Part shown: piece after piece, positions 1 through 35,163 of the stretch
Layout: every line of letters starts with the position of its first letter
Numbering within the stretch: position 1 is the first letter of the stretch
Made by a program: the position numbers and the translations under genes
Notes under the pieces: generated by a model
What the model saw: only the letters and a program-made list of their open reading frames with translations
Database searches by the model: none
Told to the model about the DNA's origin: nothing
Source of the DNA: Mycobacterium sp. UM_CSW
GTDB lineage: Bacteria > Actinomycetota > Actinomycetes > Mycobacteriales > Mycobacteriaceae
DNA length: 35,163 nucleotides
Reading direction: 5' to 3'
Assembly: GCF_000455205.1 (NCBI RefSeq)
Contig: NZ_AUWQ01000083.1
Coordinates: 1-35,163 of the forward strand

Positions 1-337
1 CCGCGCCGGTCCAGGTGGTCTTCACCGTGACGCTGGACCCCGGTCCGGCCGGTGCGACCGTCCAGTTGATCACCATGGACGAGTTCTCATCCTTCTCGAT
101 GACGGTGTGGCCGGCCACGTCGACGTCCACCTGCACGTCGCGCACTCGCGACTTGGTGGCCTGCAGCTTCCACTTGGCGACGGTGCCCGCACCCTGGCCG
201 CCCTGCAGCACCTGGTACTCGCTGTACTGCGGGGACAGGATTTTCGGACGCACCTTCTGGTAGTCCGCCACCGCGGCAAGGGTGGCCTCGGGCCCGACGT
301 TGATCAAGATCGTGCTGGCTGCGCTCACCTGGCCCAT
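1..337 (-). CDS. SRPBCC-family protein (Rv3718c-like), 3' end outside window
   Basis: The minus-strand frame is open from ATG at 337 to the window edge (112 codons, C-terminus missing). It begins MGQVSAASTILINVGPEA and continues with a stretch resembling YSEYQVLQGG, GTVAKWKLQATKSRVRDVQV and an IEKDENSSMVINWTV-like segment. This is the layout of the START/polyketide-cyclase (SRPBCC) helix-grip fold, which binds hydrophobic ligands; I recognise it as similar to M. tuberculosis Rv3718c. A strong ribosome site AGGAGGA lies about 10 nt upstream of the ATG. It is divergent from the FAD oxidoreductase gene. The ligand is unknown. The family call is from motif memory, so moderately sure; the start codon is well supported. 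Confidence 0.8.
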   Translation of the reverse strand, partial: MGQVSAASTILINVGPEATLAAVADYQKVRPKILSPQYSEYQVLQGGQGAGTVAKWKLQATKSRVRDVQVDVDVAGHTVIEKDENSSMVINWTVAPAGPGSSVTVKTTWTGA

Positions 338-398
338 CAGGCCCGACTCCTCCTGCTAATCGCGCCCGCGCTCTGGTGCACGGGCTGTTTTCGAAGAC

Positions 399-404
399 TA
401 GGGT
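399..404 (+). promoter_or_regulatory. -10 element for a leaderless transcript of the FAD oxidoreductase gene
   Basis: TAGGGT matches the mycobacterial TANNNT -10 consensus. It is followed by 7 nt and then an in-frame GTG at 412, so transcription would start at the start codon. On the other strand the same bases give TACCCT (405-400), which could serve the divergent SRPBCC gene with a leader of roughly 55 nt. Confidence 0.5.
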
Positions 405-411
405 ATATCTG

Positions 412-1806
412 GTGCCTGTCCCTGGATCTGCACTCTCGGCTCACGCAGCGGGCGTCGATCGGTTGATGGCGAGTTATCGATCCATCCCGACGACGTCCGC
501 CGTCCGGCTAGCCAAGCCCACCTCAAACCTGTTCCGCGCCCGCACCAAACGCGATTCACGCGGCCTGGACACCTCCGGTTTGACCGGCGTTCTCTCTGTC
601 GATTCCGAATCCCGCACCGCCGACGTCGCCGGCATGTGCACATACGAGGATCTGGTGGCCGCGACCCTGCCGTATGGCCTTTCGCCACTGGTGGTTCCGC
701 AATTGAAGACCATCACACTCGGCGGCGCGGTCAGCGGCCTGGGCATCGAGTCGGCGTCGTTTCGCAACGGCCTGCCGCACGAGTCGGTGCTCGAGATGGA
801 CATCCTCACCGGCGCCGGCGAGTTGCTCACCACGTCGCGCACCCAGCATCCCGACCTGTTCCGCGCCTTCCCCAATTCCTATGGGACGCTGGGCTATTCG
901 ACCAGAATTCGGATCGAGCTGGAACCCGTCGCGCCGTTCGTGGCGCTGCGCCACGTCCGATTCCGCTCGCTGCCCGAGCTGATCGCGGCGATGGAACGCA
1001 TCATCGACACCGGCGGACAGGGCGGCACGCCCGTGGACTACCTGGACGGCGTGGTTTTCAGCGCCGACGAAAGCTACCTGTGCGTGGGCCGGCGGACCGG
1101 CACCCCGGGCCCGGTCAGCGACTACACCGGGAAAGACATTTACTACCAATCGATTCGGCACGACTCGGTCGGGGTGGAAGCCACTAAGGACGATCGGCTG
1201 ACGATCCACGACTACCTGTGGCGCTGGGACACCGACTGGTTTTGGTGCTCACGAGCGTTCGGCGTGCAGGACCCGCGGGTGCGCCGCTGGTGGCCGCGGC
1301 GCTACCGGCGCAGCAGCGTCTACTCGAAACTCATCGCCCTGGACCAGCGTTTCGGCATCGCCGACCGGATCGAGAAGCGCCACGGGCGTCCGCCGCGCGA
1401 ACGCGTGGTGCAGGACGTCGAGGTGCCGGTCGAACGGACCTGCGCGTTCTTGGAGTGGTTCCTGGACAACGTGCCCATCACCCCGATCTGGTTGTGCCCC
1501 CTGCGACTGCGCGATCACGAGGGCTGGCCGCTGTATCCGATGCGGCCGGATCACACATACGTCAATATTGGGTTCTGGTCGTCGGTACCGGCGGCCGGGG
1601 GAAGCGCAACGGGGGTGACGAACCGTGCCATCGAGGCCAAGGTCAGCGAGCTCGACGGCCACAAGTCGCTGTACTCCGACTCGTTCTACACCCGCGAGGA
1701 GTTTGACGAACTCTATGGCGGGGAGACATACAAAACCGTGAAAAAGACCTACGACCCCGACTCGCGTCTTTTGGACCTGTACGCAAAGGCGGTGCAACGG
1801 CGATGA
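412..1806 (+). CDS. FAD-binding oxidoreductase (Rv3719-like)
   Basis: 464 residues. The N-terminal half is a PCMH/VAO-type FAD-binding domain: a TGVLSVD strand, then a glycine-rich run with TLGGAVSGLGIES, FRNGLPHESVLEMDIL and SYGTLGYSTRIRIEL, as in DHCR24-like flavoproteins. The gene overlaps the next one by 4 nt (ATGA), so it is translationally coupled to a cyclopropane-synthase-type methyltransferase. In actinobacteria such FAD oxidoreductase/SAM methyltransferase pairs make 10-methyl branched fatty acids (tuberculostearate type): the methyltransferase forms a 10-methylene acyl chain and the flavoprotein reduces it. That role here is inference from pairing. I chose GTG 412 because it lies 7 nt after a -10 element; an in-frame GTG at 376 and ATG at 466 are alternatives. 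Confidence 0.85.
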   Translation: MPVPGSALSAHAAGVDRLMASYRSIPTTSAVRLAKPTSNLFRARTKRDSRGLDTSGLTGVLSVDSESRTADVAGMCTYEDLVAATLPYGLSPLVVPQLKTITLGGAVSGLGIESASFRNGLPHESVLEMDILTGAGELLTTSRTQHPDLFRAFPNSYGTLGYSTRIRIELEPVAPFVALRHVRFRSLPELIAAMERIIDTGGQGGTPVDYLDGVVFSADESYLCVGRRTGTPGPVSDYTGKDIYYQSIRHDSVGVEATKDDRLTIHDYLWRWDTDWFWCSRAFGVQDPRVRRWWPRRYRRSSVYSKLIALDQRFGIADRIEKRHGRPPRERVVQDVEVPVERTCAFLEWFLDNVPITPIWLCPLRLRDHEGWPLYPMRPDHTYVNIGFWSSVPAAGGSATGVTNRAIEAKVSELDGHKSLYSDSFYTREEFDELYGGETYKTVKKTYDPDSRLLDLYAKAVQRR

Positions 1807-3113
1807 CGACAACCAAAGAGCCCCGCCACACCACTACGGGCAAGCTCAGCATGGCCGAGATCCTGGAGATCTTCGCCGCGACCGGGCGCCACCCACTGAA
1901 GTTCACCGCGTACGACGGCAGCACAGCCGGCAGCGAGGACGCCGAGCTGGGCCTGGACCTCTGTTCGCCTCGCGGCGCCACCTATCTGGCCACCGCCCCC
2001 GGCGAACTCGGCCTCGCCCGCGCCTACGTGTCGGGTGACCTGCAGACCTACGGCGTGCATCCCGGCGATCCGTATCCGCTGCTCAAGACGCTGACCGACC
2101 GGGTCGACTTCAAGCGGCCGTCGGCGCGGGTGCTCGCCAACGTCGTCCGGTCGATGGGCCTCGAGCACTTGCTGCCCGTCGCCCCACCGCCGGAGGAGGC
2201 GCCGCCGCGGTGGCGGCGTGTCGCCGCCGGTGTCATGCACAGCAAGACCCGCGACGCCGAGGCCATCCATCACCACTACGACGTCTCCAACACCTTCTAC
2301 GAATGGGTGCTCGGCCCGTCGATGACCTACACCTGCGCGGTCTACCCGAACGCCGACGCGACGCTGGAAGAGGCCCAGGACAACAAGTACCGGCTGATCT
2401 TCGAGAAGCTGCGGCTGCAGCCGGGCGACCGGCTGCTCGACGTCGGCTGCGGCTGGGGTGGCATGGTGCGCTATGCGGCGCGACGCGGCGTCCGCGCGAT
2501 CGGCGCCACCCTGTCGGCCGAGCAGGCGAAGTGGGCGCGGCGGGCGATCGAGGACGAGGGCCTGGCCGACCTCGCCGAGGTGCGCCACTCCGACTACCGC
2601 GACGTCGCCGAGGCGGGATTCGACGCCGTGTCCTCCATCGGCCTGACCGAGCACATCGGCGTCAAGAACTACCCCGCCTACTTCGGCTTCCTGAAGTCCA
2701 AGTTGCGCACCGGCGGGCTGCTGCTCAATCACTGCATCACCCGGCACGACAACAAGTCGACCTCGTTCGCCGGCGGGTTCACCGACCGCTACGTGTTCCC
2801 GGACGGCGAGCTGACCGGCTCGGGCCGCATCGTCACCGAGATCCAGGACGCCGGTTTCGAGGTGTTGCACGAGGAGAACTTCCGGCATCACTACGCGATG
2901 ACGCTGCGCGACTGGTGCCGCAACCTCGTCGAACACTGGGACGAGGGAGTCGCCGAGGTCGGGTTGGCGACCGCCAAGGTGTGGGGCTTGTACATGGCGG
3001 CCTCACGTGTTGCCTTCGAGCAGAACAACCTTCAGCTGCATCACGTGCTGGCGGCCAACGTCGACGCCCGCGGCGACGACGACCTGCCGCTGCGGCCGTG
3101 GTGGACGCCTTAG
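1803..3113 (+). CDS. Cyclopropane-fatty-acid-synthase-family SAM methyltransferase (Rv3720-like)
   Basis: 436 residues, normal for the CFA family. The SAM-binding motif LLDVGCGWGG is at residues 211-220. Upstream is the family signature HHHYDVSNTFYEWVLGPSMT (156-174). Residues matching the bicarbonate/active site of CFA synthases are present: C178 in YTCAVY, E283 in LTEHIG and H310 in LLNHC. It should methylate the double bond of a phospholipid-bound unsaturated acyl chain, giving a cyclopropane, methyl or methylene product. The ATG overlaps the stop codon of the upstream flavoprotein, favouring a 10-methyl/10-methylene product rather than a cyclopropane, though sequence alone cannot settle this. 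It converges on dnaX across 85 bp containing a hairpin-rich repeat. Confidence 0.88.
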   Translation: MTTTKEPRHTTTGKLSMAEILEIFAATGRHPLKFTAYDGSTAGSEDAELGLDLCSPRGATYLATAPGELGLARAYVSGDLQTYGVHPGDPYPLLKTLTDRVDFKRPSARVLANVVRSMGLEHLLPVAPPPEEAPPRWRRVAAGVMHSKTRDAEAIHHHYDVSNTFYEWVLGPSMTYTCAVYPNADATLEEAQDNKYRLIFEKLRLQPGDRLLDVGCGWGGMVRYAARRGVRAIGATLSAEQAKWARRAIEDEGLADLAEVRHSDYRDVAEAGFDAVSSIGLTEHIGVKNYPAYFGFLKSKLRTGGLLLNHCITRHDNKSTSFAGGFTDRYVFPDGELTGSGRIVTEIQDAGFEVLHEENFRHHYAMTLRDWCRNLVEHWDEGVAEVGLATAKVWGLYMAASRVAFEQNNLQLHHVLAANVDARGDDDLPLRPWWTP

Positions 3114-3131
3114 CTCCGGCCTAGTCCGATG

Positions 3132-3199
3132 GTGGCGACCCGTTGCGCCCGGTCCCCCGCAAGCGGGAGGTGCCCCCAACGCGCGCTTACGATCGCCAC
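3132..3199. repeat. Imperfect inverted repeat with nested hairpin between converging genes
   Basis: Outer arms 3132-3148 and 3183-3199 pair at about 12 of 17 positions, with both ends matching (GTGGCGA and GCGC). Inside is a tight hairpin CCCGC-AA-GCGGG (3156-3167) followed by AGGTGCCCCC, a string I associate with many mycobacterial intergenic regions. The element fills the gap between the methyltransferase and dnaX and touches the dnaX stop codon. It may act as a bidirectional terminator without a U-tract. Confidence 0.5.
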
Positions 3200-4995
3200 T
3201 AGCCGCCGTCTATGCGGCGCGCGCCCAGCTCGTTCTGCAGCAGCTCGAGTGCGACCTCTTCCGGATCGCGCCGTGGGCCCGCCTCGGTGCGACCGGCCTC
3301 GGCAAGCATGTGTTCCTCTTCGTCTCGCTGAGACGAAGCCGCGTCGGCGGGCTCTTCCGGCGGCGCTTCCCGCAGGACCGGCGGTGGGGCGGTCGGCGCG
3401 GGCGCCGGGTCACCGACCTCGCAGCGCACCCGCCAGCTCACCCCCAGCGCGTCCTTGAGCGCCTCGGCGATGACGTCGGCGTTGCGCTGTTCGGACAGCC
3501 GCTTGGCCAGCGGCGCCGACGCGTGGGTCAACACTAACGTGTCGCCCTCCACCGCGCGGACCGTTGCGCCCGCCAGCATCACCTCCGTGGTGCGGGAACG
3601 CTGACGCACCTTGTCACGCACCGTCGGCCACATGGTCCGCACCGCCGACGCGTTGAGTTCGCCTGGGGCGGAGGCGGATTCGGGTTCGGGCGCGGGCGCG
3701 GGCGCGGGTACAGGTGCCGGTGCCGGAGCCGGTTCGGGGGCCGGCTCGGGCGTGGGCTCAGGTTTCGGCTGTGGCCGGGAAACGGTCACCCGCCGCGGCG
3801 GTGGGCTGGGCTCAGCGGCGGCCTCCGACGCCGGGATCGAGACGCCCAGCCGGGTCTCGATCCGCTCGATGCGTTGCAGCAGCGCCGACTCGGCGTCGCT
3901 GGCCGAGGGCAGCAGCAGCCGCGCGCAGATCACTTCGAGCAAGAGGCGCGGCGCCGTCGCACCACGCATCTCGCCCAGCCCGGCCTGCACGACCTCGGCG
4001 TAGCGGGTCAGCGTCGCCGGGCCGATGCGCGCCGCCTGCTCGCGCATCCGGTCCAGCACGTCCTCGGGCGCATCCACCACGCCGCGGCTCACGGCATCCG
4101 GAACCGCTTGCAGCACAATGAGATCGCGGAAGCGCTCCAACAGGTCGGTGGCGAAACGCCGCGGGTCGTGCCCGGCGTCGATCACCGACTCGACCGCGCC
4201 GAACAACGCGGCGGCATCCGCGGCGGCCAGCGCGTCGACGGCGTCGTCGATCAGTCCGACGTCGGTGGCGCCCAGCAGGCCCAGCGCTCGCTGATACGTC
4301 ACGTGATTGCCCTCGGCCCCGGCCAGCAACTGATCGAGCACCGAAAGCGTGTCACGCGGCGAGCCACCGCCGGCGCGGATCACCAGCGGATACACCGCGT
4401 CGTCGACGACGACGCCCTCCTGCTCGCAGATCCGCCCGACCAGCGCCCGCATGGTCTTCGGCGGCAGCAGCCGGAACGGGTAGTGGTGGGTGCGCGACCG
4501 GATCGTCGGCAGCACCTTCTCCGGCTCGGTGGTGGCGAAGATGAAGATGAGGTGCTCGGGCGGCTCCTCGACGATCTTGAGCAGCGCGTTGAACCCGGCG
4601 GTGGTCACCATGTGCGCCTCGTCGACGATGAACACCCGGTAGCGCGACTGTGCCGGTGCATAGAACGCGCGGTCGCGCAGCTCGCGCGTGTCGTCCACGC
4701 CGCCGTGGCTGGCGGCGTCGAGCTCCACCACGTCGATGCTGCCCGGCGCGTTGGGCGCCAGCGCGACGCAGGATTCGCAAACCCCGCACGGGTTGGCCGT
4801 CGGGCCCTGCGCACAGTTCAACGACCGGGCCAGGATGCGCGCCGACGATGTCTTTCCGCAGCCGCGCGGCCCGGAAAACAAGTACGCGTGGTTGATTCGG
4901 CCGGCCTCCAGGGCGATGGACAGCGGCTCGGTGACGTGCTCCTGCCCTACTACTTCGGCGAAGGTTGCCGGTCGGTATTTGCGGTAGAGGGCCAC
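3199..4995 (-). CDS. dnaX: DNA polymerase III subunits gamma/tau
   Basis: 598 residues. It is the clamp-loader ATPase that loads the beta clamp at the replication fork. The AAA+ core carries Walker A GPRGCGKT (42-49), four zinc-binding cysteines (61, 70, 73, 76), Walker B in VFIVDEAHMV (121-130) and a TTEPEKV segment. A linker very rich in Pro-Ala-Glu (about 390-440) separates the clamp-loader part from a C-terminal domain, as in full-length tau. I see no A- or U-rich slippery site, so gamma made by frameshifting is not evident. Start is GTG, giving the conserved MALYRKYRPATF N-terminus. The intergenic space upstream to the aminotransferase gene holds an inverted repeat. Confidence 0.97.
   Translation of the reverse strand: MALYRKYRPATFAEVVGQEHVTEPLSIALEAGRINHAYLFSGPRGCGKTSSARILARSLNCAQGPTANPCGVCESCVALAPNAPGSIDVVELDAASHGGVDDTRELRDRAFYAPAQSRYRVFIVDEAHMVTTAGFNALLKIVEEPPEHLIFIFATTEPEKVLPTIRSRTHHYPFRLLPPKTMRALVGRICEQEGVVVDDAVYPLVIRAGGGSPRDTLSVLDQLLAGAEGNHVTYQRALGLLGATDVGLIDDAVDALAAADAAALFGAVESVIDAGHDPRRFATDLLERFRDLIVLQAVPDAVSRGVVDAPEDVLDRMREQAARIGPATLTRYAEVVQAGLGEMRGATAPRLLLEVICARLLLPSASDAESALLQRIERIETRLGVSIPASEAAAEPSPPPRRVTVSRPQPKPEPTPEPAPEPAPAPAPVPAPAPAPEPESASAPGELNASAVRTMWPTVRDKVRQRSRTTEVMLAGATVRAVEGDTLVLTHASAPLAKRLSEQRNADVIAEALKDALGVSWRVRCEVGDPAPAPTAPPPVLREAPPEEPADAASSQRDEEEHMLAEAGRTEAGPRRDPEEVALELLQNELGARRIDGG
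3680..3760. repeat. Low-complexity GGGCGC/GGTGCC tract inside dnaX
   Basis: Short GC-rich hexamer-like units encode the Pro-Ala-Glu linker of tau on the minus strand. Such a tract is prone to length change between strains. Confidence 0.6.
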
Positions 4996-5037
4996 GGTCA
5001 GCAGGCTACCGTCGCGGGCTGACTGAAGCCCGAGCGG

Positions 5038-6562
<1,525 letters not shown>

Positions 6563-6617
6563 GGCGAGTCTAATACCCAAGCCCACAACAACCGGCAGCG
6601 ACCGCGCGCCCCTCGGT

Positions 6618-6623
6618 TACCAT
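6618..6623 (+). promoter_or_regulatory. -10 element of tRNA-Ser
   Basis: TACCAT lies 7 nt before the first base of the mature tRNA, so the transcript could begin at or next to the tRNA 5' end. No clear -35 element is seen. Confidence 0.4.
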
Positions 6624-6630
6624 GGCCCAC

Positions 6631-6719
6631 GGAGGATTCGCCTAGTGGCCTATGGCGCTCGCCTGGAACGCGGGTTGGGTTAACAGCCCTCGCGGGTTCA
6701 AATCCCGCATCCTCCGCCA
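6631..6719 (+). tRNA. tRNA-Ser (anticodon GGA)
   Basis: Acceptor stem GGAGGAT pairs with ATCCTCC, followed by discriminator G and an encoded CCA (6717-6719). The D stem is GCC/GGC. The anticodon stem CTCGC/GCGGG closes loop CTGGAAC, giving anticodon GGA (reads UCC/UCU). A long variable arm, as expected for a class II serine tRNA, precedes the T arm GCGGG-TTCAAAT-CCCGC. Confidence 0.97.
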
Positions 6720-6761
6720 CCGGTCGTCCTCGGTTTGAGGCGCGACCACGCACGGGGTTGT

Positions 6762-6790
6762 TTGGAATCGCTCTGAACGGCCTTTAGGCT
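6762..6790 (+). promoter_or_regulatory. Sigma-A-type promoter of lucA
   Basis: TTGGAA (6762-6767) and TAGGCT (6785-6790) are separated by 17 nt, a good housekeeping-type arrangement. Predicted transcription start is near 6797, leaving a leader of about 40 nt. Confidence 0.5.
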
Positions 6791-6835
6791 GGCGTACCGG
6801 GCCGACGTGGCCCCGGTACCAGCATGAGGAGGCGT

Positions 6836-7618
6836 ATGGGGCGCAAGGTCGCCATACCGTGGCACGCGTCGTTTTCGATCGCTGCCGGCGTCCTCTACTT
6901 CTTTTTCGTGCTGCCCCGCTGGCCTGAGTTGATGGGCGACACCACGCATTCGTTGGGGACGACGCTTCGGATCGTGACGGGTGCCCTGGTGGCCCTGGCC
7001 GCCCTTCCGGTGGTGTTCACCCAGTTGCGGACCCGAAAGCCGGAATTGGGGACGCCCCAGCTCGCCCTGTCCATCCGGCTCTGGTCGATCGTGGCCCACG
7101 TGCTTTCCGGCGTGCTCATCATCGGCACGGCGATCAGCGAGATCTGGCTCAGCCTGGACCACGCCGGGCGGTGGTTGTTCGCCGTCTACGGCGCCGCCGC
7201 CGCGATCGGCGTGATCGGCATCTTCGCGTTCTACCTGTCATTTATCGCCGAATTGCCGCCGCCACCGCCGAAACCGATCAAGCCGAAGAAGGCCAAGCAG
7301 CCCAAGAAGCGGGGCCTTCGCCGCCAGAAGGCGGACGAAGCCGAAGAAACCGAAGCCGAAGACACCGAGGCCGAACTCACCGAAGAGGCCGACGAGACCG
7401 CAGAGACCGAAGAAACGGAAGAATCCGAAGAAACGGAAAAGGCCGAAGAGCCCGTCGAGGCCAGCGCCGAGGCCGAGACGGAAGCCGAACCGGCCGCCGA
7501 GGAAGCCGAAGCCGCCGACGAGCCGCGGGGCGGATTGCAGAACCGCCGGCCTACCGGCAAGGGCTCACACCGGATGCGCCGCAGGCGCACTCGCGGCGGC
7601 GTCGCGCTCGACGAATAA
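6836..7618 (+). CDS. lucA: LucA-like membrane protein, lipid uptake coordinator (Rv3723)
   Basis: About 260 residues. Four hydrophobic segments fill the N-terminal 145 residues (around SFSIAAGVLYFFFVLP, LRIVTGALVALAALPVVF, LWSIVAHVLSGVLIIGTAI and LFAVYGAAAAIGVIGIFAFY). Then comes a Pro-Lys stretch, an extremely Glu/Ala/Thr-rich acidic tail and a basic end containing GSHRMRRRRTRGG. In M. tuberculosis LucA (Rv3723) stabilises and coordinates the Mce1 and Mce4 importers of fatty acids and cholesterol. The GGLQNRRPTGKGSHR ending matches what I recall of Rv3723. ATG 6836 (MGRKVA) is preferred, though AGGAGG is only 3 nt before it; an in-frame ATG at 6824 is the alternative. It converges on the crotonase gene with a 1-nt gap. 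Confidence 0.85.
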   Translation: MGRKVAIPWHASFSIAAGVLYFFFVLPRWPELMGDTTHSLGTTLRIVTGALVALAALPVVFTQLRTRKPELGTPQLALSIRLWSIVAHVLSGVLIIGTAISEIWLSLDHAGRWLFAVYGAAAAIGVIGIFAFYLSFIAELPPPPPKPIKPKKAKQPKKRGLRRQKADEAEETEAEDTEAELTEEADETAETEETEESEETEKAEEPVEASAEAETEAEPAAEEAEAADEPRGGLQNRRPTGKGSHRMRRRRTRGGVALDE

Positions 7619-7619
7619 C

Positions 7620-8360
7620 TCAGCGGCGCCGCAGGCTCTCGACGTAGGCGGCGATGCGCCGCTGCGTCTCGTCCGAGCCCCAGAGCTGCCGCACCTCGCT
7701 GTCGACAAGCGCACCCTCGCGCATCCGGGTCAGGGTGGGGGCCCGTAGCTGCGCTTTCGTGTGCCGGTAGGCGTCGGTTGGGATGCCGCCCAGGTCGGAG
7801 GCCTCCGCCACCGCCGCCCCGAGCAGATCGTCGGCGACGACGCGGTGAGCGAGCCGGTTGGCGACGGCGTCCTCGCCTCGGTAGACACCGCCGCCGAGCA
7901 CCACCTCTTCCGCGCGGTCCCCGCACGCGTACCGCATCACCTCGAGCGCGGCGACCGGAAACGCCACTCCGACCCGGACCTCGGTCGCCCCGATCTGTGC
8001 TTGTGGGCTGATCAGCCGGCGGTCGCAGGCACAGGCCAGCACGCACCCGCCGGCAATGGCGGCTCCGTTCACCGCGGCCACCGTCGGGCCCGGATAGCAG
8101 AACAGCGCCTCGAACGCCTCGGACAGCGCCGGGATCAGCCGGTCGGTGTAGGCCGAACCGCCGTCCACCACGCGGTTGAGGTCGACCCCGGCGCTGAACG
8201 CGCGACCGGCGCCGGTGACGACGAGCGCGGGGGCGCCCGAGTGCTGCAGCTCGCCCAGGGCGTCGGTCAGCTCCCTGAGCAGCTCGACGTCGAGGGCGTT
8301 GACGCGCCCGGAGGAAATCGTCAGGACCCGGACCGCGCCGGCGGCTTCGATCTCGATCAC
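7620..8360 (-). CDS. Enoyl-CoA hydratase/isomerase family protein
   Basis: 246 residues, the usual crotonase length. Oxyanion-hole segments are AFSAGVDL and NGAAIAGGCVLACACD. Both positions used as catalytic glutamates in true hydratases look occupied (E in IGATEVRVG and E in RAEEVVLGG), so hydration of an enoyl-CoA is plausible; the substrate is unknown. Start is GTG 8360, which overlaps the TGA of the upstream gene (GTGA), indicating translational coupling to the DGYHR-motif protein. I cannot assign it to a particular M. tuberculosis EchA number. Confidence 0.85.
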   Translation of the reverse strand: MIEIEAAGAVRVLTISSGRVNALDVELLRELTDALGELQHSGAPALVVTGAGRAFSAGVDLNRVVDGGSAYTDRLIPALSEAFEALFCYPGPTVAAVNGAAIAGGCVLACACDRRLISPQAQIGATEVRVGVAFPVAALEVMRYACGDRAEEVVLGGGVYRGEDAVANRLAHRVVADDLLGAAVAEASDLGGIPTDAYRHTKAQLRAPTLTRMREGALVDSEVRQLWGSDETQRRIAAYVESLRRR

Positions 8361-8731
8361 GATGACACGATGACGACGGGGATGTCGGTGTTCTCGTCGG
8401 TGTGATAGCTCGCGCACACCCGGTGGTAGCCGTCGGCGATCTGCAGCGGGACACCCGCCGTGAAGTCGCCGCGCACCAGCAGAATCGGTGACAACGCCTG
8501 CCCCTTCTTGATCTTGGACAGATCCGCGGCGACGTGCGGATTGTCGTCGGGAAGCAGCCTCAGTTGCGCCGCCCGCAGGATGTCCTTGGCCTTCTTGTGG
8601 CTGACGACTCCGGACTTCAGCTTTTCGGCCAACTCGTTGGCGGTGCCGGGCTCGGCGAGCAAGGCGAGGTAGTCGGCCGCCGCCGGGAAGTCATGCGCCT
8701 CAGGCTGTTCCAGCCATTTCACGCTCGCCAT
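8357..8731 (-). CDS. Hypothetical protein with DGYHR motif (possibly ParB/sulfiredoxin-like)
   Basis: 124 residues, soluble, no signal peptide. The N-terminal half is helical (FPAAADYLALLAEPGTANELAEKL). The C-terminal half has LSPILLVRGDF and VPLQIADGYHRVCASYHTDENTDIPVVIV, an arrangement of strand, DGYHR and strand that recalls ParB N-terminal/Srx-type domains, where a similar motif binds nucleotide. This resemblance is weak and by eye. ATG 8731 is preceded by a purine-rich AAGGGAGA. It is first in a two-gene unit with the crotonase, which overlaps its stop codon. Confidence 0.7.
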   Translation of the reverse strand: MASVKWLEQPEAHDFPAAADYLALLAEPGTANELAEKLKSGVVSHKKAKDILRAAQLRLLPDDNPHVAADLSKIKKGQALSPILLVRGDFTAGVPLQIADGYHRVCASYHTDENTDIPVVIVSS

Positions 8732-8869
8732 TGCGCGTCTCCCTTCGTGGGGCCGTGTCGAGGCAGCCTACCGGGTGACCGTCGAAATTGGGATCGGTAG
8801 CGACGCGGCCGGTCTGTACTTGCGCCCATGACGACGCCACTGGGGCGGCGCATGAAGGAAGGAACTGCA

Positions 8870-9358
8870 GTGAAACGTCTTCTCGTGGGAGCGATTGGAA
8901 CCCTCGGCGTCGCCTCTGCGCTGGTGGGTTGCTCGAGCGGGGGCCACTCAGCCAGCCCGGCGTCGAGCACGGCGCCCAGTGCCTCCACCGGCACCGGCAC
9001 CAACGCGCAGGTCAAGGTCGGCGGCACCGACCTGCCCGGCCTGAACCCGTCCGCGGTGACCTGCGTCAGGACCGGCGGCAAGATCGACATCGGCAGCGGC
9101 ACCACCAGTGGGCCCCAGCAGGCGCTGGCCGTGGTGATGACCGACGCGAACCCCCCGGCGGTCGAGTCGCTCGCGCTCTTCGTCGACGGCAACGCCCTGT
9201 CGGTCAGCAACGGCATGGGTGCGAAGGTCGGCTCGGCCAACGTGTCGGTGGACGGCAAGACGTACACCATCACGGGACAGGCTCAGGGCGCCGACATGAA
9301 GAACCCGATGGCCGGGATGATCACCAAGGACTTCAGCATCAAGGTGACCTGCGGTTGA
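8870..9358 (+). CDS. 19-kDa-antigen (LpqH)-family lipoprotein
   Basis: 162 residues. A signal peptide (VKRLLVGAIGTLGVASA) ends in lipobox LVGC, so the protein should be acylated on that cysteine and anchored at the outer face of the plasma membrane. A Ser/Thr/Ala/Gly-rich linker follows, typically O-glycosylated in this family. The C-terminal domain has AVTCVRTGGKIDI, VVMTDANPPAVESL, YTITGQAQG, NPMAGMITKDFSIKVTCG, matching the LpqH/19-kDa family with its two conserved cysteines. LpqH is a TLR2 agonist in M. tuberculosis; this is a family member, not necessarily its orthologue. GTG 8870 has AAGGAAGGA 7 nt upstream. A strong terminator follows. Confidence 0.88.
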   Translation: MKRLLVGAIGTLGVASALVGCSSGGHSASPASSTAPSASTGTGTNAQVKVGGTDLPGLNPSAVTCVRTGGKIDIGSGTTSGPQQALAVVMTDANPPAVESLALFVDGNALSVSNGMGAKVGSANVSVDGKTYTITGQAQGADMKNPMAGMITKDFSIKVTCG

Positions 9359-9369
9359 TCGATCGAACG

Positions 9370-9420
9370 CCGAAGCGGCGGGCGTGCCCTCACTCAAACG
9401 CCCGCCGCTTCGGTTTCTCG
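9370..9420 (+). terminator. Intrinsic terminator after the lipoprotein gene
   Basis: A perfect 16-bp stem (CCGAAGCGGCGGGCGT at 9370-9385 with its complement at 9398-9413) encloses a 12-nt loop and is followed by TTTCTC. This is unusually canonical for a mycobacterium. Confidence 0.85.
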
Positions 9421-9441
9421 CCACGTTCGCGGCGGCGGATT

Positions 9442-9447
9442 TATGAT
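9442..9447 (+). promoter_or_regulatory. -10 element for leaderless TPR/CHAT transcript
   Basis: TATGAT is followed by 6 nt and then GTG 9454. It lies directly downstream of the lipoprotein terminator, so the TPR/CHAT pair should have its own promoter. Confidence 0.6.
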
Positions 9448-9453
9448 GCAGCC

Positions 9454-11190
9454 GTGTCGATCCCCGGCGAATTGGAGAACGCCCGCCGGTTGGCGTTCGC
9501 CGCCGACGAGAACTCGGCGCGGGATCTGCTGCTGTCGCTGGTGCCGCGCATCGAGCGGGAAGACCGGGACGACCTGATGCTGGAAGCCCTGGCACAGCTC
9601 GGTGAGATCTACCTGGCGCGGGGGGTGAATGACGGAGTGCGCGAGTCGATCCGGCGCATCCGCGACTGCCTGGCCGTCTATTCGGGCATTTCGGCCGGCA
9701 CCATGCCGGAGGCTGCCGCACAGGTGCGGATGTCCGACGCCGAGGTGGCGCACATGATGGTGCGGTACTCGCAACGGGCGCAGTTTTTGGAAACGGGCCT
9801 GGCCGCGGCCCTCGGCGATCACGAGGGCGCCGCGGCGGCGCTGGCCGCGTTGTCGGACACGGCCCCCGAGGGTGATCTCGCCGACCTCGCCGACGAGCAC
9901 GGCTACCTCGTCACCCACGCGCAGATGCTCTGCGCCAGCGCGCTCTGCGACGACGACCTTCACGTGCAATCGGTTCCGTTATGGGAGCAGGTGCTGGCCG
10001 CGCTGGAGGATCCGGATCGCCTGCGCAGCGACAGCCCGTTCGGCGACTATCTGCGGGTGGCGGCGGCCACCGAGTACGGCAGGTTCTGCGTCGAGACCGG
10101 GCGACTGGCCGAGGCCGAACCCTGGCTGCGCCGGGCGGGCGCCCGCGCGCAAGCGAACGGCTGGGAACTGGCAACGGCCAGAACACAATTGGAACGCGCG
10201 GCGGCCTGCTGGGCATCGGCGGACCACGCCGGCACCGAGCAGCTGGTCTCGGAGGCCTACCCCGTCATCGCGCGCTACGACCGTGCGCACGACATCGCTC
10301 GGTGCTGGCTCTACATGGGATTCACCCGGCTGGGGTCCGGGGCCCTCCAGGCGGCCGACGAGTGCTGGGAGCACGCCGAGCGGCACTGGCGCGACCTCGG
10401 AAAGCCGCTGTACCTGCACCGTATTCTGTTGCAACGCAGCTGGATCGCGATCTTTTGGAGTAAATTCGCCGACGCGGTCGAGCTAATCGCCCAGGCGCGG
10501 GAACTGCTCGACTCGTCGCCGCGCAGCAGTTGGCTGCAATACGCCCAGCTCGACAACCAGCTCGGCACGGTGTGGCGCGCGGATGCGCTGGCGGACCTCG
10601 GCTTCGACAGCTCGGGCGATCCCGACGAGACGCTGGAGGAAACCGAGGCGCGGCAGGCCGAGGGCCTGGGCATCCTCAAGGGCGAGATCGGCACCCCGGA
10701 ATACTGGCGCGGCATGAGCAAGCTCGAACAGGCCGCGGAGCTCAAGGTGCCGGCCGCGCTCGCGGTCGACTCGGTCCGGTATTCGATCGCCGACGCCGAC
10801 GCGCGATCACGTTGGGCGACCAGCGTTTCGGCGCCGATCCTGGCCGGCGCCTTCGCCGTCGCGTGGGAGTGGGAGAACACCGAGCTGATCAGTGAGCTGG
10901 TCGAATACCACAGTGCCCGAGGGACTTTCGACATGGAGCCGGAGCGCGCCAAGATCGGCGAGTGGGCGTCCACGGCCACCCCAGCGGTGCTCATCGAGGA
11001 CGGCGAAGCGCTGGCCGCAGCAGGCCCGCCGGCGCTGGGTGGCCGGTCGCTCACGCGGCTGGGCCCGCTGCCGCCGCTGCAGATGCATCCGGATGCCGCG
11101 CCGATCCTTTGCCACTACCGCGAACTGGCGTTGCAGCGCTATGGCCGCGAGGTCACCGCCGGCGAACCCGCCTGGTCCACCTGGCCATGA
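9454..11190 (+). CDS. TPR-like helical-repeat protein paired with a CHAT protease
   Basis: 578 residues, no signal peptide or membrane segment. It is almost wholly alpha-helical, with repeated helix pairs rich in Ala/Leu/Trp such as ALAQLGEIYLARG, YGRFCVETGRLAEAEPWLRRAG, CWLYMGFTRLGSGALQAADECWEHA and WIAIFWSKFADAVELIAQAREL, the look of degenerate tetratricopeptide repeats. The gene ends in an ATGA overlap with the CHAT gene, so the two are made together. TPR/CHAT pairs are known in separase and in the TPR-CHAT (Craspase) protease, where the repeats sense a partner and switch the protease. GTG 9454 is chosen because it lies 6 nt after TATGAT; the frame is open far upstream, but that part overlaps the lipoprotein gene and is spurious. 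Exact function is unknown. Confidence 0.8.
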   Translation: MSIPGELENARRLAFAADENSARDLLLSLVPRIEREDRDDLMLEALAQLGEIYLARGVNDGVRESIRRIRDCLAVYSGISAGTMPEAAAQVRMSDAEVAHMMVRYSQRAQFLETGLAAALGDHEGAAAALAALSDTAPEGDLADLADEHGYLVTHAQMLCASALCDDDLHVQSVPLWEQVLAALEDPDRLRSDSPFGDYLRVAAATEYGRFCVETGRLAEAEPWLRRAGARAQANGWELATARTQLERAAACWASADHAGTEQLVSEAYPVIARYDRAHDIARCWLYMGFTRLGSGALQAADECWEHAERHWRDLGKPLYLHRILLQRSWIAIFWSKFADAVELIAQARELLDSSPRSSWLQYAQLDNQLGTVWRADALADLGFDSSGDPDETLEETEARQAEGLGILKGEIGTPEYWRGMSKLEQAAELKVPAALAVDSVRYSIADADARSRWATSVSAPILAGAFAVAWEWENTELISELVEYHSARGTFDMEPERAKIGEWASTATPAVLIEDGEALAAAGPPALGGRSLTRLGPLPPLQMHPDAAPILCHYRELALQRYGREVTAGEPAWSTWP

Positions 11191-12533
11191 GTAACACGGA
11201 CCGGCCGACTCTCGTCCTGCGCTTCGCCGACGTCGGGATCGTCACGTACGGGAGCTTGCGGATCGTCGGGCAGCCGTCCAAGACGGTCAACTGGGTGATC
11301 GAGGATCCGATCCTGCTCGCGGCCCTGCAGGAACTGGCCGGCGCCCTACCGGAGCCCAACGGCACGGAAAGCCGTCGCGACGCCATCGAGCGGGCGCTGA
11401 CGACAGGTCCCTTCGCGGCGCCGGACACCGAGTTGACGATGGCCTACATCCTCGGGGTGCTGCTCATCGGCGCGCCCGGTTGGCAGCTGCTGACGGAATG
11501 CGTGTCCACCCCGCGCGCAGTGTTGTTCGTCTCGCCCAGCGCTCGGCTGGCCCGCGTGCCGTGGGGCCTGCTGGCCGTGCCGAAATCGGGGCCGAGCAAG
11601 GAAGAGCTCGTGCGCGCGCGCCAGGATGCCATCACCTCCAGCGGCCGGGTGGCCGCCCAGATCCCTTGGCAGCTCGACGATATCGGCGCCCGCACCGATG
11701 GGCATCGGCTGATGGAACTGGTCGACGTGCTGATGGCGGTGCCACCCAACATCGTGCACTCGCTACGGGCGCCGGCCGGCTGGGACGCCCGGCGGCACGG
11801 GCCCCCGGTGCTGGTCCTCGACCCCCGCGTGCCCGGGCAGCGGCCGGACTCCGAGCTCGGCTCGGTGCTCGGGAGGCCGTCGGCGGCAACGCAATTGACG
11901 CAACACTTCGCCGGGCTGATGCGCCACCGACCGGTGCTGCCCGAAGTCGACGCCGCCGTCGAGCTGTTCCGCCGTCAGGATGCCGACCGCGTCTGGCTGG
12001 CCAAGCAGCTCGCACAATCCCCGAGCCGGCTCATGTATGTCGGCCACGCCAGTTCGGCGCACGGCCAGGCCGACCGCGCGGCGCTGCACCTGGCCTGCAC
12101 GGCGGAGGTTCCGGGAGACGCCGAGCCCATCGGCGATCATCGCCCGCTGACCGCATCGGACCTGATGTCCTTGCAACTGCCCATCCCCCCACGGGTCGCC
12201 CTGCTGGCCTGCGGATCGGGCGGCGACTATCAATTCGACGAGGCGACCGGCCTGGTGGCGGCAATGGTCCTGGGCGGCGCCGAGCTGGTGAGCGCCACCT
12301 TGTGGTCACTGCCCACGTCCGCGGCCTATCGACGGTTCGCCGCCGCCGACGCAGCCGACCCGATGGCCGATGTCGTTGTCGCCGTGGACGAGGCGCACGA
12401 CGGCGCCGACGCGGGGTGCGCGCTGAACCGTTGGCAGCGCGCGCAGATGCGCCGCTGGCGTGACGGCGTCCTGACCGCCAGCCCGCTCTACTGGGCCGCC
12501 ATGGTCAGTTTCGCGGTGGACGGCGCGCGATAA
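11187..12533 (+). CDS. CHAT-domain (caspase-like) cysteine protease
   Basis: 448 residues. A C-terminal CHAT (caspase HetF associated with TPRs) domain spans roughly 100-445. The catalytic dyad is visible: H287 in RLMYVGHASS and C342 in VALLACGSG, followed by EATGLVAAMVLGGAELVSATLW, the usual post-cysteine segment. An upstream strand has RLARVPWGLLAVP (119-131), typical of these domains. The protease therefore looks catalytically intact. The N-terminal 90 residues are unassigned. The ATG overlaps the TPR gene's stop codon, so the two probably form a complex. Downstream, across a short opposing gene, lie two further genes that may encode regulators or substrates. Substrate and trigger are unknown. 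Confidence 0.85.
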   Translation: MSNTDRPTLVLRFADVGIVTYGSLRIVGQPSKTVNWVIEDPILLAALQELAGALPEPNGTESRRDAIERALTTGPFAAPDTELTMAYILGVLLIGAPGWQLLTECVSTPRAVLFVSPSARLARVPWGLLAVPKSGPSKEELVRARQDAITSSGRVAAQIPWQLDDIGARTDGHRLMELVDVLMAVPPNIVHSLRAPAGWDARRHGPPVLVLDPRVPGQRPDSELGSVLGRPSAATQLTQHFAGLMRHRPVLPEVDAAVELFRRQDADRVWLAKQLAQSPSRLMYVGHASSAHGQADRAALHLACTAEVPGDAEPIGDHRPLTASDLMSLQLPIPPRVALLACGSGGDYQFDEATGLVAAMVLGGAELVSATLWSLPTSAAYRRFAAADAADPMADVVVAVDEAHDGADAGCALNRWQRAQMRRWRDGVLTASPLYWAAMVSFAVDGAR

Positions 12534-12538
12534 CGCAC

Positions 12539-12853
12539 TCAGATCGACGCCAGCCAGGACGCGTTGACGGCCACCACATCGTCGGGCAGCGAAAGCTCCT
12601 CGCGGGCAGCGGGATCGAACGCCACCAGGACGACCAGGCCGGGGCGCAGCATCGACACGTCGGCATCGCCGTCACAGCGGGCCAGTTTCCCGATGAACGT
12701 CTCGCCGGACACGGCCACGACCTCGATGAAAACCTGGCGCTCGTCGCCGACGGTGCGCACGGTGCCGACTCCGACGGTGGGCCCCGCGGTGTTGCGGCGC
12801 GGAGCGAACGGGATCCGCACGACGCCCGACAGCAGCATGATCAGCTTTCTCAT
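12539..12853 (-). CDS. Small beta-rich hypothetical protein, opposite strand within the CHAT locus
   Basis: 104 residues. A short hydrophobic N-terminus (MRKLIMLLSGVV) is followed by an apparent small beta-barrel: VGVGTVRTVGDERQVFIEVVAVSGETFIGKLA, LRPGLVVLVAFDP and ends in VVAVNASWLASI. An NfeD/OB-like fold is possible but not provable by eye. The stop lies 5 nt from the CHAT gene's stop, and the start diverges from the next plus-strand gene 83 bp away. An upstream extension to 12985 would overlap that gene's promoter and start, so ATG 12853 is preferred. Confidence 0.65.
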   Translation of the reverse strand: MRKLIMLLSGVVRIPFAPRRNTAGPTVGVGTVRTVGDERQVFIEVVAVSGETFIGKLARCDGDADVSMLRPGLVVLVAFDPAAREELSLPDDVVAVNASWLASI

Positions 12854-12924
12854 GCCACCAGGTTGGAACGCCCAAACGGCTACCGAACCCAACTTTTCGG
12901 CTACGGATATTTTCGGAGAGCCCC

Positions 12925-12930
12925 TATCCT
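12925..12930 (+). promoter_or_regulatory. -10 element for leaderless transcript of the 12937 gene
   Basis: TATCCT is followed by 6 nt and ATG 12937. It gives the third and fourth genes of the CHAT locus a promoter independent of the TPR/CHAT pair. Confidence 0.55.
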
Positions 12931-12936
12931 GTCGGA

Positions 12937-14262
12937 ATGAGCGCGGATTCGCAGGTTGCGACGGTCGTCGCCGCGGGCCACCCACGCCGGTCGGTGATCG
13001 AGGCCGCGTGGCGCGCGATCGGCCCCGGCGTCGAGGTGCTCAGCAGCGACGACGGCGGACCCTTGAGCCGGACCGTCAAGCGCATCATCGACCCCCTGGT
13101 GCTCCGGCTGCGATCCAACCCGCAGTATTCGGCCCCCGTCGTCGCACCGGACACCGCAGCGGCCATGCACGAGCTCATCATCGGCAACGCGCGCGAATTA
13201 CGTTCCGCCGCAGCGTGGTTCGACACTCTCAAGCTCGAGCGCCGCAGGCAGCGCATCCGCACCGGCAACGCCCAGGAATTGTACTTCCCGGTGTGCTTCG
13301 AGCTCGCCGTGACGAAAGGCCCACCGGCGCCGCAGGATAGCGAGACGGCGGCAGCGGTGCTCAACGACATTCACCAGGGCCGCGACCGCACCGCGATCGA
13401 GGTGCTGCACCAATACGTGGCGGGCCCGGATGTGGTGGCCGCGCTGGCCACCCAGCTCGACCGCAGCTGGCGCGACGTGCGGGCCCCGGAAGCGGCGACG
13501 GGCGCCGCTGCGTTTTTTGCCGAGCTGGGCACGGTGCTGGGGCCCGCCGACAGCCACCGCGCCGCGGCGGCCCGGCAGCGGGTCTGGTCTGCCGTGATCG
13601 CCGACGCCACACCGTACAACCTCGGGGCCCTGGCCCGGGTCGAGGCGGCCGAGCTGCCGTGGTCGATCGTCGGGCTGGGCTTGAGTTCGGCTCAGCCACA
13701 ACGGCAGCCACCGATCGCGGGTGGCTCCGACAGCGATCGCCCGCTGGATCGCACGGTGGTGGACCGGGTGCGCGCCACCCTGCGGCGGGCGCTGGACCGC
13801 GACGCGCTGCCCGACATCCCGCTGCTGTGCGAGGAGGAGGTCGACCGGGCCGCGGCGCCCTGGGGCCTGTTGTCCGAGGACAAGCAGGCGACCCTGGTGG
13901 CCGGCATCGAGATCGCCGTCGAGCTGGCGCCGCTGGACCCCTCGGTCTCCAGCCGCTACGCGCTCGCCGCCCAGATCCAGGCCCGCCTGCGCAAGGAGGC
14001 CTACGTGCTGCACGCCCGGCGCTACCTCGCCGAGGGCGGCCCGATCCATCCGCGCCAACGGCAGGTGGTCGACGACCTCGCGGCCTACGCCCAGCCCTAC
14101 CTGAGCCGGCTGTGGGCGCGGCTGCACGGGCGCGACGTCTGGCAGGAGCCGTGCGACGACGTCGACGAGGTGCGGTCCCTGCTCGAGGGCGTCGCGCGGT
14201 CGGTGAGCCTCGACCACCGGCAACGCATCAAGGCGATGCTGGAATTGCAGGTGGCCGGATGA
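12937..14262 (+). CDS. Unrecognised helical protein of the CHAT locus
   Basis: 441 residues; I do not recognise the family. It has no signal peptide or membrane segment and is largely alpha-helical. An N-terminal helical domain (about 1-110: PRRSVIEAAWRAIGPG, LSRTVKRIIDPLVLRLRSNP, AAMHELIIGNARELRSAAAWF) leads to a middle region and a C-terminal helical half with RVRATLRRALDRDALPDIPL, YALAAQIQARLRKEAYVLHARRYL and SLDHRQRIKAMLELQ. The stop codon overlaps the next start (ATGA), so the two products are made together. Position beside an intact TPR/CHAT pair suggests an adaptor, sensor or protease substrate; this is inference from context alone. Confidence 0.75.
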   Translation: MSADSQVATVVAAGHPRRSVIEAAWRAIGPGVEVLSSDDGGPLSRTVKRIIDPLVLRLRSNPQYSAPVVAPDTAAAMHELIIGNARELRSAAAWFDTLKLERRRQRIRTGNAQELYFPVCFELAVTKGPPAPQDSETAAAVLNDIHQGRDRTAIEVLHQYVAGPDVVAALATQLDRSWRDVRAPEAATGAAAFFAELGTVLGPADSHRAAAARQRVWSAVIADATPYNLGALARVEAAELPWSIVGLGLSSAQPQRQPPIAGGSDSDRPLDRTVVDRVRATLRRALDRDALPDIPLLCEEEVDRAAAPWGLLSEDKQATLVAGIEIAVELAPLDPSVSSRYALAAQIQARLRKEAYVLHARRYLAEGGPIHPRQRQVVDDLAAYAQPYLSRLWARLHGRDVWQEPCDDVDEVRSLLEGVARSVSLDHRQRIKAMLELQVAG

Positions 14263-15395
14263 GACTGGTCGCCGACTCGGGGCTGTGGAGCACCGGTCCC
14301 GTCACCGCGGATTCGCCGCTGGCCGCGGTGTTGGAGGTCAGCGGCGGCGTGCTGTCGTGGACGATCGACGACCCACCCGACGACGGGTCGGCCCGCATCA
14401 CCTTCACCGATTTGTCACGCGCCGACTGGCTTTGGCGGGTCCTGGGCGAGGCGGGGCACGTCGCGACAGTGTCCGCGCTCGCCTACGCGTCCGACGAGCC
14501 GACAACCATCGAGCTGGCCGGGGTCGATATCGTGCCCGGCTCGGTCGACCCGCTGCGGCGCCTTGCGATCGGGCATTGGCTGCGGCGGTGGTGGCCGGCC
14601 AGCCGCGTCGACGGCATCGCCGGCCTCGATCGCGCGCTGCTCGACGTCGAAGTCGCGCTGCTGACCTCGGGGGCGCAGGGCTTCTTCACCGACGACACCC
14701 TGGACTCCGACGTGGTGGGGCTGCTGGCACCGCACGCCGCCGCCCTGACCGCGCATCTGCTTGGCGGCGATCCGCGGATAGGCGACTTGGTGCGGGCCGG
14801 CGCCGGGCTCGCCGAAGAGGTCGGTGTGGACGACGACGGCTGGCCGGAACTGTATGAGGCGCTCGACGATCCGGGCGTGGAGCTCGACGCGCCGAGCGGG
14901 CACCGCGACGACTATGCGCTGGCCGCCGGCACGGACGCGGCTCCGCGCGGCGCCGTCCCGATCGCGCGGGGTGTCGCGTCCATCGGCTGGGGCGCGGTTC
15001 CGACCGGCATCTTCGACGCGGGCGAGGACACGGTCGACTGGACCGTCCAGCTGGCCGACGCTGCGGTGGTCGCCGTCGTGCGGGCGGCCGTCATCGGGCC
15101 CGACCCGGCCACCGGCATCCCCGTGCAACTGCGATCCGGGGACGTGAGCGGCAGCGGCGCGCTGGATGCCCACGGCGGCGCGATCCTTCCACTGGTCGAC
15201 GGCCGGCAACTCCCGGTGACGGAAGCGGCGGCCTGGGACCACGATTGGTCGGCGACGGCGGTGATCGTCGGCGCCGAGCCGCCGGAGGCCCGCGAGACCC
15301 GGGAGCGGGTTCGCCGGTGGGCCAGGGCGCGGCTGGACCGGCCGCCGCGCGACGCCTTCCTGGCGGAGATCATGGCCGGCGAATCCGACTACTGA
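14259..15395 (+). CDS. Unrecognised two-domain protein of the CHAT locus
   Basis: 378 residues; family not recognised. The N-terminal part mixes strands and helices (VLEVSGGVLSWTIDD, RRLAIGHWLRRWWPASRVDG). An acidic middle (VGVDDDGWPELYEALDDPG) follows. The C-terminal part is beta-rich (ASIGWGAVPTGIFDAGEDTVDWTV, AAVIGPDPATGIPVQLRSGD), recalling an immunoglobulin/transthyretin-like sandwich, and ends in a basic helix (TRERVRRWARARLDR). It is translationally coupled to the preceding gene by an ATGA overlap. A much longer open frame reaches upstream, but that part is the out-of-frame shadow of the previous gene. No signal peptide, so it is probably cytosolic. Confidence 0.75.
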   Translation: MRLVADSGLWSTGPVTADSPLAAVLEVSGGVLSWTIDDPPDDGSARITFTDLSRADWLWRVLGEAGHVATVSALAYASDEPTTIELAGVDIVPGSVDPLRRLAIGHWLRRWWPASRVDGIAGLDRALLDVEVALLTSGAQGFFTDDTLDSDVVGLLAPHAAALTAHLLGGDPRIGDLVRAGAGLAEEVGVDDDGWPELYEALDDPGVELDAPSGHRDDYALAAGTDAAPRGAVPIARGVASIGWGAVPTGIFDAGEDTVDWTVQLADAAVVAVVRAAVIGPDPATGIPVQLRSGDVSGSGALDAHGGAILPLVDGRQLPVTEAAAWDHDWSATAVIVGAEPPEARETRERVRRWARARLDRPPRDAFLAEIMAGESDY

Positions 15396-15420
15396 CCTTC
15401 TCGGCGGCCACCCGACTCCC

Positions 15421-15426
15421 TATGCT
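15421..15426 (+). promoter_or_regulatory. -10 element for leaderless transcript of the 15433 gene
   Basis: TATGCT is followed by 6 nt and GTG 15433. It isolates the dehydrogenase from the CHAT locus transcript. Confidence 0.55.
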
Positions 15427-15432
15427 GAGCGA

Positions 15433-16488
15433 GTGCCAAACAACTATCGCGTCGTTCAGTGGAACACCGGAAACGTCGGCAAGAGCTCGCTGCAGTCGAT
15501 CGCCGACAATCCCAACCTCGAACTGGTGGGTTGCTACGCCTGGTCAGAAGACAAGGTCGGCCGCGACGCCGGCGAACTCGTCGGCATCCCGCCGCTGGGC
15601 GTCGCCGCCACCAACGACATCGACGCGCTGCTCGCTCTGAAGCCCGACTGCGTCGTCTACAACCCCATGTGGATCAGCGTCGACGAGCTGGTCCGCATCC
15701 TGTCGGCGGGCGTCAACGTGGTGACGACGGCGTCGTTCATCACCGGGGCGAACCTGGGCGAGGGTCGCGAGCGGATCGTCGACGCCTGCCAGAAGGGCGG
15801 CTCGACGATGTTCGGCTCCGGGGTCAGCCCGGGCTTCGCCGAGTTGTTGGCCATCGTCTCGGCGATGGTGTGCAACCGGATCGACAAGGTGTCCGTCATC
15901 GAAGCGGCCGACACCACGTTCTACGACTCGCCGGACACCGAGAGGCCGGTCGGCTTCGGCCAGCCGATCGACCACCCCGAGCTGGCGGACATGGCCCGCA
16001 AGGGTACGGCGATCTTCGGCGAGGCCGTGCGCCTGGTGGCCGACGCGCTCGGCGTCGAGCTCGACGAGGTGCGTTGCGTGGCCGAATTCGCCCAGACCAC
16101 AGCCGATCTCGAGATGGCGTCGTGGACGATCCCGGCGGGATGCGTCGCGGGCGTCTACATCAGTTGGCAGGGAGTCGTCGGCGACAAGACGTTGATCGAC
16201 CTCAACGTGCGGTGGCGCAAGGGACAGACGCTCGAGCCCGACTGGAAGATCGACCAGGACGGTTGGGTCATCCAAATCGACGGGCAGCCAACGGTGACAA
16301 CCAAGGTCGGCTTCCTACCGCCCCCTTACTTCCAAGCCGAGACCATCGCCGACTTCATGGCGCTCGGTCACATCATGACGGCACTGCCGGCCATCAACGC
16401 GATTCCGGCGGTCGTCGCTGCCCCGCCGGGCATCGTCACGTACACCGATCTGCCGCTCACGCTTCCCAGAGGCTTCGCCAAGGTGTAA
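15433..16488 (+). CDS. NAD(P)-dependent dehydrogenase, DapB/2,4-diaminopentanoate dehydrogenase-like
   Basis: 351 residues. The N-terminal Rossmann fold has VVQWNTGNVGKSSLQSI, a GxxG-type dinucleotide loop, then VGCYAWSEDKVGRDAGEL and DCVVYNPMWISVDELVRIL, as in the dihydrodipicolinate reductase N-terminal superfamily. The C-terminal catalytic domain (GSGVSPGFAELLAIV, VIEAADTTFYDSPDT) resembles the amine/2,4-diaminopentanoate dehydrogenase group common in several copies in mycobacteria. The true substrate is unknown. GTG 15433 lies 6 nt after a -10 element, which fixes the start. It has no obvious functional link to its neighbours. Confidence 0.82.
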   Translation: MPNNYRVVQWNTGNVGKSSLQSIADNPNLELVGCYAWSEDKVGRDAGELVGIPPLGVAATNDIDALLALKPDCVVYNPMWISVDELVRILSAGVNVVTTASFITGANLGEGRERIVDACQKGGSTMFGSGVSPGFAELLAIVSAMVCNRIDKVSVIEAADTTFYDSPDTERPVGFGQPIDHPELADMARKGTAIFGEAVRLVADALGVELDEVRCVAEFAQTTADLEMASWTIPAGCVAGVYISWQGVVGDKTLIDLNVRWRKGQTLEPDWKIDQDGWVIQIDGQPTVTTKVGFLPPPYFQAETIADFMALGHIMTALPAINAIPAVVAAPPGIVTYTDLPLTLPRGFAKV

Positions 16489-16562
16489 CGGGCGAAAAGT
16501 CCACGCGTCATTTGGATTTGATCCGAACTCGCGAAAACGGCCACATTCGAACGGTCTGCTCG

Positions 16563-16568
16563 TATAGT
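16563..16568 (+). promoter_or_regulatory. -10 element of the PPE gene with structured leader
   Basis: TATAGT is a good -10 element; no matching -35 at normal spacing. The predicted leader of about 80 nt contains a GAGGTG...CACCTC hairpin (16601-16623). No strong ribosome site precedes ATG 16656. Confidence 0.45.
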
Positions 16569-16655
16569 CTGCTTCGTTCCGCTGCGGGGGCGGGCGCTGT
16601 GAGGTGGGCATAGCGCGCACCTCGCGCAGCTCCCTGCCCTGAATGGACTGCGGCG

Positions 16656-18803
16656 ATGAACTTTTCGATTTTTCCGCCAGAGATCAATTCCTCGCTCATA
16701 TTCAACGGCGCCGGGTCCGGTCCCCTCTTGGCCGCGGCGTCGGCCTGGGACGGACTGGCCGGCGAGTTGGGGTCGGCGGCCGACTCGTTCTCCTCGGTGA
16801 CCAACGGCCTGGCGGGCCAGGCCTGGCAGGGCCCGGCGTCGGCGGCGATGATTGCCGCGGCAACCCCCTACAGCGGATGGTTGAGCGCCGCAGCGGCTCA
16901 GGCGCAAAACGCCGCCGCGCAGGCCAAGGCGGTGGCAAGCGCGTTCGAGTCGGCCTTGGCAGCGACCGTGCATCCGGTGCTCGTCGCCGCCAACCGCAAT
17001 CAGCTTGCGCAGTTGGTTCGCTCAAACCTGTTGGGCTTCAACGCCCCAGCGATCGCCGCCGTCGAGGGCCAATACGAACTCATGTGGGCGGCCGACGTGG
17101 CCGCGATGGTCGGCTATCACGGCGGTGCGTCTGCCGCGGCCGCGCAATTGGCATCGCTGCCGCAGCTGCTGCAGAGCCTGCCCGCCGCGGCCACCCAGGC
17201 GGCCACGGTCGCCATCTCCGACAATCCCATGGTCGCCGCCGTCAGGTCGGCGTGCGACGGGTCGGTGTCCAAAGCGCGGACCCTACGCCTGGCCGCGGCC
17301 AGCAAGGTTGACGGTAGCGTCCGCACGATCACCACCACCGTGGGCGCGGCAGCGGCCGCCCCCGGCTTCAATCTCGGCATCGGCAACATCGGCAGCAATA
17401 ACCTGGGCTCCGGCAACACCGGCAACACCAACTTCGGCAACGGCAACATCGGCAACCAAAACCTGGGCAACGGCAACAACGGCAGCCTCAACTTCGGCAG
17501 CGGGAACGGCGCCGATGGCACAATCGCGTCCACCTTGAACCTGGGCAACGGAAACATCGGCAGCCAAAACCTGGGCAGCGGAAACTTCGGCAACCAAAAT
17601 CTGGGCTCGGGCAACACCGGGAGTGGAAACTTCGGCTCAGGCAACAACGGCAGCGGTAACTTCGGTAGCGGCAACATCGGCAACCAGAACTACGGCAGCG
17701 GGAACGACGGTAACGCCAACTACGGGTTCGGCAACTTCGGCAGTAACAACATCGGCTTCGGGAACTCGGGCCCCGGCGGCACGGCGGGTAGCGGCAACAT
17801 CGGCGCCGGGAACACCGGGAACAACAACATCGGCTTCGGGCTCACCGGCAACAACGAAATCGGTGTCGGGAACACCTATTTCAACACCGCAACCAATCAG
17901 TTCAACTTCGGCGGCCTGAACTCCGGCAGCGGCAACATCGGCCTGTTCAACTCGGGCACCAACAACGTCGGCTTCTTCAACTCCGGCAACGGAAACTTCG
18001 GCATCGGCAATTCGGGCGTCACCGACACCGGCCTCTTCAACTCCGGCAATGTCGACACCGGTCTCGCTAATTCGGGCGGCCTGGATATGGGCTTCGGAAA
18101 TGCGGGACCGAACGCATTGGCGGGCGGCAACCTGGGCTTCTGGAACTCCGGGGTCAACAACATGGGTATGGCAAACTCTGGCAGCTTCAACTTCGGCATG
18201 GGGAACTCGGGCTTGGACAACATGGGTATGTTCAACTCCGGCGTGGGCAATACCGGCAACTTCAATGCCGGAACGGACAACACCGGCGACTTCAACGGTG
18301 GGGACTTCAACACCGGCTACGAGAACTCGGGGTTGGTCAACACGGGCATGTTCAATTCGGGAACCCTCAACACCGGCGTGGGCAGCGCGGCTGTGCAGTC
18401 GGTTGCCAATTCGGGCTTCGGCAACACCGGGACGGACAACTCGGGCTTCTTCAATACCGGCGGCGGGAGCTTGAGCTCGGGCTTCTTCAACACGAATTCC
18501 AGCGGCTTCACCACGGGCTTCATGAACACGGGCAGCGGCGACGGCGACGTGGGCTTCTTCAACTCGGGGACCAGCCCCTCGATCGGCATACTGAACTCGG
18601 GTGGCGGCTTCGACGTCGGCCTCTTCAATTCGGGTCTGGGCGATTTCAACGTCGGCATCGGGAACTCAGGCGGCGGCGGCTTCAACACCGGCTTGTTCAA
18701 CACCGGCGCCTTCAGCTCGGGCCTGGCGAACATGGGCGCCGCATTCCTGAGCTCCGGCGCCTTCAACATGGCGCCGAACCAGTCGGGCTTCTTCGGGTTC
18801 TAA
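16656..18803 (+). CDS. PPE protein, MPTR subfamily
   Basis: 715 residues. The N-terminal PPE domain (about 1-180) begins [20 protein letters not shown] with the Pro-Pro-Glu motif at 7-9, a WxG turn in GQAWQGPAS, and [18 protein letters not shown]. After a helical linker, about 460 residues consist of MPTR pentapeptides of the form NxGxG ([15 protein letters not shown], later FNSGxxNxGF). MPTR PPE proteins are usually exported by ESX-5 and act at the cell surface. No PE partner gene is adjacent here. The stop codon is 4 nt from the stop of the converging hydrolase gene, with no terminator between. Confidence 0.95.
17395..18760 (+). repeat. MPTR-type tandem repeat array
   Basis: Near-15-bp units of the type GGCAACxxCGGC(A/T)(A/G)C, encoding Asn-x-Gly-x-Gly pentapeptides, then FNSGxxN units in the second half. 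The shift from GSGN-type to FNSG-type repeats lies near 17900. Such arrays recombine easily and differ between strains. Confidence 0.85.
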
Positions 18804-18807
18804 GGAG

Positions 18808-20106
18808 TTAACGCCCGCCGGACGCCACCGCCGCCCGACGGCGGTCGGACTTGTATGCCGCGCCGAGCCGCGGCACCTCGAGCGGGCCCTGATGGCGGGC
18901 GGCCTCGACGGCGTTGCGCAGCGGACTGGCCAGTCCCGCAAAGGAACCCATGTCGAAGAGCAACGGGGTCAGCAGCCGGTTGTGCACGAACGCGAAGGCG
19001 CTGCCGGAGTCCGGGTCGGCCCAGCCGAGGGTCCCGCCCAGACCCACGTGACCGAAACCCTTGAGCAGCCCGGGCACCGGCGACTCGTGGTAGCCCAGGT
19101 GAAATGGCATGGGCACCACCATGTTTGCGTCGGGCCACTTGCGCTGCGGCTGCCCCGCCAGGCCGCGCGCCAACTCCTCGGACAGATATTTCTTGCCGTC
19201 GATCCGGCCGTCATTGGCCAGCGCGGCGTACATCTTGGCCAGACCGCGGCCGGTCACCACGCCGTTGGCCGCCGGCACCTCGCCGTCCAGGAATTCGGTG
19301 TCGCCCTTGATGAGGGAAATGACGCCGGGAAAGTACATCGCCCCCAGCGCACCGGAGAACGGCAGGCCCGCCAGTTTCGGTGCGATGAAGTTGAACACCG
19401 GGGCGCGAAGCCGCCCCTGCGGGATCAGGATCTGGGCCGCCTTCGTCGGCGCCCCTTCGGGCGGGCGGCCGAGGTGCAGGCCGTCGGTGTTGAGCGGGCG
19501 CGCGATTTCCTGGCGGATCAGCTCCCGCATGCCCTTGCCCGTCACCGCCCGGGCCAGGCCGGAGAGCAGCCATCCGTAGGTCAGGGCGTGGTACGCCTGC
19601 ACGCCGCGCAGATGATCGACGGGCGCGGCGGCCAGGCGCTCTTCCATGAGTGCGTGGTCCATCAGCTCAATCTTGGTGACACCCCGCAGGTGCGACAACC
19701 CGGACCGATGCCGCAGCACGTCGCGGACCGTGATGTCGGCCTTGCCGTTGGCCGCGAATTCGGGCCAGTATTCGGCGACCGGGTCGTCATAGGACAACAG
19801 GCCGCGATCGGCCAGCCGGTGGATCACGGTCGACGCGATGCCCTTGGTAGCCGAGAACACCATCGCTCCCGTGTCGGCGGTCCAGCGTTCGGTGCCGGCC
19901 CGGTCCGACCACCCCGTCCAGACGTCGACGACGGGCACACCGTCGATGTAGACGGCCAGCGCACCGCCGCCGAAACGGCGGCCGAAGAACAACCGGGCGA
20001 AGATCCCGATGACATTGGCGAAATGGGGGTCGGCGGCGCCGGACACACCGCGGGGCAAGCCGTCGTCGGTCACCAGCAGGGTCGATCCCCTGCGCGATGC
20101 CATCAC
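18808..20106 (-). CDS. Beta-lactamase-fold serine hydrolase/esterase
   Basis: 432 residues of the beta-lactamase/class C esterase (EstB/LipE-like) family. The catalytic SxxK motif is SATK in GAMVFSATKGIAST, the tyrosine motif is YHALTYGWLLSG, and a GHVGLGGTLGW segment stands in for the KTG-like strand. No signal peptide, so probably cytosolic or membrane-associated. It likely hydrolyses a short acyl ester or lipid; the substrate is unknown. M. tuberculosis has several members (lipD, lipE, lipL, lipP) and I cannot assign this one. GTG 20106 lies 6 nt after a TAGCTT -10 element, suggesting a leaderless start; ATG 20103 follows immediately. Confidence 0.87.
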   Translation of the reverse strand: MMASRRGSTLLVTDDGLPRGVSGAADPHFANVIGIFARLFFGRRFGGGALAVYIDGVPVVDVWTGWSDRAGTERWTADTGAMVFSATKGIASTVIHRLADRGLLSYDDPVAEYWPEFAANGKADITVRDVLRHRSGLSHLRGVTKIELMDHALMEERLAAAPVDHLRGVQAYHALTYGWLLSGLARAVTGKGMRELIRQEIARPLNTDGLHLGRPPEGAPTKAAQILIPQGRLRAPVFNFIAPKLAGLPFSGALGAMYFPGVISLIKGDTEFLDGEVPAANGVVTGRGLAKMYAALANDGRIDGKKYLSEELARGLAGQPQRKWPDANMVVPMPFHLGYHESPVPGLLKGFGHVGLGGTLGWADPDSGSAFAFVHNRLLTPLLFDMGSFAGLASPLRNAVEAARHQGPLEVPRLGAAYKSDRRRAAVASGGR

Positions 20107-20112
20107 GGGATC

Positions 20113-20118
20113 AAGCTA
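20113..20118 (-). promoter_or_regulatory. -10 element for leaderless hydrolase transcript
   Basis: TAGCTT on the minus strand, then 6 nt, then GTG 20106 directly followed by ATG. It lies in the 39-bp gap behind the small membrane protein gene. Confidence 0.5.
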
Positions 20119-20145
20119 TCAGCCGGCAAACGCGCTGAACACAGC

Positions 20146-20310
20146 TCATTCCGGGGGCCGGGAGGTCTGGTCGCCCGGCGGTTGGTCGGGGGGCGGGGCG
20201 TTCAACCACTTCCTGAGCCGAAACAGCTGATTGACCACCATGCCGATGCCCAACAACATCAGCACGGCAACAATCGCCACCACCACCGCGGTGCCCACGA
20301 TGTCCATCAT
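20146..20310 (-). CDS. Small single-pass membrane protein
   Basis: 54 residues (MMDIVGTAVVVAIVAVLMLL...). One clear hydrophobic helix spans about residues 5-27, followed by a basic patch (RLRKW) and a Pro-rich polar tail (NAPPPDQPPGDQTSRPPE), so the C-terminus probably faces the cytoplasm. Upstream in-frame sequence is the shadow of the CsbD gene. The two Met codons at 20310 and 20307 are both possible starts. It diverges from the CsbD gene (57 bp apart) and lies 39 bp upstream of the hydrolase. Function unknown; the compact composition supports a real gene. Confidence 0.6.
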   Translation of the reverse strand: MMDIVGTAVVVAIVAVLMLLGIGMVVNQLFRLRKWLNAPPPDQPPGDQTSRPPE

Positions 20311-20367
20311 GGCAGGCGCGACGACCTGCGGTTTCGAGATGGCCCACCGCTGGGTAGTCACCAGCAC

Positions 20368-20541
20368 ATGAGTGGAACAGACAAGGCGAAGAACAAGATC
20401 GAAGATCTGGGCGGCCGGGCCAAGGAAGCCATCGGCAAGGCCACCGGAGATCACGACACCAGAAACGAAGGCCGGGCCGATCAGGCGAAGTCCAGCCTGA
20501 AGGACGCCGGCGAGAAGGTGAAGGACGCCTTCAAGAAGTAA
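20368..20541 (+). CDS. CsbD-family stress protein
   Basis: 57 residues, lysine/aspartate-rich and strongly helical: MSGTDKAKNKIEDLGGRAKE, AIGKATGDHDTRNEGRADQA and DAGEKVKDAFKK are the hallmark of CsbD proteins, small general-stress proteins of unknown mechanism. In Bacillus csbD is under sigma-B; here control is not visible. The longer open frame upstream belongs to the antisense of the hydrolase gene. A TAGTCA hexamer lies 7 nt before the ATG and could be a weak leaderless -10. A strong terminator follows. Confidence 0.88.
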   Translation: MSGTDKAKNKIEDLGGRAKEAIGKATGDHDTRNEGRADQAKSSLKDAGEKVKDAFKK

Positions 20542-20551
20542 TTGATGATTT

Positions 20552-20595
20552 GGCCAGCGGGTTCGCCGGTACCCTCGGCGGCCCGCTGGCCTTTT
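20552..20595 (+). terminator. Intrinsic terminator after CsbD gene
   Basis: GGCCAGCGGG (20552-20561) pairs perfectly with CCCGCTGGCC (20582-20591), with a further inner CGCCG/CGGCG stem, and is followed by TTTT. Canonical rho-independent structure. Confidence 0.85.
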
Positions 20596-20684
20596 CTGCT
20601 GCGACCGGCCAGCCCGGTGGAGAAACGTTTTTGCTGGCAATCCACGGCGCAATTGGCGTCGAATACCAGGTAAGGACACCGACA

Positions 20685-21386
20685 ATGCGAAGGTCTGCGA
20701 ACATGCGCCGATTCACGACATCCATGGGAGTCGCGGCCGCGTCGGCCGCCTTCGCACTGTTGGGCGCTCCCGCGCCCGGCGCGTCCGCCGATCCGTGTCC
20801 CGACGTCGAGGTGGTGTTCGCCCGCGGTTCCGGGGAACCGCCCGGCGTCGGCGGCGTCGGCGGGTCATTCGTCGACGCGCTGCGCGGGCAGATCGGCGGC
20901 CGGTCGCTCGGGGTGTATCCGGTGAATTACCCCGCCAGCACCGATTTTTCGAACAGCGACTTTCCGCTGACCGTCATCGACGGCATCCGTGACGCGGGTT
21001 CGCATATCGAGTCGATGGCGGCGAACTGCCCGAAGACCCGCGAGGTCCTCGGCGGCTACTCCCAGGGCGCGGCGGTAGCCGGTTTCGTCACGTCGGCTTC
21101 CGTACCGCCGGGCGTACCGGCGTCGGCGGTGCCCAAGCCCATGCCGCCGGACGTCGCCAACCATGTCGCAGCCGTCACGCTCTTCGGGACACCGTCGGGT
21201 CCGTGGCTGCAAAAGTACGGCGCGCCGGTGATCGCCATCGGCCCGCTCTATCAGCCCAAGACCCTGGAGCTGTGCGCGCCGGGCGACGGGATCTGCGGTG
21301 ACGGCAACGACGCCTTCGCGCACGTGTCGTATTCGGTGAACGGGATGACGGGCCAAGCGGCCACCTACGCCGCGAGTCACCTGTAG
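20685..21386 (+). CDS. Secreted cutinase-family esterase (Cut5-like)
   Basis: 233 residues. A Sec signal peptide (to about GAPAPGASA, then DPCPD) leads to a cutinase alpha/beta hydrolase: VVFARGSGEPPG oxyanion region, nucleophile motif GGYSQGAAVAG, and a C-terminal Asp-His pair in DGICGDGNDAFAHVSY. All triad members are present, so it should be an active secreted esterase or phospholipase. In the M. tuberculosis reference the syntenic gene (Rv3724A/B, cut5) is annotated as two pieces; here it is one intact frame. ATG 20685 has AAGGA 8 nt upstream; ATG 20703 is an alternative. The epimerase gene follows closely (19 bp). Confidence 0.9.
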   Translation: MRRSANMRRFTTSMGVAAASAAFALLGAPAPGASADPCPDVEVVFARGSGEPPGVGGVGGSFVDALRGQIGGRSLGVYPVNYPASTDFSNSDFPLTVIDGIRDAGSHIESMAANCPKTREVLGGYSQGAAVAGFVTSASVPPGVPASAVPKPMPPDVANHVAAVTLFGTPSGPWLQKYGAPVIAIGPLYQPKTLELCAPGDGICGDGNDAFAHVSYSVNGMTGQAATYAASHL

Positions 21387-21405
21387 CCCCGTGCAGAATC
21401 GCAGC

Positions 21406-22386
21406 ATGCATGTTCTGGTCACGGGCGGCACGGGATTCGTCGGCGGTTGGACCGCCAAGGCCATTGCGGACGCGGGGCACACCATCCGTTTCCTGGTGCG
21501 AAATCCCGACCGGCTGAAGACGTCCGTCGCCAAGTTGGGCGTCGACGTGTCGGACTACGCCGTCGGGGACATCACCGATCGCGTCTCGGTGCGGGAAGCG
21601 CTGCGCGGGTGCGACGCCGTCGTGCACAGCGCCGCCCTGGTGGCCACCGACCCGCGCCAGACCCAAGAGATGCTGACGACGAACATGCAGGGCGCGCAGA
21701 ACGTCCTCGGCCAGTCCGTCGAGCTGGGGCTGGACCCGATCGTTCACGTGTCGAGCTTCACGGCACTGTTTCATCCGGGCCTGGAGACACTCACGGCGGA
21801 CCTACCGGTCGTCGGTGGAGCGGACGGGTACGGAACGTCCAAGGCGCAGGTGGAGATCTATGCGCGCGGACTGCAGGACGCGGGTGCGCCGGTCAGCATC
21901 ACCTATCCCGGGATGGTCCTCGGCCCCCCGGCCGGCGATCAGTTCGGCGAGGCCGGCGAGGGCGTCAAGGCCGCGGTGCAAATGCATGCGATTCCGGGGC
22001 GCAGCGCGGCGTGGTTGGTCGTCGACGTCCGCGATCTGGCCGCGCTGCACGCCGCGCTCTTGGAGCCGGGGCGCGGGCCGCGCCGCTACACCGCTGGCGG
22101 ACATCGGGTTCCGGTGGCCGAGCTCGCATCCATGCTCGGCCAGATCGCCGGGACTACCATGGTCGCGGTTCCCATCCCGGACACCGCGCTGCGGGTGGCG
22201 GGGGCGGTAATGGACCGGGCGGGCCGGTTTCTGCCCTTCGAGACGCCGTTCACGTCGGCGGGGATGCAGTACTACACGCAGATGCCGGCATCGGACGACT
22301 CGCCCAGCGAGCGAGAACTCGGCATCACCTATCGGGACCCGCGTGACACCGTGGCCGACACGTTCGCGGCCTTGCGCGGCAGCTGA
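21406..22386 (+). CDS. NAD-dependent epimerase/dehydratase (Rv3725-like)
   Basis: 326 residues of the extended SDR superfamily. The N-terminal Rossmann loop is VLVTGGTGFVGG, and the Y-x3-K active site is YGTSK (preceded by a conserved VHVSSFTAL strand with the catalytic Ser). VVDVRDLAALHAALLE is the usual C-terminal helix-strand element. It may act on a nucleotide sugar, steroid or aldehyde; the substrate cannot be told. ATG 21406 gives MHVLVTGG directly; an in-frame GTG at 21391 is less likely. It lies 19 bp after the cutinase gene and before the alcohol dehydrogenase. Confidence 0.88.
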   Translation: MHVLVTGGTGFVGGWTAKAIADAGHTIRFLVRNPDRLKTSVAKLGVDVSDYAVGDITDRVSVREALRGCDAVVHSAALVATDPRQTQEMLTTNMQGAQNVLGQSVELGLDPIVHVSSFTALFHPGLETLTADLPVVGGADGYGTSKAQVEIYARGLQDAGAPVSITYPGMVLGPPAGDQFGEAGEGVKAAVQMHAIPGRSAAWLVVDVRDLAALHAALLEPGRGPRRYTAGGHRVPVAELASMLGQIAGTTMVAVPIPDTALRVAGAVMDRAGRFLPFETPFTSAGMQYYTQMPASDDSPSERELGITYRDPRDTVADTFAALRGS

Positions 22387-22401
22387 CCGCGTCGCTCAAC
22401 G

Positions 22402-22464
22402 CGCCGAGACTGTAAATCTGCAGACAGAGTGCGAGTAGGGGCCTGCAGAATTACAGGCTCGGCG
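22402..22464. repeat. Inverted repeat with 24-nt arms
   Basis: Arms 22402-22425 and 22441-22464 match at 21 of 24 positions (left begins CGCCGAGACTGTAAATCTGC) around a 15-nt loop. It fills the gap between the epimerase and alcohol dehydrogenase genes. It may be a transcript-processing or terminator stem, or a dispersed repeat. Confidence 0.7.
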
Positions 22465-22504
22465 AGACGGGCTCAAATCCAAGCCGGTGTAGGAGGATCG
22501 ACAG

Positions 22505-23674
22505 ATGAAGAGCGTCACGTGTACCAACGCCAAGCTCGAAGTCGTCGACCAGCCGACGCCGGTGCCGGGCAAGGGCCAGTTGCTGATCGAGGTACTGCGG
22601 TGCGGCATCTGCGGATCCGACCTGCATGCGCGCCACCACTGCGACGAGCTCGCCGACGTGATGGCCGAATCCGGCTACGACGCGTTCATGCGATCGGACC
22701 AGCACGTCGTGTTCGGCCACGAGTTCTGCGGCGAGGTCCTCGATTACGGGCCCGGCACCCGAAAGGCCCCGCGGACCGGCACCCGGGTCGTCGCCTTGCC
22801 GTTGCTGCGCCGCGGCAAGGAGGTGCATGGGATCGGGCTGTCGACGATGGCGCCGGGCGCCTATGCCGAGCAGCTCCTCGTCGAGCAGTCGCTGACGTTG
22901 CCCGTCCCCAACGGGCTGGCGCCCGAGGTGGCCGCCCTGACCGAACCGATGGCCGTCGGCTGGCATGCGGTGCGGCGCGGCGAGGTCGGCAAGGGTGATG
23001 TCGCGATCGTGATCGGCTGTGGGCCAATCGGTCTCGCGGTGATCTGCATGCTCAAGGCGCACGGCGTGCGCACCGTGATCGCCAGCGACTTCTCGCCGGG
23101 CCGGCGCGCGCTGGCAACCGCCTGCGGCGCCGACACCGTCGTCGATCCCGCCCAGGACTCGCCCTACGCGACCGATGCGAGCCGCAAGCACCTGCAGGGC
23201 ATCCTCGAGGCGTTCGATCTGGCGGTCGGCACCATCGAAAAGCTGCAACGGCTACGGCTGCCCTGGTGGCACTTTTGGCGCGCCGCCGAGGCCGCCGGCG
23301 CCGCAACGCCGAAACACCCCGTCATCTTCGAATGTGTCGGCGTCCCAGGCATTATCGACGGCATCATCGCGGGCGCCCCGCTGTTCTCGCGCGTCGTTGT
23401 GGTCGGCGTCTGCATGGGTTCCGACCACATCCGCCCGGCGATGGCGATCAACAAGGAGACCGACCTTCGGTTCGTGCTCGGCTACACCCCGCTGGAATTC
23501 CGCGACACGCTGCACATGCTCGCCGACGGCAAGGTCAACGTCGCCCCGCTGATCACCGGGACGGTCGGGCTGCCCGGGGTCGAGGCCGCGTTCGACGCGC
23601 TCGGCGATCCGGAGGCGCACGCGAAGATCCTCATCGACCCCAAGAGCGACGCCGCGACCCCGATTGGCGCATAA
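22505..23674 (+). CDS. Zinc-dependent alcohol dehydrogenase (Rv3726-like)
   Basis: 389 residues of the medium-chain dehydrogenase family. Catalytic zinc ligands are visible: Cys in RCGICGSDLH (about residue 36) and GHEFCGEV (His 72, Glu 73). The Rossmann motif is VIGCGPIGLAVICML. The four-cysteine structural zinc lobe is missing; in its place is ALPLLRRGKEVHGIG. It oxidises an alcohol or reduces an aldehyde with NAD(P); the natural substrate is unknown. AGGAGG lies 8 nt before ATG 22505. An inverted repeat separates it from the epimerase, so a single transcript is uncertain. Confidence 0.9.
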   Translation: MKSVTCTNAKLEVVDQPTPVPGKGQLLIEVLRCGICGSDLHARHHCDELADVMAESGYDAFMRSDQHVVFGHEFCGEVLDYGPGTRKAPRTGTRVVALPLLRRGKEVHGIGLSTMAPGAYAEQLLVEQSLTLPVPNGLAPEVAALTEPMAVGWHAVRRGEVGKGDVAIVIGCGPIGLAVICMLKAHGVRTVIASDFSPGRRALATACGADTVVDPAQDSPYATDASRKHLQGILEAFDLAVGTIEKLQRLRLPWWHFWRAAEAAGAATPKHPVIFECVGVPGIIDGIIAGAPLFSRVVVVGVCMGSDHIRPAMAINKETDLRFVLGYTPLEFRDTLHMLADGKVNVAPLITGTVGLPGVEAAFDALGDPEAHAKILIDPKSDAATPIGA

Positions 23675-23747
23675 CGGTTTCCGGCGGGAGTGATTTCACC
23701 GGCAATCACATCTGACCCATGGGCCCCTGGCGGAGCGGCCACCTGTC

Positions 23748-23807
23748 GTGCCCGCCTCCGAGCGACAAATCCCTAAGGGCGCCCGGTTGTCGCGCTGAGG
23801 CGGGCAC
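23748..23807. repeat. Inverted repeat with 21-nt arms
   Basis: Arms 23748-23768 and 23787-23807 (GTGCCCGCCTC...GCGACAA type) match at 19 of 21 positions with an 18-nt loop. It sits between two converging genes and may terminate both transcripts; no U-tract is present. Confidence 0.7.
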
Positions 23808-23868
23808 ATGGTTCGACCCCAACCTGCAGGGACTGATGTGACGTGTTGTCGTTGCCGCGACGGACCGT

Positions 23869-24255
23869 CTAGGACGCCGGCTCTATCTCCAGCCCGACGT
23901 GCACCTTGTCGATGCCGCCGCGCACGATCGAGTGCGCATAGAACCACCAGGCGTGATACCAGTACCGCTTGAGCACGGCGTTGTAGACGCGCCGCGTCTC
24001 GGACTTCGGCAGGACGCGGGCAACCCCTTCGACCGCCTCGCCCTTCGGCTTTCCCAACGCCGTGCTGCGCGCGAGCGTCACCCTAGGCGTGTTGCGGATC
24101 CGCCTGACCTTCCACGACCCGTCGTCGGTGATGACGAGCAGCTTGCCGCCCTCGGGAACGCCCCATATCGCGGTCGGCTTGGGGCGGCCGTCCTTGGTGA
24201 AGGTGGTCAGGAGCAGGTACTTGGACTTGATCACGTCCTGGAAGCTGGGAGCCAC
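23869..24255 (-). CDS. PPOX-class flavin/F420-dependent oxidoreductase
   Basis: 128 residues, the length of small split-barrel PPOX/F420-binding proteins. Typical features: YLLLTTFTKDGRPKPTAIWG at the N-terminus, KLLVITDDGSWKVRRIRNTPRVTLA, then GEAVEGVARVL and a Trp/Tyr-rich region (RYWYHAWWFYAHS). The family uses FMN or F420 in a dimeric barrel to reduce diverse compounds; the substrate is unknown. GTG 24255 lies 12 nt after the stop of the upstream SDR on the same strand, with AAGGATGAGG in the gap as ribosome site, so the two form an operon. Confidence 0.85.
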   Translation of the reverse strand: MAPSFQDVIKSKYLLLTTFTKDGRPKPTAIWGVPEGGKLLVITDDGSWKVRRIRNTPRVTLARSTALGKPKGEAVEGVARVLPKSETRRVYNAVLKRYWYHAWWFYAHSIVRGGIDKVHVGLEIEPAS

Positions 24256-24267
24256 ACCTCATCCTTA

Positions 24268-24972
24268 TCAGGTGTTGCGGCCGCCGTTGACGCCGAGTAT
24301 CTGGCCGGTGATGTAGCCGGTCTCCTCGGACACGAAGAACGCGCACGCCGCCGCGATGTCCTCTGGCCGGCCCACCCGGCGCACCGGAGTGCGCGCGATG
24401 TGGTCCTCGACCGTGCCCCCGAGCAGCTGCCGACGCTCGGCGCTGCGCAGCATCGGGGTGTCGACGAACCCCGGGGGCACCGCGTTGACGGTGATCCCGC
24501 TCGGACCGTATTCGAGGGCAAGCGACTTGGTCAGGCCGTTGACCGCGGACTTGGCCGCCACATAGTGGGCCATGAACGGCTGGCCGGAATGCGTGCTCGA
24601 CGAGGAGATGTTGACGATGCGCCCCCAGCCCGCCTCGACCATGTCGGGAAGCACGGCCTGAATGGTGTGGAACACCCCGTTCAGGTTGACGTCGATCACC
24701 TTCGACCACGCCTCGAAGGACATGTCCAGGAACTTCTTGAAGCCCTCCACGCCGGCCGCGTTGACCAACACGAGGATCGGGCCGAGCGCCTCGCGGATGG
24801 CCGCAACCGCCGCGTCGACCTGTGCGCGGTCGGTGACATCGGCGACGTAACCGAACCCGTCGTCGGTGGGCGACAGATCGATGACCGCCACCCGGAATCC
24901 GTCGCTGCGCAACCGCTCCGCGACCGCGCGGCCGATCCCGGACGCACCACCGGTCACCACCGCCGTCTTCAC
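24268..24972 (-). CDS. Short-chain dehydrogenase/reductase
   Basis: 234 residues of classical SDR. The cofactor loop is TGGASGIGRAV, followed by D in VIDLSPTDD (favouring NAD(H)), NAAG, catalytic Ser in NISSSSTHSG and Y-x3-K in YVAAK, then PPGFVDTPM. GTG 24972 yields the normal VKTAVVTGG N-terminus; the frame is open upstream but that part is intergenic. A GCGATCGC palindrome (24991-25006) lies 19 bp before the start, matching that in front of the mycofactocin-type SDR. It is transcribed with the PPOX gene and diverges from the TetR gene. Confidence 0.88.
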   Translation of the reverse strand: MKTAVVTGGASGIGRAVAERLRSDGFRVAVIDLSPTDDGFGYVADVTDRAQVDAAVAAIREALGPILVLVNAAGVEGFKKFLDMSFEAWSKVIDVNLNGVFHTIQAVLPDMVEAGWGRIVNISSSSTHSGQPFMAHYVAAKSAVNGLTKSLALEYGPSGITVNAVPPGFVDTPMLRSAERRQLLGGTVEDHIARTPVRRVGRPEDIAAACAFFVSEETGYITGQILGVNGGRNT

Positions 24973-24990
24973 CCGCGCCCACCCGCCTTC

Positions 24991-25006
24991 CTGAGCGATC
25001 GCCCAG
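24991..25006. promoter_or_regulatory. Putative TetR operator in front of the SDR/PPOX operon
   Basis: CTGAGCGATCGCCCAG is palindromic except for one base pair. It shares GCGATCGCCCA with two other sites in the window and lies 19 bp upstream of the SDR start codon. Confidence 0.5.
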
Positions 25007-25084
25007 CACGTGGGCTCGACATTGCCTATCACCCTTTCGCGAGGTCGGTCAAGTGGCCCGACAATCCCTACGGCAGCCGGTTGA

Positions 25085-25105
25085 TTTTTGGCGATCGCCC
25101 AATTT
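25085..25105. promoter_or_regulatory. Putative TetR operator overlapping the tetR promoter
   Basis: Core GGCGATCGCC (25090-25099) is a perfect palindrome with T/A-rich flanks (TTTT- and -CAATTT). It abuts TAGGGT (25105-25110), the likely -10 of the tetR gene, so binding would repress tetR itself. Confidence 0.55.
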
Positions 25106-25115
25106 AGGGTCGGTG

Positions 25116-25697
25116 ATGGCCAGGGACTCGACAACTCGGGACATGCTGATCGACGCGACGAGCCGGATCATGGTCGACGAGGGTTACGCCGCGGCCACGT
25201 CGCGGCGGGTCGCGGCCGAGGCTGGCGTCAAACCGGCCTTGGTGCACTACTACTTCCCCACGATGGACGAGTTGTACCTCGACGTGTTCCGGCGCGGTGC
25301 CGCCGCCTACCTGGAACGGCAGAGCGAGGCGCTGGCCTCCGACCGGCCGCTGCACGCCTTCTGGCAGACGCTCATCGAACCCAAGGACGCGCGGCTGCTG
25401 TTGGAGTTCATGGGACTTGCCAACCATCGCAAGGAGATCCGGGCGGAGATCTCCGCCTGGCAGGAGCGGTGGCGCGAGCAGCAGATCACCGCCCTGAACT
25501 TCGTCGTCCGCGAACACGGCCTTGACACAAGCGAATTCCCACCGGCGGGCATAGCGGTCGTCATCGCCGCGATCGGGCGCACCCTGATCCTCGAGCAAAC
25601 ACTCGGCACCAAAGGCGGCCACGACGAGGCCGTCCAGCTGGTGAACCGGTTCCTGGATCGGTTCGAGATGCCGACCCCGAAGAAGCCGCGCGGCTGA
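25116..25697 (+). CDS. TetR-family transcriptional regulator (local regulator)
   Basis: 193 residues. The N-terminal helix-turn-helix is clear: RDMLIDATSRIMVDEGYAAA, then TSRRVAAEAGVKPALVHYYF and MDELYLDVFRRG. The remaining helical domain would bind a ligand, probably an acyl-CoA or lipid-like molecule as in many mycobacterial TetR proteins; this is not shown by sequence. ATG 25116 follows TAGGGT by 5 nt. The gene diverges from the SDR/PPOX operon and converges with the P450 gene (1-nt gap). Shared GCGATCGC palindromes before itself, the SDR and the SDR-P450 operon suggest it controls all three, most likely as repressor. Confidence 0.88.
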   Translation: MARDSTTRDMLIDATSRIMVDEGYAAATSRRVAAEAGVKPALVHYYFPTMDELYLDVFRRGAAAYLERQSEALASDRPLHAFWQTLIEPKDARLLLEFMGLANHRKEIRAEISAWQERWREQQITALNFVVREHGLDTSEFPPAGIAVVIAAIGRTLILEQTLGTKGGHDEAVQLVNRFLDRFEMPTPKKPRG

Positions 25698-25698
25698 C

Positions 25699-26901
25699 CT
25701 ACGGGAGCACGACCCGCAGTCGCTCCCAGCCGCGCACCGTCGACGTCGACGCCAATTGCGCCGTGTCGTAGTCGATATCCCACTCCGGCCATCGGTTGAG
25801 GATCTCGTCCAGCGCGACGCGGCCCTCGAGGCGCGCCAGGTTCGCCCCGAGGCAATAGTGCACGCCCTTACCGAAGGTGATGTGGGAGATGTTGTCGCGG
25901 CGGATGTTGAACGTGTCGGGATCGTCATAGCGGCGGTCATCGCGGTTGGCGGCGCCGAACAGCAGCAGCATGGCGCTGCCGGCCGGAACGGTCCGGCCGT
26001 AGCACTCGAAATCCCTTGCCATCCAACGCGCCACGTGGGGCCCGGTGGGCTCGAACCGCAGCGTCTCGTCGACGGTGCGGGTCAACAGTGAACGATCCCG
26101 ATAGACCTCGCGGCGCTGGTCGGGGTGCTCGGCCAGTACCTTGGCCAGCCAGCCGATCAGCCGGCCGGTGGTCTCGTTGCCGGCGCCGGCGACCACCTGG
26201 GTGTAATGCAGCACCTCCTTGCGGGTCAGCTTGCGGTGCACCCCGTGCTCGTCGTCGAACTCCACGTTGAGCAGCACCGTCATCAGGTCGTCCGACGGGT
26301 TCTTGGATCGCCATTCGACATAGTCCGCGTAGATCCGCCCGTCGGCGATCGACTCGGCGTCGGCGACCTTCATCGGGGTGCCCGGCTTGGTGCGCAGGTT
26401 GGCGTCGTTGGCGTCACGCACCGAAACCTGTTCGGACTCGGGGATTCCCAGGAGCATGCCGATCACGCGCATCGGCATCATCGAGGCGAGCTCGGCGATG
26501 ATGTCGAATCCGCCGGACCCGACGAGCGGGTCCAGGCACCGCACGCAGTACCGCCGGATCTGGTCTTCGAGCTCGGCCATCCGGCGCGGGGTGAACACGC
26601 GCGACATCAGGCCGCGCAGCCTGGTGTGTTCGGGCGGATCCTGGAACATCATGACGCCGCCCGGCATGTCGAACTTCGACTGGATCAACTCCAGGATGTC
26701 GCTTCTCCTGTTGGAGAAGGTCTCCCAGTTCGCCAGCGCCCGTTCGACGTCGGAATGCCTTGATATCGCCCAGAAGTCGTACCGCTCGTTGTAATAGAGC
26801 GGCGCCTCTTCGCGCAGCCGCGCATACGTGGGGTACGGGTCCGCGATGATCCCGGTGTCGTAGGGGTCGTAATAGACGTCGGTGTCGTTGGTGACGGTCA
26901 T
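25699..26901 (-). CDS. Cytochrome P450
   Basis: 400 residues, the usual soluble bacterial length. Diagnostic motifs: I-helix AGAGNETT (238-245, with the oxygen-activating Glu-Thr), ExxR in DETLRFEP (E279, R282) and the heme loop FGKGVHYCLGANLAR with ligand C350. A monooxygenase needing ferredoxin and reductase partners, which are not encoded here. I cannot name the CYP family or the substrate. The ATG is 10 nt downstream of the stop of the mycofactocin-type SDR, so both are in one operon behind the palindromic operator at 27764. The likely theme is hydroxylation followed by alcohol oxidation of a lipid or xenobiotic. Confidence 0.93.
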   Translation of the reverse strand: MTVTNDTDVYYDPYDTGIIADPYPTYARLREEAPLYYNERYDFWAISRHSDVERALANWETFSNRRSDILELIQSKFDMPGGVMMFQDPPEHTRLRGLMSRVFTPRRMAELEDQIRRYCVRCLDPLVGSGGFDIIAELASMMPMRVIGMLLGIPESEQVSVRDANDANLRTKPGTPMKVADAESIADGRIYADYVEWRSKNPSDDLMTVLLNVEFDDEHGVHRKLTRKEVLHYTQVVAGAGNETTGRLIGWLAKVLAEHPDQRREVYRDRSLLTRTVDETLRFEPTGPHVARWMARDFECYGRTVPAGSAMLLLFGAANRDDRRYDDPDTFNIRRDNISHITFGKGVHYCLGANLARLEGRVALDEILNRWPEWDIDYDTAQLASTSTVRGWERLRVVLP

Positions 26902-26911
26902 CGATGCATCC

Positions 26912-27745
26912 TTACTTCAGGCAGCTGCCGGCATCCACCGGGAGCGCGACGCCGGTGATGTAGCGCGCTTCGTCGGAGGCCAAAAACAACACCGCGTTGC
27001 TGATGTCTTCGGGGGTCACCCAGGGGATCGGCAGGTAGTGGAAGCTCTGGCACACCGGCGCCAGGTCGTCGGGACCGGGGTTTTCCAGCTCCGGCCGAAA
27101 GGCGCGGTAGGTGGCCTCGTTCATCAGCAGCGGCGAATTCACGTGCGTCGGCAGGACGGCGTTGACCCTGATCATCCGCTGGCCCAATTCGACTGCGAAC
27201 GAACGCATCAGCCCGATCACACCATGCTTGGCCGCCACGTAGTGGCCGACGTGCGGGTAGGCCTTGTTGCCCGCCACCGACGACGTCAGCACGATGGAGC
27301 CGCCGCGGCCGCCATCGAGAATGTGCGGAACGCCGGCCTTCACCGTCTTCCACACCCCGCTGAGGTTGACGTCGATCATCTCCTGCCACAGCGCCTCGTC
27401 GGTCTTGTGCAGCTTTCCCGCCGTCGTGCCGATGCCGGCGTTCGCGACGATGACGTCCAGGCGCCCCAGCTGTTCGACCCCGCTGTCGACGGCGGCCCGC
27501 AGCGCCTCGAAATCGCGGACGTCGACCACCTCGGTGACGATGCGGCCGCCGGCGTCCTTCACCAAGCCTGCGGTCTCGTCGAGGTTTTCGGGCGTCGCGC
27601 CGTCGGCCGGCGACGCCTCGAACTTGCGGCAGATGTCGACGGCGATGATGTCGGCGCCCTCCCGCGCGAGCCGGACCGCGTGACTGCGGCCCTGTCCGCG
27701 CGCGGCGCCGGTCACGAACGCGACCTTGCCCTCCATCCGGCCCAT
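26912..27745 (-). CDS. Mycofactocin-coupled SDR oxidoreductase
   Basis: 277 residues. The SDR core has VAFVTGAARGQGRSHAVRLA, NAGIG, VLTSSVAG and Y-x3-K in YVAAK. Between the second strand and the next helix it carries the extended insert DICRKFEASPADGATPENL (with the ETAGLVKDAGGRIV that follows), characteristic of mycofactocin-associated SDRs, which hold NAD(H) tightly and pass electrons to the redox peptide mycofactocin. ATG 27745 is preceded by GAGGT; an upstream open extension would run through the operator and is unlikely. It is the first gene of an operon with the P450. A perfect 20-bp palindrome lies 19 bp upstream of the start. Confidence 0.9.
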   Translation of the reverse strand: MGRMEGKVAFVTGAARGQGRSHAVRLAREGADIIAVDICRKFEASPADGATPENLDETAGLVKDAGGRIVTEVVDVRDFEALRAAVDSGVEQLGRLDVIVANAGIGTTAGKLHKTDEALWQEMIDVNLSGVWKTVKAGVPHILDGGRGGSIVLTSSVAGNKAYPHVGHYVAAKHGVIGLMRSFAVELGQRMIRVNAVLPTHVNSPLLMNEATYRAFRPELENPGPDDLAPVCQSFHYLPIPWVTPEDISNAVLFLASDEARYITGVALPVDAGSCLK

Positions 27746-27763
27746 TGCCACCTCGATCCCGAT

Positions 27764-27783
27764 ATTTGGGCGATCGCCCAAAT
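27764..27783. promoter_or_regulatory. Perfect 20-bp palindromic operator before the SDR-P450 operon
   Basis: ATTTGGGCGATCGCCCAAAT is a perfect palindrome. A further half-site ATTTGGGCG follows at 27782-27790. It has the size and symmetry of a TetR-family operator. The core is shared with sites at 24991 and 25085 beside the tetR gene. Confidence 0.7.
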
Positions 27784-27823
27784 TTGGGCGCACGCCATGT
27801 CTAGCAGCACCGGGAGGGGATCG

Positions 27824-28411
27824 TCAAGGGCGCAGGGCGGTGTCGATCAGCGTGGCCGCGGCGGCGCGGGCATGGACGACTGGCGCGGTGTCGTTCAGCG
27901 AGGTGGCCATCGCGGTGGCGCCTTCGAACAGCACGGCAAGCTGCTGGCCGAGCAGGTGAGGGTCGGTGGCACCCGCCTGCTGCGCCACCGCAATGAGGCG
28001 GCGGGTGAAGGCCTGCTTGTGGGCCCGCACGATCTCGTCCGTGCTCGAAAGCGATCCGGCGGATTCCACGGCCGCATTGTGAAAGGGACAGCCTCGCAAT
28101 ACTTCCCGGGGCGACATTTCGAAGATCGCCAGGAGACGCTCTCGCGGGGACATGGTGGCGTCCTCCAGCCGCCGCTCGTTAGGCGAGCCGCCGCGGGCCT
28201 CATAGCCGCGCAGATAATTGTCCACAAGGTCGTTCTTGCTGGCGAAGTGCTGATACAGCGTGCGCTTCGAGACGTTGGCCTCTTGGGCGATGAGTTCGAC
28301 GCCGGTCGCATGGATCCCATTGCGATAGAAGAGCCGCGCCGCGGCGCGTTCGATGCGCTCGCGGGCCCCACGCCCGCCCGTCGGGCGCGTCTGGGATGTG
28401 GCGTCGTTCAC
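27824..28411 (-). CDS. TetR-family transcriptional regulator (second)
   Basis: 195 residues. The helix-turn-helix region reads RERIERAAARLFYRNGIHATGVELIAQEANVSKRTLYQHF, followed by SKNDLVDNYLRGYEARG; a C-terminal region with GCPFHNAAVE and LFEGATAMAT matches the common TetR_C ligand domain. GTG 28411 lies 6 nt after TACGAT (28423-28418), implying a leaderless transcript; GTG 28426 is open in frame but would overlap the -10. It diverges from the thioesterase operon, with GTAAACCG half-sites and a near-palindrome AAACCGATCAGTTT in the shared gap, so it probably represses both itself and that operon. Confidence 0.9.
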   Translation of the reverse strand: MNDATSQTRPTGGRGARERIERAAARLFYRNGIHATGVELIAQEANVSKRTLYQHFASKNDLVDNYLRGYEARGGSPNERRLEDATMSPRERLLAIFEMSPREVLRGCPFHNAAVESAGSLSSTDEIVRAHKQAFTRRLIAVAQQAGATDPHLLGQQLAVLFEGATAMATSLNDTAPVVHARAAAATLIDTALRP

Positions 28412-28417
28412 ATCTCC

Positions 28418-28423
28418 ATCGTA
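28418..28423 (-). promoter_or_regulatory. -10 element for leaderless tetR transcript
   Basis: TACGAT on the minus strand followed by 6 nt and GTG 28411. Confidence 0.5.
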
Positions 28424-28430
28424 CACCGGG

Positions 28431-28491
28431 CGGTTTACAAGAAGTAATCACAGCGCTAGGTTAAGTCGCAGTAAGTAAACCGATCAGTTTC
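28431..28491. promoter_or_regulatory. Divergent regulatory region with TetR-type half-sites
   Basis: CGGTTTAC (28431-28438) and GTAAACCG (28475-28482) form an inverted pair 36 nt apart. The right half is also part of AAACCGATCAGTTT (28477-28490), palindromic but for one pair, which resembles common TetR operators. It sits just before the thioesterase ribosome site and upstream of the tetR -10. Confidence 0.5.
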
Positions 28492-28505
28492 CGGAAGGCC
28501 AGCGC

Positions 28506-29060
28506 GTGGAGACTTCAGTGGGCTGGGGCGTGGAGCAGTCGCGCGTGGTCACCTGGCGTGACCCCGTCGCCACGCAGGCCGCGGCCGCGTCGATGTCCGG
28601 CCTTTCGTACTGGCAGGCGGTCGCCGACGGGCAGTTGCCGCCTTCACCGATCGCCGAGCTGCTGCGCATGCGGCTCGAGCATGTGCGAAACGGGCGCATC
28701 GAGTTCTCCTGGACGCCGGATGCGTCCATGTACAACCCGCTGGGCGTGGTGCACGGCGGTGCCGTGTGCACCCTGTTGGACACCGCGGCCGCCTGCGCGA
28801 TGCACACCACGCTGCCCGAAGGCGTCGGCTACACGTCGGTCGAAATCAAGGTCAACTACCTCAGGGCGGTCACCGTGGCCAGTGGGACGCTGCGCGGAGT
28901 CGGCACCGTGGTCAAAGCGGGGTCGCGGATCGGATTCGCCGAGGCAGAAGTCAGCGACGAGTCGGGAAGGCTGGTGGCGACCGCGACCACCACGCTGCTG
29001 GTCTTCGATTTGCCGACTGGCGCAAAGACTCTCAGTACCAACGGACAGCCCGCCGCTTGA
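28506..29060 (+). CDS. PaaI-type hotdog-fold acyl-CoA thioesterase
   Basis: 184 residues. The hotdog signature is YNPLGVVHGGAVCTLLDTAAACAM, where the His-Gly-Gly stretch and the following acidic residue form the active site of PaaI-like thioesterases; later strands are SVEIKVNYLRAV and GFAEAEVSDESGRLVATATTTLLVF. It hydrolyses an acyl- or aryl-CoA to free CoA, detoxifying or ending a catabolic route; the exact substrate is unknown. GTG 28506 has GGAAGG 8 nt upstream. It is the first gene of an apparent three-gene operon (9 and 29 nt gaps) opposite a TetR gene. Confidence 0.9.
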   Translation: METSVGWGVEQSRVVTWRDPVATQAAAASMSGLSYWQAVADGQLPPSPIAELLRMRLEHVRNGRIEFSWTPDASMYNPLGVVHGGAVCTLLDTAAACAMHTTLPEGVGYTSVEIKVNYLRAVTVASGTLRGVGTVVKAGSRIGFAEAEVSDESGRLVATATTTLLVFDLPTGAKTLSTNGQPAA

Positions 29061-29069
29061 GGAGGCCCG

Positions 29070-30014
29070 ATGCCGCAACCACCGTCAGAGGCGCCACCGA
29101 TCCTGGTCGTAGGGGCGACCGGCCGGCACGCCGGGACCGGCTCAACGGTGGTGGACTGCCTGCTCCGCCGCGGCCACGCGGTGCGCGCTTTGGTCCGCAC
29201 GGACGACGACCGGGCGGCCGACCTGCGGCGTCGTGGCGCCGCGACCATCGTCGGTGACCTGCACGACCGGGCGTCACTGGTCGGTGCGGTCCAAGACGTG
29301 AGCGCCGTCTACTTCACCTATCCCGTTGCCGCAGGGGTCATCTCGGCCGCTGCCAACCTTTCCTCGGCTCTTGTCGACGCCGGGTCACCGGCGCACCTGG
29401 TGGTGATGTCGATGGTCGTGTCGTCGGTCGACAGCCCCAGCCGACTGGGTCAGGCGCAGGCGGTCGCCGAGGAGCTGTTCGGTTGGGCCGGTCTGAACCC
29501 CACGGTGCTGCGGTTCGCCGCCCTGTTTCACGAGAACGTCCTGCTCCTGCATGGGGACACCCTCATCCGGAAGGGCCTGATCGCCAACAGCTTCGGTGCG
29601 GCCCCGGCGCCGTGGATCAGCGGCGAGGACGCTGCCGAAATCACGGTCGCTCATCTCCTGGCACCGCGACCGTCCGCACCGCAGATCAGTTATCCGCCAC
29701 CCGCCGAGGTCATCAGCCACGCGGAGATAGCACGCATCATCGCCGCCGAAACCGGTCGTTCCGTGCGCTATGAGCACATCTCCGCGGCCGAGTGGCGAAG
29801 TCAATTGGAGAGCGCCGCCGAGTCCGACCCCGGCTCGCCCATCAACGGCGCTATGGCACAACATATTTCAACCGTCGGCGCGGCCGCGTCGCAACGATCC
29901 GAGCCTCCCATCGCGCCCGACCCGCACACCCTGACAACGATGCTTCGTCGTCCGCCCAAGCCGTTTGCCGACTTCGTCCGCCAGAACCTTCCGCGCTTCG
30001 CCGCCTCGGCGTAG
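29070..30014 (+). CDS. NmrA-like NAD(P)-binding protein
   Basis: 314 residues of the atypical SDR/NmrA group. The N-terminal loop ILVVGATGRHAGTGSTVV binds NAD(P). Next comes VRALVRTDDDRAADLRRRGA (dinucleotide selection, favouring NADP) and VGDLHDRASLVGAVQDVSAV. The Tyr-x3-Lys site of catalytic SDRs is not evident in LGQAQAVAEELFGWAG, so it may be a redox sensor or a reductase with altered chemistry (NmrA/HSCARG- or QOR2-like). GAGGAGG lies just before the ATG. Its position between thioesterase and SDR indicates a joint transcript under the second TetR regulator. Confidence 0.85.
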   Translation: MPQPPSEAPPILVVGATGRHAGTGSTVVDCLLRRGHAVRALVRTDDDRAADLRRRGAATIVGDLHDRASLVGAVQDVSAVYFTYPVAAGVISAAANLSSALVDAGSPAHLVVMSMVVSSVDSPSRLGQAQAVAEELFGWAGLNPTVLRFAALFHENVLLLHGDTLIRKGLIANSFGAAPAPWISGEDAAEITVAHLLAPRPSAPQISYPPPAEVISHAEIARIIAAETGRSVRYEHISAAEWRSQLESAAESDPGSPINGAMAQHISTVGAAASQRSEPPIAPDPHTLTTMLRRPPKPFADFVRQNLPRFAASA

Positions 30015-30043
30015 CCAGTCCCAACTAATAAGGAGCACATGCC

Positions 30044-30808
30044 ATGTCGTCCGTTCTGATCACCGGTGCCAGCCGCGGCATCGGCCGCGCCTTGGCCGTC
30101 GAGTTCGCCCGTCGCGGGCATCGCGTCCTGGCCACCGCCCGCGACCCCCGCGCGCTCGCGAACCTCGACGTCAGCGAGCGGTTGGCGCTCGACGTCACCG
30201 ACGATGCCAGCGTGACGGCGGCGGTCGCGGCCGCGGCGGAGGTCGACATTCTGGTCTCGAACGCCGCCGACATCATTTACGCGTCCGTGGAAGCCACCCC
30301 GCTGGCCGAACTGCAGCGACTGCTCAACCTCAACACCCTTGGCGCCATCCGCGTCGCACAGGCGGTCTTGCCACAGATGCGCGCGCGTGGCGACGGGAAG
30401 CTCCTGTTCATCTCCAGCGTCATGGGCCGTGTCGTGCTGCCACCCGGCGCGGCGTACGCGTCGACGAAGTGGGCGCTGGAGGCCTTGGTCGAGGCGCTGG
30501 CCATCGAGGTCGCACCGTTCGGGGTGCAGGCCGCGCTACTCGAACCCGGTGCCGTGAGCTCCGGCGCACTCGACGATGTGACCACCTACACGCTGCCGGA
30601 CGACCCGTATGCAGCGATCCTGGCGGGCGGCGGCGCGCGCGCCGGGATCATCACACCGGAGCAAGTCGCCGCCGAGGTGGTCGATGCCGCCGAGAAACCG
30701 CAGCTACCGCTGCGAATTCCGATCGGGGACGCCGCGCGGGCGCTGTTGGCCGCCCGTCATGATGCGCCGGACGACGTTCCGTTCGTTCCGTCGGACTACT
30801 TCGCCTGA
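30044..30808 (+). CDS. Short-chain dehydrogenase/reductase
   Basis: 254 residues. Classical SDR features: VLITGASRGIGRALAVEFARRG, LDVTDDASV, SNAAD in place of the usual NNAG, LFISSVMGRVVLPPGAAYASTKWALEAL with catalytic Ser and Y-x3-K (YASTK), then LEPGAVSS. The Arg after strand 2 (ATARDPRAL) favours NADP. AAGGAG lies about 10 nt before the ATG. It is the last gene of the thioesterase operon. A keto- or hydroxyacyl substrate is plausible, given the thioesterase, but not shown. Confidence 0.9.
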   Translation: MSSVLITGASRGIGRALAVEFARRGHRVLATARDPRALANLDVSERLALDVTDDASVTAAVAAAAEVDILVSNAADIIYASVEATPLAELQRLLNLNTLGAIRVAQAVLPQMRARGDGKLLFISSVMGRVVLPPGAAYASTKWALEALVEALAIEVAPFGVQAALLEPGAVSSGALDDVTTYTLPDDPYAAILAGGGARAGIITPEQVAAEVVDAAEKPQLPLRIPIGDAARALLAARHDAPDDVPFVPSDYFA

Positions 30809-30854
30809 ATGGGCCGGATCAGGCGGTCCGCCGTACCGGATCCGTGAAGATTAA

Positions 30855-30868
30855 TCACACGCGTGTGA
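30855..30868. promoter_or_regulatory. Perfect palindrome upstream of the LysA-like gene
   Basis: TCACACGCGTGTGA is a perfect 14-bp palindrome 53 bp before ATG 30921, flanked by TTAA and followed by GGTTCGTTAAGAA. It is likely an operator. A short GCGGCGG/CCGCCGC hairpin follows at 30885-30901. Confidence 0.5.
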
Positions 30869-30920
30869 AAGGTTCGTTAAGAACGCGGCGGACCCCGCCG
30901 CACGCCTGCACCGTGGAAGC

Positions 30921-32258
30921 ATGACGCTGTCCGAGCTGCTCTCGTCGCAGCGGCGTGAGGTGGGACCGCACCTCGACCGCGCGATCTGGCCGCTGAGCAG
31001 CTCCGTCGACGAAACGGGTCGGCTGTGCATCGGCGGCGTGGCCGCCACCGACCTCGCCGCCGAGTTCGGCACCCCCGCCTACGTGGTCGATGAACACGAC
31101 TTCCGGGCCCGAATCCGGGGTTATTGCGCGGCTCTGCCCGCCGCCGAACTGATGTACGCGGGCAGGGCGCTGCTCAGCGCGGCCCTCGCGGGGTGGGCCG
31201 CCGAGGAAGGCGCGGGCGTGGAGGTCTGCTCGGGCGGCGAGCTGGCCACCGCCCTGACCGGGGAGGTGCCGCCGTCGAACATCGTGCTCAATGGCACCGC
31301 CAAGAGCGCGGGAGAGCTCGACGACGCCGTCGCCGCGGGGGTGGGAAGAATCGTGATCGACACCCCGAACGAGATCGCCCTGCTGGCCGGGCGGGTGCGC
31401 CGTCGTCAACGCGTGCTGCTGCGAGTGATTCCCGACGTCGAAGGCGGCGACCAGACATTCGGCTTCGCCCTGGCGGGCGGGCAGGCCGCCGGCGCGGTCA
31501 AGCGGCTCGTGGGCGAGCCGTGGCTGGACCTGGTCGGGCTGCACTGCCAATTGGGGTCGCAGCTCGCCGACGTCGGGCTGTACGGCGAGGCGATCCGGCA
31601 GATGCTGGCCTTGATGGCCGAAGTCCGCGATCGCCATGATGTGGTGCTGACCGAGCTCAGCCTCGGCGGTGGACACGCGGTCCCCTACCGGAACGGCGAC
31701 CCCGAGCTCAACCCGCAAACATTCGGCACAGTCATCGACGCCGCGCTCCAATCCGCCTGTGCCCAACACGATTACCCGCGACCCCGGGTCGTGATGGGGC
31801 CCGGCCGGGCGATCGCGGCCCGCGCCGGGATCACGCTGTACCGGGTGGTCGCCGTCAAGCGCCGACCCGACGGGCACACCGTCGTCGCGGTCGACGGCGG
31901 CATGAGCGATAACCCACGGATGGCGCCCGCCGGCGCGAAATACACCGTGGCCCTGGCCAACCGGCCCGCGGCGACGGACGGCGCGCCGGTCACCGTGGTG
32001 GGCCGGCACTGCGAGGCCGGCGACGAGATCGCCTGCGACCTCGAGCTGCCCGCCGACGTCCACCCCGGCGATCTGCTGGCGGTGGCCTGCACCGGCGCCT
32101 ACCACTACTCGATGGGATCGAGCTGCAGCGTCATGGGGCGCCCACCGCTCGTCGCGGTCGCCGCGGGCGAGGCGCGTGAACTGATCCGTCGCGAAACCAT
32201 CGCGGACCTGCTCGCCCGGGACCGGGGCTGGTCGGGCCATTCGGGATCGAGCGAATGA
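30921..32258 (+). CDS. Diaminopimelate decarboxylase-like protein lacking the PLP lysine
   Basis: 445 residues, full length for LysA (fold-type III, alanine-racemase barrel plus beta domain). Conserved parts: AEFGTPAYVVDEHDFRAR, EVCSGGELATAL, GLHCQLGSQ (H208), SLGGG (247-251), HCEAGD (C364, E365), TGAYHYS (Y394). The Schiff-base lysine of LysA (Y-A-x-K-A) is replaced: here YAGRA with R82 (codon AGG). The EPGR motif that places a Glu on the PLP ring reads MGPGR (292-296), and the usual KFG near 180 reads TFG. Loss of both PLP residues in a gene with an otherwise intact frame points to a pseudoenzyme, or to a new role, rather than lysine synthesis. Coupled by ATGA overlap to a rhomboid-like gene. 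Confidence 0.88.
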   Translation: MTLSELLSSQRREVGPHLDRAIWPLSSSVDETGRLCIGGVAATDLAAEFGTPAYVVDEHDFRARIRGYCAALPAAELMYAGRALLSAALAGWAAEEGAGVEVCSGGELATALTGEVPPSNIVLNGTAKSAGELDDAVAAGVGRIVIDTPNEIALLAGRVRRRQRVLLRVIPDVEGGDQTFGFALAGGQAAGAVKRLVGEPWLDLVGLHCQLGSQLADVGLYGEAIRQMLALMAEVRDRHDVVLTELSLGGGHAVPYRNGDPELNPQTFGTVIDAALQSACAQHDYPRPRVVMGPGRAIAARAGITLYRVVAVKRRPDGHTVVAVDGGMSDNPRMAPAGAKYTVALANRPAATDGAPVTVVGRHCEAGDEIACDLELPADVHPGDLLAVACTGAYHYSMGSSCSVMGRPPLVAVAAGEARELIRRETIADLLARDRGWSGHSGSSE

Positions 32259-33061
32259 CCATGTCCACCACCGCCGTTCGTGACAACACCCAGCGTTGGT
32301 CCACGATGACCACTTGGACGCTGGCCCGTGCGGCCTCGGTGCGCATCACGGCGGCGTACGCCGCCGCCCTGGTGGCCGTGTCGCTCCTGTTGACCGCGCT
32401 GGGTCCGCACGCCCGCGAGGTCGCGGTGAGTCGTATGAGCACCAACCTGCACAATCTGGCCCACGGCCGGCTTGCCACGCTCGTCGGCAGCGCGTTCGTC
32501 GACGACGGCGGCCAGATCTGTGCCTGCCTGCCCGGACTCGTCTGCCTGCTGGCTTTGGGCGAATTGATCTGGCGCAGCAGGGGTTTGGTCATCGCGTTCG
32601 CGGTCGGTCATATCGGCGCCACGCTGCTGGTGGCGGTCGGCCTGGTCGTCGCGGTCGAGGCGGGCTGGCTGCCCTTCTCCATCGCGCGGGCGAGCGACGT
32701 CGGAGTCAGCTACGGCGCGGTTTGCGTCCTGGGCGCGCTGACGGCGTCGATTCCGTCGCGCTGGCAGCCGGCGTGGATCGGGTGGTGGCTCGGCATCGCG
32801 GTGACGGTCGCGGCCATCGGAGCCGACTTCACCGCCGTCGGACATGTCCTGGCCCTGCTGCTCGGCATCGGTTTGTCCTACCGGCTGCCCGCGGCGGCCG
32901 CCTGGACGCCGCCGCGCCTCGTTTTGCTGTGCGGCGGCGTCGCTTTCGGCTACTTCGTGCTGTCGGCGTCGTCGGCGGCGGCGACGGCCGCCGGGTTGGC
33001 GGCGGCGCTCATCGGTGTACTGGTCGGCCGGGTATCGCGGTCGCAGCCCTCGCCCGCGTAG
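32255..33061 (+). CDS. Rhomboid-like polytopic membrane protein
   Basis: 268 residues with about six to seven hydrophobic helices (AYAAALVAVSLLLTALG, CLPGLVCLLALGELI, VIAFAVGHIGATLLVAVGLV, VSYGAVCVLGALTA, WWLGIAVTVAAIG, VGHVLALLLGIGLS, LVLLCGGVAFGYFVL). SDVGVSYGAV fits the GxSx serine motif and AVGHVLALLLG the His-containing last catalytic helix of rhomboid proteases, so an active Ser-His dyad is possible. The N-terminus (MSTTAVRDNTQRWSTMTTW) is cytosolic. The ATG overlaps the stop codon of the LysA-like gene, so the two are translated together; this coupling suggests related function at the membrane, not yet known to me. Confidence 0.8.
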   Translation: MTMSTTAVRDNTQRWSTMTTWTLARAASVRITAAYAAALVAVSLLLTALGPHAREVAVSRMSTNLHNLAHGRLATLVGSAFVDDGGQICACLPGLVCLLALGELIWRSRGLVIAFAVGHIGATLLVAVGLVVAVEAGWLPFSIARASDVGVSYGAVCVLGALTASIPSRWQPAWIGWWLGIAVTVAAIGADFTAVGHVLALLLGIGLSYRLPAAAAWTPPRLVLLCGGVAFGYFVLSASSAAATAAGLAAALIGVLVGRVSRSQPSPA

Positions 33062-33073
33062 TCGTCCGGATCG

Positions 33074-34081
33074 TCAGCGCCGCTGCGCGCCAACCGATGC
33101 GGTGTCGCCCTCCATGTCGTCGAGAATGGCCTGCTGCGCCTTGGGTGGAAGGGTGTGCAGGATCTCCCGCACGCGGGCCTGGCGCCGCGCGACGGCCTTG
33201 CGCTCCGGCATGCCGGGAGTGGCGGTCACCTGTGGCGGCACGCCCTCGATATCCTCGACGCCGCCCGCGTGCTGACCGGCGTCGACCATCGCCTGCTCTT
33301 CGGCCATCGTCGCCTCGTCCTTCTCCTCGGACATGCCGATCGGCCCGATCCGCCGGCCGTTGAGAAACTGTCCCACCACCGGCTCGTCACTGGTCAGCAG
33401 CACCTCCCGCGGTCCGAACATCACCAGCTTGTGGCGGAACAGCATGCCGATGTTGTCGGGCACGGTGCGGGCGACGTTGATGTTGTGGGTCACGATCAGG
33501 ATCGTGGCGTCGGTCTGCGCGTTGATGTCGATGAGCAGCTGGCACAGGTAGGCCGTGCGGACCGGGTCCAGACCCGAGTCGGGCTCGTCGCACAGGATGA
33601 TCTCGGGATCGAGGACGAGCGAGCGGGCCAGTCCGGCGCGTTTTTTCATGCCGCCCGAGATCTCGCCGGGGTACTTCTTCTCGTCGCCTTGCAGACCCAC
33701 CAGCGCGAGCTTTTCCATGACGATGTCGCGGATCTCGCGTTCGGTCTTGTCGGTGTGCTCGCGAAGCGGGAACGCGGTGTTGTCGTACAGGTTCATCGAT
33801 CCGAACAGCGCGCCGTCTTGGAACATGACCCCGAACAGCCTGCGGATCTCGTACAGCTCCTTGGCCGTGCTCTGCATGATGTCCACACCGTCGACGACAA
33901 TCGAGCCGCGCTCCGGGCGCAGCAGCCCGATCAGCGACTTCAAGAACACCGACTTTCCGGTGCCCGACGGGCCGATCAGCCCGCTCACCTCGCCCGGCGG
34001 GATGTCCATAGTGACGTCTTCCCAGACACGGGCCGAGCCGAATGACTTGGTCAACCCCTGAACCGATATTCCGATGCCCAT
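33074..34081 (-). CDS. MceG/Mkl-type ABC transporter ATPase
   Basis: 335 residues. Walker A GPSGTGKS (37-44), Q-loop FQDG (Q88), signature ISGGMKKRAGLARSL (from 141), Walker B and D-loop CDEPDSGLDPV (164-174), H199 in IVTHN. The C-terminal extension FLNGRRIGPIGMSEEKDEAT, MAEEQAMVDAGQHAGGVEDI and ATPGMPERKAVARRQARVRE is diagnostic of MceG/Mkl (Rv0655), the ATPase shared by Mce lipid importers. In M. tuberculosis mkl lies elsewhere, so this looks like a second or relocated copy. ATG 34081 has GGAGG 6-7 nt upstream; the open upstream extension lacks family sequence. It converges with the rhomboid gene (12-nt gap). Confidence 0.92.
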   Translation of the reverse strand: MGIGISVQGLTKSFGSARVWEDVTMDIPPGEVSGLIGPSGTGKSVFLKSLIGLLRPERGSIVVDGVDIMQSTAKELYEIRRLFGVMFQDGALFGSMNLYDNTAFPLREHTDKTEREIRDIVMEKLALVGLQGDEKKYPGEISGGMKKRAGLARSLVLDPEIILCDEPDSGLDPVRTAYLCQLLIDINAQTDATILIVTHNINVARTVPDNIGMLFRHKLVMFGPREVLLTSDEPVVGQFLNGRRIGPIGMSEEKDEATMAEEQAMVDAGQHAGGVEDIEGVPPQVTATPGMPERKAVARRQARVREILHTLPPKAQQAILDDMEGDTASVGAQRR

Positions 34082-34297
34082 TTGCGACCTCCAGTTGATG
34101 GTGCGTTCTGCGGTCGATGGATTGTTGAAGTCGGAATAACCGTTTGGTTGTGCCGAAAAACACGTTTGAGCTGGCGGATTCGGGCACTGGTGAGGGCCGC
34201 CCAATGCTCGTGGAATGAATCTTTGGTTAAACGACCTAGGTGAGCTGGCGGAGCGAAGATACGATTCTTTCGCCGGGGGCTCGAGTCAGGAGCAACG
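34082..34297. other. Intergenic region between divergent mceG-like and PE_PGRS genes
   Basis: This 216-bp gap holds no convincing ORF. A TACGAT (34260-34265) is the best -10 for the PE_PGRS gene, giving a leader of about 25 nt, with AGGAG (34289-34293) as its ribosome site. The phrase GAGCTGGCGGA occurs twice (near 34168 and 34241) in direct orientation, 74 nt apart; it may be a regulator site or chance. Confidence 0.4.
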
Positions 34298-35163
34298 ATG
34301 TCCTACCTGGTAGCGGCCCCCGAGTTTTTATCGTCAGCTGCTTCCGATTTGTCCGATCTGTGTTCGGCAGTGACCGCGGCCAGTGCCTCCGCCGCAGCCC
34401 CGACCACCGGGCTAATGGCCGCGGGCGCGGACGAGGTATCGGCGGCGGTCGCGTCGCTGTTCTCCGGGCACGCGCAGGCCTTCCAGCAGGTGAGCGCTGA
34501 GGCGGCCGCGTTTCACGCTCAGTTCGTGGAGGCGTTGACCGCCGCCGGGAGTTCCTACGCGGCCGCCGAGGCCGCCAACGCCTCTCCGCTGCAGACCGTT
34601 TGGCAAGACGTGCGCGGGGTGATCAACGCGCCGACCGAACTGCTGCTGGGGACCCCGTTGATCGGTAAGGGCACCGACGGTGCGCCGGGGAGCGGGTTAC
34701 CCGGCGGGCCGGGCGGGCTCTTGTGGGGCAACGGCGGCAATGGCGGGTCCGGCTCGGCCGGACAGCCCGGCGGCCGCGGCGGCAACGCCTGGTTCTTTGG
34801 CAACGGCGGCCATGGCGGGGCCGGTGGCACGGGCACCACCGGCACCACCGGCGATGCGACCACCAGCGCCATCGGCGGCATCGGCGGCACCGGTGGAGCG
34901 GGCGGGGCCGGCGGCACCGGCGGCCTGATCTTCGGTAACGGCGGTGCCGGCGGTGTAGGCGGCATCGGCGGGACGGGCGGGACCGGCGGGCACGGTATCG
35001 ACGGCAACGGCGGCAATATCAACGGCGGCAACGGCACCGACGGCGGCCAGGGTGGCACCGGCGGCGCGGGCGGGGCCGGCGGCCTGGCCGGGGCCTTCGG
35101 CCATGCCGGCGCGAACGGCAGCGGGGGCATCGGTGGCGCCGGCGGCCAGGGCGGCCAGGGCGG
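34298..35163 (+). CDS. PE_PGRS family protein, 3' end outside window
   Basis: The frame is open from ATG 34298 to the window edge (288 codons). The PE domain (about 1-93) begins [20 protein letters not shown] and contains [21 protein letters not shown] and [13 protein letters not shown], ending before [18 protein letters not shown], the usual PE-to-PGRS linker. From about residue 128 the sequence is Gly-Gly-x repeats ([25 protein letters not shown]). PE_PGRS proteins are surface or secreted ESX-5 substrates. Repeat number is likely strain-variable. The full length is unknown because the window ends inside the repeats. Confidence 0.95.

Follow-up and report, generated by a model that had tools for sequence, protein, structure and literature searches.

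A TPR–CHAT protease gene cassette with two unrecognised partner families, conserved in many mycobacteria and some other actinomycetes

Introduction

Why should a caspase-like protease be encoded beside two proteins of unrecognised families on an ordinary mycobacterial chromosome, and do these genes work together? The question is raised by contig NZ_AUWQ01000083.1 of Mycobacterium sp. UM_CSW, the first 35,163 nucleotides of which were analysed (referred to as the window) and which carries, in this order, a TPR gene, a CHAT gene, an opposing gene of 104 aa and two genes designated A441 and B378. In separase-type proteases, the catalytic CHAT domain is paired with a partner region of helical repeats. 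Csx29, the TPR–CHAT protease of Craspase, is held in an inactive state by where its dyad lies; once signalled, it makes a single cut in a flexible loop of one partner protein (PMC10028731). The features of the locus are listed below; locus (L) and genome (G) numbers in the text are our own.

8828..9358, + strand: LPQ, lipoprotein of the 19-kDa-antigen family (PF05481, E 1.8e-30), directly upstream of TPR
9442..9447, + strand: TATGAT, -10-like element 6 nt ahead of the TPR GTG; predicted leaderless start
9454..11190, + strand: TPR, putative scaffold, GTG start, 578 aa
11187..12533, + strand: CHAT, predicted caspase-like protease, 448 aa (PF12770, E 1.5e-13)
12045..12047, + strand: codon of His287, predicted catalytic, conserved
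12210..12212, + strand: codon of Cys342, predicted catalytic, conserved
12539..12853, - strand: SM, small opposing gene, 104 aa, 5 nt beyond the CHAT stop
12925..12930, + strand: TATCCT, -10-like element 6 nt ahead of the A441 ATG; predicted leaderless start
12937..14262, + strand: A441, unrecognised family, all-helical in the model, most conserved member
14259..15395, + strand: B378, unrecognised family, two-part in the model
14913..14930, + strand: YALAAG motif of B378 (residues 219–224), inside the low-confidence stretch 207–230

Results

Layout and genomic setting

An earlier note on this DNA is confirmed in its coordinates, in the two 4 nt ATGA overlaps (TPR/CHAT at 11187–11190 and A441/B378 at 14259–14262), in the opposing gene 5 nt beyond the CHAT stop and in the His287/Cys342 dyad. 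Its further proposal, that both pairs have leaderless starts, is consistent with the wider set of loci: the pattern TATGAT-N5-8-start was met at the TPR start in 71/77 mycobacterial loci and the pattern TAT[CT]CT-N4-8-start at the A441 start, likewise in 71/77, both counts coming from mutually related loci with predicted starts.

The genome is that of a 6.39-Mb mycobacterium with a single CHAT match; the closest counterpart of the locus in the species collection comes from Mycobacterium sp. E796, the CHAT protein of which is 97% identical. The upstream flank holds a DnaX-type gene, an aspartate aminotransferase gene, the SRP RNA and a tRNA-Ser, and a DAP_DH_C-domain protein is encoded downstream; the site is ordinary housekeeping chromosome. 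Elsewhere in the window, a 715-aa repeat-rich protein with asparagine–glycine pentapeptide-like repeats, which we take to be of the PPE type, is encoded at 16656–18803, and the final 53 residues of a 549-aa reading frame at 18892–20541 match CsbD, the remainder being unrecognised.

The TPR and CHAT proteins

The CHAT protein lies above the curated PF12770 cut-off (51.3 bits vs 24). Both His287 and Cys342 are present in 79 of the 80 aligned mycobacterial rows, that of the window included, the sole exception being a fragment from a decayed locus of M. lepraemurium (L069), and the same dyad occurs in 22/22 distant CHAT proteins from outside the genus. The dyad, said in the earlier note to be intact, has thus not been substituted. 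The window TPR protein falls under every Pfam TPR cut-off (TPR_12, E 0.064), and its homologues can lie well above (TPR_12, E 2.7e-23 in L119 and 3.9e-16 in L122); it appears from these matches to be too diverged for Pfam, its homologues being plain TPR proteins. Furthermore, TPR and CHAT form one reading frame in 9/22 loci outside the genus (L112–L115, L125, L158 and L160–L162), with fused proteins predicted at 934–1031 aa; no other observation argues so strongly that the two act as a single protein.

The two partner families

The description of A441 and B378 as unrecognised stood up, with no housekeeping family matched in Pfam, NCBIfam or PADLOC. The window A441 protein has no match in any of the three collections; the window B378 protein has none in Pfam or PADLOC and a single NCBIfam match at chance level. 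No Pfam cut-off was reached by the 16 A441 and 27 B378 members scanned, the rows below cut-off including PRODH in 1/16 A441 members (E 0.033) and GatC in 1/27 B378 members (E 0.046). In addition, the B378 relatives gave no PADLOC match.

The predicted structure of A441 is all-helical (pLDDT 58.7, confident over approximately the first 145 aa only). The B378 model (pLDDT 81.9) consists of an alpha/beta N-terminal part and an Ig-like beta C-terminal part, with residues 207–230 as a low-confidence stretch between the two predicted folded parts. The best conserved six residues of B378, YALAAG, lie in this stretch, where residues 217–224 average 98% conservation within a segment of pLDDT < 50. LAAG is found in 27/27 class-level rows and in 70/77 mycobacterial rows; of the seven rows that do not show it, two are fragments (L025 and L069) and one contains unread bases (L030), and the other four, L009, L066, L077 and L081 (one extra A), differ genuinely. 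The distance from YALAAG to the next conserved motif downstream, in the C-terminal part, is nearly fixed at 17–20 residues, whereas that to the conserved motif upstream varies from 49 to 121 residues. This pattern would suit a site of cleavage or docking that borders the second part, and also a strand belonging to that part; the low pLDDT around the motif may reflect the alignment.

All five genes gave dN/dS below 1 in six pairwise comparisons: 0.11–0.20 for TPR, 0.11–0.18 for CHAT, 0.07–0.15 for A441, 0.26–0.36 for B378 and, under weaker selection, 0.25–0.52 for SM. A441, not B378, is therefore the more conserved partner. As A441 is all-helical in the model and the most conserved member, as is expected of a structural subunit, A441 and B378 might be chaperones or stabilisers of the TPR–CHAT complex, the real substrate being encoded elsewhere; nothing specific was found against this explanation, which we nevertheless regard as very unlikely.

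Conservation and loss in mycobacteria

Eighty mycobacterial loci were found via CHAT, 77 with all four main genes (TPR, CHAT, A441 and B378) and 74 with all four open. Of the remaining six, five break off close to the end of a contig and one, that of M. lepraemurium (L069, 5700–11081), is decayed, with A441 gone and CHAT, B378, the lipoprotein gene and a flank gene in broken pieces. Gene order and strand are identical in all 74 loci in which every main gene is open, each with a 4-nt overlap between A441 and B378; the TPR/CHAT overlap measures 4 nt in 56 of them and 10–19 nt in the other 18.

Because the 80 loci had been picked by CHAT, A441 and CHAT were searched separately in the same 396 genomes of the genus. 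A441 was found in 251 and CHAT in 250 (∼63%), both in 247 and neither in 142, co-occurrence counts that are inflated by relatedness among the genomes. One half only was found in 7/396: four genomes have A441 only (G005, of 84% completeness, G104, G105 and G129) and three have CHAT only, as weak matches (G225, G362 and G369). The two gene pairs are separate transcription units in mycobacteria yet travel together; the block has long been inherited as a unit, its genes being retained and lost together. In two genomes with neither gene (G046 and G060), no LPQ, TPR, CHAT, SM, A441 or B378 was found in ∼20 kb round the kept downstream flank gene; either the loss of the cassette is complete or the flank gene has moved.

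Distribution beyond the genus

With the A441 profile, 39/249 genomes and 8/68 genera were positive in the order, 35/394 genomes and 7/137 genera in the class, and 6/198 genomes in the phylum, each of the six belonging to the family from which the window comes. Twenty-five regions from outside the genus were read, representing 14/16 positives of the order search and 11/12 further positives of the class search. All four genes are present in 22/25; the exceptions are L157, where the contig runs no further than B378, as well as L124 and L163, which hold A441 remnants only. The order is A441–B378–TPR–CHAT in 21/22, and the one other locus (L125) has the mycobacterial order of lipoprotein, TPR–CHAT, A441 and B378, all on one strand. 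Six records of the plasmid collection match A441, and the three read (two from Streptomyces and one from Nocardia) hold the four genes, the whole cassette being carried by two Streptomyces megaplasmids. Neither a phage record nor a confirmed viral contig gave a match, and a prophage or phage origin was rejected on this ground. The cassette is not confined to mycobacteria and is also present in some other actinomycetes. In the five-gene neighbourhood survey that the earlier note had called for, the genes were not mostly apart, with 77/80 mycobacterial loci and 22/25 regions from other genera showing all four main genes; the frame given there, a TPR–CHAT protease with an obligate pair of partners, is the right one, and the genes form one system.

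Accessory neighbours and possible roles

The range 9454..15395 claimed for the block contains the core four genes, but the lipoprotein gene LPQ at 8828–9358, upstream of that range, belongs to it too. LPQ passes PF05481 (Myco_19_kDa; 106.1 bits vs a cut-off of 23) and has a lipobox-like LVGC; it is co-oriented with TPR and lies 64–107 nt upstream of it in 73/73 loci with > 700 nt upstream. A lipoprotein is also found at the cassette in L116, L119, L120, L125 and L172. The genome of the window has seven PF05481 matches in total, and in a tree the cassette-linked lipoproteins form one 17-row group apart from its six other copies, a grouping that is only suggestive because its support is modest (82/78) and several branches are long. 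These data suggest that LPQ tracks the cassette across genera as a long-standing associate.

The inclusion of the small opposing gene in the block proved correct only in part. SM was found in 71/80 mycobacterial loci, on the opposite strand every time, but it is not constant and is the shortened remnant of a longer membrane protein. It encodes < 130 aa in 53 loci and ≥ 180 aa in 18, the long homologues reaching 189–219 aa in part of the genus. Since the forms outside the genus are ∼260 aa long and have a pair of transmembrane segments as well as two repeats, the window SM, with one beta-rich repeat left of two and no clear transmembrane segment by hydrophobicity, is a shortened form. The long forms weakly resemble DUF3592 (E 0.001–0.008, 17.3–19.7 bits vs a cut-off of 25.3); no DUF3592 match was found for the window SM in the Pfam scan.

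In other genera, the cassette is accompanied by a PQQ-like propeller protein that carries a membrane segment, encoded nearby in L117, L118 and L121–L123 and downstream of CHAT in L155, L156 and L159. Near the cassette in L117 (3401–6157) and L123 (13370–16276), large proteins are encoded in which a PQQ-like propeller comes after an HSP70-type ATPase region. An NB-ARC–TPR (STAND) protein adjoins the cassette in L112 (6236–8272), as does a NACHT-like protein of 1155 aa in L118 (12710–16177).

The lipoprotein beside the cassette, the membrane protein encoded divergently upstream and the membrane-anchored PQQ-like propeller of several genera, together with strong purifying selection, are consistent with envelope or developmental stress signalling, in which one of these proteins would switch CHAT, a regulator would be cut and expression would change without cell death. 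However, the lipoprotein, the membrane protein and the propeller are each absent from part of the loci, the window SM has lost its membrane segments, and the block contains no constant regulator gene; signalling of this kind is a reasonable but somewhat unlikely explanation.

Alternatively, A441–B378 might sense an intruder and TPR–CHAT kill or arrest the cell by cutting host proteins. TPR–CHAT is described as a recurrent effector in prokaryotic conflict systems (PMC10907252; PMC8195603), STAND-type neighbours occur in a few loci (NB-ARC–TPR in L112 and NACHT-like in L118), presence is patchy (35/394 genomes of the class) and Streptomyces megaplasmids carry the cassette. Against this, neither the five window genes nor the B378 relatives have a PADLOC match, and none of the ten other window genes scanned is a clear defence gene, the single PADLOC match among them (mad2) being a cyclopropane-synthetase-type methyltransferase by Pfam. 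Furthermore, no phage record or viral contig was matched, and the stable chromosomal site and low dN/dS are unlike an arms race. A role in conflict is possible, although nothing found requires it, and as a full explanation we consider it unlikely. Owing to the high conservation, the housekeeping site and the lack of phage carriage and of PADLOC matches, a physiological stress switch fits at least as well.

Discussion

Proposed mechanism

The best reading of the cassette is an undescribed actinomycete TPR–CHAT proteolytic switch with A441–B378 as its obligate partner module. We tentatively favour, at rather less than even chances, one multi-protein switch in which A441–B378 gate CHAT and present or are its target, B378 is the likeliest protein to be cut and the envelope proteins are accessories. 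By analogy with Craspase, TPR would scaffold and hold CHAT, A441 may be the structural gate, and the lipoprotein, the two-repeat membrane protein and the membrane-anchored propeller of other genera would probably bring an envelope signal; complex formation, gating, the choice of B378 and the signal itself are all inferred, whereas the conserved gene set, its joint retention, the preserved dyad and the TPR–CHAT fusion are observed. B378 is the first-choice substrate because it is predicted to have two parts with a conserved segment between them and changes faster than A441, and the cut would be made at or beside YALAAG, between the two folded parts. Against a cleavage site, the fixed downstream and variable upstream spacing of the motif also fits the edge of a structural domain. 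The favoured reading is further weakened by the 7/77 mycobacterial rows that do not show LAAG, by the stronger conservation of A441 than of B378, by the modest support for the lipoprotein group and by the 7/396 genomes with a single half. A more specific version, in which A441 releases TPR–CHAT when the envelope lipoprotein or propeller senses damage or attack, B378 is cut at YALAAG and the freed halves respond, is considered quite unlikely.

Whatever the role of the cassette, ∼63% of the mycobacterial genomes sampled encode a caspase-like protease whose active site is preserved, together with two families that lie under the Pfam cut-offs, which raises the question of why some mycobacterial lineages lost the cassette. 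If signalling by B378 cleavage is true, the cassette would represent a distinct, actinomycete-wide class of protease switch with no NTPase or CRISPR part, which has escaped notice although most species of a major genus retain it.

Comparison with known systems

No paper pairing CHAT with mycobacteria or actinobacteria was found in the open-licence PMC literature, and the cassette is described in no open-licence paper found, as judged by titles and abstract openings. Unlike separase-type CHAT proteases, the cassette has no housekeeping cell-division link, and it forms a bacterial operon in which both partners are orphans. The VMAP ternary systems are likewise conserved multi-gene, conflict-like systems of actinomycetes (Kaur et al., 2020); this identity was rejected, with no MoxR or vWA match among the five proteins.

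Craspase resembles the cassette in having TPR and CHAT with a His–Cys dyad and dedicated partner genes, and its partner, like the modelled B378, is in two parts, its domains being connected through a flexible linker (PMC10028731). However, TPR and CHAT have a gene each in the window, and no relation of A441 or B378 to Csx30 was found. Cas7-11, the core partner in Craspase, was found neither among the five cassette proteins (Pfam, NCBIfam and PADLOC) nor, by PADLOC, in ten other reading frames of the window, and identity with Craspase is not supported by the proteins scanned.

The main alternative was membership of CATRA, in which a TPR–CHAT protease likewise stands beside a dedicated partner of an otherwise unrecognised family in actinomycetes. 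The system was reportedly defined by Burroughs and Aravind in 2020. In two CATRA loci that were fetched (L167 and L169), a CHAT protein of 1242 and 1264 aa, respectively, adjoins the CATRA-N/C protein. CATRA has one partner gene, whereas the cassette has two; an effector is fused to the CATRA partner (the glycosyltransferase GT4 in 2/3 loci read), whereas no effector domain was found in the A441 and B378 members. Neither CATRA-N nor CATRA-C matched any of the five window proteins (E threshold 10) or any of the 16 A441 and 27 B378 members (E threshold 0.05), and CATRA-C had no match in the whole genome of the window. Comparison by hhalign gave probabilities of 0.1 and 0.9% for A441 and B378, a weak test that used three CATRA sequences only. 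Membership is not supported by the sequence models tested, the defining domains being absent. CHAT with TPR is already known, and among the known systems the cassette is closest in layout to CATRA; it would join the small list of bacterial TPR–CHAT systems with a known partner.
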